In this document: positions 1-44,603 of the stretch, piece after piece
Layout: every line of letters begins with the position of its first letter
How positions within the stretch are numbered: position 1 is the stretch's first letter
From: a virus
Strand: one strand, 5' to 3'
IMG/VR virus record: IMGVR_UViG_3300017963_000103
Span: 1-44,603 of that record
Length of the DNA: 44,603 bases
Program-made: the position numbers and the translations under genes
The notes under the pieces: model-generated
Told to the model about the DNA's origin: nothing
Database searches by the model: none
The model's input: the letters and a program-made list of their open reading frames with translations, nothing else

Positions 1-123
1 ATTGCTCCTTGTCTTTTAGTGCTTCTCTTAATCCCAATGCAGCTAAATGATTTTTAAATCTACTTTCTATAATTTTGATTGGCCTACCTTTTGCAGCCAT
101 TTGTATTGTTTGTGCAAATTCAG
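1..123. repeat. Terminal direct repeat, left copy (circle overlap)
   Basis: Bases 1-123 are identical to 44481-44603. The repeat lies inside the 3' end of the gp16-like gene, and joining the copies restores that gene's TAA stop. It is the overlap expected when a circular or circularly permuted genome is assembled as a linear contig. A true short terminal repeat is possible, but headful packaging, implied by the P22-type module, would not need one. Confidence 0.9.
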
Positions 124-2410
124 GATCAAACGCAGCCCTGTTTAATATTGCATTAACTTGGTTGTCGCTCATATCTCTAAGGGGCTTTGCAAGGGCTTTT
201 ATTATATTTAGAGCTCTACTATGAGATAAACCAGACGCTTTTGACATTGCAGTTATAACATTTTCTGCAGTATCAGAGCCACCACCAAGGGGAGATGTTT
301 TACCACGTTGCAATATTTTCAAAGCTGACCTAAACTTATTTAACGCTTCAAGTTTTTCTGGCGAGTCTTTAAATAAAACCTTTAAAGCTGGTTTTAGTTT
401 TTTAAACTCCCCCTCAACTTTGGCAAGGCTTAAAACAGGATTATTAAAAGCGTCTGCGGCTGTTGTCTCTGCATTTGTTATTACATGGTCAATAGTTGCA
501 TTCTGTAGCCCTGAAATAGCTTTTTTATCGCCTTTTAACTGTCCCATAAGCCTTGATGCTGCTTTGCTCTTAGAACCCGTTGCAAATGCGTTTTTAACTG
601 CTGTGTCGATGTCTGAATTAAGCATTTTAGATGCAACGGATTTATCAAAAGCAATCTTCATATCTTTAGCTTTGTTTAATTCTTCAGAAGCCTTAACAAT
701 TGTATTAAATCTATTTTCTAATCCAAGTTTTTTTAATGCTGGTTTATGTCTAGTCAACCATGTTTTTAATTTTGACTCTATAACTTCTCCTGTTACAGGG
801 TTAGTTGATGCGCTTAATAAATCTTGTTTGATATAATCCTCAATAGCCTCTCTTGCTTGTGGGTTGTCTCCGACTGAATCAACGAACTCTGTTGCCTGTT
901 CAACTCCTGCCCTTCCTGGTTTAAAGTATCTTGACGCTATCTGAGCGTTAGACACCTTGTCACCTGATGCGCCTTTCTTTAATATATCGCCTGTGGTTCC
1001 GGTTTTGAATTTGTCTATTACTTCCTTTTTCCAGAATTGTTGGGCTGTTTTTAGTTTTTCGGCTGCGTCGGCAACTGGTTTTGTTTTAACACCTGTAGGT
1101 GGTTTAATTTCTCCCGCTTCTTTTAAAACAGTATCAACCTCTCCGATAAGCTGAGACAGTCTTGATATAACTCTGTTGTTTGGACTTGCAGCGCCTTGTG
1201 CGTCTCTTAGAGATTCAGCTAAATTAGAGCGCAAGCCCTGTAAATCCTGTGGTGTAGATATACCGCCTGATTCCTCAAGTATTTTTTTGTATTGTGCAAA
1301 CTCTTCAGGTACATTTTTACCTACGGCTTCAAATTTATTAGTAGGTGCTGATAGTTCGTCTATCTTTGAAATAAGCTGTTTTGCATTAATCGGAAACTCC
1401 GGGACTTCCTCGAATAGCTTCCCGGCTTGTTTTTGAGCTTCTTTCTTTCCGGCTTGCGCTGCGGTTCTGATAGCTTCGCCTGTTTCAACTGGCCCCATTC
1501 CAGCCATCTGTGCACCTTCTCTTTCAAGCGCTTTGCCTGCTGCTGTTACTCCAGTTTCAAGTGCTTGTTGTTGCTGTGCAAGTGGGTCTATAACATCACT
1601 TATACCCGATACACCTTTTTGTTCGTCCATAAAAGCTATTATTGCTTTAGTATTTGATGCGGCTTGCTCAAGTTGTTCCTGTGCTACATCACCTGGCATT
1701 CTTGCCCTTGCTCGTTCGAACTTTATAACTCCAGGGTCACCTGTTGCTTGCCCTCTACTAAATTTTAAACCCGGTATAGCCTCTTCGAGCGCTTCCGCTT
1801 CTGCCATATTCTGAGCAATTAAGGGTCCGTCTGCTGTTTGTGCAGTTATCACTTGCCCGGCTTTTTGCGTTGCGCCTGCTTTGGTTAATGGTGGTAGTGC
1901 TTTGCCTATGTCTTTTAGTTTATTCATTGCGAATTTAGCGGATGTTGTAATTCCCTTTATAGCTAATTGACCACCCATTTCCATAGTAGTCCCAAACGCT
2001 ATATCTTTTGCAGATTGCGCAAGTTGACCTTTTAGTGTTTCGGGTTGCTTTCTGCTCGGAGCCTCGGCCCATTGTTCTATTATGTCTGATGCTTTAGCGC
2101 CAATGCCATAGCCTAACCCACCAGCAGCAGCCATCCCAATCAGTGTTGTCGGTGTTGCCGTTAGAGCTGCGGTGATAGAAGAGCCAGTCTCAATAACTGG
2201 CCTTGCATATGGCATAACTGCTCTTGTTGTCGCTTTTGCCGCTTCCTCTGCGCTCTCAAACTTTGGTTCTATTTGTGCCACTTCTCCAAGTGTTTCAGGG
2301 CCACCTATAATCTCGGGCTTTATAACCTCTGGATGTCTTTCTCTTGCTCTTTGAATAGGGGTTTTGATTAAATTACGCCCCTTACCTGCAAAAAGGTTTC
2401 TCCCTGGCAT
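1..2410 (-). CDS. Injection (ejection) protein, P22 gp16-like, 3' end at window edge
   Basis: Reads as 803 codons from the ATG at 2410 to the window edge; the stop TAA is completed across the circle junction (44479-44481). It is long, polar and mostly helical with Ala/Gln/Lys-rich stretches. It has a hydrophobic Ala/Gly-rich segment near residues 60-85 and no recognisable enzymatic motif. It is the last of the gp14-gp7-gp7-gp20 string and directly precedes the tailspike, exactly the place of P22 gene 16, whose product leaves the virion and helps DNA cross the envelope. Its ATG overlaps the upstream TAA (TAATG), so translation is coupled. Function is inferred mainly from synteny; a domain search is needed to confirm the family. 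Confidence 0.65.
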   Translation of the reverse strand, partial: MPGRNLFAGKGRNLIKTPIQRARERHPEVIKPEIIGGPETLGEVAQIEPKFESAEEAAKATTRAVMPYARPVIETGSSITAALTATPTTLIGMAAAGGLGYGIGAKASDIIEQWAEAPSRKQPETLKGQLAQSAKDIAFGTTMEMGGQLAIKGITTSAKFAMNKLKDIGKALPPLTKAGATQKAGQVITAQTADGPLIAQNMAEAEALEEAIPGLKFSRGQATGDPGVIKFERARARMPGDVAQEQLEQAASNTKAIIAFMDEQKGVSGISDVIDPLAQQQQALETGVTAAGKALEREGAQMAGMGPVETGEAIRTAAQAGKKEAQKQAGKLFEEVPEFPINAKQLISKIDELSAPTNKFEAVGKNVPEEFAQYKKILEESGGISTPQDLQGLRSNLAESLRDAQGAASPNNRVISRLSQLIGEVDTVLKEAGEIKPPTGVKTKPVADAAEKLKTAQQFWKKEVIDKFKTGTTGDILKKGASGDKVSNAQIASRYFKPGRAGVEQATEFVDSVGDNPQAREAIEDYIKQDLLSASTNPVTGEVIESKLKTWLTRHKPALKKLGLENRFNTIVKASEELNKAKDMKIAFDKSVASKMLNSDIDTAVKNAFATGSKSKAASRLMGQLKGDKKAISGLQNATIDHVITNAETTAADAFNNPVLSLAKVEGEFKKLKPALKVLFKDSPEKLEALNKFRSALKILQRGKTSPLGGGSDTAENVITAMSKASGLSHSRALNIIKALAKPLRDMSDNQVNAILNRAAFDPEFAQTIQMAAKGRPIKIIESRFKNHLAALGLREALKDKEQ

Positions 2411-3723
2411 TATTCACCCTCCCCAAGCATATTTATCACTTCGTCACGGGTCATGTTGTTTTCTTCCATTGTTACTGCGATGTCGTCTTCACTTATATCT
2501 CCATACTCAGGATGTGCCTTAATGACAACATTTTTTACTTTTGGTGTGGTTGTAGTCTTTCCAACGCTTCGGAGTCTTTCTCTTGATTCTACAAGCGCCT
2601 CATCCACGCTTTCCATTCTTATGCGGCCTGCGTCTCTTACTGATTCAAGTAGTTTCATCATATTTCCAACACTCATATCCTCATCCATAACAGAGGCCCA
2701 GTGCCTTTGTTCTGCGTCTGATAATTGTGCGACTGAGCCAGTTGCGCCTTGAGATAGTTTTGAAACCTCTCTCTGTAGCTCACTTAAATACAACCTGTAT
2801 TTTGCAAGAGTTGGGTCGCCTGCTATTTTTTTAGCAACCCAATTTATCGGTTTATTGAGAAGTCTAACATCTGACCTTGATATTTCCTCGGCTACATGCC
2901 CTATTTCTTCAATTTGTTTGTCAATATTTATAACAAAACTTCCCATTGAACCCCTCTGTTGTTCTTGTTTTGCTATTGATTTTTGTATTGCCTCTCTATC
3001 TTTCTGCTGATATACAGTTTCAGGGCCAGTTATTCCAGATTGCAATTGTATAGTAGCTGCGTGTTCGGCTATTAACCTGTTAAGCCTGTTTGCCTCTTTC
3101 CCCCTAACCTGGAAAACTTTCTTTCCTGTAGCTATAAACTGGCGCGCCCAATAGTCCAACTTTGTAGGGTCAACAGGAGCTTCCCCGCTTAAATCGCTTA
3201 TTGTCACACCTTTAGGCAGTGGCACAACTTCAAAACCCTTTGGTGTCATTTTCATAAAAACGGTTTTACCGTTTTGGGTTGCTTGAACCAAGTCGCTCTT
3301 TTTAGGAACTTTTGATATAGGGGTTATAGTAGTGTTCATAACCTTACCAATAGTATCATTAAAAATCTTTGCGCCTTGCTCTGGGTTTTTAGTATATATA
3401 CTGTCAATTAAATCACTCTGGCGTTTCATCCCTTGATGTGCAAGGTCTTGTTCTCCCTGCTCCATCAAATACTTATATTGAGCAGTAAATCTGTTCTCAC
3501 CTTCCGGCAAGTTCTGAGTCAATACGCCTAAATCATTTCTGATTTTCTTCTTTCGGTTAATTTCGGCAAGATTTGATTGAGCTTGTTGCAATTGGATATC
3601 TTGCAACCTCGACCGTGATTCATATTCTTTATCAAGCCGTTGCTCTCTTCGCTTTGTTAATTCAGCCTGTGCTAGTCTACCGAAACCGCCAATATCTTGT
3701 CCTGTTCTATATCCGTTAGGCAT
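2410..3723 (-). CDS. Injection (ejection) protein, P22 gp20-like
   Basis: 437 aa, highly charged. It has a basic Gln/Arg-rich coiled-coil N-terminus (residues 20-65) and long helical central and C-terminal parts, with no signal peptide. A GSMGSFV-type stretch followed by long amphipathic helices (about 245-400) is a pattern I know from podophage DNA-transfer proteins. It lies between two gp7-like genes and the gp16-like gene, the position of P22 gp20. Its start overlaps the end of the gp7-like gene by 8 nt and its stop overlaps the next start. The expected role is in the virion, ejected with the DNA. The assignment is synteny-led. Confidence 0.6.
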   Translation of the reverse strand: MPNGYRTGQDIGGFGRLAQAELTKRREQRLDKEYESRSRLQDIQLQQAQSNLAEINRKKKIRNDLGVLTQNLPEGENRFTAQYKYLMEQGEQDLAHQGMKRQSDLIDSIYTKNPEQGAKIFNDTIGKVMNTTITPISKVPKKSDLVQATQNGKTVFMKMTPKGFEVVPLPKGVTISDLSGEAPVDPTKLDYWARQFIATGKKVFQVRGKEANRLNRLIAEHAATIQLQSGITGPETVYQQKDREAIQKSIAKQEQQRGSMGSFVINIDKQIEEIGHVAEEISRSDVRLLNKPINWVAKKIAGDPTLAKYRLYLSELQREVSKLSQGATGSVAQLSDAEQRHWASVMDEDMSVGNMMKLLESVRDAGRIRMESVDEALVESRERLRSVGKTTTTPKVKNVVIKAHPEYGDISEDDIAVTMEENNMTRDEVINMLGEGE

Positions 3724-4363
3724 ACATTATACCTCCTGATGGTTGAGGTTGAACCCCTCCGACATATCCTACCCTTGCAGGTGGTTGCGGTGTTGATGGC
3801 CTCATTGCCATATATGCTGGAAGCCCTGAAAGTTGCTCTAATGCTCCCATATACATATTCTGTCTGCCTATATTCCCGGCCATTGTTGCAGAGGCTAAAG
3901 CGCTACCACCTCTTTGTAATGAACCTGCAAGGCTTGAGCCTAAATTAATAGCTGACCTTCCAGCCGCACCAGACTGACCTAAACCAATTTGCATAATATC
4001 CATTAAACGGCCTTTTGTCTTTTCTGCGCCTTCAGCTTCCATTTTTTGGGCCGTAACGTTTCTTACATGGTCAGACATAGAAGAGGTTTCTTTTTCAACC
4101 ATACGCCTTTCCATTGCGCCGATACCTGTCTCTTGTGCGTCTCCACTAACGGCTCTTTGATATAAAGGCAAAGCCTCAACACCAGCCTTCATAAAAGGTT
4201 CTTGCTGTTTATATCCTTCCTTAAAAACTCTATTTTGATAATCACGGCTCATTTTTTCTATTTTGGCTTGAGACTCAGCGCCAGTTACAATTCCCTGTGT
4301 TCCTGCTTTCATTCCGGCATATTGAAACCCGAAACTTGCAACCATTGGTAGCATCCACCACAT
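3716..4363 (-). CDS. DNA transfer protein, P22 gp7-like (copy B)
   Basis: 215 aa beginning with a short hydrophobic segment (residues 1-20), followed by an Ala/Gly/Ser-rich low-complexity helical body and a Pro/Gly-rich tail. It shares with the next upstream gene a block of the form EPF-KAGVEALPLYQ near residues 55-67 and a similar C-terminal LSGLPAYMAMR. The two are therefore paralogues in tandem. Gp7-type proteins are minor virion proteins ejected with the DNA. The ATG at 4363 has a GAGG ribosome site. Confidence 0.6.
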   Translation of the reverse strand: MWWMLPMVASFGFQYAGMKAGTQGIVTGAESQAKIEKMSRDYQNRVFKEGYKQQEPFMKAGVEALPLYQRAVSGDAQETGIGAMERRMVEKETSSMSDHVRNVTAQKMEAEGAEKTKGRLMDIMQIGLGQSGAAGRSAINLGSSLAGSLQRGGSALASATMAGNIGRQNMYMGALEQLSGLPAYMAMRPSTPQPPARVGYVGGVQPQPSGGIMYA

Positions 4364-4365
4364 AA

Positions 4366-5070
4366 TTAACTCCTCATTGCTCCGTAAACTGATAAATTAC
4401 CAAGAGTGTTGGCCAAAGTTTGATAAGCTGACTGCCTCGCACCGCCAAGTTGTTGTGAAATAGCACTACTTTGTGCACCTAAATTCGAATAAATAGAGCC
4501 TACATTGCCTGACAATGCGCTCGAAGCTCCTTGAATAGCGTTAAGAGAACCTGAACCAAGCTGTATCTGGGACAATACGCCTCCATATTGCCGTTCTGCC
4601 TCTTCTGCTGCTATATCACCATAAAACCCTGCAAGTTCTTGCTCTGCACCTGATGAGCCAAGGCTACCACCTGCCGCCCTTCGTCTTTTTATAGCTCGCT
4701 CGCCTGTTTCTTTTTGGTATTCGTAAAGTTTTGAAGGTTCGCCCTCGTATGTGCCTGATATCATTTGTTGAAGGATCGGCAAAGCCTCCGCACCTTGCTC
4801 ATAATACGGCTGGTAAAGGGCTTGTAATAGCTCGTTTTGCTGTTCAAGTGTTTCTATGCCCTCTAAGGCTGACCTCTCCGCTATTTCTCCGGCTTCCTCG
4901 GCTGCCTCTTCTGCTCCAAATGGGTCCTGTAAAAACTCTTTTTCGTCCTCTATTAAATCAAAGCCACTATATGTTAATGTTTCATATATCTCTTCGCCAA
5001 GTATGTCTTCTGCCGCTTCGCTTATAGGCTCTTCTATCTCTTCTTTGTAGAACTTTTCTGCATCACCCAT
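4366..5070 (-). CDS. DNA transfer protein, P22 gp7-like (copy A)
   Basis: 234 aa when started at the ATG at 5070, which has a GAGGT ribosome site and overlaps the upstream TAA (TAATG). An in-frame upstream codon at 5112 would add 14 residues but lies inside the previous gene. The N-terminal third is very acidic (Glu/Ala-rich). Residues 85-105 carry the motif YYEQGAEALPILQQ, shared with copy B, and the C-terminus is a Ser/Ala/Gln-rich helical region ending in LSVYGAMRS. It follows the gp14-like gene, as gp7 does in P22. Confidence 0.6.
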   Translation of the reverse strand: MGDAEKFYKEEIEEPISEAAEDILGEEIYETLTYSGFDLIEDEKEFLQDPFGAEEAAEEAGEIAERSALEGIETLEQQNELLQALYQPYYEQGAEALPILQQMISGTYEGEPSKLYEYQKETGERAIKRRRAAGGSLGSSGAEQELAGFYGDIAAEEAERQYGGVLSQIQLGSGSLNAIQGASSALSGNVGSIYSNLGAQSSAISQQLGGARQSAYQTLANTLGNLSVYGAMRS

Positions 5071-5540
5071 TATGACCTCACTATTTTTTTGCTCATTAGA
5101 ATCCGGTCGCAAAGCTCGTTATTTATCAAGCAGACACCTTTATCTATACCGTACTTTTTAAACCCAAACTTTTCAGCCCACCTTATAACGTTGGGATAAA
5201 TACTTGGTATCTGTGTATTTAGTTTATTATAACAGCTTTTTATATTTTTTTCTACATACTCTAAAAGCTTTTTACTTGCTCTGTAAGCGGTGTAGGTTCT
5301 GTATTTCTTGGGTATATTTATATGGACATTTAGTGCTTTTTGTGTGCCTTTGCTTAGATATGCAAGAGCTTTACATATTCCTTTATCAAAAAAGCCTATC
5401 CATAATACCTTATTAGTCATAAATGACTCTCTTGTTTTAATCTTTGTTTTATCATAGTCGTCTGTAATACGATCAAAAAGCTCTTTATCATCGTATATGA
5501 ATGATTTAATTAGCTCTTTGTTTTTTACAACTCTAACCAT
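5070..5540 (-). CDS. GNAT-fold head/tail assembly protein, P22 gp14-like
   Basis: 156 aa. The central pattern VLWIGFFDKGICKALAYL, then a nucleotide-binding-like helix and a C-terminal WAEKFGFKKYGI, matches the acetyltransferase (GNAT) fold seen in phage DUF2824/P22 gp14 proteins. Length (P22 gp14 is about 150 aa) and position just before the gp7-like genes fit. Whether it acetylates anything is unknown; the P22 protein is needed for assembly of infectious particles. The start ATG at 5540 lies 8 nt after the fibre gene stop. Confidence 0.55.
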   Translation of the reverse strand: MVRVVKNKELIKSFIYDDKELFDRITDDYDKTKIKTRESFMTNKVLWIGFFDKGICKALAYLSKGTQKALNVHINIPKKYRTYTAYRASKKLLEYVEKNIKSCYNKLNTQIPSIYPNVIRWAEKFGFKKYGIDKGVCLINNELCDRILMSKKIVRS

Positions 5541-5548
5541 ATTTGCGC

Positions 5549-7303
5549 CTATTTGCTATCTTCAACCCTTGAACCCATTGTATTTTTCTGGTAATGGCTA
5601 TCGTTAAACTCAATATAAACCTCTCCTGCGTATTCGTCTGCCGATGCTGCTATTCTTGTAAACTTACATTTATATAATGTACTTACTGTTGTATTGACTG
5701 CTGGTATATCTGCAATCTCTTCTATTTTATGTGAATTGCTTAAATCAGCCGCCATAGTAACCTCTGTTGTAAACGGGCTACCTGTTGGAACAGCCCAATT
5801 GCCGTCTATAGGTGCAGCAATAAGATCAAGTTGAAATTTAAACCTGTCTCCCGTTCCGTCTGTCGGTGTCATGTAGTGGAAATGATTATCTAAGATAGTT
5901 GACAACTTCATACTGTGCGATGTTTGTAAGTCAAAATAAAAATAATCACCCACAGCAAAACCCAAAACAGGAAAAGTAACACCACCACCTATGCCATGAT
6001 TATATAATCTTTCTGTAGGTGCGTTTGAGGCTGGAACTCTAACGTTTGATATACTTACCTGTAAATCTTCATAAACAGGCTCTATAAGCTCAATTGTTTT
6101 CTCTGTTCCGCAATCAATGAGTAAGTCACTTGCTGCAACTTCGTCTGTTTTGATATTAAAGTCTGTGCCGTCATAATAAGCGCTTGCATCATCACCAGCA
6201 CCCCAATACATTTTGCTGTTATCTTTTACAAGCTTGAGGTGTCCGGCTGCTACAAGTCTCATAACTTCGTTTGTTAAAGATGAATTATTATGTGAGTCTG
6301 TCGGGTCAGTTAGCCATACAAAATCCTTGTTCCCATCTACCGCTTGTAAGTGATCGCCATAGCCGGGGGCGTAAAAAACCGATTTTTCACCTGTAAATGT
6401 TGTATTGCCAGAACCAGCTATACCAAACGTAACATAATGTCCGTTGTCGTTAATTGCGGTAAACCCTGTAGCGGCGCTTGTGCCTGTGCTTTTATTAGAT
6501 ATAGACGCTCGCATTGTGCCGTTAAACTCATTTCCGATAGAAAAAGCTTGTGGCCTTGTTAGATATATCACGCCTTCTGTAGCGTGTGATCTTCGAACCC
6601 ACCCTATTAAAACCACGCCATCTGTCGCAGATGTTGGGTGTGTGTCTGTCCAGTTACCTGCTGTGCTTAAATATAACTTATCACCCTCAGAATAGGGAGA
6701 AGTATTTATCGGCTCTGCTGCGCTCCCTCTTACATCTCCCCACAAAGCAACATAGCCGTTTGCGTTGTTGTCAAGATTCTCTGTTGTCATTCCGAGAACG
6801 AAAATTTTATCAGGGTCGCTGTTGTCTGCTAAGTCTATAGTCAATCTATTGCCCTGTGAGCCTGTTGTATAAACAACCTTCCCGTTTGGTATAGCTGCTC
6901 CGCTTTTATTTACAACCCTTATTAATCCCTCTAAACCAGTCTGTAAAACAACATTACCTCCGGGTAAGCCGATATTTAATGTTCCATCGTCATCAGACCA
7001 ACATACTTCGCCTTCTGCCGGGTCTGCCGATGCAGTTATATCAAATGAGACTTTTTCTGTAGATACTGAATTAAAAGTAACATCTGCATCAGTGTCAATA
7101 TCTTGTGGTGTTGAAAGTGTTAAAGTTCCATCACCGTTATTTGTAACCGTTATTTGGTTTGTCGTGCCGAGTAAGTTAACTATTTGTAAGTAGTCGTTAA
7201 GGTCTGAAGAAACCCCCTCAAGATCCATTAAAAAACGCTGTACCTCAGGGGCATCTTTAAATTTTTGGATTATCCCTCTTGTTACTAATGGTACTTTTGC
7301 CAT
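5549..7303 (-). CDS. Tail fibre/needle-locus protein
   Basis: 584 aa. A short helical N-terminus (residues 1-45) leads into a repetitive beta-rich part with NNGDGTLTLST and DTDADVTFNSV motifs common in phage fibre shafts. The middle (about 120-250) resembles virion fibre domains (VVNKSGAAIPNGKVVY, SEGDKLYLS), and the C-terminal 200 residues are a compact beta-rich domain. It sits between the gp10-like and gp14-like genes, where P22 carries the gp26 tail needle, so it probably attaches to the gp10 hub. It has no signal peptide, unlike the fibre-like proteins at 20-23 kb. Confidence 0.6.
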   Translation of the reverse strand: MAKVPLVTRGIIQKFKDAPEVQRFLMDLEGVSSDLNDYLQIVNLLGTTNQITVTNNGDGTLTLSTPQDIDTDADVTFNSVSTEKVSFDITASADPAEGEVCWSDDDGTLNIGLPGGNVVLQTGLEGLIRVVNKSGAAIPNGKVVYTTGSQGNRLTIDLADNSDPDKIFVLGMTTENLDNNANGYVALWGDVRGSAAEPINTSPYSEGDKLYLSTAGNWTDTHPTSATDGVVLIGWVRRSHATEGVIYLTRPQAFSIGNEFNGTMRASISNKSTGTSAATGFTAINDNGHYVTFGIAGSGNTTFTGEKSVFYAPGYGDHLQAVDGNKDFVWLTDPTDSHNNSSLTNEVMRLVAAGHLKLVKDNSKMYWGAGDDASAYYDGTDFNIKTDEVAASDLLIDCGTEKTIELIEPVYEDLQVSISNVRVPASNAPTERLYNHGIGGGVTFPVLGFAVGDYFYFDLQTSHSMKLSTILDNHFHYMTPTDGTGDRFKFQLDLIAAPIDGNWAVPTGSPFTTEVTMAADLSNSHKIEEIADIPAVNTTVSTLYKCKFTRIAASADEYAGEVYIEFNDSHYQKNTMGSRVEDSK

Positions 7304-8728
7304 TTATGGTATCTCCACTATAGTCTCAACCATCTTTGATATAATAGAGCTTGCGCCCTGCATTCTAATTCTGTACTGAACGTCTCTATATTCTCCAAGG
7401 TTTCTGAAATTTTTATATGAATATGTATCACCAGTTATTCCAAGGTCAATAATTTTTTCATTACTCAACCATTGTTTTTTTCCATTAATTCGCTTATTCA
7501 TGTATATTTTAGCGTTTGTTTGTGTTATTGCTGCATTACCACGCTTTACTTTAAAAGTAATCTTTCTTGATTGTTTCCGGTTAATCTTACCCCAATCTAT
7601 CCGACCTGTAACTAACTCGGGTATTACGTCTTCACCTTCATCTGTAGTGTAGTCTCTTGATGCTATATAAAGTTTGCCTTCGTCCTTAGAGCCGCAAATA
7701 TATTTGTTCCATTTAGAAATAAAAGCACCTGTTTTACATAGAAAGCTGTTTCTTTTCCCTGTAGTGTGGTTCCAGTATGAATACTCAGCCCAATAATCAA
7801 GCTTGTAATCGTATGCGTATGTTTTCCCGTCCGATGGAAAGTGCAATATATACTTTGTCATTCCGTCCGGGTTGAAGTGAAACCCTATGCAATCTTCTAT
7901 ATTTATTAATTCCTGAAATTCGTTATCAAAAGGATTGCTTATAACTTGCGGGTTTCTGCCTGCCATTCTTATCACACGCCTATCAAAGTCAAGAAAGAAA
8001 TAGCTATTATCAATCTGTGTGAATGAATAAGGTGATATAGAGCCTCTTTCGGTTGTTGCACCAGGTATTCTTTGGAATGGTGTTGTTGCATCTCCGGTGT
8101 CTGTTGCGTTCTCAATTGTTTCTGTCCCGGGTAAAAACACCTCGCCAAACCTTGCGAACATTGCAACTAAATTATCGGGCCGTTGCTCTGCTGTGAATCG
8201 CTCTCCGAGCCACGTATCAGGTGCGTCAACGTCTGAAAACTCAACTATCTGTGAATCCGCTCTTAAAGCAAGTAAATAGCTATCGAAAAAAGCCACATGT
8301 GTAGCGTCTGTAGGTGCGTCAGTGTCTGATATAAAAGCGCATGTGCTTGAAGTGTAAGTCCATTTTAAAATCCGGCTATTGTTGCAAAAATACCCTGCTG
8401 TCCCGAAATCAGCGAATGAAACAGGTGCATCTTTGTTTAAAGTAACGCCTGTAATCTCTGTTGCTGTGCCATCTTCATCTACTTTGTACAATGATCCATT
8501 TGAAAAGACAGCAGCAAAGTCATAGTTCATTAACTCAAAAACACCATCTATTCCTTCGCTTGTTGACAGGTCTGCAAAGTAATCATTCGTATCTCCACCA
8601 AGGCCCGGCCTAAAACGATTGTTCATAAAATCGTCTTTATCCATGTCTATAAAAGACTGAATAGCAAAAGGATTGCCGACATCATCGACATTAGTATAGG
8701 GCTTTTGGTTAATTGGTACATCTGGCAT
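7304..8728 (-). CDS. Tail hub / packaged-DNA stabilisation protein, P22 gp10-like
   Basis: 474 aa, almost the same length as P22 gp10 (472). Shared features with gp10 as I recall it: an N-terminal neighbourhood on planned assembly repeats, a DAPDTW-type turn near residue 155, FGEVFLPGTETIENA followed by GATTERGSISPYSF (about 185-230), and a C-terminal YRIRMQGASS-ETIVEI. It forms the hub that closes the portal channel and holds the tailspikes. It overlaps the gp4-like gene by one base (ATG/TAA). Confidence 0.75.
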   Translation of the reverse strand: MPDVPINQKPYTNVDDVGNPFAIQSFIDMDKDDFMNNRFRPGLGGDTNDYFADLSTSEGIDGVFELMNYDFAAVFSNGSLYKVDEDGTATEITGVTLNKDAPVSFADFGTAGYFCNNSRILKWTYTSSTCAFISDTDAPTDATHVAFFDSYLLALRADSQIVEFSDVDAPDTWLGERFTAEQRPDNLVAMFARFGEVFLPGTETIENATDTGDATTPFQRIPGATTERGSISPYSFTQIDNSYFFLDFDRRVIRMAGRNPQVISNPFDNEFQELINIEDCIGFHFNPDGMTKYILHFPSDGKTYAYDYKLDYWAEYSYWNHTTGKRNSFLCKTGAFISKWNKYICGSKDEGKLYIASRDYTTDEGEDVIPELVTGRIDWGKINRKQSRKITFKVKRGNAAITQTNAKIYMNKRINGKKQWLSNEKIIDLGITGDTYSYKNFRNLGEYRDVQYRIRMQGASSIISKMVETIVEIP

Positions 8729-9693
8729 TAGCTATACCTCGGGTAAATTTTTAAGCTTGCATCTTCGGTGTCATGGCCGAAATAAGTTTGCAACGAAATT
8801 TGCGCCTCTTGCTTTAATATCACCGCTAAGTGTGGAGCGTACTGCGTTGAAAGTATTGCAGCAAGGTTATCAACAAGCATTTCAAGAGCGTCTTGTGGGA
8901 AATCAGGGTTATCTGAACTTGTAGACATATCCTCAAGCGGCCTATGTGCCGTGATTACTATCTTATCCGGCGTTGTAGTTAGGGCTTTAATATAACCGCT
9001 TGCCTGTCCGTCCGGGTCACCTAAAGCTGTTTTAACATATAAAGTATCAGCGCCCAAAGCATCATTGTCACCCCATGCGTATTCGCCGTTTGCCAAACTT
9101 CCTAAAGTGCCTTCTGTCAACTCTGTACCATCGGCAAAAACATACACAGGCTCTGCGCTTATATCTGAGCCTGTGTAGTAATATTCACCCGTTACAGCAG
9201 GTGAGTCTGTCCATTGATCTGTAGAACCGTCAGATAGGCTCGTTGATGCCGTAGATGAAACAGGCCAAACATATAAAACACCCTCTGATAATTGTTTATC
9301 ATAACAGAATTGATTTACAATTCCTGTCGAGCCTTTCAATGGCAAATCCATATATTCGTTTCTTGAAGTTTCAAAAACAGGTGTTTCTATATTAGATGAA
9401 TCTCGCCTTCTTCCCTGTGTAACTGCTAACGGTCTATTAACATTCTTATCGCCGCCCAAACCGATAGTATAAGACTGTTTTTCATCATACAAAGGTATTA
9501 CATAATCGAGTGTACCGAAAAGTGGCTTGTCTGCTGAAACTCTCTTGATAAACATGTTTAGGAATTTATTAGCGTCATCTTGTTGAGTAGTTTCTACAGC
9601 TTCAGTGGGGTCTATTGCGTTACACTTCAGCAGCGCAAGCCTTATTATTTCGTTTCTCGTTAAATCAAATGTTGCTGTTCCAGATGTACTCAT
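8728..9693 (-). CDS. Head-to-tail adaptor (gp4-like) with inserted domain
   Basis: 321 aa. N-terminal residues 8-75 (TRNEIIRLALLKCNAI, then QSYTIGLGGD) and the C-terminal block with ITAHRPLEDM and DALEMLVDNLAAILS are the two halves of the adaptor/tail accessory family common in P22-like podophages. Between them, about residues 145-240, sits an extra beta-rich stretch with the phrase DGTELTEGTLGSLANGEYAW. P22 gp4 itself is only about 166 aa. The order adaptor-then-gp10 matches P22. It should bind the portal ring at the vertex. Confidence 0.65.
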   Translation of the reverse strand: MSTSGTATFDLTRNEIIRLALLKCNAIDPTEAVETTQQDDANKFLNMFIKRVSADKPLFGTLDYVIPLYDEKQSYTIGLGGDKNVNRPLAVTQGRRRDSSNIETPVFETSRNEYMDLPLKGSTGIVNQFCYDKQLSEGVLYVWPVSSTASTSLSDGSTDQWTDSPAVTGEYYYTGSDISAEPVYVFADGTELTEGTLGSLANGEYAWGDNDALGADTLYVKTALGDPDGQASGYIKALTTTPDKIVITAHRPLEDMSTSSDNPDFPQDALEMLVDNLAAILSTQYAPHLAVILKQEAQISLQTYFGHDTEDASLKIYPRYS

Positions 9694-9948
9694 TTATAAA
9701 TCCTCTGGTGAAATATCAGCCGATGTTATAAAAACGTCCTCTTGTTCAGGCCGTGCGATTTGGACAGTTTGCCTATCAACACGACCCCTAACATAATCTT
9801 GCTGGTTTCTTGGTTCCCAAAATCGCTTATGAACAAAATAACCGTCCCATGTTCTGCGACATTCTGAAGCCCAAACTTTAAAACCTGAATAATCGCATAT
9901 GCACCTGTAGTCACCGACTCTATACTTATTCTCTAATGAACTTGTCAT
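9694..9948 (-). CDS. Small conserved virion-module protein
   Basis: 84 aa with the pattern YRVGDYRCICDYSGFKVWA, then RRTWDG, FWEPRNQQDYVRG and RQTVQIARPE. I recognise this as a small conserved protein of podophage structural modules (usually CDRCGFK, RKTWDG, WEPRHPQDFVRG). The Cys pair suggests a small metal or structural knuckle. Its function is unknown; its place between a head-decoration protein and the adaptor suggests a virion or assembly role. Confidence 0.6.
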   Translation of the reverse strand: MTSSLENKYRVGDYRCICDYSGFKVWASECRRTWDGYFVHKRFWEPRNQQDYVRGRVDRQTVQIARPEQEDVFITSADISPEDL

Positions 9949-10593
9949 TTAGCAAGACCTATTTTGATTAATTACAAGCTGTAAATCTGCCCCACTTGAA
10001 TAAGAATTAACTCTAAGCCTTATTCCTGTTGCGTGGTTGCTTATATCGCCATGTGTTGCTACTGTGCTTTCGTTAAACGCTGTCTCATTAGCAGGGAAAA
10101 ACTCTATAATGTTTTCTCTTTGAAAATCTGTAAAGGTTTCGTCAAGTGAAAAATTAATAGTCCCTGTTATGTTCTCCATAGAAACAGATGCAGGGTCATG
10201 ATTGTATTTATCGAGTGGAATTGTATTTGTTACAAATTCGTCTACTGTACCAACGGAAACATTCCCCGATGCTGCACCACTCGCAACAACAGAGGTTACA
10301 GTTAAGAAATATAAAGTTGATTCTGCCGTTCCAGGCGCACCAGATGAGCCAGTTACAGCCTCGGTAATAGCTCTTTTATCTGCGTCTGTTCCGGTAACAG
10401 TAAAAGTTATAAGCGAGTCATCACCAGCACTTAAAATACCTATCTGTCTTGCGTAATCTCCGCTATAAACACCACCTGAAACCAAAGCACCATCAAGAGT
10501 TAAAGCCCCTGCACCAGCAACAGCTTGAGCCTCCGCTATTCCGTCAGCATCTACATTCACCGGGTCAATTAGTTTTGTTTTTTGTACAGCCAT
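9949..10593 (-). CDS. Beta-sandwich virion protein (possible head fibre)
   Basis: 214 aa, poor in charge and rich in Gly, Ser, Thr and Val. Residues 45-110 follow the pattern RQIGILSAGDDSLITFTVTGTD-KRAITEAVTG-GNVSVGTV, which I know from podophage structural proteins located between capsid and adaptor genes. It is likely a capsid surface or fibre component. Its start overlaps the previous gene's stop (ATG at 10593). Confidence 0.5.
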   Translation of the reverse strand: MAVQKTKLIDPVNVDADGIAEAQAVAGAGALTLDGALVSGGVYSGDYARQIGILSAGDDSLITFTVTGTDADKRAITEAVTGSSGAPGTAESTLYFLTVTSVVASGAASGNVSVGTVDEFVTNTIPLDKYNHDPASVSMENITGTINFSLDETFTDFQRENIIEFFPANETAFNESTVATHGDISNHATGIRLRVNSYSSGADLQLVINQNRSC

Positions 10594-10841
10594 TATTTAG
10601 ACCTCCCGATTAAATACTCTATACCGTCACTTTTAGAAGTCCACGAACCATCTTTCGCAATAACAAGTTTTTTAATCCCCTGCCATGACAATCCGTCAAG
10701 GTCTTCTTGCGTGTAGCAGTCGTCTAAGACAATAGAAAGATCTCTTGATTTAATATTAAATCTAATTTCTTTTATCTGCTCATCTACAACCATTACATTT
10801 TCATCACCGTCAACATAACTTGTTTTAAAAGGTTTTCTCAT
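10593..10841 (-). CDS. Hypothetical protein in head module
   Basis: 82 aa, mixed alpha/beta composition, no membrane segment and no recognised motif. It has a good ribosome site (AAGGTG before the ATG at 10841) and lies just after a GC-rich hairpin (10856-10879) that separates it from the beta-helix gene. It is coupled to the next gene by a one-base overlap. Function unknown. Confidence 0.6.
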   Translation of the reverse strand: MRKPFKTSYVDGDENVMVVDEQIKEIRFNIKSRDLSIVLDDCYTQEDLDGLSWQGIKKLVIAKDGSWTSKSDGIEYLIGRSK

Positions 10842-10855
10842 TTTATCACCTTATA

Positions 10856-10879
10856 AGGGCGGCCATCTCTGGCCGCCTT
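10856..10879 (-). promoter_or_regulatory. GC-rich hairpin between head genes
   Basis: GGCGGCC (10858-10864) and GGCCGCC (10871-10877) form a 7-bp all-GC stem with a 6-nt loop, extended by one wobble and one A-T pair. It has no clean U-tract on the minus strand (CTTATAAGG follows), so it may act as a processing or attenuation signal rather than a terminator. Confidence 0.5.
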
Positions 10880-10883
10880 AATT

Positions 10884-11816
10884 TTAGTCGTCTGCCGATG
10901 CAGTGCCAATAATACCACCAGTTGCTGCAGAAGAAATGTCCTCGTTGTAGTAATTTTCAAACAACATGCAAGTATCAGCCACAATTGAAGCTGCTTTGGT
11001 CGTAAGGTTACAAACAACGTAGTTATTCTGTATTGTTCCTGTAGATCCTGTCAATAACTCAATTACTGGCTCTGTTCCAAGCGCACCGGAACCACCATTA
11101 ATCAGAAGGTTGTTAGCGATATTCAGCTTAGTTGAAAGCGTTGTAATACCACCGATATTGGCCGTTGAATAATCTCCCTGTATTGTATTGCCGATAACCT
11201 GTGTTCCGTCTGTATCTGCTGTGAATTTAATAGCATGAACTGAACCACCTAAGCCATTATCAATATCGTTGTTCTCAATCGTTGCAAAGTTCGAAGCGTC
11301 ATTTGTCTGAATTGAAATAAGAAATTCATCTGTTGCTGTTGTCTCTACGTCAAAACGGCAACCCCTAACAGTAGCATAGTCAACGCCTGCGTCGATATCA
11401 ACACCAACAACAACCGCCGAAACATTAGCATGAAAATTAAGGTTTTCAACTGTCACGTTGTTGGCTCCAATAACAAAAGAGCCTGCTGTGTTTGTGTAGT
11501 CTATCTGAGGAACGTTGTCACCTGAGCCGAGACCAATAATGGAAATCCCGGCCACATCTGCATCGATAGCACCTGCGGCAGTAATCGCCTCGTAATGATT
11601 AGGCATAACATAGATAACATCGCCCTTATTTGCTGTACATCTGCCTATTGCGTAATCTATATCAGCAAATGGGCGCTTAGTGCTTGTACCCTTGTTGCCA
11701 TTAGAACCTGTATTTGAATCGACAAAAAAGACTTTACCTGTAGTGACTTTCATTAATGAAGGAAGTACAGGTATGCCAAAACTCGAAAGACCGTTTGGAA
11801 AATTTGTAAGTGTCAT
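10884..11816 (-). CDS. Parallel beta-helix capsid-associated protein
   Basis: 310 aa. After a short N-terminal segment, residues 30-75 read FVDSNTGSNGNKGTS-RPFADIDYAIGRC-GDVIYVMPNHYE, the opening of a pectin-lyase-like right-handed beta-helix. Repeated short strands with asparagine turns follow (VTVENLNF, ATIENNDID, TQVIGNTI, LNIANNLLI, GTIQNNYVV). No catalytic triad can be assigned. Such proteins lie next to the capsid gene in many environmental podophages and are thought to decorate the head; they could bind surface sugars. It is preceded by a weak terminator-like hairpin after the capsid gene. Confidence 0.65.
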   Translation of the reverse strand: MTLTNFPNGLSSFGIPVLPSLMKVTTGKVFFVDSNTGSNGNKGTSTKRPFADIDYAIGRCTANKGDVIYVMPNHYEAITAAGAIDADVAGISIIGLGSGDNVPQIDYTNTAGSFVIGANNVTVENLNFHANVSAVVVGVDIDAGVDYATVRGCRFDVETTATDEFLISIQTNDASNFATIENNDIDNGLGGSVHAIKFTADTDGTQVIGNTIQGDYSTANIGGITTLSTKLNIANNLLINGGSGALGTEPVIELLTGSTGTIQNNYVVCNLTTKAASIVADTCMLFENYYNEDISSAATGGIIGTASADD

Positions 11817-11837
11817 TTAATACCACCTTTTAAAGCA

Positions 11838-11859
11838 GTGAGGCCTGTTAAGACCTCAC
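11838..11859 (-). terminator. Hairpin after the major capsid gene (weak terminator)
   Basis: On the minus strand GTGAGGTC (8 bp with one wobble) pairs with GGCCTCAC around a TTAACA loop, followed by TGCTTTAAAA. The short U-run suggests partial termination, a common way to keep capsid protein in excess over downstream products. Confidence 0.45.
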
Positions 11860-11875
11860 CAGTATTAATTATTAA

Positions 11876-12784
11876 TTAAGCACCTTCTGAGCCGTAAAGC
11901 CCTCGCCAGTCGCCAATTGTGAAACTATAACGCTCGTATGCTTTCTTTTTGATATTGTCAGTGTCAAAGTCACCGTCAACACCAAATTCAAGAGCAACAC
12001 GATCAAAACCAACCATTCCAGAAGGAGCATTTGTTCTGATGAACCATGCGTCAGTATCTGTTAGAAATGGGTTAATGTGGGTTTTAGGAATTACACCCAA
12101 ATCTTTTAAAGCATTTGTAGCGTTGTTTCCTGTGTCGTTCTGCAAGTTAGATTTTAGAACTCTCTGGAACTCATAAACTAATGATGTTGGGCCGATTAAA
12201 CACTGTGGCTGCAACATAATATTTAAGTCGTTTGAGTTTTGAGCGTCCATAATCTGAATAGTCAAGTCTTCGAGTGCTGCTTCACTGAAATCAGCCGCAA
12301 CTGAAAGAATGTTTGACTGCTCTGAACCAGACTTTACAGGGTGATCACTTGCAAGAATCGCTTTGCCATCTCCAAACGCGTACGAACCTGAAAACGCTCT
12401 ATTATAAAAGTTAGCTGCTACAGTGTTCTTAGTAGTTGCCATACTCAAAGCAAGGCTTGTTGTTCTACGCTTACTTACATACTCATAAAGATTGTCGTCC
12501 TTTTCTTCTTTAGTTACAATAAAACCTAAAGAATAAGCCACGTTTGTAGCTCTGTTAACAACACCCTGAGAATCAGAAGCGTATGAAGTAGCTGTTCCCT
12601 CGTTTTTCTGAGGTGCAAGAGGATAACCAGTAGCCTCAACAACTTCTTCATACTTTTTATCTGAAGATGTCATATCAAAAAGCTCTTTCCAATACTGACC
12701 ATGTTTACCGTACTCACGACCCCACCAAGCATGTATCCCCGGCCATAACGCCTTGGGGTTATTTCCTGTTGTTATAACTGACAT
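11876..12784 (-). CDS. Major capsid protein (HK97-fold family)
   Basis: 302 aa. The N-arm contains NPKALWPGIHAWWG, a hallmark of this capsid family, followed by YWKELFDM. The C-terminal half has DTDAWFIRTNAPSGMVGFDRVALEFG and ends with RYSFTIGDWRGLYGS, both characteristic of these capsid proteins. Shorter than P22 gp5 (430 aa), so it belongs to a different capsid branch despite the P22-like tail genes. It follows the scaffold and the decoration gene. The ATG at 12784 has a GGGGG ribosome site. Confidence 0.85.
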   Translation of the reverse strand: MSVITTGNNPKALWPGIHAWWGREYGKHGQYWKELFDMTSSDKKYEEVVEATGYPLAPQKNEGTATSYASDSQGVVNRATNVAYSLGFIVTKEEKDDNLYEYVSKRRTTSLALSMATTKNTVAANFYNRAFSGSYAFGDGKAILASDHPVKSGSEQSNILSVAADFSEAALEDLTIQIMDAQNSNDLNIMLQPQCLIGPTSLVYEFQRVLKSNLQNDTGNNATNALKDLGVIPKTHINPFLTDTDAWFIRTNAPSGMVGFDRVALEFGVDGDFDTDNIKKKAYERYSFTIGDWRGLYGSEGA

Positions 12785-12795
12785 AATTTACCCCC

Positions 12796-13407
12796 TTATG
12801 AAGCTGTTATTCCGAGATAAGAACCAGCGGCGAGTTTTGCAGTATTTAGTAATACTTCATAAACCGCATCATCACCAAGTGCGTTATCATCTGAATTTTT
12901 AATGTTAAGGATATGTAGGGTAAAATTCTGAGTCGTGTTAGGTGCTGTGGTAGTACCTTCGTCAAGATTCATTCCTGATAATCCTGTTGTTGTGTCGCCT
13001 GCTGTTGTTGCAATCATTACAGCGTTTTGGCCTGGAACAACACTTGTTAGCGTTCCGCCACCATCGCCTCTGATCTCAAAAACAACTTCAGGGTCCATGC
13101 ATACATTAGCATATCCCGCTGTCGATGCAGGTGAATAGATTTTTTCAAGTCCGTCAGGGTCAGGCTCGAAACTCACAATAACGCCCCGAACAATAGTCCC
13201 TGCTGTCCCTGCTGATTTATTAATAGTTGGGTGCTTTCCTGTTGGGTCTTTCTCTGCTGCTGTCGGAGAAAGAAGAACGGGGTCACCTACGTATAATGCT
13301 GTTGCGTAGCTTGCGCTAATGTAGCATTTTACAGTATTGCCGTTGTAGTTAGTACCGTCAAAGCGTCTTACAGGTCTAAGCCCGAATGCGCCTGTTTTGT
13401 TAGCCAT
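12796..13407 (-). CDS. Capsid decoration/stabilising protein
   Basis: 203 aa. It starts MANKTGAFGLRPVRRFDGT-NYNGNTVKCYI-YATALYVGDPVLL, a pattern I recognise in podophage proteins encoded directly before the capsid gene. The composition is beta-rich and Gly/Thr-rich with few charges. It probably sits on the capsid surface. The ribosome site is AAAGAGG before the ATG at 13407. Confidence 0.6.
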   Translation of the reverse strand: MANKTGAFGLRPVRRFDGTNYNGNTVKCYISASYATALYVGDPVLLSPTAAEKDPTGKHPTINKSAGTAGTIVRGVIVSFEPDPDGLEKIYSPASTAGYANVCMDPEVVFEIRGDGGGTLTSVVPGQNAVMIATTAGDTTTGLSGMNLDEGTTTAPNTTQNFTLHILNIKNSDDNALGDDAVYEVLLNTAKLAAGSYLGITAS

Positions 13408-13418
13408 TTTTTACCTCT

Positions 13419-13871
13419 TTATGCTTTATATTTAATATTAGCATCGAAGTGACCACGATCCTCCTTAATATCACTTGTTCCTGTTCGGAGTTGATCATCA
13501 ATCCTATCAACGCTCTTCATTTTTTCTTTCTTGTCTTCTTCATACCACTCTTTCTTGATACACATTAAGTATGCTCTAACAGGATTAGAGTTCGTCCGGG
13601 CTGTTTTATCGACAATTTTAGAAACCTTGCTACCTAAATCGGTATTTTCGTTGTCTACATCATCGCCTACTTTCCCTGTAACACCTCTCTTGTTTTGATA
13701 AACAAATACATACCCACCATCAAGAAATCTTTGAAGCTGTCCACCTACGTCATTCACCCATCGCCCTATAGAGTCGTTAGGGATTAAGCCATCTTCTACT
13801 GTCATAGACAACTTTCTTCGTCCTACTGGTACTCGTTTTTTCCTTGTTTCCTGCTTTTTGTTTCTACTCAT
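13419..13871 (-). CDS. Conserved head-module protein, unknown function
   Basis: 150 aa, very basic N-terminus, then RRKLSM and SIGRWVNDVGGQLQRFLDGGYVFV, a stretch conserved in podophage proteins between scaffold and capsid genes. The rest is charged and helical. It overlaps the scaffold stop by four bases. It could be an assembly or minor virion protein. Confidence 0.55.
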   Translation of the reverse strand: MSRNKKQETRKKRVPVGRRKLSMTVEDGLIPNDSIGRWVNDVGGQLQRFLDGGYVFVYQNKRGVTGKVGDDVDNENTDLGSKVSKIVDKTARTNSNPVRAYLMCIKKEWYEEDKKEKMKSVDRIDDQLRTGTSDIKEDRGHFDANIKYKA

Positions 13872-14620
13872 TTATTTAGCTCCCAAAATTTTTTTGCGTA
13901 TTGATCTTTATCTTTAAATAGCCCTTCTTTTATAAACTTTTCTGCGGCTGCTTTCGCTTCAGGTGGTAAGGATTTAAAATCTTTACCTTTCTTTGATGTC
14001 GTCCCGCTCGAAGGTGTTTCAACATCGGGAAAGTTCGAACGTTGCTCCCCGAAATTATCCTTAAAGACCTTCTTAACGTCTTTTTCTATCCGCTTTAGAA
14101 AGCTTTTCCTTCCTGCTGGCGTTGTATGGTCGTAATCATTAGCGTATTGCTCACCTAACATGTCAGCATATGCAGTCATCTGTTTATTGCTCTTATACCA
14201 GTCGTTCTCAGCGTTCCAGTCTATAAACTCTGGGGTTATAGATGGCGCTTTGTCTTCGTCCTTTGGTGTTTCAGGCTTTGGAAGCTTGTCAATCTTTTCT
14301 TGTATCGCTTCTACCTTGTCTGCGTCTGCCTCTTCTGCTGCGTTCCTCTGCTCTTTTTTAAGGTCTAAAACTGCACGGTCATAAGCACTCTTCTCTGTTG
14401 CGTGAATCGTCTTAATGTGCATATCTTGGAACTTATCAAGCTTTTTTTCAAGCCTTGCAATGTCCTTGACAAGCTTGCTGTTTCTTTCCTTCTGTATTGG
14501 GGCTATCTTTTCGCCGTCCTCTATGAATTGCTCTGCTGTTTTAGCGTTTGGCCCGTTATAATCAGCCTTCCAGCCTTGCGCCTCTGCTTGTTGTTCAATT
14601 GTTAAGTCTTCTGCTTCCAT
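13868..14620 (-). CDS. Scaffolding protein
   Basis: 250 aa, extremely polar (Lys, Glu, Asp, Ala) with a coiled-coil segment around residues 45-120, a Pro-rich linker (about 118-130), and a C-terminal basic amphipathic helix ending in KDQYAKKFWELNK. Such a charged C-terminal helix is what binds capsid subunits in podophage scaffolds. It lies directly before the capsid block, as gene 8 does in P22. Confidence 0.65.
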   Translation of the reverse strand: MEAEDLTIEQQAEAQGWKADYNGPNAKTAEQFIEDGEKIAPIQKERNSKLVKDIARLEKKLDKFQDMHIKTIHATEKSAYDRAVLDLKKEQRNAAEEADADKVEAIQEKIDKLPKPETPKDEDKAPSITPEFIDWNAENDWYKSNKQMTAYADMLGEQYANDYDHTTPAGRKSFLKRIEKDVKKVFKDNFGEQRSNFPDVETPSSGTTSKKGKDFKSLPPEAKAAAEKFIKEGLFKDKDQYAKKFWELNK

Positions 14621-14937
14621 TATTCCCCCTTGAAAAAACCTACTAAGTCTTGATCGTTCATTAATTTATACTCTTTACCGTCTAAACCTTCGAAAAACTG
14701 ACCTGAAAGCTTTGAGAACTCTATCTCTTGCCCTCTTTCTGGTAACTCACACTTCCAGTCACCAAATGCCATATCGGTAAAATCTACTAAAACGCCTCTT
14801 GTTTGGTTCATTCTGTCTGTTTTCTCTGTAACTGTTGCTTTAACAATTACGCTATCTTCAAATACTTCTTCTACTGGATAGGGGTAAACAATCACTTTAT
14901 ACTCAAGCGGTGTTAGCCCTGGTTTGTACTCTTCCAT
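14620..14937 (-). CDS. GroES-like co-chaperonin/virion assembly protein
   Basis: 105 aa. Its order of elements resembles GroES: an opening PLEYKVIVYPYPVE, a central TRGVLVDFTDMAFGDW, a FSKLSGQFFEG strand and an ending KEYKLMNDQDLVGFFKG that parallels the GroES tail (a hydroxylated strand followed by DIL-AIV). GroES is 97 aa. A mobile-loop-like stretch lies at about 30-45. It sits between portal and scaffold, suggesting help in folding capsid or portal proteins with host GroEL. The assignment is by pattern, not by search. Confidence 0.5.
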   Translation of the reverse strand: MEEYKPGLTPLEYKVIVYPYPVEEVFEDSVIVKATVTEKTDRMNQTRGVLVDFTDMAFGDWKCELPERGQEIEFSKLSGQFFEGLDGKEYKLMNDQDLVGFFKGE

Positions 14938-15168
14938 TTAATCCTCCTTGCCTACGTTTATACAATCTTCTATTGCTTTGGAATATCCAACCAACTCTTT
15001 TGCCAATAAAGCAACTTCATCACTATTGTAGAGTCCCTTCGTTCGCTGCAAGAATGTCTGTAATTCCTCCGCTTTCCATTGCTGGTACATCTTCTTGAAC
15101 ACCCACATTGTCACCGGGTGCTGTCTCCATTCTTTGATCTCTTCTTTGCTGATCTCTATCAAGTCCAT
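14938..15168 (-). CDS. Small protein overlapping the portal 3' end
   Basis: 76 aa, helical and charged (KEEIKEWRQHPVTMWVFKKM). Its ATG at 15168 has a GGAG ten bases upstream and lies 146 bases inside the portal gene in another frame. The remaining 85 bases continue beyond the portal stop, ending directly before the GroES-like gene start. Coding composition looks real in both frames of the overlap. Function unknown; similar small helical proteins follow portal genes in related phages. Confidence 0.55.
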   Translation of the reverse strand: MDLIEISKEEIKEWRQHPVTMWVFKKMYQQWKAEELQTFLQRTKGLYNSDEVALLAKELVGYSKAIEDCINVGKED

Positions 15169-17176
15169 CTTGTATTGACTCCGCTACTCTTGTGTATTGG
15201 TCTAACTGTGTTCCTACTTCTTTTGCTTCTGCGCTTGCTATTGTGTCAATAACTTTAGCCTGGGTAAGTGCATTCTCAGACCTTGTGTTATTTGTCTCTT
15301 CTGCTGTCTTTTCTGCTTCCGCAAGTTTCTTAACTGTGTCAGCGTCTTTGTTTTTAGCCTCTGCAATATTCTTAATATCTTCCGTGTTCGGCTGTGGTGG
15401 GCCTTTTGGGCCTGGAAAGAATCTTTTATATTCTTCTGCGCTTAGACCTGCCGCCTCAAGATAGTTTTGCTTTATGGCTCTGTGGTCAGCGTCCGGGTCA
15501 CCTTGTGAGGCTTCCATTAACACTTGAGCTTTCAATATCTTTTGAGTTGTATTTGATTCCTTCGGGTTCGCCGTTGGTATAACATCAAGGCTCGTATCTT
15601 CATAATCCTGCTTCTTAACATAAGACTCCGAGTCACCAAACCTGAAATATTCCTCGTTTGTCAAGTATTTACGGTTAAGCCTGTAAATCTTTTTAAGCTC
15701 GGATGTCATTGATTTATATAAGCGAAGATAAACAGCAGAGAAAACTTTCATACCCTGTTCTTCTTTTATCATCGTGGTGGTTGCCGTTTCTCCTTGTGGT
15801 GCATCGCCTACCATGATATCTTTAACGCTTGTTATGTCTTTTGCTGCTTCTATCAGTAAACCAAGAAGGCTGAATAGTCCCGTTGATGGGCCTTTAAAAT
15901 CCAAAGGATAAATCATATCTCTTATAGGTCGGCCACCTGTGTCAATTGTTTGACCTTCGCCAGGAATAAACCCTTCACGTTTTTGCACAGTCTTCCCGGT
16001 CTTTGCAACCATAAAACTATTCATATTCTGAAGTGTACCAGCGTCAAGCATTTGATTTATATTTGTATCGACTGATGCAGATAGCGAGGCGATTAGTGAA
16101 GCTAAACCATCTTTGTAAAACTTACCATTGAAAGAAGGAAAGAATGAATAGCTTGTATAATATTCTATTTTATCAAGACGGACAGGTTTTTCTTTGTCTA
16201 TGCTTGGCTTTTTAATTAGTGGTACTTCTTGGAAAGTATCTATTGAACCATTTAACACCGCTATTTGTTTTGTTTCTATGTTCTGCTTTTTAATAGCGAG
16301 GTTCTTAGAGTCTATTTCGAAGTTAATATCCTCAACCGAACGGACCTCCCCTCCTAAGTCAACATATATCGTAGAGGCATCGTAACAAGCTTTAATTCGC
16401 AACACCTTACCTTCTTCCGTAAGTGTTACGATATATGGTTCCATTTCTCCGTCTTCGTACAATTCCATTATTACATGCTGCTCATACAAAGTTTGGAGTT
16501 CGTGTTTGTCTTTCTCTTCGTATTCTATATCAGGGTCAATCCATATACCTGAATCTATGTTGTTTTGGATTTGATATGGATATCGTTTGAATATCTCTGT
16601 TGACCTCGGGCAATCTTCAAGCGTTTTAACCTCATCGTTGTTCACAATTAGCTGTTGAGGTTTCAGCATAACCGATCTCGGGCCACTATAGCTTTGGTCA
16701 TGATATGTTTTTCTAAATAGGTTTCCGAGCGTTGGCACTTGAAGCAACAAAGAATCTGTGTCTTCTTCCCATCCTTTCATCTGCTCTCTGACCTGGTAAG
16801 ATATGTGTTTAGATACTCGTTCTGTTCTGTCAGCTTTTATATTACCCTGATCTTCACCGTAGAATATAGCTTTTGCAACACCTTGAGCCGGAACAAGTTG
16901 AGGATATGCCCGAGCGTTAAACTGGATTGATGCAACTGTTAGGATGGGGAATTTGACGTTAGCGCAGTTTTCCCATGGAAAGCTTTTTTGCTCTATTTCT
17001 TGCGCTGCTATCTTTTCGTATTCATCGAGTTTTGAAAAGTGGTCCTTGCAGGTATTTATGTCAACCTCGTAACCACTAAGGCAGAATTGACCTATTTCGT
17101 TAAGCCGTTGCTCGTCTATGTCTTCGGCTAAATTATCTTTACTGGATATTTCAAGTAATCGTTTAACTGTTCTCAT
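15023..17176 (-). CDS. Portal protein, P22 gp1-like
   Basis: 717 aa, close to P22 gp1 (725 aa). The body carries typical motifs: YPQLVPAQGVAKAIF, HISYQVREQMKGWEEDTDSLLLQVPTLG in separated pieces near residues 85-140, then VGDAPQGETATTTM (about 470). The C-terminal barrel is a helical Gln/Ala/Glu-rich region from 610 onward. It forms the dodecameric ring through which DNA is packaged and ejected. It is followed by assembly genes and preceded by the terminase. Confidence 0.85.
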   Translation of the reverse strand: MRTVKRLLEISSKDNLAEDIDEQRLNEIGQFCLSGYEVDINTCKDHFSKLDEYEKIAAQEIEQKSFPWENCANVKFPILTVASIQFNARAYPQLVPAQGVAKAIFYGEDQGNIKADRTERVSKHISYQVREQMKGWEEDTDSLLLQVPTLGNLFRKTYHDQSYSGPRSVMLKPQQLIVNNDEVKTLEDCPRSTEIFKRYPYQIQNNIDSGIWIDPDIEYEEKDKHELQTLYEQHVIMELYEDGEMEPYIVTLTEEGKVLRIKACYDASTIYVDLGGEVRSVEDINFEIDSKNLAIKKQNIETKQIAVLNGSIDTFQEVPLIKKPSIDKEKPVRLDKIEYYTSYSFFPSFNGKFYKDGLASLIASLSASVDTNINQMLDAGTLQNMNSFMVAKTGKTVQKREGFIPGEGQTIDTGGRPIRDMIYPLDFKGPSTGLFSLLGLLIEAAKDITSVKDIMVGDAPQGETATTTMIKEEQGMKVFSAVYLRLYKSMTSELKKIYRLNRKYLTNEEYFRFGDSESYVKKQDYEDTSLDVIPTANPKESNTTQKILKAQVLMEASQGDPDADHRAIKQNYLEAAGLSAEEYKRFFPGPKGPPQPNTEDIKNIAEAKNKDADTVKKLAEAEKTAEETNNTRSENALTQAKVIDTIASAEAKEVGTQLDQYTRVAESIQDGLDRDQQRRDQRMETAPGDNVGVQEDVPAMESGGITDILAANEGTLQ

Positions 17177-17214
17177 TTAAACCCCGCATGTGCAGGCACT
17201 TGTCATGTGCTTAT

Positions 17215-18555
17215 TTAATAACCACCGTATTTACTTCTCCCTTCGGTATAGTTATCCCTATATTCGTTATACTCGTTTTCTGTACTGTTGTAAATAGTAA
17301 ACATTATTGTACATAAATATTGTAGAGCATCGTGTATGTGTGAAAACTTGTTCTTTTTTGGTTCCGGGTGATAATACCCTGTTTTCCCGATCTCCGGAAA
17401 GTGATAACCACCCTCAAAGCCAGCGATAGTTACAGCGCAATCTATATCAATCTGCATTGCTGCAACACCCTTGTATATTCTTGTTAACCTACCCGTTACA
17501 GACTCACGCCTTACCTTGAATGTTTGTATTCCATCTTCTAATATCAAACCAAGCTCCTCACGCATATACATTGCAGGTGATTTTTTTTGACTGTCTCTGA
17601 TTCTTCCGCCTGGATCTCCAATGTCTCTAAATTCAGCCTGACCAAATTCGTCTTCACACCATCTAAGGACTTCCATACTAAAGTCTATTATACCAATATC
17701 TTCACCGCAAAACTCTTTTAAAACGTACAAAACACCGCTTGTATTTATGTAGCAAACGATACATGCAGGAGATAGCCCGGTATTATCCCAACCTCTTATA
17801 ATTTCACGCCCGGCCTTCACCCCTTCTTTTGCGAATGGTAAAAGTTTCTGGTCTGCAACGTGCAATTTTCTCGAAAAGTCAGGATAAACAACTTTGCCGT
17901 CAAATGCTTCATAAAAAGAGCAATAATATTCTTGATTAAAAAGTGCTATGCCTCTTGTTTCTCCGTATTCGTCTATTAACTCTTGTTTCTCTTGGTCGAG
18001 TGTTTTCTCATCAAAAACATTTGTTTCTTCTACAGTAAGCAATTCGGAGAACCAGTCCTCTCTTGTTACTGAAGCATCATAAAGCTTTTTACCGTGGTTC
18101 TCGCCTCTTGGTGTGTAAATAAAGAAGGCCCACCCACCATTCTCAGCAAGTATCGGCCTCAAATAAGCCCAGGCTTTAGGGTCGGCAACTGCAAACTCTG
18201 AGAATATCAAGCCATATGGTGGTGTTCCGATAAGACTATTATAATTATCTGAGCCTACAACCTGCCACGTAGAACCATTAATAAATGTTATAGCCATTTC
18301 CTGATTTCGTGTTCTGCTTCTTATTGCGTGTGGGAATGCTTCATCTATTCTTAACAATCCGGTGTGAGGGTTTACGGCTTCCCAAATAGCTTTCCTTGCT
18401 TGTGTTGCCTCCGGTAGCATGTGCCAGTACATAGCTGGCTTTTGCATTGCTGCTGTTGCTGCGTAGTGCAGGCAAAGGTCGTCTTTTCCTGCTCTACGAT
18501 GCCAAACAGCTACGCCACGCTTGCCGCCTTGCTCCATGTATTTCCATAGGGGCAT
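17215..18555 (-). CDS. Terminase large subunit
   Basis: 446 aa from the ATG at 18555. Walker A-type HRRAGKD at residues 19-25, Walker B LIFSE at 116-120, coupling motif STP-like IYTPRGENHG at 147-155. The nuclease half has RGWDNTGLSPA, DIGDPGGR and HIHDALQYL, giving the acidic residues of the RNase H-like fold. This ATG lies after the adenine-binding Q motif: the coding frame continues upstream as NNWKPRDYQ to codon 18604-18606, right after the TGA of the 65-aa gene. The true start is therefore probably the ATT at 18603, another non-standard codon, or a readthrough product. It cuts and pumps DNA into the head. Confidence 0.85.
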   Translation of the reverse strand: MPLWKYMEQGGKRGVAVWHRRAGKDDLCLHYAATAAMQKPAMYWHMLPEATQARKAIWEAVNPHTGLLRIDEAFPHAIRSRTRNQEMAITFINGSTWQVVGSDNYNSLIGTPPYGLIFSEFAVADPKAWAYLRPILAENGGWAFFIYTPRGENHGKKLYDASVTREDWFSELLTVEETNVFDEKTLDQEKQELIDEYGETRGIALFNQEYYCSFYEAFDGKVVYPDFSRKLHVADQKLLPFAKEGVKAGREIIRGWDNTGLSPACIVCYINTSGVLYVLKEFCGEDIGIIDFSMEVLRWCEDEFGQAEFRDIGDPGGRIRDSQKKSPAMYMREELGLILEDGIQTFKVRRESVTGRLTRIYKGVAAMQIDIDCAVTIAGFEGGYHFPEIGKTGYYHPEPKKNKFSHIHDALQYLCTIMFTIYNSTENEYNEYRDNYTEGRSKYGGY

Positions 18556-18606
18556 TTGGTAGTCTCGTGGCTTCCAGTTATTTGGGAGTGTTATGTCGAT
18601 AATTAA

Positions 18607-18804
18607 TCACCAATTAGGGTTTTTATTACAACATCCACAACGGTTGTAATTCTTTTCATATTCAAGTTGTTGTTCTAATCTCTTTACCCTTCGCCTTAAA
18701 TGGTCGGCTTCGGTCGCGTTCTCTTGAAACTTTAATTCATCTTGCCACCACTTTTTTATTCCAGGCCATAATACTTTTGCTGTTCCTGTTTTTATAACCC
18801 CCAT
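18607..18804 (-). CDS. 65-aa protein with capsid N-arm mimic and coiled coil
   Basis: 65 aa with a strong AGGAGG ribosome site. Residues 1-22 read M-VI-TG---K-LWPGI--WW, nearly the same as the N-arm of the major capsid protein of this phage (about 13 identities in 24). It continues with an ETDHLRRRVKRLEQQLE-type coiled coil and ends in a Cys-rich tail (CGCCNKN). The TGA stop at 18607-18609 is in frame with the terminase coding sequence downstream. No known function; it could be an assembly modulator that competes with or docks on capsid subunits. Confidence 0.7.
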   Translation of the reverse strand: MGVIKTGTAKVLWPGIKKWWQDELKFQENATEADHLRRRVKRLEQQLEYEKNYNRCGCCNKNPNW

Positions 18805-18890
18805 TTATACCTCCTACTATTTAAGTCTCCACCCCGTGAGAGAGTGAGATTAAGCTACTGTTATTTATGTAAATATGAAATCAGCTGTTT

Positions 18891-19076
18891 TTATGCTTTT
18901 GCGCTACCAAAGGCTCCAACCCAATCTTCTTTTTGCGCTCTACCAGTAAACTTGTCTTTATGTACTACAAACTTAATAGTCGAGCCGTTCTTTAGTATCC
19001 ACTCTTCGCCTTGTTCCTCTTTTTCGTTAAGGATATCAGCAAGGCATCTCAACGACTTCTCATTAAATTCTTTCAT
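18891..19076 (-). CDS. Hypothetical protein between terminase subunits
   Basis: 61 aa, charged, with KNGSTIKFVVHKDKFTGRAQKEDWVGAFG in its second half, which looks like a small beta hairpin region. The ATG at 19076 overlaps the small terminase stop (ATGA) and has an AGGAGG site. It is transcribed between the small terminase and the capsid-arm mimic. Function unknown. Confidence 0.6.
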   Translation of the reverse strand: MKEFNEKSLRCLADILNEKEEQGEEWILKNGSTIKFVVHKDKFTGRAQKEDWVGAFGSAKA

Positions 19077-19435
19077 TTCTCCTCCTGCTCTGAATATCTG
19101 ACAATATTTACATTAACGCCTCCTGATTGTTCAAGCTCTTGTTTATCCTTCCATTCAAAGTTATTTTTCAGGTTGAATATAACGCCTGTAACCGTGTTTC
19201 CAAACAGCTTTTGTTCGAGATACGCCTCTATATATGCCTTAGCTCTTTTTATTGTGGGGAAAAACTCGCCTCTTGATTGATAGTTTGTTATAGTTTTTCT
19301 GTCTACGTCAAGGAAGTACGCAAGCCCTGAAACCGTTGGGTGCTCTTTCTCTTCTTTGCATTCCTCAAAGTATAAATGGCACATACCGTCAAGGTCTAAG
19401 CAGTTGTTAAATTTTAATGGCCTACCCCCTGCCAT
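19073..19435 (-). CDS. Terminase small subunit
   Basis: 120 aa. It starts AGGRPLKF, then a helix-turn-helix region PTVSGLAYFLDVDRKTITNYQ (residues about 35-55), then FFPTIKRAKAYIEAYLEQKLFG and TGVIFNLKNNFEWKDKQE. This pattern is characteristic of small terminases that recognise the packaging site. It precedes the large subunit by two small genes. An AGGAGG ribosome site is visible before the ATG at 19435. Confidence 0.8.
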   Translation of the reverse strand: MAGGRPLKFNNCLDLDGMCHLYFEECKEEKEHPTVSGLAYFLDVDRKTITNYQSRGEFFPTIKRAKAYIEAYLEQKLFGNTVTGVIFNLKNNFEWKDKQELEQSGGVNVNIVRYSEQEEK

Positions 19436-19444
19436 AAGTACCTC

Positions 19445-19609
19445 CTACTCTTCGAAGTCTACCTCTTCCATAAAATAATTATATTCCTTGCCTTTGTTTT
19501 TATCTGCGTGTTTTTCTATATTTTTTAGCGCTACTTTTTCGTTAGGGCATACACATATAACTCCCCTTTGCGCTGTAGCGACAACAAACACTGTTTTATC
19601 TTCGCCCAT
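19445..19609 (-). CDS. Hypothetical 54-aa protein
   Basis: Reads MGEDKTVFVVATAQRGVICV then an acidic tail ending in MEEVDFEE. One Cys pair (CVC) at residues 19-21. A GAGAGA sequence precedes the ATG at 19609. It sits directly upstream of the small terminase. The acidic end could suggest a protein-binding tail, but no family is recognised. Confidence 0.5.
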   Translation of the reverse strand: MGEDKTVFVVATAQRGVICVCPNEKVALKNIEKHADKNKGKEYNYFMEEVDFEE

Positions 19610-19632
19610 TTTTCTCTCATACTGTGTTAATG

Positions 19633-19974
19633 CTATTTACTGCAAGGTGCTACAAAAACTGATAGATTAGGCGTTCCCGCTGATGCTTTAGCCCAAAAGA
19701 CAGTTCCGCTTCCGTTATCTCTGCGACATTGCAAAGAGAGTGTTCCTGGTGCTGGCACTGTGAGGGGTGTTGTTCCTGCCGCATCGTCTGAGAATACCCA
19801 CGCTGTAGCGTCCGATGTTGTAACAGCTATATCTCTTCCGTTGTGGCTTGCGTCTATAGTAATAGCTGTGAATGTTGATGTATTAAGCGCTATAGACTTA
19901 GCATCAGGGTTTGGGCCTGCGTATGCTATCCCGACAAGTAGCGCTACCGCTAAAACAATAATTATTTTCTTCAT
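19633..19974 (-). CDS. Sec-exported beta-rich protein
   Basis: 113 aa. Residues 1-19 form a clear signal peptide: KK, a hydrophobic core, then AYA before Gly-20. The mature part is a short beta-rich, Thr/Ala-rich domain with two cysteines (residues about 83 and 111) that could form a disulfide in the periplasm. It overlaps the preceding holin-like gene (ATGA). It is the last of four exported proteins in a row. Role unknown: virion-like decoration, adhesin or superinfection factor. Confidence 0.6.
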   Translation of the reverse strand: MKKIIIVLAVALLVGIAYAGPNPDAKSIALNTSTFTAITIDASHNGRDIAVTTSDATAWVFSDDAAGTTPLTVPAPGTLSLQCRRDNGSGTVFWAKASAGTPNLSVFVAPCSK

Positions 19975-20114
19975 GGTTTCTCCTTTTTCAACTCTTGAAT
20001 TATTTCTAACATCTTAATAGTTACCTTGTGTTGATTCCACATTATATACCCAATCCCTAACAGTGCAGGGTATTGAAATAGTTTGTCTATTAGTTCTGGT
20101 GTTACATTGTCCAT
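19971..20114 (-). CDS. 47-aa holin-like peptide
   Basis: Reads MDNVTPELIDKLFQYPALLG, a short hydrophobic segment (LLGIGYIMW), then a basic helix with LEIIQELKKEKP. The layout of acidic N-terminus, one short membrane segment and a charged coiled C-terminus resembles BhlA/UviB-type minimal holins. GGAGGATAA precedes the ATG at 20114, and that ribosome site contains the stop of the upstream gene. The membrane segment is short, so the holin call is tentative. Confidence 0.5.
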   Translation of the reverse strand: MDNVTPELIDKLFQYPALLGIGYIMWNQHKVTIKMLEIIQELKKEKP

Positions 20115-21860
20115 TTATCCTCCTATCGTTACACTCCCACTACCTCCACAAGTTACTTGGTTTGCTGTAGGGTCTATTGTTACACCTGTTGTTGCTGCAC
20201 CCTCTACCCATGAAGGAGTTGAGCCTGCTTCCTCATTTGTAAAATATGTTACATCAAGGCTGTTTACTCCTGCAACCCATGAGTTGTCATCTGGATTTGT
20301 GGCCCCTAAAAACTCCGGTATAGTTACGCCAGATAAGTAAGGATGGTTCCCCCCGGTCCCTCCGTTAGCAATTGTTGTCGAGCCTGTACTATGTGCACCT
20401 CTGGTTGTCAATCCGTCTACTTCATAAAGATTGTCGCTCCCTTCCGATGTTGCTTTTGATACATTTCCTGTATGATTCGTCCATGCTATGTCAAGCGCTT
20501 CGGCTGTGAAATTGCCATATAAAGCCCCTGTTATAGCTATCGCAATTTGGTAATGTGTTGTTGTAACTGGCCGATATGAGTAGTTATTTGTGATATACCA
20601 ATCACTGTAAAAAACACCGGTTTCAGAGGATGAACAAACAGTGGCATAGTCAACACCGTCTGATTCCTGACCTGCTATATCTACAGTATCAGACAAATCA
20701 AAGACGTTATTTATAATATGCTCCGCTGCTGTAAATGTTCCGTTGTTTGGTTGTCTCTGACTGTACACCGCACCACCAGCAAATGTGTTATTATAAATTG
20801 TTATAAATAAACGGTGATAATAATTATAGTCTCCATTTGTAACGTGTACGGCGTCAAATATATTTTGATAAAGCTGTAAATAGTCTTGTTTTAATATTAA
20901 TGAGCTTCCCGTACCAGTAAATATATTATGATGAATTTTATCTCCCCAATCTTCTCGAGTGTCAGGGCCTGATCCGTCTATGTCTGTGAAGATAGTTGAG
21001 ACTTTATATTTTATAGGATGTTCTGTTATTGTCGAGCCATTAGACCCGGCTATTCTATTATATCTGATTTCATTTCTTGCGACAGTATCAAGAGGGTTGT
21101 CGCAGTACCCGTCCGCACCGTCACTCTCTGCACAGTATGGATAAGGATTTAGGTATATATGTTCCCCGTTATTTCCGGCTGAACCATTGTGGTAGAAATA
21201 ATTATATTCAACAACACTGTCTCTCATCCTCGTTCCATTTAGACCTGTGGGATTGTTATAATTATTAGCATTCCAGTTATCATAGATGTGGCAGTACCTA
21301 ACTATGTGCGGCCCTGCTGTTAAGAAAAGCCCTGCTGGCGCGCCCTTTTCGCCTGCTCCGCCACCTCCGGTAATTCCCAACCTTTCAAACTTCCAATAAG
21401 CCAACTCTGTTGTTCCACCTCTTGAAAAAGCTATTTTACCAATAACCGCACCAGATGCGATGTCACCCTCGCCGTCAATAATGGCCCACTCACCCGGATA
21501 GGATGTTAATGTATTATAGTTCCCCTCAGTCCACGCACTTCCGTTTTTTGTGTTTGGTATTTCGATAGCAGGAAGGTTAACATTTCCCCCACTTGAGTCC
21601 TCTGTATAAGTACCTCCACGAATATAAATCGTATCCCCTGCCGACATGGCAGTAATAGAATTTTGTATAGAGCTATATACATAATCTGAACCACCTGTGC
21701 ATGAACCATCACCACTATCACCTGTCGGGTTATATGTGGAAATGCCATTTGTGCAATCAAGGCTATTTGTTGAAGAAGTATTATGCACATAACGATCTGT
21801 CGCAAAAAGGACTTGTGGAACAAGCAACAAAAATAATAATATCTTAAATAATTTGACCAT
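20115..21860 (-). CDS. Exported right-handed beta-helix protein
   Basis: 581 aa from the ATG at 21860 (AGGGGA site); an in-frame codon nine residues upstream would spoil the signal peptide. Residues 1-20 are a signal peptide ending LFA before Thr. The mature protein opens DRYVHNTSSTN, then GDTIYIRGGTY, the usual start of a pectate-lyase-like beta-helix, followed by repeated turns (HIVRYCHIYDN, DSVVEYNYFYHN, RNEIRYNRI, KIHHNIFTG, YNNTFAGG, INNVFD). Several Cys are present, fitting a periplasmic or extracellular protein. It could degrade or bind polysaccharide. The C-terminal 100 residues are Thr/Ser/Gly-rich. Confidence 0.65.
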   Translation of the reverse strand: MVKLFKILLFLLLVPQVLFATDRYVHNTSSTNSLDCTNGISTYNPTGDSGDGSCTGGSDYVYSSIQNSITAMSAGDTIYIRGGTYTEDSSGGNVNLPAIEIPNTKNGSAWTEGNYNTLTSYPGEWAIIDGEGDIASGAVIGKIAFSRGGTTELAYWKFERLGITGGGGAGEKGAPAGLFLTAGPHIVRYCHIYDNWNANNYNNPTGLNGTRMRDSVVEYNYFYHNGSAGNNGEHIYLNPYPYCAESDGADGYCDNPLDTVARNEIRYNRIAGSNGSTITEHPIKYKVSTIFTDIDGSGPDTREDWGDKIHHNIFTGTGSSLILKQDYLQLYQNIFDAVHVTNGDYNYYHRLFITIYNNTFAGGAVYSQRQPNNGTFTAAEHIINNVFDLSDTVDIAGQESDGVDYATVCSSSETGVFYSDWYITNNYSYRPVTTTHYQIAIAITGALYGNFTAEALDIAWTNHTGNVSKATSEGSDNLYEVDGLTTRGAHSTGSTTIANGGTGGNHPYLSGVTIPEFLGATNPDDNSWVAGVNSLDVTYFTNEEAGSTPSWVEGAATTGVTIDPTANQVTCGGSGSVTIGG

Positions 21861-21867
21861 AAATCCC

Positions 21868-22449
21868 CTATGGTGTATCATCAGCATAAATTATACCTAC
21901 ATACCCACCCACTCCTGCTACTCCGCCAGAAGGGTCGACGGTTGAGGGCATAGTGTCACCTATTGTCATACTTACTTTTCTTCTGTAAGCTACGCTCGAT
22001 GAGTCTGAAAAATATAAACGAAAATCGGTCAAATCATTAGAGCCTACTACAATCAGGTATCCGGTTGAATTAGAAATACTGTAAGATGAGTCAAACGAAA
22101 TAGCCAATGTTTGTGCACCAGTTGTTACTGCTGTTAAATCTCCCTCCGCATGTTTTGTATTACCATCAGAGGAGTACAAACCTATATTTATATTTCCACT
22201 TCCTTGAGGGTCAACACGCATAGTAATTCCTGTTACTGTACCACCTGATGTAGACGTAAATGGAAAAATAATTCCCTCGTTCGCATTATCAACACTGTCA
22301 AACGCCACTTCGTTAGTATTATCACTATTGCCAACAAAGCCCCCTGAAGCCACGCTCTCAACCTTCGAATACCCAATAATAATAGCATTGGAGTTTATAG
22401 GAATAGACAATGCAAAGAGTATAATTAATAGCCTGCTTATATTTTCCAT
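21868..22449 (-). CDS. Sec-exported jelly-roll-like protein
   Basis: 193 aa. The signal peptide covers residues 1-22 (hydrophobic core LLIILFALSIPI, cleavage after SNA). The mature part is beta-rich with GGTVTGITMRVDPQGSG, INIGLYSSDGNT and TGYLIVVGSND, the style of carbohydrate-binding or fibre-tip modules. The ATG at 22449 overlaps the stop of the preceding exported fibre-like gene. Role unknown. Confidence 0.6.
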   Translation of the reverse strand: MENISRLLIILFALSIPINSNAIIIGYSKVESVASGGFVGNSDNTNEVAFDSVDNANEGIIFPFTSTSGGTVTGITMRVDPQGSGNINIGLYSSDGNTKHAEGDLTAVTTGAQTLAISFDSSYSISNSTGYLIVVGSNDLTDFRLYFSDSSSVAYRRKVSMTIGDTMPSTVDPSGGVAGVGGYVGIIYADDTP

Positions 22450-23477
22450 TATTTATCAACCTTTAATGAAATTGTAAGAAATTCAATAGTAGAGGCTGAG
22501 TCTACGTTATAGCCAATAATTGAGCCTCTTGCTAAACTTGTTGTCCACCCTGTTAATGTTGAGTCTTGAGAGTCTGTATCTGTTGTTATTGTTGGGACTG
22601 CTGAAGCTGTGATACTGTCTGCGTCTGTTGGTGGATAGTTCGCATATGTATCAACCCAAATGTCAACAACCGCACTGCCTGATTGATCCGCTAACATAGT
22701 CACTGAATCAATAGTACACGCCCAAGGAATTTCAATATAACCTTTTGTTCCTGTCGTAATGACTGAGCCACCTCCGTCAATTACAAACTCTATAGCGTCA
22801 TATTTTGCATCGGCGTTTAACATGCTGTTTTCTACTGCTCCGGCTGCGATCGTTACAGCACCTAACTCTGACATAGTAACATCACCCGATAAAACAAGAG
22901 GAACCCATAAATCAGAGGTAGCATTGTATATTATTATCTGTCCGTCTGTAGCTGGTAGCGTCCTGTATTGAAGGAAATAATCTTGACTCGCTCCGTTTCC
23001 TACGCCGAAAACGTTCCCTGCTAATCCTGCGGGGCTTGTGATGTATCGTAAATGACCATCTGTTGTAGAGCCTGAACCTGCTGTAAAATTAAGATTACCC
23101 ATGCTTGCAGTTGCCCCGGTCAAATCTACAGCACCCGTAAATGTTTTATCACCTGTGACTGTCTGCGTACCCGATAGCGTAAACACATTTGCTATTGCTA
23201 TCAAAGAGTCTTTGATTAACTTGCCAGTAGTCGTGTCAAACCCTACAAGGTTGCTGTCAACTGCTGAAGATGGGCCGACCACATCACCTGAAAGTGTTAG
23301 TAGGTTTGTTATTGTGATTTTCTGGTTTGCAGGTGTCCCCCCAGGGTCATCAACCAGCATAATAATATCTGTGCCGGCTGGTGTTGTGTTTTCAGGCAAG
23401 GCCGTTGTTTTTGTGTCTGCTGCGTAAGTTGTTGCACTAATAATTAAACTAAGCGCAATTAATAATAATATTCTCAT
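22449..23477 (-). CDS. Fibre-like protein with signal peptide
   Basis: 342 aa. A signal peptide (residues 1-19, cleavage after TYA) is followed by KTTALPENTTPAGTDIIMLV and GGTPANQKITITNLL, a standard tail-fibre N-terminal module, then LSGTQTVTGDKTFTGAVDL shaft motifs. A C-terminal domain contains IEIPWACTIDSVTMLADQSG and the ending EFLTISLKVDK, seen in phage fibre tips. Virion fibres normally have no export signal, so the combination is unusual. It is co-transcribed with two more exported beta-rich proteins. Confidence 0.65.
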   Translation of the reverse strand: MRILLLIALSLIISATTYAADTKTTALPENTTPAGTDIIMLVDDPGGTPANQKITITNLLTLSGDVVGPSSAVDSNLVGFDTTTGKLIKDSLIAIANVFTLSGTQTVTGDKTFTGAVDLTGATASMGNLNFTAGSGSTTDGHLRYITSPAGLAGNVFGVGNGASQDYFLQYRTLPATDGQIIIYNATSDLWVPLVLSGDVTMSELGAVTIAAGAVENSMLNADAKYDAIEFVIDGGGSVITTGTKGYIEIPWACTIDSVTMLADQSGSAVVDIWVDTYANYPPTDADSITASAVPTITTDTDSQDSTLTGWTTSLARGSIIGYNVDSASTIEFLTISLKVDK

Positions 23478-23483
23478 GTTCTT

Positions 23484-23720
23484 TTACTCCAATAATAATT
23501 TATCGTCATTTTCTAATAATAGATAATCGTCATTTTCTAATAATAAAGCGTCTGTGCTTGGTGTTGGTGGTGTGTATTCTCCACCCTGGTTAACACTTAT
23601 ACTCGGCTGTCCAACGCTTAAACCCTGATTGACACGAACGCCTGATTTCCCTATACTAAGGCAATACGCCATAGCTGCCGTTATCAAAATAAAACATAAA
23701 ACTATTATTAAATACCTCAT
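23484..23720 (-). CDS. Membrane-anchored peptide with LLLENDD repeats
   Basis: 78 aa from the ATG at 23720 (AAGGGA site inside the upstream stop region). Residues 3-19 are a membrane segment or uncleaved signal. A middle part repeats VNQG twice (30-33, 43-46). The C-terminus repeats LLLENDD in a 24-nt DNA repeat (two full units plus a third LLLE). Similar LLLEN repeats end various phage-coded proteins. It precedes the exported fibre genes. Function unknown. Confidence 0.55.
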   Translation of the reverse strand: MRYLIIVLCFILITAAMAYCLSIGKSGVRVNQGLSVGQPSISVNQGGEYTPPTPSTDALLLENDDYLLLENDDKLLLE

Positions 23721-23721
23721 A

Positions 23722-24006
23722 TTATCCCTTAATTGACGCATAAACAGCCATAGCGCCAGCAAGAACCCACACCCCTGCCTTATATGTCTGACTTATTGCT
23801 GTTTTTATAAAGTGTTGCTTGGTTTGTTCAGATTTTATGTGGGCGGTGTATAATATGTTTATCTTCTCTGTGTTTTTCTTGCAGTCTAAGTTGCTCACGG
23901 TTGTTTGTATGTCGTCAACCTTCTCGATTAAATGATCAAGTTTCTCTTCTTGCCGCACTTGCGCTTTAGCTGCTTCGATTCTCCGGTCAATTTGCGCTTC
24001 GTCCAT
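23722..24006 (-). CDS. XhlA-like membrane protein (lysis accessory)
   Basis: 94 aa. A charged coiled-coil N-terminus (residues 5-45), then a basic region, then a single C-terminal membrane helix (VWVLAGAMAVYASI, residues 75-92). This arrangement matches haemolysin XhlA-type phage proteins that act with holin and endolysin. It lies with the lipase and lipoprotein genes, fitting a lysis role. Confidence 0.5.
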   Translation of the reverse strand: MDEAQIDRRIEAAKAQVRQEEKLDHLIEKVDDIQTTVSNLDCKKNTEKINILYTAHIKSEQTKQHFIKTAISQTYKAGVWVLAGAMAVYASIKG

Positions 24007-24008
24007 GA

Positions 24009-24194
24009 TTATTCCTTATCGGTTACAGTTATTATTGAGCCATCTTCAAGAGTATGTGTTCCAGTCACAGAGACTTGATCTTCTGAAAGCTCAACAGTAA
24101 TGCCTTTTTCTGGATTTGTGTAAACGATTTTTTTACCTTTGAAACAACCTGATACGGCAAGACATACAAACAAAATAAATATAGCTTTCTTCAT
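24009..24194 (-). CDS. Small lipoprotein
   Basis: 61 aa. A type II signal peptide with lipobox VSGC (Cys-17) gives a mature lipoprotein of about 45 aa rich in Val, Thr, Ser and acidic residues. Neighbours are the lipase and the XhlA-like gene. It might be an outer-membrane spanin-like or a superinfection-exclusion lipoprotein; it lacks the proline-rich body usual in Rz1 proteins, so I cannot decide. Confidence 0.6.
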   Translation of the reverse strand: MKKAIFILFVCLAVSGCFKGKKIVYTNPEKGITVELSEDQVSVTGTHTLEDGSIITVTDKE

Positions 24195-24248
24195 AGCAAT
24201 TCCCCCGTTTTATTTATAACTAATTAAACTTTATATCTTTTTTAATAC

Positions 24249-24824
24249 TTAGTCAAACATATTATTAACAAACTCGACCCAATGTTTCATAACGTGATCG
24301 CTTATAGAAAACAACAAATGATCTTCTCTCGCCTTAAATACTCGGCATTTTGGATGCGTAAATGATATAAAAGCAAGTTTTGAAACCAGGTCATCAGGAT
24401 CTATAAAAATTGTAGTGTTACTCATCTTTAGTTTAGCCCAATGACGTAACGACCGGGCCGGAGCAAATGCAACACAATAATCCGCACCGAATAATCTTTT
24501 AAACGCAATAGCTGTTGCACCTGCTTTGCTGTGTCCACAAACCAACAGAGGCAAATGGTCAAATCTTTTAAGCTGGTGTTTTATCTTATCGTTTATCTGA
24601 TGTGCTGCCCTATATGCAGGAAGTTTGATGTTTTGCCAGGATAACAGGTTGAAGTTTTTAAGCCAGTCAAGAGCCTCATTTGTCCCGGCAATAGCTAAGA
24701 CCTGAAACCTACGCCCGTTAATTGTTGTAATGAAGTGATGAAACTCTGTCGTTCCTAAATCTGTGTTGTGAATGTAGACATCATTACATGCGTCAACCGC
24801 TACTTTGTAGATGTGTTTGTTCAA
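24249..24824 (-). CDS. Class-3-lipase-like alpha/beta hydrolase
   Basis: 191 aa, starting at TTG 24824, which overlaps the stop of the small upstream ORF. Residues 44-58 (AIAGTNEALDWLKNFN) resemble the oxyanion strand of class 3 lipases (the F-GT--W-DW pattern), and residues 97-102 (GHSKAG) give the nucleophile Ser-99 in a GxSxA variant of the usual elbow. Candidate acids are D142/D144/D145 (IDPDD) and candidate histidines H177/H181. It has no signal peptide. Located at the head of the late operon with lysis-like genes, it may attack membrane or envelope lipids at lysis. Confidence 0.6.
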   Translation of the reverse strand: MNKHIYKVAVDACNDVYIHNTDLGTTEFHHFITTINGRRFQVLAIAGTNEALDWLKNFNLLSWQNIKLPAYRAAHQINDKIKHQLKRFDHLPLLVCGHSKAGATAIAFKRLFGADYCVAFAPARSLRHWAKLKMSNTTIFIDPDDLVSKLAFISFTHPKCRVFKAREDHLLFSISDHVMKHWVEFVNNMFD

Positions 24825-24946
24825 AATTTAACCTCTTTTGATTTCCCGGCTCTTGCTAATTTATCTTTTCTGTATCTACGCTCCTGTATAACAACTTCAC
24901 TCAGTATTAGCTTTAATATCTCGTAAACCTTCTTAATCCGTCTCAA
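24821..24946 (-). CDS. Possible 41-aa basic peptide (TTG start)
   Basis: Reads LRRIKKVYEILKLILSEVV then a very basic tail ending KSKEVKF. It starts at TTG 24946 (GAAAGG four bases upstream) inside the end of the previous gene and its TGA overlaps the lipase TTG start. It fills the otherwise empty gap and could couple lipase translation. It may be a non-coding spacer. Confidence 0.35.
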   Translation of the reverse strand: MRRIKKVYEILKLILSEVVIQERRYRKDKLARAGKSKEVKF

Positions 24947-25112
24947 CAAACCTTTCTACATCCTTCGGCCTTACTGGAGTTCCAACACAGCAATCAGGGT
25001 CAATTTGTAGCCTTGCTTTAACATCATCAAAAACATAAACTCTTTCTACGCCTGAAACCTTTTCGTATTTCTTACGGCCGGATTTTGTTTCACGTTCGAT
25101 TAGTAGATACAT
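24933..25112 (-). CDS. Hypothetical protein
   Basis: 59 aa from the ATG at 25112, chosen because GGTGAG lies five bases upstream; an in-frame ATG at 25124 has no such site. The sequence is basic then acidic (ERETKSGRKKYEKVSGVERV, DPDCCVGTPVRPKDVERF). No family recognised. Its start lies within the end of the 55-aa gene. Confidence 0.5.
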   Translation of the reverse strand: MYLLIERETKSGRKKYEKVSGVERVYVFDDVKARLQIDPDCCVGTPVRPKDVERFVETD

Positions 25113-25257
25113 TTTGCTCACCATAGATAAATTTTGGGTTTCTTTCTTTGCACCAATCAAACTTTCTTAACCAGCGCTTGATTGACGCGTCAATAATTTG
25201 TGGGGATATTTCGAAAATATTGTTTCTTTGTGGGTTAACTCGGTTGTCGTTTTCCAT
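25090..25257 (-). CDS. First gene of the late operon, 55-aa hypothetical
   Basis: 55 aa with an AGGTGG site before the ATG at 25257. It reads MENDNRVNPQRNNIFEISPQ then a basic aromatic stretch (KRWLRKFDWCKERN). It is the first reading frame after the strong promoter at 25285-25313, so it heads the long minus transcript that continues through terminase and tail genes. Function unknown. Confidence 0.5.
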   Translation of the reverse strand: MENDNRVNPQRNNIFEISPQIIDASIKRWLRKFDWCKERNPKFIYGEQNVSTNRT

Positions 25258-25284
25258 GGTTTCCACCTCGTTAGTTTTTCTTTG

Positions 25285-25313
25285 AGTATATCAAAGTTAT
25301 TGTGTCACGTCAA
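25285..25313 (-). promoter_or_regulatory. Near-consensus promoter, likely late promoter
   Basis: Minus strand: -35 TTGACG at 25313-25308, spacer of exactly 17 bases, -10 TATACT at 25290-25285. It is located in the gap between the endolysin and the 55-aa gene and points into the whole late block, with no other clear promoter up to the terminase. Confidence 0.6.
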
Positions 25314-25315
25314 TG

Positions 25316-25672
25316 CTACCACCTTGCACGGTTTTTTCTAACGTCAAAATGCACAAACCCCTGAACATTATACAACCCTATTCCATAACAATCAGGGAAC
25401 ACAGCATCTAAAAAATCATATACAGCCTGTGGCTTGACATCCTTAACTACAATATCGGCTGCTTTACCTAACAAATGTTGTGAGTGGGGTGATCCTCCTA
25501 TCTTATGGTTATGGTTGAAGCATCTGCTCCCGGAATTAATCTTAATAGGTTTATTAAAGTGCGATCTAAGCATATCAAGAACAAGCATTAATTCATAGTC
25601 TACCCAATCCTGACCACAACCACAAAAGCATTCAAATTCTTTTCGTTTAAAGTACTTAGTTAGTGTTTTCAT
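25316..25672 (-). CDS. Endolysin, M15-type D,D/L,D-peptidase
   Basis: 118 aa. A Cys-rich N-terminal KEFECFCGCG (residues 11-20), then SGSRCFNHNHKIGG (47-60), SPHSQHLLGKAAD (61-73) and GFVHFD (105-110). These supply the zinc ligands His-66, Asp-73 and His-108 of M15A peptidases. The enzyme should cut peptide cross-bridges of peptidoglycan. No signal peptide, so it needs a holin. It ends just before the late promoter rather than lying inside the late operon. Confidence 0.85.
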   Translation of the reverse strand: MKTLTKYFKRKEFECFCGCGQDWVDYELMLVLDMLRSHFNKPIKINSGSRCFNHNHKIGGSPHSQHLLGKAADIVVKDVKPQAVYDFLDAVFPDCYGIGLYNVQGFVHFDVRKNRARW

Positions 25673-25701
25673 AGTGTTGCCTTTTATTAATGTAAGAAAT
25701 T

Positions 25702-25941
25702 TTATTTATTATTAAAGCCAGTCAAATAAATATCTACCAAATAATTCAAGGTGTTAGCTTGTGACATATCCAAAAGTATACACACCTCGTCAAAGTCTTC
25801 CTTCTCTGCATCGTTAAGCCTGATATTTACGTTGTTGGTTCTTGGGTCTTCTTTTGGCTTACGTCCTTGGTTGCCGTGTCGACCTCTGCCGTCTTTTTTA
25901 ACTTGAATACAAATCTTTTTATCATTTTCAAATGCAGCCAC
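25702..25941 (-). CDS. Ribbon-helix-helix-like DNA-binding protein
   Basis: 79 aa from a GTG at 25941. A basic, Gly/Arg-rich N-terminus (residues 15-32) is followed by NNVNIRLNDAEKEDFDEVC and LLDMSQANTLNYLVDIYL, a strand plus two helices as in Arc/CopG regulators. A GGAGAGAG site lies immediately after a very stable UUCG hairpin (25958-25973). Probably a phage transcription regulator. Confidence 0.55.
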   Translation of the reverse strand: MAAFENDKKICIQVKKDGRGRHGNQGRKPKEDPRTNNVNIRLNDAEKEDFDEVCILLDMSQANTLNYLVDIYLTGFNNK

Positions 25942-25957
25942 CTTTACTCTCTCCTCT

Positions 25958-25973
25958 GCCCTCCGAAGAGGGC
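25958..25973 (-). promoter_or_regulatory. UUCG-capped hairpin upstream of ribosome site
   Basis: Minus strand GCCCTC-TTCG-GAGGGC: six GC-rich pairs closed by a C(UUCG)G tetraloop. It sits a few bases before the GGAGAGAG site of the RHH gene and after the stop of the 88-aa gene. There is no U-tract, so processing, stability or translational control is more likely than termination. Confidence 0.6.
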
Positions 25974-25983
25974 TTGATTATAA

Positions 25984-26250
25984 TTATAAAATAGGTTCGC
26001 TGATTAATTCATGCACTGTAAAATACCAACCAGCTTGAGATTTATAACCCTCTTTTAACATCTTTAAGCAATCATTTTTATTCCAGTTTGCCGTTTTTTC
26101 AGCATTTTCTCTTGAACCGCTTAAGCCTGTAACCGAATGTACACCATCCTTAGAACTAACAACAGCATGTGAGTATTTTTTAACTGTGCTTTTACCTTCA
26201 TATTCTTTCCCGTCAATTACAACATAATTTTTAAGTTTAGTTTTTTTCAT
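25984..26250 (-). CDS. Hypothetical protein
   Basis: 88 aa, basic, with KNYVVIDGKEYEGKSTVKKY and a C-terminal CLKMLKEGYKSQAGWYFTVHE. The alpha/beta appearance matches no family I know. A strong AAAGGAGAGAG site precedes the ATG at 26250. Early/middle minus cluster. Confidence 0.6.
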   Translation of the reverse strand: MKKTKLKNYVVIDGKEYEGKSTVKKYSHAVVSSKDGVHSVTGLSGSRENAEKTANWNKNDCLKMLKEGYKSQAGWYFTVHELISEPIL

Positions 26251-26309
26251 CTTCTCTCTCCTTTGTTAAGTTAGTTTCTCTCACTCTCTTAACTACTATA
26301 TATATTTGT

Positions 26310-26483
26310 TTATTTTGATAATATATCGATTGATGTTTCAAGCCCATAAATAGCTCCGTTATAATATGACATCATCCCATAATCTTCTCTTGTAGTTAGA
26401 TAATTTTTCTCTTTTTCGTGGAACATTTCTTTTGCAAATTCTAATTCTTTTTTTAGTTTTTTTATTAGTTCGTTTTTTTTCAT
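26310..26483 (-). CDS. 57-aa hypothetical protein
   Basis: Reads MKKNELIKKLKKELEFAKEM, a basic coiled-coil start, then NYLTTREDYGMMSYYNGAIY and a helix ending SIDILSK. AAGGAGAGGATAAA precedes the ATG at 26483. It directly follows the promoter at 26535-26563, so it is the first gene of that transcript. Confidence 0.55.
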   Translation of the reverse strand: MKKNELIKKLKKELEFAKEMFHEKEKNYLTTREDYGMMSYYNGAIYGLETSIDILSK

Positions 26484-26534
26484 TTTATCCTCTCCTTATT
26501 TTACCGTTGATGTTTTTTTATTCTTTCAAGTACT

Positions 26535-26563
26535 ACTCTATAGATGTTTTTTATTTATGTCAA
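26535..26563 (-). promoter_or_regulatory. Early/middle promoter
   Basis: Minus strand: TTGACA (26563-26558), 17-base spacer, TAGAGT (26540-26535). The -35 is perfect, while the -10 follows the TAG--T form also seen at 30063-30091 and 37235-37264. Confidence 0.5.
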
Positions 26564-26594
26564 GCGGTTTTTAAAAAAAAGATGAAAAAGCTTG

Positions 26595-26936
26595 TTATTT
26601 TCTCTCCATGCGCTTATACCCTGCTACTTTACCGGCCTGGAACAAAAGAATGTTTATTAAATCAGCTATCTCTTCCAATGTTTCGTTCGCTACCGTTTCG
26701 TTACTCACATCTTTCCAGTGTAAATATGCCCCATTGTACTCAACAAACTCATCTTTGTATAGCTGTCTAAGCTTATACATACTCTCTGTCAATGGGTCAG
26801 GCTTATCGACATCACGCATGATTTTAGGCATGCAGTAAACCTGTAACACATACTTGGCAAGCTGCGTGAATGTTATACCTGTGTCTGATTCCTGAAGTTT
26901 ATCATATCCTGTTTTGTATTGTTTTATTTCTTCCAC
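26595..26936 (-). CDS. Hypothetical all-helical protein (MazG-like?)
   Basis: 113 aa, all-helical by composition. The C-terminal helix NETLEEIADLINILLFQAG contains an E-x-x-D-type pattern that resembles the second metal-binding helix of MazG-like nucleotide pyrophosphohydrolases, but the first E-E-x-x-E helix is not obvious. Preceded by a small gene in the same transcript. Confidence 0.45.
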   Translation of the reverse strand: MEEIKQYKTGYDKLQESDTGITFTQLAKYVLQVYCMPKIMRDVDKPDPLTESMYKLRQLYKDEFVEYNGAYLHWKDVSNETVANETLEEIADLINILLFQAGKVAGYKRMERK

Positions 26937-26939
26937 TGG

Positions 26940-27167
26940 TTATCCTTTCGCTATTTCTGAAATATTGTCTATTATTTTTGATAACGGCACTCCCTCACCC
27001 CAATCATTAACAAGGACCCTGTAATACCCACTTCTTAATTGATTTTCAGCCTCTTCATCATCAGCCGTTCCATATCCTTCAGCAAGTAAACCTTTTACAA
27101 TATCAAGAGTATTTGCTATTGCACTTTTCGCTGGTATGTATCTTACACCATCTATAATTACCTCCAC
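26940..27167 (-). CDS. Hypothetical protein
   Basis: 75 aa beginning MEVIIDGVRYIPAKS, a short beta-start found in many small phage proteins, followed by a helical, acidic remainder (DDEEAENQLRSGYYRVLVND). It starts 3 bases after the nuclease stop. No function can be assigned. Confidence 0.55.
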   Translation of the reverse strand: MEVIIDGVRYIPAKSAIANTLDIVKGLLAEGYGTADDEEAENQLRSGYYRVLVNDWGEGVPLSKIIDNISEIAKG

Positions 27168-27170
27168 AAC

Positions 27171-27737
27171 TCACCCTCCCTTTTTTAAATATTCGCTTAT
27201 TGTTGGCGTGTTTAAGAATTTCTTTTTAATATTTCCTGTTATCGGGGTGTATCTGTAACCTTCAGGGATCCACGTACTCTGAAAAAATTCATCTGCCCTA
27301 ACCATATTTGCGTAGACTCCGAATTTCTCGAATAGCCATTTTTGATTTAAAGTAAAAATTCTTTTTTTATCTGCACTCTCACCTTTTCCTTTTACATCAA
27401 TAACGATCTCACCGGATGTTACATACTCTTTGATAAAAAGCTTGTTGATTCTATCTGAGAATGAGAATATCTTAAAATCCAAAGTGAATACATGTGGTTT
27501 TAATAATTCACGCTCATCATATCTCACTTTAGTTTTAAGCTGCTTTGGTATCATATAAGTTTGTTTTGTGCTTAATGTATAGCTTGGTGGGTGGTAAATA
27601 AACAAGCCTATTAAATTATGCTCTTTAGCCTCCTCGCACCACTGATAAAAACCGATCTCTTCAAAAGAATCAAACTCTATACCTTTGTAAATTGGTTTTG
27701 CTTTCTTCTTTTTTTTAATTTTTTCATCTTTTCCCAT
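27171..27737 (-). CDS. PD-(D/E)XK nuclease (DUF1064 / resolvase-like)
   Basis: 188 aa. A Lys-rich start is followed by FDSFEEIGFYQWCEEAKEHN (helix with the first Glu, residues about 22-40), HVFTLDFKIF (Asp near 87), and VIDVKGKG (D-x-K, about 112-119), then FTLNQKWLFEKFG. This E..D..D-x-K order is the core of phage Holliday-junction-type endonucleases such as DUF1064. It probably processes recombination or replication intermediates alongside SSB and the exonuclease. Its start lies inside the 55-aa gene. Confidence 0.65.
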   Translation of the reverse strand: MGKDEKIKKKKKAKPIYKGIEFDSFEEIGFYQWCEEAKEHNLIGLFIYHPPSYTLSTKQTYMIPKQLKTKVRYDERELLKPHVFTLDFKIFSFSDRINKLFIKEYVTSGEIVIDVKGKGESADKKRIFTLNQKWLFEKFGVYANMVRADEFFQSTWIPEGYRYTPITGNIKKKFLNTPTISEYLKKGG

Positions 27738-27844
27738 ATCTCTTTATCCCATGCGTGAAAATTAATAGAATAATGCGAGCCTAAAGATCTTTTATTTTCT
27801 TTAAGATATATTCTGTATCTGCCAACCTGTAGAATTACTCGCAT
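27677..27844 (-). CDS. 55-aa basic protein overlapping the nuclease
   Basis: From the ATG at 27844 (GGAG nine bases upstream): MRVILQVGRYRIYLKENKRS then YSINFHAWDKEIWEKMKKLK and a basic end. It overlaps the nuclease start by 61 bases in another frame. The first 20 residues look like a small beta hairpin. Function unknown. Confidence 0.5.
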   Translation of the reverse strand: MRVILQVGRYRIYLKENKRSLGSHYSINFHAWDKEIWEKMKKLKKRRKQNQFTKV

Positions 27845-27951
27845 GTGAAGTACTCCGATATCTGACACCAAAAATCTAATTCATCACCGATATAAACATC
27901 AGTAAAAAGGTTTATGTATCTTGATAGTGTTAGTCTGTAAGAGCTTCTCAT
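27835..27951 (-). CDS. 38-aa hypothetical peptide
   Basis: Reads MRSSYRLTLSRYINLFTDVY then IGDELDFWCQISEYFTCE. GAGGATAAT precedes the ATG at 27951. The short frame has the same style as its neighbours and closes the gap. Function unknown. Confidence 0.45.
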   Translation of the reverse strand: MRSSYRLTLSRYINLFTDVYIGDELDFWCQISEYFTCE

Positions 27952-27969
27952 ATTATCCTCACTGTTAAA

Positions 27970-28143
27970 TTATCCTAAAAGATTCTCAACAAGATGGCCA
28001 TATCTTCGCACAAACATTTTATAATTTGGCTGTGGCAAACGTTGTGCAATTCTAAATAATTCCTCAAACGTGTATTCTTTCCATGTATCAGGCTTGAGAT
28101 GTAGATATATTGTCATATCTTGTTTTAATTCATCTTTTGTCAT
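27970..28143 (-). CDS. 57-aa hypothetical protein
   Basis: Reads MTKDELKQDMTIYLHLKPDT, then WKEYTFEELFRIAQRLPQP and a basic helix ending LVENLLG. AGGAGAGGATAG lies just before the ATG at 28143. Looks like a compact helical protein. No family recognised. Confidence 0.5.
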   Translation of the reverse strand: MTKDELKQDMTIYLHLKPDTWKEYTFEELFRIAQRLPQPNYKMFVRRYGHLVENLLG

Positions 28144-28167
28144 CTATCCTCTCCTAAAGTGTTGAAT

Positions 28168-28277
28168 TGCGTAGGATGGACTTGAACCATCGACTATCCT
28201 GAAGATTTGTGGATCCAGGACCGGTTACTATTATCCGGCTCAGTTTGTCTGCCCTCTAACTCCGAACACACTACGCA
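28168..28277 (-). tRNA. tRNA-like RNA with long core (anticodon not assignable)
   Basis: Minus strand: a perfect 7-bp acceptor stem (TGCGTAG with CTACGCA) and a canonical T-arm (GATGG, TTCAAGT, CCATC). Between them the core is 79 nt, compared with about 40 in type I and 55 in type II tRNAs. The core can form a D-arm-like stem (TGTT/GACA), a hairpin CCGG-10 nt-CCGG and a TCCTG/CAGGA arm, none of which gives a standard 7-nt anticodon loop. It is a diverged, intron-bearing or pseudo-tRNA, or a tRNA-like regulatory RNA. No CCA is encoded. Confidence 0.5.
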
Positions 28278-28289
28278 AAATTGTTTTTG

Positions 28290-28363
28290 CACCTGAGTGG
28301 GACTCGAACCCACGACCCAAGAGTTTTAATCTTGTTGCTCTTACCAACTGAGCTATACTGGCG
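28290..28363 (-). tRNA. tRNA-like gene, apparent anticodon AAA (Phe?)
   Basis: Minus strand: D-arm GCTC-AGTTGGTAA-GAGC, anticodon arm CAAGA-TTAAAAC-TCTTG, T-arm GTGGG-TTCGAGT-CCCAC, total 74 nt. Acceptor CGCCAGT pairs with TCAGGTG at only five of seven positions (A-A and T-T mismatches). There is one extra base before the D-stem and one before the anticodon stem. U33 is present and the loop reads anticodon AAA, a very rare Phe reading. No CCA is encoded. A degenerating tRNA or an unusual functional one. Confidence 0.55.
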
Positions 28364-28370
28364 TTGATTA

Positions 28371-28850
28371 TCAAAATGGCAAATCTTGGTCTTGTTCTTG
28401 ATTTCTCGGTTGGCTCTGGAAACCACCTCCACCAGGATTCTGCATATCTCTCTGGCCTTGTTGAAATTGCTGATTCTGTGGTGTTTGAAACCCTTGGTTC
28501 TGTGGCTGCTGGAAATTACCTTGCTGTTGCTGGTTGTCTCTCGGCTCAATAAATTCAAATGATTCGATTACCATAGAGATTGCTGATCTGTTTTGACCTG
28601 TATTGTTGTCTGTCCATTTGTCCGTCTGTAGCTTTCCTGTAACAAATACCCTTTGACCTTTGGTTATATTTGCAATCATCTCACCAGTTTTTTTAAATGC
28701 AGTTCCAGTTATAAAAAATTGTGTTTCCTTTTCCCCGTATTTTTCTGAACAGGCCAGACCGACTTTAGAAATGCACATTCCTGCATCTGTAAAGCGTGTC
28801 TCAACGTCTCTTGTCAACCTTGCTAAAAAACTTGTTTTTGGTAATGACAT
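28371..28850 (-). CDS. ssb: Single-stranded DNA-binding protein
   Basis: 159 aa. The OB-fold half (residues 1-105) shows LTRDVETRFTDAGM, FFITGTAFKKTGEMI and KGQRVFVTGKL-TDKW, the ssb pattern. A long Gln/Asn/Gly/Pro-rich linker follows (105-150), and the C-terminus is the acidic tip DQDLPF used to recruit host repair and replication proteins. It ends 8 bases before the tRNA-like gene. Confidence 0.9.
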   Translation of the reverse strand: MSLPKTSFLARLTRDVETRFTDAGMCISKVGLACSEKYGEKETQFFITGTAFKKTGEMIANITKGQRVFVTGKLQTDKWTDNNTGQNRSAISMVIESFEFIEPRDNQQQQGNFQQPQNQGFQTPQNQQFQQGQRDMQNPGGGGFQSQPRNQEQDQDLPF

Positions 28851-28860
28851 ATTACTTCCC

Positions 28861-29181
28861 TTATTTGTTTAGGTTTATCTTATAATGACATATAGTTACG
28901 GGCCTATCATCACCAACCCCTTTATGGCGAAAAACAGCTTCCTCAGTTTTATTGTGTATATACATAACCTCAAATTCATCACCACTGACAATTCCGACTA
29001 CAGTCTCACCAATTTTTATATTATCCCGAGTACAAACCACCCAATGCTCTTTAAATTTGTAGTAGTGATCAATACAACCTCTACCACACTTTTTAGCATC
29101 AAGAACGCACATATCACAACTATAAATATTTGGTGGGCCTTTACTTCCATCTGTTTCAAAAACTACCTTTTCAAGCTTCAT
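28861..29181 (-). CDS. Cys-rich hypothetical protein
   Basis: 106 aa from the ATG at 29181 (GGGAGAAAGGAAG site; the ATG overlaps the end of the RHH gene). Residues 15-35 carry CDMC and KKCGRGC, which could bind zinc; the rest is a beta-rich domain (KEHWVVCTRDNIKIGETVVG). Function unknown. Confidence 0.55.
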   Translation of the reverse strand: MKLEKVVFETDGSKGPPNIYSCDMCVLDAKKCGRGCIDHYYKFKEHWVVCTRDNIKIGETVVGIVSGDEFEVMYIHNKTEEAVFRHKGVGDDRPVTICHYKINLNK

Positions 29182-29356
29182 CTTCCTTTCTCCCTCTTCC
29201 CGGTAAACGTGTTTTATCAAGCTCTATTTTCTCTAAAGCCGAATGCACAATAAAATTTGACCTACTTGTTTTAGACTTCTTTTTTTTCTTATGTACGTGG
29301 TTGTCTATTTTTTGTAGGTCGTTTTTGTTTATTGTTATGTTTATTCTTGTTTTCAT
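29171..29356 (-). CDS. Ribbon-helix-helix regulator (CopG-like)
   Basis: 61 aa from the ATG at 29356 (AAAGG site). RINITINKNDLQKIDNHV (strand and first helix) and SRSNFIVHSALEKI (second helix) form a classic RHH core, with a very basic inter-helix segment (KKKKKSKTS). It lies immediately downstream of the inverted-repeat tRNA-like element, which could be its target. Probably a transcription or RNA/DNA-binding regulator. Confidence 0.6.
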   Translation of the reverse strand: MKTRINITINKNDLQKIDNHVHKKKKKSKTSRSNFIVHSALEKIELDKTRLPGRGRKEDEA

Positions 29357-29366
29357 ATACACCTTT

Positions 29367-29383
29367 AATCAGTGGGTTTTAAG
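29367..29383 (-). repeat. Left arm of 17-bp inverted repeat
   Basis: AATCAGTGGGTTTTAAG, exactly the reverse complement of 29717-29733. The next ten bases outward-in also match at 7 positions, giving a roughly 27-bp imperfect stem. It bounds, with its partner, the non-coding tRNA-like segment. Confidence 0.75.
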
Positions 29384-29403
29384 ATACGATAAGCCTGAAG
29401 ATT

Positions 29404-29461
29404 GGTTAATCGGATTTATCGTATTCGGTCGTCGGATGTTATAGCATTCGGTTAATCGGAT
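29404..29461 (-). repeat. 12-bp direct repeat inside the tRNA-like element
   Basis: GGTTAATCGGAT occurs at 29404-29415 and 29450-29461, with related CGGT/CGG motifs between. It lies at the downstream end of the non-coding element. Confidence 0.55.
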
Positions 29462-29650
29462 ATTAAATGTTCAATGTTATTGTATTTGGAGTTCCTTCAA
29501 GGTTTTTATGAGAACCAAGAACTCTACAATTCTTTTGCTCTACCAATTGAGCTACAGCTTCTCAGCCGGGCGGACTTGAACCACCAACATAAAGATCCAA
29601 TTTGTATTCGCTTAATAGGCGATTCCAGCTTACTGTCTGGTCAGTGCAAC
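29462..29650 (-). ncRNA. Tandem tRNA-like segments within a 333-bp non-coding gap
   Basis: The 29357-29740 stretch has no convincing gene. On the minus strand it holds a T-arm (GGTGG-TTCAAGT-CCGCC, 29569-29585) with upstream hairpins CCAG-8 nt-CTGG and TCGC-CTATTAA-GCGA (7-nt loop, U33 present). Directly after comes a canonical D-arm (GAGC/GCTC, 29537-29552) with a stem AAGAA-8 nt-TTCTT. Neither set makes a complete cloverleaf: acceptor stems are poor and the second lacks a T-arm. These are tRNA remnants or a composite tRNA-like RNA. Confidence 0.5.
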
Positions 29651-29716
29651 GATGAACCGGTATCATCTACCGTTTAAGGTACGGCGCGGACCTTTTCTCC
29701 ATCGCACCTATCGCAC

Positions 29717-29733
29717 CTTAAAACCCACTGATT
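29717..29733 (-). repeat. Right arm of 17-bp inverted repeat
   Basis: CTTAAAACCCACTGATT, partner of 29367-29383. Next to it, ATCGCACCT is repeated in tandem (29701-29709, 29710-29718). Confidence 0.75.
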
Positions 29734-29740
29734 TATTTTA

Positions 29741-30034
29741 TTATTTATAGTCAGACATTGCAGTATCACCAACATCAATTTCTGTCGTCCAGTTTGCTTG
29801 CTGTATTGCAGCATCAACCAACCTTAACTGCCTTGCATGCCAATCAAACTCAGATGTAACTTGTGATGCTGTTAATTTTGGAACTTGTGCAACAATATCG
29901 TCAAGACTTTCTGATATTTGTTTTCTTTGTGCTTTAATTTCGAATAGGTCTTTATCTTTGATATTTTTTAAAACCTGCACCTTATCCTGTAATTCTTTCC
30001 TTCTTAATAGTGCTTCTGCTAATTTAACTTTCAT
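29741..30034 (-). CDS. DIP1984-family (septicolysin-like) protein
   Basis: 97 aa from the ATG at 30034 (GGAGAGATAGG site). It starts KVKLAEALLRRKELQDKVQV and ends with QLRLVDAAIQQANWTTEID, both typical of DIP1984 proteins, although these are usually about 150 aa. A coiled-coil N-terminus is followed by a helical body. Function of the family is unclear. Driven by the promoter at 30063-30091; its ribosome site is the exact complement of part of the candidate small RNA at 33 kb. Confidence 0.6.
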   Translation of the reverse strand: MKVKLAEALLRRKELQDKVQVLKNIKDKDLFEIKAQRKQISESLDDIVAQVPKLTASQVTSEFDWHARQLRLVDAAIQQANWTTEIDVGDTAMSDYK

Positions 30035-30062
30035 CCTATCTCTCCTTTTTTTTAGTTTATTA

Positions 30063-30091
30063 ATCCTACACATTTACACATTTAAAGTCAA
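30063..30091 (-). promoter_or_regulatory. Early/middle promoter
   Basis: Minus strand: TTGACT (30091-30086), 17-base spacer, TAGGAT (30068-30063). It is placed just upstream of the DIP1984-like gene in a 50-base gap. Confidence 0.5.
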
Positions 30092-30118
30092 GCAAATAAT
30101 CACCCTCTCAAAACTTTT

Positions 30119-30565
30119 TTAATAAACCCCAATATATGTATTCGCCCCACTATGTCTATCTGTAGCGCTATTTCTAATATAACACCCATTACACAAAAAC
30201 CTATTACCAGCTTTAACAGGTACTAACCTACAGCAAGTGCAAAGTTTATTGGCAAGAACAAGTCTTTTAGCTTTTATTTTCGGCGTCTTTGTCCCACTAT
30301 TTCTACCACTGTACTTTTCTTTATATTTGTATATACCCATTGCTTTTAAATTGTGGTCTATTGCTGACGTTGTAGCGTTAAAACCTGGGTTATTACTGTT
30401 AATCCATTTTGCTATTTTACCTCCGGTAAGCCCTTCTTTGCATTTCTCGCTTACCATCTGTGTAAAATGATCGTAACCCATTTTATTGGCAAACTCTATT
30501 TTTTGTTTTCTCTTGTTGTTTGAGAGTTTATTGTCGTGTGCTTGATAGTCTATTTCTTTTCCCAT
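30119..30565 (-). CDS. DNA-binding-like protein with C-terminal zinc knuckle
   Basis: 148 aa, basic. A helical middle with GLTGGKIAKWINSNNPGFN and TSAIDHNLKAMG looks like a helix-turn-helix. The C-terminus has CTCC at about 108-111 and CNGC at about 124-127, a four-Cys zinc knuckle in KLCTCCRLVPVKAGNRFLC. Its ribosome site is partly buried in a hairpin (30574-30604). Confidence 0.5.
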   Translation of the reverse strand: MGKEIDYQAHDNKLSNNKRKQKIEFANKMGYDHFTQMVSEKCKEGLTGGKIAKWINSNNPGFNATTSAIDHNLKAMGIYKYKEKYSGRNSGTKTPKIKAKRLVLANKLCTCCRLVPVKAGNRFLCNGCYIRNSATDRHSGANTYIGVY

Positions 30566-30573
30566 CTCTCACC

Positions 30574-30604
30574 TCCGTTATTTCCGCACTGAATATCTAA
30601 CGGA
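30574..30604 (-). promoter_or_regulatory. Hairpin overlapping a ribosome site
   Basis: TCCGTTA and TAACGGA (seven base pairs, 17-nt loop) flank a stretch just upstream of the 148-aa gene; the second arm shares the GGAGG of the ribosome site (30572-30576). It could mask the site in the mRNA. Confidence 0.4.
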
Positions 30605-30631
30605 AAATTTTATGTTGTTTTTTCCTTATGG

Positions 30632-30820
30632 TTATTTTACACGAATAGGGCATTTATGTTTTTCGCACTTGTCGTACTGAATCCATAGCGGAAAAGTTTT
30701 TACTATAATTTCTTCGCAGTTACCACTTTTTGTTTTATGCCTGCATTCAGCGCTTACATATGTTTCCTGTATTAACCACTTACTGTTAACATCTTGCATG
30801 TCTTTTATGTCTTCTTCCAT
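30632..30820 (-). CDS. 62-aa Cys-rich hypothetical protein
   Basis: Acidic N-terminus, then AECRHKTKSGNCEEI and KCEKHKCPIRVK with Cys/His pairs that could hold zinc. GAGGATAG precedes the ATG at 30820. A 27-base segment of this gene (30674-30700) recurs imperfectly in the leader of the 148-aa gene. Function unknown. Confidence 0.5.
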   Translation of the reverse strand: MEEDIKDMQDVNSKWLIQETYVSAECRHKTKSGNCEEIIVKTFPLWIQYDKCEKHKCPIRVK

Positions 30821-30844
30821 CTATCCTCATAACCTCGTTAATAA

Positions 30845-31024
30845 TTAAAAAATAAGCCAAATTAAATAAGCTGGTATTGATATAAACCCACATAGACACC
30901 ATAGGTTTAGAATAAAACCAAAAGGCCCGAACTGAATTTTATTCTTACAAACACTCATGTCAAACATACACACACAAACAATCAAAAACCAATTCATAAA
31001 AAACATTTTTGTTAACAATTCCAT
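30845..31024 (-). CDS. 59-aa two-segment membrane protein
   Basis: Reads MELLTKMFFMNWFLIVCVCM, then a short polar loop, then GFILNLWCLCGFISIPAYL. Two hydrophobic segments (about 7-20 and 36-59) make a small integral membrane protein. AAGGAG precedes the ATG at 31024; it lies directly downstream of the DnaB helicase. Function unknown. Confidence 0.55.
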   Translation of the reverse strand: MELLTKMFFMNWFLIVCVCMFDMSVCKNKIQFGPFGFILNLWCLCGFISIPAYLIWLIF

Positions 31025-31036
31025 AATCCCATCTCC

Positions 31037-32350
31037 TTAATAATTATCGTCACTAAAAAATTTAGTAAATTCAGGCACAAACTTTAGTTTAGTCATACCT
31101 ATTGACCCCTGCCTATTCTTCCTTATTAATAATTCAGCCTTTCCTTTACTGGCTCCGATTAACTGTTCTTCTTTAGTTTCATAAACCTCATGCCGATATA
31201 AAAACATTGCTATATCTGCATCCTGCTCTAAAGCTCCTGATTCCCGTAAATCTGACATAATAGGGCGCTTGTCGTCCCTCCTTTCAAGGTTTCTATTAAG
31301 TTGGGTTAATGCGATCACTGGAAGGTTAAGAGATTTCGCAATAGCCTTTAACCCGTTTGATATTTTAGCTTTCGGGCCTTGTCCGTCTTTATTCCACCCG
31401 GAAATAAGTTGAATGTAATCTAAAACAACCAAAGATATTTTATGCTTTCTCTTAAACGATCTTGTAATTGACATAATTTCATTAATAGACAACCCTGTTT
31501 TATCTACTATGTGTATCGGCATTTCGTAAAGGTTGCCAGTTGCACTTTTAACTCTTACCCATTCAGAATCAGAAAAAGAAGCGCTTTTAAATTTCATACC
31601 ATTCACTTCTGACATTTCAGATAATAACCTGTGTGTTAATTGCTCGTTACTCATTTCCAGGCTAAAGATTAAAACAGGATAAAAATTAAAGGCTGCGTAT
31701 CTTGCGATATTAACCGCTAAAGTAGTCTTACCCATACTTGGCCTTGCGCCGATCAAAATAAGGTCAGAATTTTGAAATCCTGACGTGTGTTTGTCTAATT
31801 TTGAATACCCCGAAGGTATGCCAGAAACAAAACCATCACTTTCTCTTAATTTTTCCAGCTTATCGTAAGTTGAATTTACGATATCTTTAATGTCTGTTTT
31901 ACCTGTTTCCTCTGCTCCGATATCTGAAATATCTCTTTGTGCATTTTCTATGATATCTGTAGCAGATTTTTCTTTGTTATAACATGAAGAAGTAACACTA
32001 TGAGAAATTGTAATTAACTTTCTTAGATTTGCTGATTCTTTAATCTTTTTAACGTAGTATTCAAGGTTAACCGATACAGGGCAATCAAGAAGCCTTGAAA
32101 GATACGAAACACCTCCGGCAACCTCAAGAGTATTTGATTCTTTTAATTTGTTGGTTACAGATAACAAATCAACTTCAATATTTTGACCTTGGAGTGATTT
32201 TATAGCCTTAAATATTTCAACGTGTGCTGGCTTATAAAATTCATCTGCCTGTAAAAAAACATCGTCTATTGATTCGGAACCTATAATCAGAGATGAAAGA
32301 ACCGATTCCTCTAAATCTATGTTATTTGGTGGTTGCTTATCAAATATCAT
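31037..32350 (-). CDS. Replicative DNA helicase, DnaB-like
   Basis: 437 aa from the ATG at 32350 (GGAG nine bases upstream; an in-frame ATG eight codons earlier lies inside the upstream gene). The N-terminal domain begins PPNNIDLEESVLSSLIIG. Walker A GARPSMGKTT, Walker B LVVLDYIQLI, and TQLNRNLERRDDKRP with DLRESGALEQDAD are the DnaB signatures. It unwinds DNA for host polymerase. The neighbouring DUF4373-like gene is the likely loader/initiator. Confidence 0.9.
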   Translation of the reverse strand: MIFDKQPPNNIDLEESVLSSLIIGSESIDDVFLQADEFYKPAHVEIFKAIKSLQGQNIEVDLLSVTNKLKESNTLEVAGGVSYLSRLLDCPVSVNLEYYVKKIKESANLRKLITISHSVTSSCYNKEKSATDIIENAQRDISDIGAEETGKTDIKDIVNSTYDKLEKLRESDGFVSGIPSGYSKLDKHTSGFQNSDLILIGARPSMGKTTLAVNIARYAAFNFYPVLIFSLEMSNEQLTHRLLSEMSEVNGMKFKSASFSDSEWVRVKSATGNLYEMPIHIVDKTGLSINEIMSITRSFKRKHKISLVVLDYIQLISGWNKDGQGPKAKISNGLKAIAKSLNLPVIALTQLNRNLERRDDKRPIMSDLRESGALEQDADIAMFLYRHEVYETKEEQLIGASKGKAELLIRKNRQGSIGMTKLKFVPEFTKFFSDDNY

Positions 32351-32352
32351 GT

Positions 32353-33063
32353 TTATATCTCCGGTAGATCGCATTCGATAAAAGTAGAGGTTTGTTTTTG
32401 GGAAACAATCTCATTATTCCAACATTCACCATTAAGCCAAGTTAAAGGATTTTTTCTGTACTGCCGATCTTGAGTAGAATTTACATAAGCTGATACAGTC
32501 AAGAAAATTAATTCCTTGTCTTTTACATTTAAAGTTTTCCATTTAGCAAAGCATTTTTTTCTATCTTCTTTTTTCTGGTATAATTCCCAAAATGAATCAA
32601 ACTCTTTTTCAAGAGTATTATTTACTTTACTTTTCTTTACTTTACTTTGTTCGTTTTCGTTCATCTTCCGTTGAACGGTCGTTGAACGGTCGTTCGACAA
32701 TGCTTTCTTTCTTCTCGCTTCACCTGATTTAAGCCCTGCTTGCCTCCTTTGTTCTTTCATTGTTAGGTATGGTTTTAAGTACTCTAATAATTTTATGCTG
32801 AAAAAATTCTCTGCTTTATCAAGTGAAAAAAGCTTATAGTTTGTGACAACTGTTCGCACCTTTTGCTCACTCGTCCCAAACTCATCAGCAAGTAAGTCAA
32901 TATCTTCGATAGGGTATTTAAATTCGTCTTGCTCTCTTAGGGTTTCAAGCAACATAAAATAAATACCATAACCCTCTATACCCAATTCTTTTTGAACTCT
33001 TTTTAACTTCCGGTCATGTCTTGCATTGCAGAAGTGTGGAAAATAATAGGCATCTTTTTTCAT
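32353..33063 (-). CDS. Replication initiator / helicase loader-like (DUF4373)
   Basis: 236 aa. It starts MKKDAYYFPHFCNARHDRKL and continues GIEGYGIYFMLLETLRE, the DUF4373 N-terminal winged-helix pattern. The middle is a basic linker and the C-terminal part (about 150-225) has FWELYQKKEDRKKCFAKW and NPLTWLNGECWNNE, the pattern of phage helicase loaders. Directly upstream of the DnaB gene. Expected role: bring DnaB to the origin. Confidence 0.65.
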   Translation of the reverse strand: MKKDAYYFPHFCNARHDRKLKRVQKELGIEGYGIYFMLLETLREQDEFKYPIEDIDLLADEFGTSEQKVRTVVTNYKLFSLDKAENFFSIKLLEYLKPYLTMKEQRRQAGLKSGEARRKKALSNDRSTTVQRKMNENEQSKVKKSKVNNTLEKEFDSFWELYQKKEDRKKCFAKWKTLNVKDKELIFLTVSAYVNSTQDRQYRKNPLTWLNGECWNNEIVSQKQTSTFIECDLPEI

Positions 33064-33075
33064 AATAAACCTTGT

Positions 33076-33104
33076 TTGACATATTAATAGTTGTGTGGTA
33101 TAAG
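33076..33104 (+). promoter_or_regulatory. Plus-strand promoter in a minus-strand gene block
   Basis: TTGACA (33076-33081), 17-base spacer, TATAAG (33099-33104): eleven of twelve consensus positions. It points against the surrounding genes and lies entirely in the 101-base gap between the loader and the HTH gene. Confidence 0.5.
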
Positions 33105-33110
33105 GTAGGT

Positions 33111-33168
33111 AGTTGATATTTCCTATCTCTCCACTCTAAGCCCTTTGACGAGGGCTTTCCTTTTTTAT
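33111..33168 (+). ncRNA. Candidate small RNA with anti-Shine-Dalgarno segment
   Basis: Expected transcript from the promoter at 33076 to a hairpin plus T-run at 33138-33166, about 58 nt. Before the terminator it exposes CCTATCTCTCC (33122-33132), a perfect complement of the ribosome site of the DIP1984-like gene (30035-30045) and a near complement of several other AAGGAGAGA sites of this phage. It has no coding capacity. Confidence 0.45.
33138..33166 (+). terminator. Rho-independent terminator on the plus strand
   Basis: AAGCCCT and AGGGCTT (7 bp, 6-nt loop) followed by TTCCTTTTTTATTT. On the minus strand no U-tract follows the hairpin, so the signal works only for plus-strand transcription. 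Confidence 0.55.
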
Positions 33169-33353
33169 TTCAACCCAAGTATTCTCATATGCTTCCTAAC
33201 TGTCACATGTGATAACCCAGTTGATTCTTGACAGTCCTTCATCGTTCCGGTTCTGTTTTCTTTAAACCACTCGTAAACCCTCATCATGTTATCCGCTTCT
33301 TTTTTTTTCATGTGGTAACCCTGTTTGTTCTCGTACTTAATTAAACTTGCCAT
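33165..33353 (-). CDS. Small HTH protein
   Basis: 62 aa. KKKEADNMMRVYEWFKENR then TGTMKDCQESTGLSHVTVRKHMRILG, a winged-helix/HTH core near residues 36-58. A long GGAGAGAGAGAG site precedes the ATG at 33353. Probably a regulator; it could control the convergent small RNA region. Confidence 0.55.
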   Translation of the reverse strand: MASLIKYENKQGYHMKKKEADNMMRVYEWFKENRTGTMKDCQESTGLSHVTVRKHMRILGLK

Positions 33354-33416
33354 CTCTCTCTCTCCTTTTTAATTTCTGTTTCACTTTAATATTACATCAT
33401 TCTCAGCGCAAGTCAA

Positions 33417-33575
33417 CTACTTTGTTTTAATCCACTTTATTTCTTTAGGCTCAATAATAGTGCCACCATTATCAGGCTCTATAGGTCGATAATCCCAATA
33501 ATAATCTTTGAGATTTATAATAATTATTTCTTTTCTAAATAACTTATTTATTATTTTATTTAAAAATCTAAACAT
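33417..33575 (-). CDS. 52-aa hypothetical protein
   Basis: Reads MFRFLNKIINKLFRKEIIII, a basic/hydrophobic amphipathic start, then NLKDYYWDYRPIEPDNGG and a short basic end. AAAGGAGAGACG precedes the ATG at 33575. May be membrane-associated. Function unknown. Confidence 0.5.
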   Translation of the reverse strand: MFRFLNKIINKLFRKEIIIINLKDYYWDYRPIEPDNGGTIIEPKEIKWIKTK

Positions 33576-33602
33576 CGTCTCTCCTTTTCGCTTTAGAATA
33601 GT

Positions 33603-33788
33603 TTAAACAAAAGTCTGATAAACAGACCCAAAGTGCCACTTACCCTTACCTGTCAATGTTTCGTAATTATTTTCATTAAATATTTCTGCGATCTCTCGAT
33701 AAGTACCACCCTCAGACCTATATTTTTTAATTTCTTCAATTATCGCTTTTTTATACTGGCTTCTAAATTTAAAATCATTTCTATTCAT
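33603..33788 (-). CDS. Small HTH protein (recombinase-domain-like)
   Basis: 61 aa. GGTYREIAEIFNENNYETLTG followed by KWHFGSVYQTF resembles the C-terminal DNA-binding helix-turn-helix of large serine recombinases (the YREIAEYLNE-G-KW-V pattern) but without a catalytic domain. It overlaps the DUF1937 stop by eight bases. Likely a DNA-binding regulator. Confidence 0.5.
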   Translation of the reverse strand: MNRNDFKFRSQYKKAIIEEIKKYRSEGGTYREIAEIFNENNYETLTGKGKWHFGSVYQTFV

Positions 33789-34140
33789 TTGTTATATCCT
33801 CCGTTAATATTCTGGTTTCTAAATCTAATAAGTGAACGGGCTTTTTAAGTACCATCCTGCAATATGCTATCTCTTTTTGAACACCTTTAGACTCTTTCCA
33901 CCCTTCCATTTTAATGACTAAAACATAATCAGCCCACCGGATAAACTCAAAATCAATTTTCTCCCAAAATTCAAACCCACCAGGCAAACCCTCCTGGATT
34001 GCTATCGGGTGGGAATGTGATACCGGTGCATAGACAATATTACCCATTTTATATTGCTCCGCTGCAATCTTGTTTGACAGGCGAAAAGACTCTTCTTTAT
34101 TGACGCTGGAATATGGGATTGCGATGTATATTTTATCCAT
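33781..34140 (-). CDS. DUF1937 protein (deoxyribosyltransferase-like fold)
   Basis: 119 aa. IYIAIPYSSVNKEESF (residues 4-19), YAPVSHSHPIA (about 37-47) and IRWADYVLVIKMEGWKESKG (about 67-86) match DUF1937, a family with a nucleoside 2-deoxyribosyltransferase-like fold. It may bind a nucleotide. Coupled to the methyltransferase by a one-base overlap. Confidence 0.7.
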   Translation of the reverse strand: MDKIYIAIPYSSVNKEESFRLSNKIAAEQYKMGNIVYAPVSHSHPIAIQEGLPGGFEFWEKIDFEFIRWADYVLVIKMEGWKESKGVQKEIAYCRMVLKKPVHLLDLETRILTEDITNE

Positions 34141-35048
34141 TAGAATAGCTCCAATTGTTTAGGTTTGTTTTCAATCTGTCTCATGTTTTTAATAGCGACA
34201 TCGTAATAATTTGTTTTAAGCTCAGTTGCTATTGATTTACGGCCCATTTCAACAGCTTTATAACCCTCTGAACCGATACCACCAAATGGAGAAAAAACTA
34301 TATCCCCTGGATTACTCCATAAAGTTATACATCTTTCGATAACATCGAGTTGTAATGGGCAAATATGCTTTTCATCTTTTTCATCTCTTGCTGGAAGTTT
34401 ATTTAATGTGTTCCCTTGCCGGATATCATTCCATACAGGTGAAGCGTACTTTCGCCAAATCTCATGCGATAAAACATCCCCTTCAGGAGTCACAGCGCCA
34501 GCATAGCAAGTTAATCCTGTTTCGTGTGTTATAAAGTTTTCGTTTACCCCTGGTTTTCTCATAGATACAACATAATCAGGCAATCCCTGACGGCACATAG
34601 ATGAATCTTTACATAGTTGCTTGTGCATCAAACCAAGCGCTTTTGTTCTTACTGCTTCTATTAATGGGTCTTTCCATATTGTAACCTCTGAATGAAATAT
34701 AAAACCCTCTTTTTGAAACATCCGGATAAGGTCACCTCTGAAATCTTTAATCCCGATAAACCCGTCTCTTTCCTTCATTGCTGGGATAAGCATACAATGA
34801 AACGAAACAATTCTGCCAGCCTTAATGGTACGGTATAATTCTTTAACAAGATAGCTGAATTGTGTATAAAACTCTTCATCAGATGCGCTGTTGCCCATGT
34901 CATTAATTGAGTCTGAATATGTATATAAAGATGCGAAAGGTGGCGAAAAAATAGAATAGTCAAGGCTGTTATCTTCAAAGTTACTAATTATTTCAACACA
35001 ATCACCATTATACAAGCTCCAGTTTTCTGAATGTTCCTGATTCAACAT
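34140..35048 (-). CDS. DNA methyltransferase, N4/N6 class
   Basis: 302 aa. Motif IV SPPF (residues 35-38, in YSIFSPPFASLY) precedes the SAM-binding motif I FSPFGGIGSEGYKA near 255-268, the beta-class order; an SPPF/Y motif favours N4-cytosine, though N6-adenine is possible. NGDCVEI near residue 14 is the usual N-terminal feature. It probably protects phage DNA from host restriction. It follows the SNF2-type helicase by 3 bases. Confidence 0.8.
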   Translation of the reverse strand: MLNQEHSENWSLYNGDCVEIISNFEDNSLDYSIFSPPFASLYTYSDSINDMGNSASDEEFYTQFSYLVKELYRTIKAGRIVSFHCMLIPAMKERDGFIGIKDFRGDLIRMFQKEGFIFHSEVTIWKDPLIEAVRTKALGLMHKQLCKDSSMCRQGLPDYVVSMRKPGVNENFITHETGLTCYAGAVTPEGDVLSHEIWRKYASPVWNDIRQGNTLNKLPARDEKDEKHICPLQLDVIERCITLWSNPGDIVFSPFGGIGSEGYKAVEMGRKSIATELKTNYYDVAIKNMRQIENKPKQLELF

Positions 35049-35051
35049 GAT

Positions 35052-36416
35052 TTAGTTCCTCATAAATTTAGGTATAATAAAAGTTTCTGTTTTAGTTTTA
35101 GATTTTCTTGATCCTGTTTTGATTTGGTTAACACTATTTAAACTGATATGTTTAACCATTCTTTCAAGCATTGCCTTTGCGTTTGCCTCTTTCCTCTTAA
35201 TGTTTTCAAGAACATTTCCCTCTTTTTCTGAAATAATAATATGAACATTTACCGGGTGTTTCTGACCAAACCTATAACAACGCCTTAGCGCCTGATAAAA
35301 TGATTCAAAAGAATCCGACAGGCCAACAAAACACATATTATGGCACGATTGCCAATTAAGGCCGAATTGTGCTATTTTTGGTTTGGTGGTAAGTTTTTCT
35401 ATTTCATTTTCTGAAAATGCCAGCATGTTTTTTTCTTTCTTTTCGTTTTTATCTGCACCTTTAACCTCAACACAATTATCGATTAATTCTGTTAGTAATG
35501 AACTTTCATCATTTAAATTGCACCAGTTTAAGAATTGCTCTGACGTTGAATTGTTAAGATCGGCTGCGAGCTTGCACCTGTCACCAATACTTTCCTTTCT
35601 TGCCTGTCTTCTTTCATTCAAAGTCTCTGCATATCTGACAAACAATTCACCATGTTCTGGCTCTGACTTTACAATATGTTCAAACATATTAAGAGGTGGT
35701 AATTTCATATGTGCATCGTCATAACCAATATCAGACGGTTTCTCAATCATAACAGCCCAATTAGAAACCCATTTAAAAAACTTGCTCTCTGCATGGCCTT
35801 TCAATCGCCACTTTTGAGTTGATCCTGAGTCATGAATAAAATATGTCGCCAACATTTCAACCCTGGAACATACATTTAAAAATTCAGCATGTGTTCCAAT
35901 TTCCGTAAAATCGTTTGGTGATGGAGTAGCAGAACAGCATAGCTTATATTTAGTGTTGTAAAAGCTTTCGACTATTTTTGTTTTAATAGCGCCTGAAAAA
36001 TTTTTCAATATACTCGATTCATCAAGGATGATTCCAGAGAAAACAGAACAATCAAACTTATGTAATTTTTCGTAGTTCGTTATATTTATACCACTAATAA
36101 TATCATTACTATCAGAACAAATATTAATATCTAAACCAATTAATAAGCCTTCTTTTTTTGTTTGTGCTGTAACGCCCAATGGTGCAAGTATCAAAATAGG
36201 TTTTTTAGTTTTTAAATAAACGTTTTGTGCAAATGTTAATTGCATTAATGTTTTACCAAGACCACATCCGGCCCAAATTGCAGCCTTACCTTTTTTGACA
36301 GCCCACACAACAAGATCATGCTGAAAGTCAAATAAAATATCAGGCATAAATACAGGTTTGAACCCGATATTTTTAATTGATCTTTCTTTAGTTTTTATAA
36401 ACTCTGAATACTTCAC
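35052..36416 (-). CDS. SNF2-type helicase
   Basis: 454 aa. Walker A GCGLGKT (residues 50-56), DESS box (132-135), SATPSPND (162-168), then a C-terminal lobe with TKPKIAQFGLNWQSC and LRRCYRFGQKHPVNVH (motif VI R-x-x-R-x-GQ). The family, often paired with a methylase, is common in phages. No methylase domain is present here; the next gene supplies it. Possible roles are remodelling of replication or restriction complexes. Confidence 0.8.
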   Translation of the reverse strand: MKYSEFIKTKERSIKNIGFKPVFMPDILFDFQHDLVVWAVKKGKAAIWAGCGLGKTLMQLTFAQNVYLKTKKPILILAPLGVTAQTKKEGLLIGLDINICSDSNDIISGINITNYEKLHKFDCSVFSGIILDESSILKNFSGAIKTKIVESFYNTKYKLCCSATPSPNDFTEIGTHAEFLNVCSRVEMLATYFIHDSGSTQKWRLKGHAESKFFKWVSNWAVMIEKPSDIGYDDAHMKLPPLNMFEHIVKSEPEHGELFVRYAETLNERRQARKESIGDRCKLAADLNNSTSEQFLNWCNLNDESSLLTELIDNCVEVKGADKNEKKEKNMLAFSENEIEKLTTKPKIAQFGLNWQSCHNMCFVGLSDSFESFYQALRRCYRFGQKHPVNVHIIISEKEGNVLENIKRKEANAKAMLERMVKHISLNSVNQIKTGSRKSKTKTETFIIPKFMRN

Positions 36417-36437
36417 TCTCCATCCTCCTTTTAGTGG

Positions 36438-36611
36438 TTATTTCTGTTCTTTACACGCTCTACATTTAACGATGTTTGGGTGAAACCTTAAATGATAAAG
36501 CCTAACATTATATTTATGACACCTATGATCTGGTTTACGTGAATATAAATTTTGGTCTTTCTCTGATATGTTTAAATACTGGCAATTTTCACCACAATAA
36601 TCTGTATACAT
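36438..36611 (-). CDS. 57-aa Cys-rich hypothetical protein
   Basis: Reads MYTDYCGENCQYLNISEKDQ, then HRCHKYNVRLYHLRFHPNIV and a terminal KCRACKEQK. Cys at 6, 10, 31, 50 and 53 with nearby His suggest a zinc-binding module. GGGGGA precedes the ATG at 36611, which overlaps the upstream TGA. Confidence 0.5.
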   Translation of the reverse strand: MYTDYCGENCQYLNISEKDQNLYSRKPDHRCHKYNVRLYHLRFHPNIVKCRACKEQK

Positions 36612-36820
36612 CAATTCCCCCTATTATTTTTAGCCCGTTCGATGCTCTTCAAAAACTCTGCCTGTGATGCTGTGTAATTATCTTCAAGTACTTTTTCCTG
36701 TAGTGTTATAACTGCTTTTTGCAGGTTAATAGTACACTTCTTTAGTTTTAATACTTGCATCTGTAGCCCAAAAACAGCAATGCCACACAATAGAGAAATA
36801 AAAGCTAATTCTTTCTTCAT
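36611..36820 (-). CDS. Membrane-anchored coiled-coil protein
   Basis: 69 aa from the ATG at 36820, which has an AGGAGG site; an in-frame GTG three codons upstream is less well placed. One N-terminal membrane helix (ELAFISLLCGIAVFGLQ), then a coiled coil (KLKKCTINLQKAVITLQEKV). The single anchor and coil recall spanin-like or transport-blocking proteins, but it is in an early position. Confidence 0.55.
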   Translation of the reverse strand: MKKELAFISLLCGIAVFGLQMQVLKLKKCTINLQKAVITLQEKVLEDNYTASQAEFLKSIERAKNNRGN

Positions 36821-36832
36821 CTCCAACACCTC

Positions 36833-37012
36833 CTAATATCCAACAAACATATCATGATTAACAACGTATTTTAGCAAGCACACGTCACCCACCCAAATTA
36901 GAATCATAGAAGCGTCCAGGCGATGCTCGAAACAGAATATAGTACCTACACCACCGATTGAGAATATTATTAAACAGATGATTGCTTTTGCTATGCTTTT
37001 TTTTGAGTACAT
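36833..37012 (-). CDS. 59-aa membrane protein
   Basis: Reads MYSKKSIAKAIICLIIFSIG, then GVGTIFCFEHRLDASMILIW and a polar end. Two hydrophobic stretches (about 8-26 and 35-49). GGAG eight bases before the ATG at 37012, and TAATG overlap with the HTH gene. A longer reading frame in another phase here is a shadow. Confidence 0.55.
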   Translation of the reverse strand: MYSKKSIAKAIICLIIFSIGGVGTIFCFEHRLDASMILIWVGDVCLLKYVVNHDMFVGY

Positions 37013-37203
37013 TATTCTTTCTCCTTTGCCTTAAATATTTCAGCCTGTTCTTTTCCCCATTGTTCAAGTTCAATTTCTTTAAATACAATGTTGCTACCGA
37101 ATTTATAGAAGGGTAAGTTTTTGTCTCTTATCCAACTGTCAATAGTTCTTAATTTAACGCCGTGTCTGACTGCCAGTTCTTTTTTTGTTATGAAGTCTCT
37201 CAA
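37012..37203 (-). CDS. Small excisionase-like HTH protein
   Basis: 63 aa from TTG 37203 with GGAGG. FITKKELAVRHGVKLRTIDSW and FYKFGSNIVFKEIELEQW give a MerR/excisionase-type helix-turn-helix and wing. It is the first gene of the leftward early transcript, next to the divergent promoter region, so it may act as the switch regulator. No integrase was found, so a role in excision is unlikely. Confidence 0.6.
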   Translation of the reverse strand: MRDFITKKELAVRHGVKLRTIDSWIRDKNLPFYKFGSNIVFKEIELEQWGKEQAEIFKAKEKE

Positions 37204-37234
37204 TTTTTCCTCCTTAGTTATCTGTTATGATCTT

Positions 37235-37264
37235 ACACTATCACGACCGGATACAACCTGTCAA
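37235..37264 (-). promoter_or_regulatory. Leftward early promoter
   Basis: Minus strand: TTGACA (37264-37259), 18-base spacer, TAGTGT (37240-37235). It faces the HTH gene and lies back to back with the rightward promoter. Confidence 0.5.
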
Positions 37265-37297
37265 GTAAAAATAATTACATTTTTTTACAAAAAAGAC

Positions 37298-37325
37298 TTG
37301 CAATTAATTTTCACTCATGTATTAT
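37298..37325 (+). promoter_or_regulatory. Rightward early promoter
   Basis: TTGCAA (37298-37303), 16-base spacer, TATTAT (37320-37325, preceded by ATG). Drives the plus-strand operon; the start codon at 37359 is about 30 bases downstream. Confidence 0.5.
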
Positions 37326-37358
37326 GGAGACATCAACAACAAACAAAGGAGAGATGAG

Positions 37359-37529
37359 ATGGATATAGAAAAAGAATTTGATACTTGGTTCGAATCGTCA
37401 CCGCTTAACGATAGCGCTTTTAGCGATGCCCAAAAATTCGCAATAAAAAGAGCGCATCAAAAAGGCGGTCAGGATATGCTCGAAAAGATACTTGATAAAT
37501 ACTACTTAGAGCCAAAGGGGAAAGAATAA
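37359..37529 (+). CDS. 56-aa hypothetical protein
   Basis: Starts at the ATG at 37359, which has AAAGGAGAG; an earlier in-frame ATG at 37317 lies inside the promoter. Reads MDIEKEFDTWFESSPLNDSA and a helical end (LEKILDKYYLEPKGKE). Acidic/aromatic, no family. Its stop overlaps the next start (TAATG). Confidence 0.55.
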   Translation: MDIEKEFDTWFESSPLNDSAFSDAQKFAIKRAHQKGGQDMLEKILDKYYLEPKGKE

Positions 37530-37684
37530 TGCTATACAAAACTCTAAACTGTGCCGATACAACTTGCCCTTTTCATAAAAACGGTGAGTGCAAATTTGAT
37601 AAGTTTGATGAAGTTCCTTGTGATGAATTAACAGAAGAAGAATTTGAAACTTTAAAACTTGAGATGGAGGATAAAGATGTCTAA
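37529..37684 (+). CDS. 51-aa Cys-rich hypothetical protein
   Basis: Reads MLYKTLNCADTTCPFHKNGE, then CKFDKFDEVPCDELTEEEFE. Cys at 8, 13, 21 and 31 could bind zinc. It is coupled on both sides (ATG overlaps the previous stop; its stop lies inside the next gene). Confidence 0.5.
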   Translation: MLYKTLNCADTTCPFHKNGECKFDKFDEVPCDELTEEEFETLKLEMEDKDV

Positions 37685-38207
37685 AGAAAATAAAACACAC
37701 TTCAGAAAAGTATACAAAAGCGATCATCTCGGAGTTGCAGACCTTGAAGATTTACTTGAAGCAAAGTCTAACTTGATATTTACTGTATCTCACGTAAATC
37801 AGGAATACGGTGTTGCTGTGGCTGGAAGGAAAGGAAACTATAATATTGCTTACTTTAAAGAAGGGATTAAGCCCCTTGTTTTAAATGCCGGGAATAGCAA
37901 AATAATGAAAGGCCATGCCGGGGGCAGTCCTTTTGTAGAAGATTGGAAAAACATTACAATAAGGCTTTATATTGACTATAACGTGAAAATGAAAGGTGAA
38001 ATTGTCGGAGGTGTTAGAATTTCACCTGAAAAAGTCCAGAATATATCAGAAAAACAAGTTAGCCAATTAACTGATATGTTGCTTGCAATTGGTAAAAGTG
38101 CTGAAGATTATTGTTCTTATTTGCGTGTTAGTAGTTTAGAAAATATTCCGGCAAGTCAATTTAGTCAATGTGTTGCAGAACTTCAACCAGTGGATGGTGA
38201 ATCATGA
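37677..38207 (+). CDS. Exonuclease-partner protein of recombination module
   Basis: 176 aa from the ATG at 37677 (GGAGGATAAAG). FRKVYKSDHLGVADLEDLL, IAYFKEGIKPLVLNAGNSK and WKNITIRLYIDYNVKMKGE form the pattern of the proteins that commonly precede YqaJ/lambda-exonuclease genes in phages. It is probably DNA-binding or an annealing aid, not proven. The C-terminal 60 residues are helical. Confidence 0.5.
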   Translation: MSKENKTHFRKVYKSDHLGVADLEDLLEAKSNLIFTVSHVNQEYGVAVAGRKGNYNIAYFKEGIKPLVLNAGNSKIMKGHAGGSPFVEDWKNITIRLYIDYNVKMKGEIVGGVRISPEKVQNISEKQVSQLTDMLLAIGKSAEDYCSYLRVSSLENIPASQFSQCVAELQPVDGES

Positions 38208-38812
38208 TAATTGAAAATTCATTTAACCAGGGCGAACCAGAATGGCACGAAGCGAAACTTGATTCTATCGGTGGTACTGATATTTCTAAAATTATCACCA
38301 CTAAAGGGAAACGATCTGAATCAAGAGAAAATTTTTTAGTGGAAAAAGCTTCACAGATAATATCAAGACGATCTAAGCCCTTATATGCAAATTACGAGAT
38401 GCAGTGGGGGAACGAGCATGAACCAAGCGCCCGTAGATTATTTGAGTTTAGAAAAAGTATTCCTTTATCAGAATGTGCAATGATATTTAACGATGAGAAA
38501 AGAAACTGGCATATAAGCCCGGATGGTTTTAACGAGGAAAAAGAGGTGGGCTATGAAACAAAATGCCCCCAACTAAAAGAATTTATGATGACTAAAAAAG
38601 ATAATAAACTGCCAACAAAGCACATTTTACAGGTTCAAACAAGTCTTGCTATAACAGGTTGGCCCTCGTGGTGGTTTATGTCTTATTTCCCTGGGTTAAA
38701 GCCTTTTATGGTTGAGGTTGAAAGAGATGAGGATTTGATAAAGATTATAAAAATTGAGGTTAGGTTGTTTCACAAAGACCTGCAAGAGCTTGTTAAGAAA
38801 ATTAAATCTTAA
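38204..38812 (+). CDS. YqaJ/lambda-exonuclease-type recombinase
   Basis: 202 aa. WHEAKLDSIGGTDISKII (residues 14-31), MQWGNEHEPSARRLFEF (66-82), SPDGF and YETKCP (E-x-K) give the active-site order of the 5'-3' exonuclease superfamily. It makes single-stranded ends for annealing. It overlaps the partner gene by four bases. Confidence 0.8.
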   Translation: MIIENSFNQGEPEWHEAKLDSIGGTDISKIITTKGKRSESRENFLVEKASQIISRRSKPLYANYEMQWGNEHEPSARRLFEFRKSIPLSECAMIFNDEKRNWHISPDGFNEEKEVGYETKCPQLKEFMMTKKDNKLPTKHILQVQTSLAITGWPSWWFMSYFPGLKPFMVEVERDEDLIKIIKIEVRLFHKDLQELVKKIKS

Positions 38813-38836
38813 AAACGAAGTTAATAAGGAGGCGTT

Positions 38837-39169
38837 ATGAAAATAATTTTATGGATTCTTTGGCTTGTTGCTTGGGTGGCTTGTTTTTCGTTTATGGAGA
38901 ATCAGATAGGTATAAAAAATCTTCAAGCCTACGCTGTTGTTGGTGCGGGGCTTGGTGGGTTATTAACACATATTTTCAAATTTAAAGGGGGCCCCATGGA
39001 AGACGCATACGAAGACGCAGAAAAAAGAGATACAGCCTGTGGTAAGGCTTTGTTAACCTGCCCTGAGTGCCAAAGTAATCTTATATCTGTAAAAAGACCG
39101 GGCGGTATTAAGTGGATGTGTTCAGATGCTATTCACTGCTTTTATAGCTTCTTTGAGGCTACAGAGTAA
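38837..39169 (+). CDS. Membrane protein with zinc-ribbon tail
   Basis: 110 aa. Residues 1-20 and 32-48 are hydrophobic, followed by an acidic linker and a four-Cys cluster (LLTCPECQSN, KWMCSDAIHC). Probably inserted in the inner membrane with a cytoplasmic zinc ribbon. GGAGGCGTT precedes the ATG. Function unknown. Confidence 0.55.
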   Translation: MKIILWILWLVAWVACFSFMENQIGIKNLQAYAVVGAGLGGLLTHIFKFKGGPMEDAYEDAEKRDTACGKALLTCPECQSNLISVKRPGGIKWMCSDAIHCFYSFFEATE

Positions 39170-39210
39170 TTAATACTAATTTTTGAAAAATAGTAATATG
39201 AGGTGGTGAG

Positions 39211-39561
39211 ATGACAATTCAAAAAGAGTTCGTGAAGTTTCTGAAGCATAATGGGATTTTTGATAGATATGTTCATAATTTCGTAATGCACGCACAAATA
39301 TCTGAACACCCAAGACCGATAAAAAGTAGGTATGATTATTTTACAAGTGCCTTTACTTGGGTAGACACAATACAGGGCCATGTTTTTTGGAGGGGGTATG
39401 ATAAAATATGGAGCCGATATATTAGAAAGAAAACCGAACCCTACCACTTCCACACAAGATGCAGTCGGTGTGGCAGATACGTAAAGCGGTCAATGTGGGT
39501 TCCTGTTTCGGATGATAAGGCTAATGATATATTATGTCCTTTTTGTGAGAGTGGGTTTTGA
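39211..39561 (+). CDS. Hypothetical protein with zinc finger
   Basis: 116 aa. The first 80 residues are basic and aromatic; the C-terminus has RCSRCGRYVKRSMW and ILCPFCESGF, a C-x2-C...C-x2-C zinc ribbon. GAGGTGGTGAG before the ATG. Function unknown. Confidence 0.55.
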   Translation: MTIQKEFVKFLKHNGIFDRYVHNFVMHAQISEHPRPIKSRYDYFTSAFTWVDTIQGHVFWRGYDKIWSRYIRKKTEPYHFHTRCSRCGRYVKRSMWVPVSDDKANDILCPFCESGF

Positions 39562-39562
39562 T

Positions 39563-39964
39563 ATGAAAAAAGTTATTCCAAAATTCAGAGGCACGCCAAC
39601 AAACGGCGTTATGTCAGTTCGCAATATCGAGCAATTTACACGATACTTGCACACCCTGGAGGGAGTAGAATGTGAGGTTGTTGTTAAGAAGTATAGAAAA
39701 CAAAGGTCTTTACCTCAAAACAATTATTACTTTGGGGTTGTTTGTGTGGTGCTTGGAAATAAAATAGGCTATACCGTTGACGAAATGCACAGCGCAATAG
39801 GTCTTAAATTTTTACTTGTAAGCGAAGAAGGAAAGCCAGACTATATTAGGTCAACAACTGATCTTGATACCGATGAATTTAACGATTTTTTAGAGCAGGT
39901 AAAGCAATGGGCTGCGGAGTTTCATAATTGTTACATACCTGATCCTAATGAGTCAGATTTTTAA
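39563..39964 (+). CDS. NinB-like recombination protein
   Basis: 133 aa from the ATG at 39563, two bases after the preceding stop; the in-frame extension upstream lies inside that gene. RSLPQNNYYFGVVCVVLGN, GYTVDEMHSAIGLKFL, DEFNDFLEQVKQW and CYIPDPNE give the NinB/Orf-like pattern of phage recombination-mediator proteins. It may load annealing protein or act on ssDNA-SSB complexes. Confidence 0.6.
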   Translation: MKKVIPKFRGTPTNGVMSVRNIEQFTRYLHTLEGVECEVVVKKYRKQRSLPQNNYYFGVVCVVLGNKIGYTVDEMHSAIGLKFLLVSEEGKPDYIRSTTDLDTDEFNDFLEQVKQWAAEFHNCYIPDPNESDF

Positions 39965-39989
39965 TCATGCAGATCGGAGGTGAGAGAGG

Positions 39990-40109
39990 ATGATTGAAAC
40001 ATGCGAAACATGCGTTCATAATTGGCAAAATGAAGAATGTGAGATTGACGGTCATGAAATTTATGCTGATACTGAAGCGTGTGAAAAGTACGAAGAGGAT
40101 GAAGACTAA
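39990..40109 (+). CDS. 39-aa Cys-rich acidic peptide
   Basis: Reads MIETCETCVHNWQNEECEID, GHEIYADTEACEKYEEDED. Cys at 5, 8, 17 and 31 suggest a mini zinc finger. GGAGGTGAGAGAGG precedes the ATG at 39990. Too short for the usual size cut-off but the pattern is clear. Confidence 0.5.
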   Translation: MIETCETCVHNWQNEECEIDGHEIYADTEACEKYEEDED

Positions 40110-40143
40110 CAAGCGTTTATAAATAGATTTTAATGGAGGAGTT

Positions 40144-40377
40144 ATGAAGATTAAAATAATGTTACCGGTGTATGCGTCAGCAGAGTTTGAAGCTGATATT
40201 GACATTGAAGGAAAGACAGTAGACGAAATAGAAGATGAGTTTTTTGAAAATTGCGTGAAGTCTGGTTTTTTGTGCCATCAATGTTCAAGAGCTGTTGAGA
40301 CCGACTTTGATGTTGATTTTGATAATGTTGATTATGTTTTTGATGAAATACAGAGTATTGTGAAAGGCGAAGAATAG
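40144..40377 (+). CDS. 77-aa acidic protein
   Basis: Very acidic (many Asp/Glu), with SGFLCHQCSRAVE in the middle (C-x2-C) and a beta start (KIKIMLPVYASAEF). Might be a DNA-mimic-like or zinc protein; nothing definite. GGAGG before the ATG. Confidence 0.5.
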   Translation: MKIKIMLPVYASAEFEADIDIEGKTVDEIEDEFFENCVKSGFLCHQCSRAVETDFDVDFDNVDYVFDEIQSIVKGEE

Positions 40378-40381
40378 CCTG

Positions 40382-40410
40382 TTGATTTTAGTTATCCGGT
40401 GTGCTACTAT
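40382..40410 (+). promoter_or_regulatory. Extended promoter for the winged-helix gene
   Basis: TTGATT (40382-40387), 17-base spacer ending TGC, TACTAT (40405-40410). It lies directly after the 77-aa gene and produces a leader of about 110 nt before the start codon at 40523. Confidence 0.5.
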
Positions 40411-40460
40411 TAATTGTCTATTAAGGATTAATTACCCTTAGTAAATAGGCTAATAATTAA

Positions 40461-40517
40461 CCGATGATAGCGTCATACTTCTCCAAAAGGGGCGCTATTA
40501 TCGGACACCTTTTGGAG
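40461..40517 (+). promoter_or_regulatory. Leader RNA hairpin/pseudoknot sequestering the ribosome site
   Basis: A 12-bp stem (CCGATGATAGCG at 40461-40472 with CGCTATTATCGG at 40493-40504, one wobble) encloses a 20-nt loop holding CTCCAAAAGG (40481-40490). This is the exact complement of CCTTTTGGAG (40508-40517), which contains the ribosome site of the gene at 40523. If both form, the result is an H-type pseudoknot; if only one, alternative hairpins. Typical logic of a translational switch. Confidence 0.6.
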
Positions 40518-40522
40518 ATAAA

Positions 40523-40975
40523 ATGAAGCACATCAGCACTCGCTGGACTCCTCTTACAAAAGAGATGGTCTACTCAACAGCCCTACAATCACTCAAGCTA
40601 TCTGAAAGAAAAGTATTAGATTTTGCCATGCTCGAAAGACGTATGGAGAAAACATCACAAAAGAAGACTAAAAAGAAGCGTTACACGGCATCTAATGAAA
40701 TATTGATACCATACAGACAGTTGAATGATGAGCCGTTTAATATGAACAATTCTACTATCACGAGAGCGATTGACAGATTACTTGCTTTAGGGTTCTTGTC
40801 AATAACTGAGCAAGGTGGATCCAGACAAGGACACTCAACAAAATATAAGTTTATTGATAAATGGAAGACATGGAAATATGGAGATTCACCGATTGAAACA
40901 AGGAAAGCGTACCCAAATAGAGGGTTTACTGATAAAGTACGCATGCGAGATGACACATTACCCACATGCGGGTAG
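40523..40975 (+). CDS. Winged-helix protein (replication/regulation)
   Basis: 150 aa. SLKLSERKVLDFAMLERRME, then YTASNEILIPYRQLN, TITRAIDRLLALGFLSITEQGG and STKYKFIDKWKTWKYG, a winged-helix with recognition helix near 82-95. The pattern is shared with phage regulators and plasmid RepA-like initiators. A strong structured leader controls it, and 9-mer repeats overlap its 3' end. Likely an initiator or regulator of the right operon. Confidence 0.6.
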   Translation: MKHISTRWTPLTKEMVYSTALQSLKLSERKVLDFAMLERRMEKTSQKKTKKKRYTASNEILIPYRQLNDEPFNMNNSTITRAIDRLLALGFLSITEQGGSRQGHSTKYKFIDKWKTWKYGDSPIETRKAYPNRGFTDKVRMRDDTLPTCG

Positions 40976-41062
40976 GCGTGCGGGTGCTTTGAAAATTATT
41001 AGAGACCTGCATGCGAGCGGGCATGTGAAGAATAGTGTTTTATTAATGCCTGTGTGCATGCG
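40941..41062 (+). repeat. Iteron-like 9-mer repeats RCRTGCGRG
   Basis: Six copies of RCRTGYG: 40941, 40964, 40976, 41009, 41021 and 41056. Two neighbouring pairs are exactly 12 bp apart (40964/40976 and 41009/41021). GCATGCGAG occurs twice and a CATGCGGG/CGTGCGGG pair lies between. The final copy sits just upstream of a TATAAT (41067-41072). Either operators or origin iterons. Confidence 0.5.
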
Positions 41063-41094
41063 CTTATATAATATACCAGTTAATAGGAGGTTTT

Positions 41095-41295
41095 ATGTGT
41101 GACTTTAATAAAGATGATGTTCTGATACTTGCTAAAACTATTTTAGAAGATTGTGTTTATTTTTATGATAGTTGTGATTATAGAGGTCAGTACGAGTGTA
41201 AATATTGCAATTCAAAAAGCTATGAACTCAATGACTTTAAGCATGAATTAGATTGCCCCGCTTTAGTTGCACAAGATATAATGACCGGAAATTAA
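41095..41295 (+). CDS. 66-aa Cys-rich protein
   Basis: CDFNKDDVLILAKTILEDC then ECKYCNSKSYELND and HELDCPAL, a C-x2-C...H..C zinc ribbon-like module. It begins in the region after the iteron-like repeats with an AGGAGG site. Function unknown. Confidence 0.55.
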   Translation: MCDFNKDDVLILAKTILEDCVYFYDSCDYRGQYECKYCNSKSYELNDFKHELDCPALVAQDIMTGN

Positions 41296-41331
41296 TTGCG
41301 TTTAATATAACTAATAGCAAGGTGGTTTGTA

Positions 41332-41535
41332 ATGGATGAAATAACATTTGATGATTTCCCAATAATGAATAAAACTACTGAGGACGCATATTCGTACTGT
41401 AACTCTTGTGTAGCAGAATATTTTGGTGAAGATGTTGGTAGGATTCCATATAGTAGAACAACTGCGAATGGTGATTGGGGACTATGTTTATTTTGTAAAG
41501 AAGAAATGAGCCTTGATTTAGAGGAAGAACTTTAG
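41332..41535 (+). CDS. 67-aa Cys-rich acidic protein
   Basis: Acidic, with YCNSCVAEYF and WGLCLFCKEEM, a pair of C-x2-C motifs 29 residues apart, likely one zinc ribbon. AAGGTGG before the ATG. Function unknown. Confidence 0.5.
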   Translation: MDEITFDDFPIMNKTTEDAYSYCNSCVAEYFGEDVGRIPYSRTTANGDWGLCLFCKEEMSLDLEEEL

Positions 41536-41559
41536 TCTTTTAACAATAAGGAGAGAGGT

Positions 41560-41793
41560 ATGGGAATGTATGGATTAGAGATGCCCGACATAGTTGTTTT
41601 GGCACATGAGGTCGTTGAACTATACAGGGAAAACAAAAGATTAAAAGAAGACATTGAACACTATAAAGAATTGGCTGATATAAACCAAAAATCTGTACGT
41701 GATTCTATTAAGCACAACGAAAATATGATTGGAACTATGCTTAAAGCGGCTATTGATCCAGACTCAATTATAAATAAAAGCCTTAAAGATTAA
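41560..41793 (+). CDS. 77-aa coiled-coil protein
   Basis: MPDIVVLAHEVVELYREN followed by a KRLKEDIEHYKELADIN coiled coil and a polar end. No Cys. AAGGAGAGAGGT precedes the ATG at 41560. Function unknown; the only non-zinc member of this run. Confidence 0.5.
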   Translation: MGMYGLEMPDIVVLAHEVVELYRENKRLKEDIEHYKELADINQKSVRDSIKHNENMIGTMLKAAIDPDSIINKSLKD

Positions 41794-41814
41794 CCATATC
41801 AATAGGAGAGAGGT

Positions 41815-42018
41815 ATGAAATTAAGCGACCAAGAAAGAATGCAAGGGATTGTTGTGGCTACGTGTAAGTGTTGTGGTAATGTTTTTAAAACTCATGAAGA
41901 GGCTAACGCTTGCGGGTATTCACTTAACCCTTGGTTTGGATGTAGAGATTGTCAAGGTGTTGTTCCAAAGCAACGTCTTGTAGATGCTCAAAAAGCAGGA
42001 TTGCGTAGGTTTAAATAA
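41815..42018 (+). CDS. 67-aa zinc-ribbon protein
   Basis: VATCKCCGNVFKTHEEANAC and WFGCRDCQGVVPKQR, a four-Cys ribbon resembling the TFIIS/rubredoxin style. AGGAGAGAGG site. Function unknown. Confidence 0.55.
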   Translation: MKLSDQERMQGIVVATCKCCGNVFKTHEEANACGYSLNPWFGCRDCQGVVPKQRLVDAQKAGLRRFK

Positions 42019-42041
42019 TTAACCCATTAACAGGAGGGAAT

Positions 42042-42344
42042 ATGGCACAGGTAATATCTTTCTTTAAAGAAGATGAGTATCCAGATAAAAGAAGCAGATG
42101 GTATCTTGACTTTATACGCTCCAAAATGTGCCTTATTTGCTACCGAAACTCAGAGGCACACCATGAACCCATAGGAAAGACCGGAGGCGTTGCTATGAAG
42201 TGTTCTGACCGTGAGACAGTGCCTTTATGCAGAGAGCATCACTCAGAGCGCCACCAGATAGGAAAGATTACTTTTTACGATAAATACAATATTGATTATG
42301 TTGAAGAGATAGAAAAACTACAACAAGAATTTGATAGGAGGTGA
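42042..42344 (+). CDS. HNH-like/zinc-finger nuclease
   Basis: 100 aa. CLIC (30-33), AHHEP (39-43), then PLCREHHSERHQIG (61-74). The order C-x2-C, HH, C-x2-HH fits the His-Cys-box HNH fold of phage DUF968/Ref-like nucleases. It is the last gene of the plus operon. Possibly helps recombination or attacks host DNA. Confidence 0.6.
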   Translation: MAQVISFFKEDEYPDKRSRWYLDFIRSKMCLICYRNSEAHHEPIGKTGGVAMKCSDRETVPLCREHHSERHQIGKITFYDKYNIDYVEEIEKLQQEFDRR

Positions 42345-42353
42345 GGCTATTTA

Positions 42354-42378
42354 AAACCACTTGTTTAAACACAAGTCG
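42354..42378 (-). terminator. Terminator between converging operons
   Basis: On the minus strand ACTTGT-6 nt-ACAAGT (42361-42378) is followed by GGTTTTA. It would end the late transcript after the tailspike gene; on the plus strand the U-tract is missing. The rest of the 42345-42459 gap has no gene. Confidence 0.5.
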
Positions 42379-42459
42379 CACCCCATGACAGCCAATTAAC
42401 CAAAATTTAATGATAATATTTGATAGTATTGACGGTTTGTCGTGAGGTGTTGCGTGTGT

Positions 42460-44478
42460 TTAATATTCTATCACAAGACCTATTAGCATTTGATGCCCTA
42501 AAGATGCAGCATATGACCCATCGGATACTATTTTGACACCCATACCATAAGTGCTTATAAAAGTGTATGTTTCAACTCCATAGATAGTCCTTGTATCATC
42601 GTTGCTTGATGAATTTAACACTACATCGGAACCAGTAAAATCAAAAGCTGCTGATTGCCATGAAGTTCTGAAATATGGTGTAACTGTCAATGTTCCTGCA
42701 TCTATTGTGTTTCTTCTGGTTGTTATTAGACCAACAAGGGAGCCAGCTTTTAAAACAGGGTATGTATTGCTATCCATAGTAATTCCAGCCGCATTGTATG
42801 TTATTGGGCTTAAATAGTATGTATTCCCTGCGGCTATTGTATCTATTACGAACCAAACTGTCTCAGTTCTTCCACCTGCTTTGTGAATGTCTAAGTCTGT
42901 TTTAAACCCACCGGAACCACTAAATTTTTTTTCAAAATAACCGCCACCGTTTCCATAGCCTAAAGTCGGGACGACTGGGAAACCCTCAATAAAAAACACA
43001 GACCGCCCGTATGATGAATTGATTAATGTTGCGTCACCTGGAGTCCCTAAACCTGTACTCATAGAAAGATTTTCGAAGTTTACGCCGTAAGCAGCATTTA
43101 CATTGATTGATTTTTGAGATCCTGAAGCATTTATCTCACAATCAGTAAATCTTATGCTTGCGGGTGAGTTTGCTGCTGTTCCGTCAACAGTCGTGGCATC
43201 TATAACAAGCTGATAACCAGAGCCACCAACATAATTGTTTTCAAGCCAGCAATTTTCAAAAGTTATATTATCACATTGCCTACCTGCTGGTTTTTCAATT
43301 ATCACACCCTCGTTTGTATTTGATTCGAAGACAGAGTTTGTTACCCTTAAATTTAATGCGTTTGATATTTTTAACCCGTAACCATTAGACCTGCAATTCA
43401 AGCGATCAATATTAAAGGTCGTGTTGTTTGTTGTAGCGCTCCCTATTTCCATACCGTAATTTGTTGCACCTGTACATGATACCCTATTTATTGTTGATGA
43501 GTTAATCAACTCTCGCATGTAAATATTTGCTTGTGTACAACCTGATACTGAACTGTCTTCTATCATGTTAATTCCATCAATCAATATACCGTATGTCGTA
43601 CCTGATCCAACAACGCCAATGTTTTTAATTTTATTGTAAGAGGTAAATGTATCATTACCGGTTAAGGATATATCAATACCAACAGTTCCATTTGTAAATG
43701 AAAGATATGTTCCCGCCTTTGGTGTTTCATATCCATACATAGATGTCGACCCAACAATTGAAACATTCCGCTTTTCGTTAAGTGTGATCACATCAGGCGA
43801 ACAACTAAATGTACCTTTTGGGATCCTTACTGTTCCACCTTCTGTTCTATCTGTGAAGTTGTCAATAGCTGCCTGTATTGCTGTTGCGTTTATTGCTGCG
43901 CTTGCGGACTCACTCAACCCATACCAATCAGCGTGTATTTCTGTTTTGTTATATAGTCTTTTCCACCGACCTGTGGTTATAGATGTCACCTTGACTGTCA
44001 GCCCGGTGTCGTCTGAATCTGTGCTTGTTGCGTCCCAATAGAATTGACCGCCACCACCGTCACCGGGAGTGTAGTAGCCTAAAAGAGTAATAACTGAACC
44101 ATCTTCAGCGCCACCAGTACCAGCTCTCATATCTACTATAGAATCATACCCAACACTTGAAGGGTCTGTTGTTACAATATATTCAGCACCATCAATAGAG
44201 CCTGATAGTGGTGTTGTTAATCCTGTGTCTGTCGGTGCGTAAATATTAATTTTATAAGCACCGTCACCAAAAGCTTTTAATACACCATTTGAGTCAAGTG
44301 TCGATTGTGTTAAGCCTGCGCCAGATGGTAAAGTTTTATCGGTATCTAACCAAACAGCTTTAGGCGTAGTAGTTCCAGATTCGAAGAATGCAACTATCGC
44401 GCCTGAATATGATTGACCAGTGTCTGGATCGTTTAAACCTGCCCATAATGCGTCTATTTGTAGTGCTGTTGATGCCAT
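42460..44478 (-). CDS. Tailspike, right-handed beta-helix
   Basis: 672 aa. A virion-binding N-terminus (residues 1-110) starts STALQIDALWAGLNDPDTGQ and has typical fibre-head motifs. Residues 165-200 (WYGLSESASAAINATAIQAAIDN) open a pectate-lyase-like beta-helix with repeats such as RNVSIVGS, INMIEDSSVSGC, NITFENCWL, and a small C-terminal domain from about 560. It replaces P22 gp9 at the end of the late operon. Enzymatic residues cannot be assigned. Its ATG follows the gp16-like stop directly (AAGGAG site inside the repeat). Confidence 0.75.
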   Translation of the reverse strand: MASTALQIDALWAGLNDPDTGQSYSGAIVAFFESGTTTPKAVWLDTDKTLPSGAGLTQSTLDSNGVLKAFGDGAYKINIYAPTDTGLTTPLSGSIDGAEYIVTTDPSSVGYDSIVDMRAGTGGAEDGSVITLLGYYTPGDGGGGQFYWDATSTDSDDTGLTVKVTSITTGRWKRLYNKTEIHADWYGLSESASAAINATAIQAAIDNFTDRTEGGTVRIPKGTFSCSPDVITLNEKRNVSIVGSTSMYGYETPKAGTYLSFTNGTVGIDISLTGNDTFTSYNKIKNIGVVGSGTTYGILIDGINMIEDSSVSGCTQANIYMRELINSSTINRVSCTGATNYGMEIGSATTNNTTFNIDRLNCRSNGYGLKISNALNLRVTNSVFESNTNEGVIIEKPAGRQCDNITFENCWLENNYVGGSGYQLVIDATTVDGTAANSPASIRFTDCEINASGSQKSINVNAAYGVNFENLSMSTGLGTPGDATLINSSYGRSVFFIEGFPVVPTLGYGNGGGYFEKKFSGSGGFKTDLDIHKAGGRTETVWFVIDTIAAGNTYYLSPITYNAAGITMDSNTYPVLKAGSLVGLITTRRNTIDAGTLTVTPYFRTSWQSAAFDFTGSDVVLNSSSNDDTRTIYGVETYTFISTYGMGVKIVSDGSYAASLGHQMLIGLVIEY

Positions 44479-44603
44479 TTATTGCTCCTTGTCTTTTAGT
44501 GCTTCTCTTAATCCCAATGCAGCTAAATGATTTTTAAATCTACTTTCTATAATTTTGATTGGCCTACCTTTTGCAGCCATTTGTATTGTTTGTGCAAATT
44601 CAG
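44479..44603 (-). CDS. C-terminus of the gp16-like protein (second copy)
   Basis: Codes for the last residues, ending ALKDKEQ, and the TAA stop (44479-44481) of the gene that starts at 2410, through the terminal repeat. The true gene spans the circle junction; this copy is not separate. Confidence 0.8.
   Translation of the reverse strand, partial: EFAQTIQMAAKGRPIKIIESRFKNHLAALGLREALKDKEQ
44481..44603. repeat. Terminal direct repeat, right copy
   Basis: Identical to 1-123. See the left copy. Confidence 0.9.

Follow-up and report, generated by a model that had tools for sequence, protein, structure and literature searches.

A copy of the major capsid protein N-arm encoded by a short open reading frame between the terminase genes of a viral genome

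Based on comparison of protein sequences, we have identified a 65-aa open reading frame (ORF) in a packaging operon whose first 20 or so residues are a bona fide copy of the N-terminus of the phage's own major capsid protein (MCP). The encoded polypeptide would consist of a copy of the MCP N-arm fused to a short, cysteine-tipped coiled coil, apparently inserted between the genes for the small and the large terminase (terS and terL). We tentatively propose that it is a translated accessory protein acting in head assembly, the synthesis of which is probably coupled to that of TerL, a reading that we consider to be somewhat short of probable. The analysis covers a stretch of viral DNA of 44,603 nucleotides, referred to as the window, in which the following elements are compared:

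18607-18804, minus strand: 65-aa ORF, made up of a copied MCP N-arm, a coiled coil and the CGCC tip and ending in a TGA stop; its translation (18804-18607) is MGVIKTGTAKVLWPGIKKWWQDELKFQENATEADHLRRRVKRLEQQLEYEKNYNRCGCCNKNPNW
18733-18804, minus strand: N-arm segment of the 65-aa ORF, MGVIKTGTAKVLWPGIKKWWQDEL (residues 1-24), with homology to residues 1-24 of the MCP
18664-18726, minus strand: coiled-coil segment, residues 27-47, QENATEADHLRRRVKRLEQQL, from the heptad score and the helix model
18628-18639, minus strand: CGCC tip, residues 56-59, from the translation
11876-12784, minus strand: major capsid protein, HK97 fold, Mu gpT-like, from matches to PHROG major head proteins and a model
12713-12784, minus strand: N-arm of the MCP, residues 1-24, from BLASTP and the model

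The original prediction had put the likeness of the two N-termini at about 13 of 24 positions and named its loss under proper alignment statistics as a way for the idea to fail. The likeness withstands such statistics, since 14 of the 24 N-terminal columns are identical with a single gap (BLASTP, single comparison, E = 3e-7). With the MCP as query against the whole 44.6-kb record, the MCP itself and the 65-aa ORF are the only matches (tblastn, one genome, E = 0.004). With an HMM built from the N-arms of 85 MCPs the ORF obtains 30.2 bits; in searches of all six-frame ORFs from the window and the collected loci (27,632 ORFs, then 44,290) its E-values are 4e-7 to 8e-7, and the best other non-capsid ORF reaches an E-value of 0.29 or worse. 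The pairwise and profile E-values together thus argue that the resemblance is not due to chance. The residues K11, L13, W14, P15 and G16, at least 90% conserved in 41 MCPs, are all present in the 65-aa ORF, which carries the N-arm motif of its MCP lineage as recognised by the HMM. The similarity ends at the WW motif, as indicated by the absence of G22 and Y25, two MCP-conserved residues just past the arm. Elsewhere among the loci, an ORF of L137 (2217-2768) has an internal MGVIMTGSNPEAL stretch with a weak, probably fortuitous likeness to the capsid arm (E 0.29).

Beyond the arm, the coiled coil and the Cys-rich tip that had been described from the sequence are both present. The heptad score of the tail was equalled in none of 5000 shuffles and is reached by one of the 362 window ORFs of 40-90 aa, presumably the 65-aa ORF itself, and the CGCC motif is evident from the translation. 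A single-sequence AlphaFold2 model predicts one helix spanning residues 13-54 (mean pLDDT 71), in which the arm helix runs on into the coiled coil. By codon use the arm resembles a gene (0.38), whereas the tail is weakly supported (-0.12); taken as a whole, the ORF ranks in the top 4% of out-of-frame ORFs, a rank carried by the arm. Pfam and PHROG gave no match above threshold for the ORF, known scaffold families included, a search with the tail alone found nothing, and PDB matches comprised only unrelated coiled coils such as syntaxin. An identity as PspB was considered and rejected, the Pfam match being weak, below the cutoff and confined to the coiled coil.

The capsid protein from which the arm can be recognised is established as an HK97-fold protein by its PHROG matches, a sub-threshold match to Pfam Mu gpT and a structural model (pLDDT 87.5) that matches the capsids of D3, SaPI1/80alpha and HK97. 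In this model residues 1-10 are of low confidence and residues 14-27 form the arm helix. The N-terminal arm of such Mu gpT-like/HK97-fold MCPs is homologous to the 65-aa protein, whereas the HK97 fold itself (P-domain, A-domain, E-loop) is absent from the latter, which has a single predicted helix and a likeness that stops at WW. A candidate partner of the 65-aa protein is encoded in the same module:

13868-14620, minus strand: helical protein of 250 aa encoded between portal and MCP, the position of a scaffold, from its position and sequence character; no family match in Pfam or PHROG

In the same part of the genome, an ORF at 14620-14937 (minus strand), between the portal and the scaffold-type genes, resembles GroES (Cpn10) with a Pfam E-value of 0.0095, which is below the cutoff. 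A co-chaperonin is annotated at the same position in MW202785 and MW202796, so that head modules of this group may commonly include a phage GroES.

Structural knowledge of other phages points to a site at which a detached arm could operate. In phage 80alpha the C-terminus of the scaffold packs on the N-arm helix of the MCP (PMC5644958), a scaffold/N-arm contact that has been generalised to P22 and phi29, and the placement of the N-arm helix on the backbone helix has been compared with the helices of the D3 and HK97 scaffolds (PMC12749128). A protein that starts as an N-arm helix and continues as a coiled coil is plausible as a competitor or adaptor at the scaffold-capsid site. The 65-aa protein would most likely act in head assembly at the MCP N-arm site, where N-arm, P-domain and scaffold meet. 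It may dock on the P-domain or the backbone helix of the MCP as the N-arm does or, alternatively, be gripped by the end of the scaffold with which the N-arm is normally recognised. Through its coiled coil the protein is expected to oligomerise and would thereby tune nucleation, scaffold release or shell geometry. A more far-reaching version, in which the detached N-arm has become a coiled-coil assembly factor translationally coupled to the packaging ATPase, such that motor and arm competitor would be produced jointly and their ratio would set the transition from procapsid to packaging, appears improbable to us.

Known head-assembly systems are similar in part. The capsid-protein homolog Ccm of SaPIbov5 redirects the assembly of phi12 (PMC8569155) and, like the 65-aa ORF, represents an additional gene of capsid-protein origin with a presumed role in head assembly. 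Ccm, a satellite gene product, is however a complete HK97-fold subunit, whereas the 65-aa protein is no full-length capsid homolog, contains the arm only and belongs to the phage's own genes. SaPI1 CpmB, the 80alpha scaffold and the 65-aa protein are all small and helical and are thought to work at the MCP N-arm/P-domain site (PMC5644958). CpmB is a competitor of the scaffold for the capsid (PMC5644958), while what has been copied in the 65-aa protein is the arm of the capsid protein. Our literature search on phage capsid-fragment inhibitors and on non-canonical TerL starts found nothing relevant. The homology is real and unusual, is seen in one lineage and has two live explanations. If functional, it would represent a phage that regulates its own head assembly by a free-standing arm of its capsid protein, akin in principle to the satellite capsid homologs but pared down to the element that contacts the scaffold, and it would offer a small, testable handle on the coordination of N-arm, scaffold and packaging. 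If not functional, it documents the birth of an orphan gene via the capture of a capsid fragment.

The pair of capsid protein and arm peptide, which the original prediction expected to recur in related phages, was not encountered elsewhere. Searches of phage records and of viral contigs for relatives of the 65-aa protein returned only capsid proteins, and scans of phage and bacterial genome contigs returned no match in one round and in a later one prophage-type loci, in which the arm HMM detected no second short copy. Among 221 loci and sequences searched with the same HMM, none outside the window has a second arm. Exactly one arm match occurs in 34 of 43 whole records of relatives, each in an MCP frame of 300-330 aa, and two occur in none. 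The idea of a capsid-arm mimic is thus upheld as far as a separate small protein with a statistically supported arm is concerned, but not in its expectation that relatives carry such a peptide; the functions proposed with it, a procapsid maturation switch, a docking tag for the packaging motor or an inhibitor of assembly, are candidate roles. This absence is weak evidence because the collections hold no close relative: the nearest TerL is 62% identical and the nearest MCP 59%. The gene could be common in the phage's own unsampled lineage.

The DNA of the arm informs on its age. Between the 65-aa ORF and the MCP gene, 46 of the 72 aligned bases are identical, and at the ten identical positions that are neither Met nor Trp the same codon is used six times, compared to 3.8 expected by chance given the codon use of the phage (P = 0.13). 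The synonymous sites are therefore near random and the copy was not made recently from this MCP. Indeed, blastn finds just a 16-nt match between the two genes and their upstream regions differ, which rules out a recent duplication of the window's own MCP. At the DNA level the arm is at least as near to the MCP arms of other phages, e.g., L116. It derives either from an old partial duplication with the amino acids kept or from the capsid gene of another phage. Since the amino acids have been retained despite near-random codons, selection on the 65-aa protein is plausible. The same data bear on the possibility that illegitimate recombination placed the 5' end of an MCP gene before terL and that the ORF is a functionless, decaying relic. 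Its occurrence in one phage only and the codon use of the tail, which is not gene-like, are in line with such an origin. Yet, the near-random codon agreement with the MCP implies a long divergence over which the conserved arm residues have persisted, and the reading frame, the Shine-Dalgarno sequence and the heptads have survived as well, so that we regard a relic as unlikely though worth serious consideration.

The surroundings of the ORF were analyzed as well. On the minus strand the order is terS, a 61-aa ORF, the 65-aa ORF, terL, portal and the head genes up to the MCP, with the 65-aa ORF adjoining terL on its upstream side:

19073-19435, minus strand: small terminase terS (Pfam GP3_package, E 4e-19; phrog_606, E 1e-22)
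18891-19076, minus strand: 61-aa ORF between terS and terL, with a sub-threshold Pfam match only and no match among phages
18808-18818, minus strand: Shine-Dalgarno sequence AGTAGGAGGTA of the 65-aa ORF, from direct repeat D1
18607-18611, minus strand: GGTGA, a possible terL Shine-Dalgarno sequence overlapping the stop of the 65-aa ORF, proposed from the sequence
18607-18609, minus strand: stop codon (TGA) that closes the 65-aa ORF, in the reading frame of TerL
17215-18600, minus strand: large terminase terL, probable start ATC at 18600-18598, IDITLPNNWKPRDYQ..., from alignment with relatives and phrog_2 (E 3e-14)

In relatives terL follows almost directly after terS, so that the 61-aa and 65-aa ORFs look inserted and the region resembles a lineage-specific insertion. 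The sequence AGTAGGAGGTA otherwise occurs only upstream of terS (19439-19449), and no promoter above chance was detected upstream of the 65-aa ORF. The mechanically called terL ORF begins at ATG 18555, which would remove the conserved LPNNWKPRDYQ from TerL. The TerL proteins of relatives open with MDITLPYNY or MNITLPYNY; the corresponding sequence here is IDITLPNNW, with ATC at the position of their Met, and the stretch from the TGA to ATG 18555 is devoid of ATG, GTG and TTG. The ATC is located 6 nt past the GGTGA. The simplest reading of this arrangement is that TerL starts at the ATC and is coupled to the 65-aa ORF; a sequence error at the ATC base is conceivable. As the stop of the 65-aa ORF is located where ribosome binding for terL begins, its translation is probably coupled to that of TerL.

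In coupled leader ORFs the stop codon overlaps the downstream ribosome-binding region. The stop of the 65-aa ORF likewise overlaps the putative ribosome-binding region of terL, and the ORF differs from such leaders by its domain fragment; to our knowledge, leader ORFs are normally devoid of a conserved domain fragment. It might accordingly be asked whether the ORF mainly delivers ribosomes to the ATC start of terL by termination-reinitiation, its amino acids mattering little. The strong Shine-Dalgarno sequence before the ORF, the lack of a canonical start at the conserved N-terminus of TerL and the ATC 6 nt after a stop-overlapping GGTGA all fit this explanation. It requires neither a conserved capsid arm nor a coiled coil, however, both of which are better than chance, and relatives do without a leader. 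We therefore judge a purely translational role to be unlikely as well, at about the level of the relic; a leader and a protein role may both be true simultaneously.

The 65-aa ORF and TerL share one frame (...NPNW-stop-LIIDITLPNNWKPRDYQMPLW...), a relation that, like the missing canonical start of TerL, had been overlooked earlier. The frame is interrupted by the TGA and 17 sense codons separate this stop from the first ATG of terL. Readthrough of the TGA, or a sequence error, would thus yield a TerL with an N-terminal capsid arm, by which the motor would dock to the procapsid. The Met right at the conserved motif in relatives' TerL and the position of the stop, just where the TerL Shine-Dalgarno sequence would be, argue against such an extension. 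Moreover, the standard code leaves long genes of the window uninterrupted, for instance that of the 717-aa portal, indicating that TGA is not generally sense, and the RNA structure at the stop is not special with respect to readthrough (z = -0.42). We consider this extension very unlikely.

The same holds, to a slightly greater degree, for a role as decoy for capsid-sensing host defences of the CapRel or Thoeris types, or as inhibitor of heterologous phages with related capsids. Capsid sensing by host defences is known, as described in PMC12578639, and the accessory location and the capsid-derived motif are all that speaks for this role, while there is no sign that the arm is the sensed part and the ORF lies in the packaging operon, not among early genes. 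Finally, a resemblance of short tryptophan-rich stretches by chance or convergence could appeal to a matched region of just about 24 residues, but is nearly discounted by the profile E-value of about 8e-7, by matches beginning at residue 1 in both proteins and by a gap confined to a variable spot.

Two further observations concern the window at large. At the DNA level, a search for relatives of the packaging region found nothing beyond a 176-nt stretch of terS (19073-19250, minus strand) that is 71.5% identical to Pseudoalteromonas phage H6/1. This phage has a different capsid and its TerL directly overlaps TerS, which suggests that terS has been exchanged as a module. In addition, a predicted tRNA-Phe at 28289-28363 (minus strand) carries the anticodon AAA, the usual one being GAA.

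Follow-up and report, generated by a model that had tools for sequence, protein, structure and literature searches.

Predicted Sec leaders on a block of coupled, fibre-like late proteins in a virus with P22-like head and tail genes

The assembly of tailed phages is taught as a wholly cytoplasmic process until lysis. T5 Llp and T1 Cor are envelope-placed, receptor-blocking lipoproteins or exclusion proteins that can reduce superinfection. P22 SieA is described as an envelope protein with the same ability (PMC10883804), and exported phage endolysins are well known, e.g., Lys44 of fOg44 and the SAR endolysins of P1 and 21 (PMC6116005). Like these endolysins, the proteins considered here appear to be phage late proteins that take the host Sec route; however, the endolysins are lysis enzymes, whereas here the predicted leaders are found on fibres and, in the sister contigs L059 and L124, on a homologue of tail-stabilization proteins. 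With Llp, Cor, and SieA they would share placement in the envelope, but they show no convincing sequence match to any of these and comprise fibre-type adhesins encoded by five or six genes. In the open-access literature searched, we found no description of signal peptides on the tail, fibre, or receptor-binding proteins of tailed phages.

The whole stretch of DNA analysed (hereafter, the window) is the 44.6-kb virus record IMGVR_UViG_3300017963_000103, which carries on its minus strand a P22-like head and tail gene set (portal, terminase, head-closure, and tailspike genes). It probably represents a complete, circularly closed genome, given that a 123-base direct repeat is present at both of its ends (1-123 and 44481-44603). 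ARAGORN predicts in it a tRNA-Phe (28289-28363, minus strand) with the unusual anticodon AAA; Phe tRNAs normally read GAA. The canonical tail genes and two genes upstream of the block are as follows:

5549-7303: fibre-like protein, without a leader
7304-8728, minus strand: head-closure protein (phrog_578), without a leader
42460-44478, minus strand: tailspike, without a leader
25316-25672, minus strand: M15 peptidase endolysin (Pfam, 4.7e-23; phrog_894, 4.5e-38), without a leader, upstream of the block in the same late operon
24249-24824, minus strand: lipase/esterase-like protein (phrog_21992, E = 3.1e-9), without a signal peptide, downstream of the endolysin and upstream of the 61-aa lipoprotein

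Around the canonical tail genes, the gene order of both the window and L059 is like that of the P22-like tail machine (gp4, gp10 head closure, tailspike), but the leaders of L059 and L124 run from the stabilization homologue onward, whereas those of the window are confined to a separate block. This block lies between the endolysin and terminase genes, and its order after the lipase-like gene, from upstream to downstream, is as follows:

24009-24194, minus strand: 61-aa lipoprotein (lipobox VSGC, predicted cut VSG/C), next but one upstream of the 78-aa gene
23722-24006, minus strand: 94-aa coiled-coil-like protein with a C-terminal hydrophobic segment and a positional counterpart in L098
23484-23720, minus strand: 78-aa protein with a predicted signal peptide (AMA/YC) and LLLE repeats at its end
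22449-23477, minus strand: 342-aa fibre with a predicted signal peptide (leader 23421-23477) and a C-terminal beta-sandwich domain (22449-22826)
21868-22449, minus strand: 193-aa predicted signal-peptide protein (leader 22384-22449) with a weak DUF4082-like middle
20115-21860, minus strand: 581-aa predicted signal-peptide protein (leader 21801-21860), with only an N-terminal cap motif to suggest a beta-helix
19971-20114, minus strand: 47-aa protein with one hydrophobic segment; a stretch 47% identical to it occupies the same place in L027
19633-19974, minus strand: 113-aa predicted signal-peptide protein (leader 19918-19974, cleavage AYA/GP) with two cysteines in its mature part

A Sec-type leader starts six of the eight consecutive genes between 19633 and 24194 on the minus strand. 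The genes are tightly coupled, with neighbours overlapping or almost touching and a Shine-Dalgarno motif before most of them. Signal-peptidase-I sites are predicted in the 113-, 581-, 193-, 342-, and 78-aa proteins, among them VGIAYA/GPNP (113 aa), VLFA/TDRY (581 aa), INSNA/IIIG (193 aa), and ATTYA/ADTK (342 aa); the 61-aa protein is the predicted lipoprotein. In these leaders, n-, h-, and c-regions can be recognized, and positions -3 and -1 are occupied by small residues except in the 581-aa protein, which has Leu at -3. Thus, the open reading frames and cleavable signal peptides originally proposed for the 113-, 581-, 193-, and 342-aa proteins are recovered. In the case of the 78-aa protein, for which a membrane segment had been proposed, the hydrophobic N-terminus is indeed present, but it too looks cleavable (TAAMA/YCLS). 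Hence, leaders are predicted on all five, in place of the leaderless N-termini expected of fibres that remain in the cytoplasm. The predictions were made with a simple home-made script rather than SignalP; it recovered five E. coli leaders (OmpA, PhoA, MalE, OmpF, and DsbA, with MalE cut two residues early) and its rate of calls was 1.1% for scrambled N-termini, with a single call among 129 internal Met starts. Given a background leader rate of 3% among about 2000 genes of related phage loci, and a permutation p of ~1e-5 for six signal-peptide genes falling within 8 of the 80 called genes, chance clustering of hydrophobic N-termini can be set aside.

It might still be argued that these leaders do not bring about functional export, being inefficient or acting as N-terminal anchors, and that assembly of the proteins takes place in the cytoplasm, as for other fibres. 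Export here is a prediction of a home-made script, and the canonical tail genes of the window phage are leaderless, both of which are in keeping with this reading. We nevertheless regard it as unlikely: nearly all of the 23 listed block proteins, whatever the body that follows, have classical n-, h-, and c-regions and small residues at the cut, and further points against it emerge from the comparisons below.

The clearest of these comparisons concerns the 342-aa protein. Its residues 20-342, starting at the predicted cleavage site (ATTYA/ADTK), align at 39% identity with residues 2-275 (M/ADTK) of a fibre in L098, which has the same C-terminal domain and similar neighbours but, like the fibres neighbouring it, lacks a signal peptide. 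Since the homology to this leaderless relative begins at the predicted cleavage site, the leader is, at the sequence level, an exact N-terminal prefix added to a phage fibre; on this ground a wrongly chosen start codon was rejected, and the same observation speaks against leaders without functional export. The full-length L098 match, together with matches of the 342-aa protein to phrog_35197 (3.3e-36) and phrog_10330 (3.9e-13), the domain also borne by the L098 fibre, bears out the tail-fibre module originally recognized in it. The local order is similar in L098, with a phrog_894 endolysin, an LLLE protein, and the fibre, and a coil/membrane protein beside the endolysin. The LLLE protein of L098 (88 aa; L098 6226-6492) has no leader and occupies the place corresponding to the 78-aa gene of the window; it ends in FFLLEDGFKLLLET and the 78-aa protein in LLLENDDYLLLENDDKLLLE. 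In both phages, a small protein ending in LLLE(N/D/G) repeats is thus encoded directly upstream of the fibre gene, with a predicted leader in the window and none in L098.

The C-terminal domain of the 342-aa protein (125 residues) is present in at least 132 viral loci, 80 of which were kept for analysis, and 65 of the 71 distinct proteins carrying it are leaderless; where such a protein has a leader, the adjoining genes tend to have leaders too. It is modelled with high confidence (pLDDT 95.3) as a beta-sandwich whose best PDB match is the tail fibre of Agrobacterium phage 7-7-1. Among viral proteins, its structure matches are to the terminal parts of collagen-type and Mtd-N fibres, and it is annotated as a virion structural protein in several cyanophages. 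An origin of the block as a cellular island was rejected, the homologues of the fibre being phage proteins.

Such homologues of fibre tips would be expected to bind host surface structures, raising the possibility that the exported proteins are receptor-masking decoys that never join virions and instead bind receptor glycans on the inner or outer side of the envelope or on lysis debris. By analogy, their purpose could be to block superinfection and to stop the loss of new virions on debris, much as in the case of T5 Llp. We consider this reading, with the purpose it implies, possible though doubtful; for the window it is the main rival of the explanation favoured below. The position between endolysin and terminase genes would suit decoys, as would a leaderless tailspike and fibre already being encoded in the window. 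The block also includes the 61-aa lipoprotein, whose weak PHROG matches are to Cor (E 0.02, over the 26 residues of the leader) and to an Rz-like spanin (E 0.24). Against this, no known exclusion family gives a good match in Pfam or PHROG, and the decoy reading does not account for the passage of periplasmic proteins to the outer face ahead of lysis.

Pfam and PHROG searches gave no fibre match for the 113-, 193-, and 581-aa proteins, no family above chance for the 113-aa protein, and no murein hydrolase domain behind any leader of the block. The DUF4082 match of the 193-aa protein (E=4.8e-5) is below the cut-off, and the 94-aa coiled-coil-like protein is possibly lysis related. For the 581-aa protein, the start at 21860, with AGGGG upstream, was preferred over an alternative giving 590 aa. 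The beta-helix proposed for it could not be confirmed: it has no Pfam or PHROG match, its single-sequence AlphaFold model is useless (pLDDT 31), and what points to this fold is a 29-residue "AGDTIYIRGGTY"-type cap motif common to it and a true beta-helix protein of L027.

This cap motif bears on a further reading, namely, that the block encodes enzymes that degrade glycans or bind matrix and are secreted so as to open biofilm or capsule. The L027 counterpart of the 581-aa protein matches Pfam Beta_helix, with a xylosidase match at its N-terminus, and a LamG-type lectin domain follows a leader in L059, as this reading would suggest. However, no enzyme family reaches the cut-off in Pfam or PHROG for the window block, no catalytic residues can be assigned in it, and its best understood member, the 342-aa protein, is a fibre rather than an enzyme. 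The matrix-degrading function first suggested finds no sequence support other than the possible beta-helix, and we think the enzyme reading unlikely.

The original prediction had called for the same gene arrangement to be sought in other phages, and the same design was found in two further lineages, one represented by L027 and the other by L059/L124. In L027, a 15.4-kb contig, six consecutive leader proteins (135, 78, 433, 185, 365, and 676 aa) are followed downstream by a counterpart of the 47-aa gene and then by terminase genes of another family. The C-terminal 150 residues of the 433-aa protein are 78% common to it and the 342-aa protein of the window. Further, the 185-aa protein and the 193-aa protein of the window are 63% identical over 30 aa covering the leader and first mature residues, with the rest aligning weakly. 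The 47-aa gene counterpart (L027 6614-6760) has an in-frame TAA and may be broken or start downstream. Gene calls on these related loci are automatic. Viral-contig scans with the 590-aa form and with individual L059/L124 genes added little to the known loci, one of them yielding L124; INPHARED searches with the 342-, 193-, 590-, and 113-aa proteins gave no match, and ten control phage loci from annotated records contained no comparable leader block. Single or paired leader fibres occur in L040, L053, L081, and L088. Large fibre-like signal-peptide proteins, one with a lipobox, were observed in unrelated phages at L053 8984-13978, L040 4841-12134, and L088 6191-7932, and these three suggest a wider spread of leader-bearing fibres.

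L059 and L124 each contain six consecutive signal-peptide genes, flanked in L059 by a tail-adaptor-like gene on one side and acetyltransferase and ejection-type genes on the other, which is the place of the canonical tail genes. Both are 9-14 kb fragments from one metagenome, so a second, leaderless tail protein may be encoded elsewhere. The first leader protein (529 aa) is a homologue of "phage stabilization" or tail-structure proteins encoded by Pelagibacter and Roseobacter phages, among others. Its match to phrog_5107 begins at residue 23 (profile position 3), close to the cleavage predicted at residue 20, and none of seven relatives checked has a leader. A wrong start was rejected for this protein, the same ATG serving in two distinct gene contexts. 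Comparison of the sisters indicates strong purifying selection on it (pS 0.31, pN 0.016), and its 20 leader codons show four synonymous and no nonsynonymous changes, which speaks against a leader that does not export. The leaders of the 422/320-aa pair have diverged from each other, yet both are still leaders, and conservation is seen at the mature start. Swaps or extensions have affected other members (422/320, 352/400, a new 147-aa protein, and 146 plus 251 aa replaced by 114 aa), all with a leader. Leaders on proteins in the canonical tail position, including a stabilization homologue, also argue against decoys.

The mature leader proteins of L059 and L124 have 0, 2, or 4 cysteines, all even and mostly in close pairs, at a density of 0.99 per 100 residues versus 0.24 in other proteins. 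This looks like the pattern of proteins folded in an oxidising periplasm and likewise disfavours leaders without export. Cysteine counts in L027 are even with one exception, but the parity is absent from the window block (2, 7, 0, 1, 1), and the case for the window therefore rests on leaders and homology. Pooled over the three lineages, counts are even in 14 of 18 leader proteins versus 26 of 59 leaderless same-domain proteins (Fisher p 0.012), a modest effect with related families among the 18.

The sequence itself thus shows that the leaders are there, that one of them is prefixed exactly to a fibre, that the genes form a block, that such blocks recur, and that the leader of the 529-aa sister pair is under selection, and it supports the original picture of coupled, apparently Sec-exported, fibre-like proteins within a late operon. 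From these we infer export, cleavage, timing, and attachment to particles, and tentatively favour a fibre cassette that is exported by Sec, folds in the periplasm, and joins particles from outside at lysis. Under this proposal, ordinary phage fibre-type proteins would each have gained a cleavable Sec signal peptide. They would be synthesized late in infection, next to the lysis proteins, and pass by export into the periplasm, where the leader would be removed and the proteins would fold, in some lineages with disulfide bonds. The folded fibres would wait there while filled heads form in the cytoplasm, until lysis mixes the compartments and allows them to act as adhesins that bind surface glycans, most likely after joining the particle from outside. 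P22 tailspikes, for their part, can be attached in vitro to completed heads as the last step. Joining at lysis is judged most likely because the leaders of L059/L124 sit on canonical tail-position proteins. In the window, the canonical tail genes are leaderless, and the exported block may therefore be an extra to the virion; also against a virion role, export could separate the proteins from assembly in the cytoplasm.

The tail-position leaders of L059/L124, and the 342-aa protein being an ordinary fibre with an exact prefix, weaken the premise that nothing exported can be a virion part; on these grounds, a virion role after export appears no less likely than a distinct system for surface coating or superinfection. 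A broader formulation, in which tail construction in some tailed phages takes place partly outside the cytoplasm, by Sec export, periplasmic disulfide folding, and joining to DNA-filled heads only at lysis, with cassettes that are interchangeable between phages and keep their signal peptides, is rather doubtful at present. On a practical level, automatic annotation may mislabel leader-bearing phage fibres as secreted host proteins. For the phages themselves, conserved signal peptides on fibres and on a tail-stabilization homologue would point either to a two-compartment assembly line or to exported adhesins with a protective role for the cell or the progeny.

Follow-up and report, generated by a model that had tools for sequence, protein, structure and literature searches.

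Genes and features of the locus

The window, i.e. the whole stretch of viral DNA that was analysed (44,603 nt; IMG/VR record IMGVR_UViG_3300017963_000103), encodes a terminase, a portal protein, a major head protein, a DnaB-like helicase and an SSB. At 29367-29733 it contains a cassette whose structured strand is the minus one, running in the same direction as the flanking genes. The following features lie around it or elsewhere in the window:

29741-30034, minus strand: DUF6847/DIP1984-like gene (Pfam PF20935), 97 aa from an internal ATG, ORF 29741-30073
29171-29362, minus strand: small ribbon-helix-helix-like gene, starting just past the 3′ arm of the RNA
28289-28363, minus strand: tRNA-Phe called by ARAGORN, with the unusual anticodon AAA
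34140-36416, minus strand: adjacent ORFs matching separate parts of one large phage helicase family, phrog_16

The product of the gene upstream of the RNA matched PF20935 with 33-35 bits (cut-off 27), and the same family was matched by 35 of 35 aligned homologues of this protein. Its nearest solved structure was 3kdq, an uncharacterised protein, found as a weak match (E 0.006), and the AlphaFold model was poor (pLDDT 60), too poor for a fold search. A literature search covering few subscription papers and no preprints returned no mention of DUF6847 and a single one of DIP1984, in a survey on an unrelated subject. The ribbon-helix-helix-like gene gave a weak HicB-like antitoxin match below the cut-off and was not seen as a conserved partner of the RNA. 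The acceptor halves of the tRNA-Phe (GCCAGTA and TCAGGTG) hardly pair by eye, so that it may be a tRNA mimic or a decayed tRNA as well. The ORFs at 34140-36416 are perhaps a split helicase gene; one of them also has methyltransferase-like matches.

A predicted structured RNA on the minus strand

The cassette is bounded by an inverted repeat (29367-29391 and 29709-29733) of 25 nt with 92% complementarity, which ranked best among seven such pairs in the window. An earlier note on this DNA had described a perfect 17-bp inverted repeat within a longer imperfect one; the perfect 17-nt core was confirmed, and with G-U pairs allowed the repeat extends to 28 bp (29367-29394 and 29706-29733). The folding energy of the minus strand was far below that of shuffled sequences (z = -5.1; 0 of 100 as good), and the plus strand likewise folded well (z = -4.5). 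Two ORFs of at least 60 aa, 29130-29444 and 29474-29677, overlap the region enclosed by the repeat; they lie on the plus strand and are thus antisense to the structured strand and the flanking genes. The repeated motifs GGTTAATCGGAT and ATCGCACCT, also pointed out before, were each found twice in the cassette. Neither ARAGORN nor Rfam called a tRNA at this site. The cassette is predicted to be a non-coding RNA of about 370 nt, probably produced along with the DUF6847 gene that precedes it. Its features, all on the minus strand, are as follows:

29367-29733, minus: whole RNA element (DUF6847-associated tRNA-mimic RNA); folding z -5.1, conserved in relatives
29706-29733, minus: closing stem P1, 5′ arm; pairs with 29367-29394
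29367-29394, minus: closing stem P1, 3′ arm; pairs with 29706-29733
29669-29694, minus: H-type pseudoknot, S1 AAGGU/ACCUU and S2 GCCGU/ACGGU; S2 covariation, covariance-model match
29651-29667, minus: hairpin P3 GAUGA/UCAUC, then conserved CGUUGC; pairing against shuffles
29625-29640, minus: hairpin CCAG/CUGG; sequence and MFE fold of the window RNA only
29608-29622, minus: anticodon-arm-like hairpin UCGC-CUAUUAA-GCGA with 7-nt loop; sequence, similar hairpins in relatives
29591-29595, minus: permuted anticodon stem, 39-43 strand UCUUU; pairs with 29531-29535
29586-29590, minus: 5-nt variable region between the UCUUU strand and the T-arm
29569-29585, minus: canonical T-arm GGUGG-UUCAAGU-CCGCC; permuted-layout scan
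29555-29568, minus: acceptor-stem stub CGGCU-GAGA-AGCUG, 5 bp, capped by a GNRA tetraloop, without CCA end; pairing against shuffles
29537-29552, minus: canonical D-arm GCUC-AAUUGGUA-GAGC; permuted-layout scan
29531-29535, minus: permuted anticodon stem, 27-31 strand AAAGA; pairs with UCUUU at 29591-29595
29489-29524, minus: hairpin GAGUUC...GAACUC; MFE fold only
29403-29495, minus: CCGA repeat array ending in UCCGAUUAACCA; CCGA enrichment in relatives
29456-29459, 29448-29451, 29432-29435, 29425-29428 and 29410-29413, minus: the five CCGA of the array

A tRNA-like module in permuted order

The T-arm, the D-arm and the hairpin with a 7-nt loop that the earlier note had recognised are all present on the minus strand, in the order T-arm, 14-nt hairpin (CGGCU-GAGA-AGCUG), D-arm. 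Read this way, the module has a predicted circularly permuted tRNA order with the acceptor end shut by a tetraloop. The AAAGA 3′ of the D-arm pairs with the UCUUU 5′ of the T-arm, forming an anticodon stem that opens into the remaining RNA. A second anticodon-like stem had been proposed beside the D-arm; because the tRNA order is circularly permuted, AAAGA is re-read as one half of the permuted anticodon stem AAAGA/UCUUU.

A strict scan for the layout of permuted T-arm, acceptor hairpin, D-arm and anticodon stem gave one match in the window and none in 40 shuffled windows. A pattern scan for a T-arm closely followed by a D-arm yielded 27 and later 88 viral stretches; once ordinary tandem tRNAs and uncertain cases had been removed, 48 sequences with the permuted layout remained. 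Acceptor stubs were paired to 99% (54% in shuffled sequences; 42 loci), most commonly with a length of exactly 14 nt, and anticodon stems to 78% (45% shuffled; 48 loci).

Maturation of a permuted gene into a working tRNA, by circularisation, by a permuted group I intron or as a tmRNA-like molecule in two pieces, would agree with the gene order, as the 3′ half precedes the 5′ half in permuted tRNA and two-piece tmRNA genes alike, and one relative, L123, gave a weak tmRNA match. In place of a 7-bp acceptor stem, discriminator and CCA site, however, the window has a 5-bp stub closed by GAGA, and neither a match to a group I intron family nor group I core motifs (the latter by eye) were found, so that we give this reading only a marginal chance. 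A circular tRNA produced by a permuted group I intron was considered first and then put aside, since the unrotated sequence did not match Rfam Intron_gpI (group I core with P3-P8 and P7), no P7 motif was visible by eye and L017 has no U.G P1.

Two further observations concern permuted modules elsewhere. In L017 (3221-3334, minus strand), a pair of D-arm-like and anticodon-arm-like elements (Rfam tRNA, 28.4 bits) precedes the permuted module, which lies directly downstream of a phrog_1491 gene annotated as 'tail fiber'. Permuted tRNA-like RNAs with the common layout [outer stem]-nn-ACAGCAA-...-[39-43] also occur in TROVE-negative phages, some of 174-371 kb (L041, L052, L055, L059, L075 and L005); these may be a second class that lacks Ro60 or uses a divergent form of it.

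The conserved scaffold and its relatives

Searching with the DUF6847 protein led to 69 viral loci, and roughly 50 of some 70 viral loci that were looked at encode an RNA of this kind 45-60 nt past the DUF6847 stop codon. An upstream motif and a DUF6847/DIP1984-family gene are common to the window and the TROVE-negative loci L029/L068, L074/L084 and L046. The shared scaffold consists of a closing stem, an H-type pseudoknot (AAGGY...RCCUUAA), a hairpin, CGUUGC, the tRNA-like region and a CCGA array that ends in UCCGAYUAACCA in the relatives and is followed by the other arm of the closing stem. It had no match in Rfam 15 and apparently represents a new phage RNA family. Searches for relatives by other routes gave none via P0003 and distant phages only via DnaB; a scan with CCTTAAAC..TAGATG..TTGCA returned known relatives and unrelated matches only, and one for the CCGA/TAACCA motif the known loci and one unrelated repeat (L183-L190).

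The loci are mostly IMG/VR fragments and the evidence for structure is comparative. A covariance model of the pseudoknot and P3 (R1) was built from 22 relatives with the window excluded. It found 29646-29694 on the minus strand (36.9 bits, E 3.9e-7) as the sole significant match in the window. Most DUF6847 loci were scored by R1, with one copy per record; the model was silent on the Y RNA phages tested and missed some divergent members that can be recognised clearly by inspection (L146, L172 and the Vibrio phages). Pseudoknot stem S2 covaries over 31 sequences (87% paired vs 51% shuffled, 0 of 500 as high), with weaker pairing when the partner segment was shifted out of register, and P3 was paired to 96% (56% shuffled). 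For S1, whose segments were initially chosen by eye, the values of 88% and 83% shuffled give little independent covariation support, and the argument rests on S2 and P3. The closing stem has at least seven Watson-Crick pairs in 33 of 39 loci, with a mean length of 12.5 against 6.0 for mismatched partners, and in the last 130 nt of these 39 loci CCGA occurs 163 times (expected: 16.6).

The window RNA, with its R1 motif, closing stem, CCGA array and upstream DUF6847 gene, is thus assigned by comparison to the DUF6847-associated family, and we hold it very probable that this is a conserved family of structured RNAs carrying a tRNA-mimic module. The earlier note's idea of a composite tRNA mimic enclosed by a long stem is well borne out, since relatives preserve the stem, a pseudoknot and the tRNA-like parts and show covariation in them. 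That note had not recognised that the tRNA order is permuted, nor had it seen the pseudoknot, the CCGA array or the conservation of the DUF6847 gene upstream.

Among 140 genomes of the family of Legionella maceachernii, this species alone has a copy, and the DUF6847-RNA unit is for this reason regarded as a phage or prophage element rather than a core gene. The unit was also seen in L177 and L178, i.e. Legionella maceachernii and a Desulfosporosinus MAG, where it probably lies in prophages, which suggests a wide host range of such phages. In the cultured Vibrio phages 1.264.O and PS32B.1, the DUF6847 gene is followed by a similar unannotated RNA region, recognised by eye only.

Exchange of the tRNA-like module

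At the module site of 75 DUF6847 loci, ARAGORN called a tRNA in 26, the permuted form was present in nine and a T-arm motif only in 13, while 27 had neither a recognisable tRNA nor a T-arm. The ordinary-order modules, such as those of L109 and L160, have a mean of 5.0 of 7 acceptor pairs, and CCA follows the discriminator in 1 of 21, which marks them as likely mimics themselves, with defective acceptor ends, that would make poor tRNAs. The scaffold carries an exchangeable module, being an ordinary-order mimic, a permuted mimic or an anticodon-like hairpin alone. On a DUF6847 protein tree, the permuted state needs seven changes, at least five of them forced by well-supported branches; the tree rests on few columns and is to be read with care, and it indicates that the permuted form arose repeatedly.

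These data bear on the view that the cassette arose by decay, as the remains of a tRNA array or as a tRNA pseudogene. A degraded array had been entertained by the earlier note, with intact ordinary tRNAs at this site in relatives as its telltale. Ordinary-order tRNA-like modules do occur there and speak for decay, but they sit on the same scaffold and are mimics too, their acceptor ends being defective. In the permuted form every helix is intact and compensated; this form is found in several lineages, the scaffold around it is conserved, and because it arose repeatedly, we consider decay highly improbable.

A hairpin with a 7-nt loop resembling an anticodon stem-loop was found in the module region of 39 of 50 relatives (7.0 expected), among them nine of the 16 in which neither a T-arm nor a tRNA was recognised. 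The 'anticodons' are mostly of NNU types (GCU, GAU, GUU, UUU, UAU), plus UUG. Selection appears to act on tRNA mimicry, above all on the anticodon arm, while gene order is free.

Possible function

Because the module has neither an acceptor end nor, when permuted, an anticodon loop of its own, it would not be a working tRNA, and a role as a tRNA in translation is unlikely. D/T elbow and anticodon hairpin are the features read by tRNA-modifying enzymes and anticodon nucleases, and the module would present both, with hairpins mostly of types for codons starting with A, to a tRNA-recognising protein. We slightly favour the view that the RNA is a tRNA mimic acting by engaging such a factor, be it to counter the tRNA machinery of the host or to exploit it. 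The likeliest target would be a host defence enzyme that cleaves or senses tRNAs, which would make the RNA a decoy; this is our preferred function, put forward tentatively. A phage decoy against tRNA-directed immunity would be the best fit to the changing anticodon types. Points against mimicry are the CCGA array, which a pure decoy does not explain, and the UUG anticodons, which do not fit the bias to A-starting codons. DUF6847 is the obvious candidate protein partner and may form an RNP with the CCGA array. More speculative still is the full picture of a hitherto undescribed phage RNP in which DUF6847 and a pseudoknotted scaffold with interchangeable, topology-switching tRNA mimics blind host tRNA-cleaving or tRNA-sensing immunity, the anticodon arm being matched to the local threat.

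The position of the RNA directly 3′ of DUF6847, in a region where no terminator-like site was found, and its surroundings of replication genes (DnaB-like helicase, SSB) would also suit a structured 3′ UTR that regulates DUF6847 or the genes following it, or an RNA linked to replication, in which the tRNA-like fold would be a signal for stability or processing (by RNase P or a modification enzyme). However, the next gene downstream varies among the relatives looked at, and a UTR would not usually have such a size, a pseudoknot or anticodon types that can be exchanged; we regard such a cis-acting role as rather improbable.

tRNAs are frequent targets of anti-phage immunity, and the known phage answers are mainly extra tRNAs and repair enzymes. 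If the decoy reading is true, a conserved phage RNA displaying tRNA mimics would be another such answer. To our knowledge, it is without precedent that a single scaffold has switched its tRNA repeatedly from one order to the other, ordinary or permuted; this would show selection on the tRNA fold and not on gene order. The DUF6847 partner gene and the scaffold in the cultured Vibrio phages make the proposal testable. Also, tRNA calls in such phages may be mimics.

Comparison with known RNAs

Circularly permuted tRNA genes of algae and archaea likewise encode the 3′ half of the tRNA before the 5′ half and mature into working tRNAs, whereas the window module is without acceptor end and anticodon loop, and its anticodon stem opens into the scaffold. 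With tmRNA, the window RNA shares a D/T tRNA-like part joined via the anticodon-stem position to a larger pseudoknotted RNA; unlike tmRNA, including its two-piece permuted form, it has no acceptor end and no tag reading frame was called. Neither ARAGORN nor Rfam called a tmRNA in the window.

GOLLD and ROOL, two phage RNAs whose function is not known, have tRNAs close by or within them (PMC12286853, PMC6582537), and ROOL has no known protein partner (PMC12286853). Being phage-borne, structured and non-coding, with an optional embedded tRNA, they resemble the window RNA, which with about 370 nt is clearly smaller and differs in its permutable tRNA part and its conserved upstream DUF6847 gene. 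Their covariance models matched nothing in the window at the gathering score or in 29300-29800 at E up to 10, and searches of 10 relatives with E up to 1 gave no match either. Because 27 of the 75 DUF6847 loci are without recognisable tRNA or T-arm, the scaffold itself may be functional. It could be the functional part of an RNA-only or RNP assembly comparable to GOLLD and ROOL, with the tRNA-like module as cargo, linker or handle for binding ribosomes or tRNAs; its conservation exceeds that of the module, which some scaffolds lack, while the smaller size, the missing Rfam match and the conserved protein-gene neighbour weigh against this reading, which we see as unlikely.

The Rfam family nearest to the module was YrlA (RF02553; 36.3 bits, E 2e-6 in a 501-nt search), with a score below the gathering threshold of 69 bits. 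The window has the YrlA-type tRNA-like module (T-arm, closed acceptor stub, D-arm and central stem), and in the Ro60-binding stem region some letters align to YrlA (CGAAU-C) with weak pairing. In L017, model positions 23-87 by themselves yield 36.7 bits, so the tRNA-mimic part accounts for the match. A search for Ro60/Rsr (TROVE, PF05731) found none in the window record and none in 31 records that carry DUF6847 and related RNAs, one of which is the complete phage PS32B.1. In contrast, TROVE was over the cut-off in 15 of 27 and 14 of 43 records found by the bare permuted motif, as would be expected of phage Y RNAs. Seven Y-RNA-like loci, mostly from TROVE-carrying phages (L008, L011, L016, L045, L069, L081, L083), have anticodon-like hairpins that by eye mostly read A-starting codons, with the types Ser GCU, Arg CCU/UCU and Asn GUU.

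That the window RNA is a YrlA-type Y RNA bound by Ro60/Rsr would agree with the Rfam match and with permuted T/D-arm geometry as in TROVE-carrying phages. With a sub-threshold score due to the mimic part and a different scaffold, we judge this very unlikely; because TROVE is absent from the window and the 31 related records, the RNA would not belong to a Y RNA system, unless a host-encoded Ro60 is used. It differs from YrlA in the missing Ro60/TROVE partner, in its pseudoknot, CCGA array and long closing stem, and, as a family, in the DUF6847 linkage and in modules that are ordinary-order or missing in some members. Both occur in phages and carry a permuted tRNA mimic in which a short, closed acceptor stub accompanies the T-arm and the D-arm, and for the YrlA domain competitive inhibition of an anticodon nuclease has been suggested by others (PMC7790460).

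Follow-up and report, generated by a model that had tools for sequence, protein, structure and literature searches.

A predicted antisense transcription unit, consisting of an extended -10 promoter, a short RNA and an intrinsic terminator, occupies a 101 nt gap (33064-33164) that separates two minus-strand ORFs (33165-33353 and 32353-33063) of the window, i.e. the whole stretch of phage DNA analysed here (44,603 nucleotides; IMGVR_UViG_3300017963_000103, positions 1-44,603). We consider it an even call whether this convergent unit, like lambda pO-OOP, damps the replication operon it faces through promoter interference and antisense pairing. Relatives of the gap occur in two further uncultivated viral contigs, L001 and L133, giving three members in total. 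The features of the window on which the argument depends are as follows.

31037-32350, minus strand: DnaB-like replicative helicase, the next gene of the operon (protein match)
32353-33063, minus strand: replication initiator (Lin1244_N; phrog_2562)
33076-33081, plus strand: -35 hexamer TTGACA (from sequence; counterpart TTGACT in L133)
33096-33104, plus strand: extended -10, TGG TATAAG (hexamer TATAAG at 33099-33104)
33111-33168, plus strand: predicted small antisense RNA of about 58 nt (from sequence; folded computationally)
33122-33132, plus strand: CCTATCTCTCC (from sequence)
33127-33132, plus strand: CTCTCC, anti-Shine-Dalgarno core, predicted mostly unpaired (identical in three phages)
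33138-33168, plus strand: intrinsic terminator, hairpin and U-tract (its end overlies the upstream gene's stop codon)
33165-33353, minus strand: 62-aa ORF with a helix-turn-helix, lying upstream in the opposing operon (phrog_1687, weak MarR-like match)
30035-30045, minus strand: GGAGAGATAGG, ribosome site of ORF 29741-30034 (DUF6847), the trans target proposed in the original prediction

The 17 nt spacer between TTGACA and TATAAG ends in TGG, placing TG one base ahead of the -10 hexamer, and the -35 hexamer begins about 13-15 nt from the start codon of the initiator gene. The terminator hairpin (AAGCCCTT-TGAC-GAGGGCTT, 33138-33157) is followed by TCCTTTTTTAT. With its start inferred from the -10 hexamer and its end from the T-tract, the predicted product is a short RNA with an intrinsic terminator at its end, whose tail overlaps the stop codon of ORF 33165-33353 by about 4 nt. 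Both the coordinates and the letters of the TTGACA-17-TATAAG promoter and terminator that the original prediction placed in this gap are correct. A point absent from that prediction is that the small RNA is a perfect antisense of the leader of ORF 32353-33063, at the head of the replication initiator operon; the leader of the replication mRNA is the certain partner of the predicted RNA, the one that its position guarantees, and the complementarity is perfect.

Units were scored in a custom promoter-plus-terminator scan of both strands, in which the maximum of 13 represents 12 hexamer bases plus TG. The unit at 33076-33168 scores 12 and is the sole promoter-terminator unit of at least 9/13 in 44.6 kb; a standard promoter scan misses it because T is demanded at the sixth -10 base, a requirement that excludes TATAAG. 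Dinucleotide shuffling of the window (n = 1000) produced a score of 12 in no case, 11 in 2 and 10 in 26. Since none of the 1000 shuffles is as good, sequence statistics speak against the unit being a product of chance, and we regard it as a real sequence feature whose transcription is predicted.

The homologous gaps were reached via their protein neighbourhood, not by motif search. L001 (IMGVR_UViG_3300033153_003115) was reached through its initiator protein (59% identical), near which two small proteins have 79% and 82% identity to the window; its gap, 102 nt long, lies between a 62-aa ORF and an XRE-type helix-turn-helix ORF. L133 (IMGVR_UViG_3300031578_000125) was reached by alignment of the family of a neighbouring 61-aa ORF. 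The antisense strand of the L133 gap contains TTGACT-17-TGA-TATCTT, CTCTCC and a terminator (AAGCCCTTATTAACGTAAGGGCTT-TTCTTGTATTAT), with the promoter at the corresponding position (P = 0.00085 versus shuffled gap sequence). The antisense strand of the L001 gap contains a similar hairpin with CTCTCCAC, and its TTGCTT-17-TGG-TAAGGT does not exceed chance (P = 0.26 versus shuffled gap sequence); the L001 promoter is therefore read as eroded and as giving no independent support for a promoter. The 17 nt spacer is common to all three, and the distance from the -35 element to the antisense of the downstream start codon is 16 bases for L133 and L001 and 15 bases for the window. On the sense strand of the gap no comparable promoter is present in the window, L001 or L133 (best 7-8/13). 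The original reading of this segment as a plus-strand small RNA gains support from the shuffle statistics together with the homologous unit in L133.

An antisense-strand terminator passes in all three gaps, with a hairpin of seven to eight pairs in each and one G-C to C-G double change, a modest covariation that control shuffles reach in 177/500. The CUCUCC core is identical across the three phages, and the folds predicted for their RNAs leave it mostly unpaired. A search of ~1.16 Mb for CTCTCC followed by a terminator within 25 nt, with no promoter required, returned the three gaps and a single other place, at 25949 of the window, where a hairpin precedes the ribosome site of ORF 25702-25941. 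MAFFT alignment of the gaps leaves scattered invariant columns only. A two-hairpin fold common to the window and L001 was considered as a defining feature and dropped, because the fold is not evident in L133 on inspection and the predicted RNA starts only downstream of the fold's 5' arm. In every member the unit heads a replication operon: the downstream genes encode a Lin1244-type initiator and DnaB in the window, a helix-turn-helix protein and a Lin1244-type initiator in L001, and a 192-aa ORF, a Phage_rep_org_N initiator and a DnaB helicase in L133. The unit thus appears to be kept while neighbouring genes, even the initiator family, differ.

Hairpins that follow a stop codon without such a promoter occur elsewhere in these phages (window 10856-10879 and 25958-25973; L138:4337-4354). 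The first is a strong GC-rich hairpin between a stop codon and an AAGGTG ribosome site. The second, within 25946-25976, immediately precedes the GGAGAGAG ribosome site of ORF 25702-25941, in the same hairpin-then-GGAGAG order as in the gap but with no comparable antisense promoter. A-rich DNA ahead of a post-stop hairpin mimics an antisense T-tract, and because such arrangements occur elsewhere the terminator counts for less than the promoter as evidence. The caveat originally attached to the small RNA, that the segment may be a relic of a minus-strand ribosome site, stands, given that 25958-25973 also has a hairpin with a GGAGAG ribosome site after it.

From leader complementarity and the lambda-like layout we infer promoter interference plus an antisense brake. 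The extended -10 promoter just ahead of the initiator start codon would fire against the replication operon, and RNA polymerase leaving it would collide with leftward transcription. The ~58 nt RNA would pair with the mRNA leader encoded opposite, and this pairing would block the leader or lead to its cleavage, for example by RNase III. The outcome would be damped synthesis of replication proteins or a tuning of transcription through the replication region, with the cis-antisense brake as the main action and pairing with other phage ribosome sites as a secondary one.

In lambda, the pO promoter lies right beside the start codon of O and points against pR; it reduces transcription from pR, and normal replication depends on it (PMC3985674). 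The OOP RNA overlaps 52 bases of cII (PMC5869508). The lambda order cII - pO/oop - O - P is like that of the window, i.e. a small regulatory gene, a convergent promoter at the initiator start, a short terminated RNA, an initiator and a helicase (PMC3985674, PMC5869508). Like OOP, the predicted RNA would come from a convergent promoter adjoining the start codon of the initiator, but it does not reach far into the 3' end of a cII-type gene: only ~4 nt of ORF 33165-33353 are covered, and the predicted RNA lies almost wholly within the leader, unlike OOP with its 52-base overlap. The ORFs searched included no recognisable cII or lysogeny module, and since no integrase or repressor was recognised there with confidence, a lysogeny role is not indicated. 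We know of no CUCUCC seed described for OOP. The unit resembles OOP in layout, and neither common descent with OOP nor family membership is claimed; its function is putative. To our knowledge, lambda is the main case in which convergent antisense units fronting replication initiators have been described in detail. If such a unit is indeed present in unrelated uncultivated phages and kept across a change of initiator family, it would suggest a recurrent solution for setting phage replication, and the long-unclear role of pO-type promoters would become open to comparative test.

CopA of plasmid R1 and RNAIII of pIP501 are copy-control antisense RNAs encoded opposite the leader of an initiator gene; both exceed the predicted RNA in size, are strongly structured and work through a leader peptide or an attenuator. 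The predicted RNA is likewise antisense to an initiator mRNA leader (ORF 32353-33063), but none of the window, L001 and L133 has a conserved leader peptide to which the initiator could be coupled and, unlike in attenuator-type copy control, no sense-strand terminator is present in the gap. In having an unpaired CU-rich anti-Shine-Dalgarno stretch before a terminator hairpin, the RNA is also similar to MmgR/suhB (alpha-r8, RF00519). Membership of that family was rejected, the weak Rfam match over 33111-33172 scoring 15.6 bits (E 0.61) against a gathering score of 41. Among phage regulatory RNAs, P22 sar acts as a cis-antisense and lambda PreS in trans (PMC12197685); both are also phage-encoded, and their position, target and sequence differ from those of the window RNA.

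The principal alternative on the antisense strand is that of the original prediction, an anti-Shine-Dalgarno RNA. Here the unpaired CUCUCC tail would act in trans, binding GGAGAG-type ribosome sites of phage or host and blocking translation, which as the explanation of the unit we judge unlikely. The core itself held up, being invariant and mostly unpaired as a conserved seed would be, and pairing of the RNA tail with the ribosome sites of the window beats that of fully shuffled tails (mean 3/200, minimum 4/200). In L001 the RNA has a 13 nt complement over the start region of a helicase/methyltransferase gene, matched in 1/300 flank shuffles. But once CTCTCC is held fixed, pairing in the window is ordinary (minimum 41/300, longest 20/300) and L133 shows nothing (279/300), so that only L001 exceeds its control in pairing beyond the Shine-Dalgarno core. 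The described match to the ribosome site at 30035-30045 is indeed an exact complement, of 11 bases or 12 with a flanking base, but it does not mark a special target, since 20/300 flank shuffles with CTCTCC fixed equal it. Target prediction gave a different best target in each phage, DUF6847 in the window, the helicase/methyltransferase gene in L001 and none in L133, and none is conserved; silencing in trans is accordingly unsupported beyond generic Shine-Dalgarno complementarity. A perfect cis complement would, moreover, dominate wherever both RNAs are made. Late timing is not readable from sequence, and the suggestion that early genes are silenced at late times is weakly supported. A trans role is possible but secondary to the cis-antisense brake. 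We think it quite improbable that a single ~60 nt RNA of a new family does both jobs, as a cis replication brake and as a trans regulator of ribosome sites through CUCUCC, in a unit left intact while the genes on both sides and the initiator type are swapped.

Alternatively, the conserved element could belong to the sense strand, as a post-stop hairpin followed by GGAGAG within the replication mRNA leader. It would then be kept for the processing or stability of that mRNA, for ribosome standby or for a short leader peptide, and the plus-strand promoter would be secondary or accidental. GGAGAG is conserved equally on the sense strand, the hairpin before the ribosome site at 25958-25973 and the further post-stop hairpins fit this explanation, and both strands of the gap fold, the sense strand almost as well as the antisense. 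GTG or TTG codons lie at a usable distance from GGAGAG in L001 and L133, but the possible frames differ between those two, and the window is without ATG, GTG or TTG near GGAGAG, so a conserved leader peptide was rejected. A promoter as good as that of the window is also very rare by accident in gap-sized DNA (1e-4), and the L133 promoter stands at the corresponding offset (P = 0.00085); overall, we find a sense-strand element rather unlikely as the explanation. The gap might instead be a recombination boundary, a joint for swapping early and replication cassettes with no RNA product, as the differing genes on either side of a conserved gap of about 100 nt could suggest. Conservation is concentrated on the promoter, CUCUCC and terminator, without continuous identity across the alignment, and we hold this to be very improbable. 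That an accidental promoter happens to stand beside an ordinary intergenic hairpin draws on the many partial promoters of AT-rich phage DNA (31 weaker matches in 10 kb, the same as in shuffles); set against the shuffle statistics and an independent L133 homologue with matching spacing and position, it is extremely improbable.

Further searches added no members beyond these three. The unit is absent from L079, a Desulfobacteraceae MAG with a similar gene order (60-aa helix-turn-helix ORF, then initiator). When 395 genomes from the G006 phylum were searched with the initiator and the family of the 61-aa ORF, no locus carried the unit. The motif GTGGAGAG...ACCTTA..CCAC gave 47 matches in viral contigs, of which only L001 was genuine on inspection, and TCTCCAC...AGGG.TTTCC gave L001 and L131, the latter a chance match overlapping unrelated genes. 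The exact terminator string had no match in viral contigs, Rfam returned nothing reaching gathering level on the gap, and the gaps of the window and of L001, compared with phages by blastn (E up to 10), gave just short, chance-level matches.

Several other features of the neighbourhood were recorded. Inside the initiator gene, 32618-32700 contains tandem GACCGTTCAAC, a palindrome and 15 nt direct repeats, which are possible origin repeats; records G003 and G004 each contain a similar stretch twice. A 61-62 aa protein family, weakly like the helix-turn-helix stretch of phage integrases (phrog_95), is repeated upstream of the replication genes (window 33603-33788; L001:4411-4599; L133:4983-5171). 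The helicase and DNA methyltransferase are two adjoining ORFs in the window (34140-36416) and one fused 834-aa ORF in L001. On the minus strand, 29420-29660 contains a piece that resembles a tRNA (GCTGTAGCTCAATTGGTAGAGC) together with repeats similar to CCGATTAACC, a stretch called by neither Rfam nor ARAGORN, and a tRNA-Phe gene at 28289-28363 has the anticodon AAA, which is uncommon for bacterial tRNA-Phe. The best cellular match with both a similar small helix-turn-helix ORF and an initiator is a Desulfobacteraceae MAG contig, which we take as a hint only of the host.

Follow-up and report, generated by a model that had tools for sequence, protein, structure and literature searches.

The window analysed here, the whole 44,603-nucleotide stretch of virus record IMGVR_UViG_3300017963_000103, carries a gene for a winged-helix-like protein, preceded by a promoter-like block and by a leader in which two helices, termed S1 and S2, interleave ahead of the start codon (Table 1). 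Matches of the 150-residue product to winged-helix, MarR and DnaD_N/O-like profiles were weak, at about 14–18 bits against Pfam cut-offs of 24.6–27.4, while comparison with PHROG gave E values of 0.0035–0.04. With the profile scores under the curated cut-off, the protein was not assigned to the MarR/DnaD_N/O-like winged-helix families, and a PDB profile search conducted with it returned noise only.

Table 1. Positions of the leader elements and the downstream gene in the window
Feature	Position	Strand	Basis
Promoter-like block TTGATT-17-TACTAT, second hexamer TG-extended	40382-40410	+	sequence; partial match in L001
5'-end hairpin H0, GTCTAT-TAAGG / CCTTA-(GTAA bulge)-ATAGGC	40416-40450	+	predicted fold
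AU-rich single-stranded linker	40451-40460	+	sequence; A/T-rich linker in L001 too
S1 5' arm, CCGATGATAGCG	40461-40472 (to 40474 when extended)	+	pairs with 40493-40504
S2 5' arm, CTCCAAAAGG, inside the S1 loop	40481-40490	+	perfect complement of 40508-40517
S1 3' arm, CGCTATTATCGG	40493-40504 (from 40491 in the 14-bp version)	+	complementarity and changes in L001
ACA spacer, 3 nt, between S1 and S2	40505-40507	+	identical in L001
S2 3' arm, CCTTTTGGAG, holding the ribosome site GGAG at 40514-40517	40508-40517	+	
Gene for 150-aa winged-helix-like protein, downstream of the leader	40523-40975	+	open reading frame; ortholog in L001

From S1 to the start codon the leader reads CCGATGATAGCG TCATACTT CTCCAAAAGG GG CGCTATTATCGG ACA CCTTTTGGAG ATAAA ATG, such that the helix arms alternate in the order S1-S2-S1'-S2'. 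S1 consists of 12 pairs, one of them G-U, or of 14 if two adjoining wobble-type pairs are included, in which case it directly abuts the 5' arm of S2; the 10-bp S2 helix has a 3' arm ending five bases ahead of the ATG. Both the 12-bp stem and the 10-nt perfect complement of the GGAG-containing segment within its loop had been claimed in a prior sequence-only reading, and the coordinates given there proved exact. When both strands of the window were scanned for an S1 with 10 or more pairs whose loop could pair through 8 or more bases with a stretch beginning no more than 6 bases downstream, the leader was the sole place recovered, and 60 shuffles of the whole window yielded one match in total. 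Shuffling of the 111-nt leader itself produced a comparable arrangement in 0 of 3000 trials, an outcome repeated (0/3000) with the leader of the relative L001 introduced below, and the predicted stability of each leader exceeded that of its shuffled counterparts with a z of about −4.

The separate promoter proposed in the same reading fared less uniformly: its hexamers (40382-40387 and 40405-40410, 17 bp apart) score below the threshold of a consensus promoter scan, but L001 has both the element TGCTAC.ATTA and the 17-bp spacing. Transcription from this block would begin near 40417 and give a leader of about 106 nt. The additional upstream stem was likewise present, as a hairpin of 6 + 5 pairs with a 4-nt bulge on its 3' side, but its stability in the window was no better than that of shuffles (47 of 300 equally stable), whereas the same-shaped hairpin in L001 was significant, with only one of 300 shuffles as good. 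The predicted shape common to both comprises a lower stem of 5–6 bp, an upper stem of 5–7 bp and the 4-nt 3'-side bulge.

Searches for relatives of the gene identified one close relative in any of the collections searched, L001 (viral contig IMGVR_UViG_3300033388_003023), the product of which is 85% identical over 140 residues. Scans of viral contigs by protein, alignment and DNA pattern recovered only this contig, two further matches (L011 and L012) being judged chance, and the gene was without a match in phages (tblastn, E ≤ 10) or plasmids (tblastn, E ≤ 0.01). Genome contigs yielded L004 only (40% identity over 65 residues), in which positions 994-1437 code for a distant protein relative with a YKFIDKW motif on a mobile element of a Clostridiales metagenome-assembled genome, adjoining genes for an Xre-like regulator, a relaxase-like protein and a recombinase-like protein; the motif scan detected no such leader at this gene, and 398 genomes of the same phylum provided nothing further. 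Candidate H2/L003 (MT835796) was rejected because its match, in a transporter-like gene, is due to chance. At the DNA level, the first 25 kb of the window showed no similarity to any phage record tested.

L001 reproduces the layout of the window in full, with promoter-like block, bulged 5' hairpin, AU-rich linker, S1, loop helix over GGAG and ACA spacer, although the letters of the two leaders largely differ. From S1 to the start codon it reads CCCGGGTGAATG TTTC CTCCGAAGT G CATTTACCCGGG ACA ACTTCGGAG AAAATA ATG, with an S1 that extends to 13 pairs and zero bases between S1 and S2. Covariation in both helices, on which the sequence-only reading had staked its structure, was borne out in this one relative: among the 13 comparable S1 pairs seven were changed on both sides, one on one side and five were unchanged, and the corresponding figures for the nine comparable S2 pairs were three changed on both sides and six unchanged, four of these unchanged pairs forming the CTCC/GGAG core, which the ribosome fixes. 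Pairing was thus kept through two-sided compensatory changes at 10 of 22 comparable pairs, and in both sequences (n = 2) the ribosome site lies within a helix so maintained, with GGAG retained. Fourfold-degenerate codon positions of the two genes are identical in only 21 of 43 cases, which places silent positions near saturation, so that recent common descent alone is not the reason for the kept pairing and selection is its best explanation. It is on these grounds that coverage of the ribosome site by structure is well supported, and that a conserved interleaved structure, its two helices under selection and S2 containing GGAG, almost certainly exists.

Since window and L001 have different neighbouring genes around the unit, promoter, leader, gene and the repeats downstream of it appear, from the sequences compared, to move as one. 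These repeats are inverted repeats with a 6-bp spacer lying just past the winged-helix gene, at 40962-41062 in the window (CCACATGC-N6-GCGTGCGG and CTGCATGC-N6-GCATGTGA) and at 5440-5545 in L001 (CTGCACAC-N6-GTGTGCGG, twice), and a CGCTTATATAAT.TACCA block that is conserved follows them. Their appearance is that of operators or iterons with a core that differs between the phages, and alongside the core the putative recognition helix shows changes too, with NMNNSTITRA against NMANFTITRA. In the window these repeats did not significantly outnumber those of shuffles. An isolated palindrome-like sequence at 26815-26834, TGCATGCCTAAAATCATGCG, is similar to the repeats at 41008 and is possibly another site for the winged-helix-like protein.

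The palindromic character of S1 raises the prospect that the feature acts at the level of DNA, as an operator or origin element with incidental RNA pairing, and the operator-like inverted repeats downstream, which also differ between both phages, are in keeping with this. However, the spacing of the S1 arms shifts from 20 bases in the window to 14 in L001, the arms include G-T mismatches, able to pair only as RNA, and no account is given of the interleaved helix S2 over GGAG, so that a DNA-level role is highly improbable. Translational coupling merits slightly more consideration, since a short frame of 20 codons runs in the window from an ATG at 40464 to a TGA at 40524-40526, overlapping the gene start as ATGA, and a 15-codon frame in the same phase in L001 ends at the gene start as TAATG; a ribosome translating either frame would open S1 and S2 and restart on the gene. 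Neither frame is preceded by a ribosome site, though, the encoded peptides are unlike (MIASYFSKRGAIIGHLLEIK versus MFPPKCIYPGQLRRK) and their start positions within S1 differ, which together make coupling improbable.

The manner in which S1 and S2 might coexist was assessed with A-form coordinates in a coarse distance and bead-clash model. Crossing the minor groove of 12 bp requires about 44 Å, and the 3-nt connector (four links) reaches about 26 Å; a classical coaxial H-type pseudoknot with complete helices is therefore excluded, the connector being incapable of spanning an S1 of 12–14 bp. A bent arrangement of the helices satisfied distances and clashes in the window and, with a 12-pair S1, in L001, a 13-pair S1 in the latter incurring a small residual penalty, though the model treats bent geometries leniently, as it lets loop strands run through helices. 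The pseudoknot of the earlier reading is consequently retained as a pair of conserved interleaved helices and abandoned in its textbook coaxial form: with so short a connector, the folds left are a bent one, a partial one, or alternation between S1 and S2.

Nested folding favoured S1, the S1 hairpin being predicted at −16.8 (window) and −19.5 (L001) kcal/mol and the S2 hairpin at −14.9 and −13.8 kcal/mol respectively. In these nested-only calculations S1 prevailed at every temperature tested, with a paired fraction of 0.988–1.0 from 10 to 45 °C in the model without pseudoknots, and, without pseudoknot formation, S2 therefore leaves the ribosome site unclosed; in the nested fold the site was partly covered by other pairs in the window and largely open in L001. 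A reading of the leader as an RNA thermometer was ranked low. As an isolated duplex S2 was valued at −13.9 (window) and −13.2 (L001) kcal/mol, as against −6.4 and −6.6 kcal/mol for pairing of the ribosome site with the 16S anti-Shine–Dalgarno sequence, so that S2, if formed, outcompetes the ribosome for the site. The sign of the effect of S1 depends on whether the two helices coexist or exclude each other: coexisting helices, with S2 adding to S1, would bury the site strongly, and with mutually exclusive ones S1 would keep it available.

Pairing between a loop and a downstream segment that takes in the ribosome site is shared with the small-pseudoknot riboswitches preQ1-I and SAM-II, for which it serves as the expression platform, and sensing of a ligand had been offered as one prospect in the sequence-only reading. 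Those riboswitches possess conserved ligand-binding cores, by way of contrast with the present leader, in which unpaired conservation between the window and L001 amounts to ACA alone, the loops differing. Against Rfam 15 covariance models at the gathering threshold the window gave one tRNA only, all matches within the leader falling far below it, and relaxed E-values added nothing but sub-threshold noise. The window carries a phage tRNA-Phe gene at 28289-28363 on the minus strand, with the unusual anticodon AAA. Since ACA is the only unpaired sequence conserved and Rfam offers no matching family, ligand sensing is disfavoured; the connector, moreover, has too little length for a groove-binding fold of the usual sort, and a riboswitch of this kind has a very slight likelihood. 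The broader proposal of a translational switch stands in so far as the two-sided changes in both helices support coverage of the ribosome site, and is disfavoured in respect of a ligand.

Autoregulation, in the form of an autogenous operator by which the winged-helix protein, or a lysine/arginine-rich segment of it, would bind the folded leader and stabilise its closed form, has more in its favour. The structure directly precedes the gene and accompanies it while neighbouring genes differ, the protein carries a basic stretch (RRMEKTSQKKTKKKRY), and recognition that is relaxed in sequence and strict in structure is known for gp32 (PMC535899). The protein is nevertheless without a match to any RNA-binding family, its weak matches being to DNA-binding winged helices, and the arms and loops are almost wholly different between orthologs that are 85% identical; an autogenous operator is hence considered unlikely, although less so than the alternatives weighed above.

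Among established systems, the lambda cIII leader belongs to the mRNA of a phage regulator that takes alternative open and closed forms, with RNase III involved, and differs from the present leader in having no interleaved pairing. In Escherichia coli rpsO, which codes for S15, 30S-associated ribosomal protein S1 opens a knot at the start of a message with a GGAG ribosome site, and this opening is the slow step (PMC3858243). The present leader resembles it in combining a putative start-of-message pseudoknot with such a site, but has no relation to S15, and the rpsO knot pairs with coding sequence and leaves the Shine–Dalgarno sequence free for 16S rRNA while docked, whereas here that sequence lies inside S2. 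The type I toxin–antitoxin genes timP (PMC11228461) and tisB (PMC7708055) each combine a 5' structure and a sequestered ribosome site with a pseudoknot established by compensatory mutants; their knots are needed for translation, unlike the knot here, which covers the Shine–Dalgarno sequence, and they are toxin genes, while this leader has no known antisense RNA or toxin. In the gene 32 leader of T4 and RB69 the sequence of the pseudoknot may change with its shape kept (PMC535899), the difference being that this small knot lies about 40 nt upstream of the start, precedes an unstructured ribosome site and is bound by an Ssb protein. As these systems are described, none of rpsO, tisB, timP and gene 32 places the ribosome site itself in a knot with a 3-nt connector before a winged-helix gene. 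The class of device, a structure that buries the ribosome site, is well known; the leader motif and its gene are new.

Taken together, the sequence comparisons suggest that the leader probably works in cis, as an RNA gate through which translation of the winged-helix-like gene must pass, the structure being likely to lower that translation. S1 would form first on the new transcript and its loop would then capture the emerging ribosome site, the outcome being either a pseudoknot, bent or partial, or else two hairpins in equilibrium, S1 with the site open and S2 with the site closed. Slower initiation would in this way hold down the amount of protein made. The AU-rich linker separating H0 from S1 is a possible ribosome standby or ribosomal protein S1 site; the 30S subunit probably waits there and then opens the structure together with ribosomal protein S1, unless a trans-acting factor such as a nuclease, a phage or host RNA-binding protein or perhaps the gene product itself does so. 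The 5'-terminal hairpin H0 probably either shields the transcript or marks out where the ribosome stands by.

A more elaborate form of this gate, in which S1 (open) and S2 or a strained knot (closed) constitute a two-state switch that sets the dose of a DNA-binding regulator, with the RNA arms and downstream DNA repeats co-diverging between related phages as part of a specificity module, is tentative and on balance doubtful. If true, it would make the leader a cis-regulatory phage RNA of a new sort, with interleaved helices that cannot both be complete. The probable RNA gate is itself a compact phage leader of which the shape, not the letters, has been kept by evolution, with a geometry (a constant 3-nt ACA connector and a 12–14-bp stem) unlike that of the ribosome-site pseudoknots compared. 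It offers a testable case both of which would control translation, a knot or a two-state hairpin, and of the benefit that a phage may derive from gating a putative regulator.
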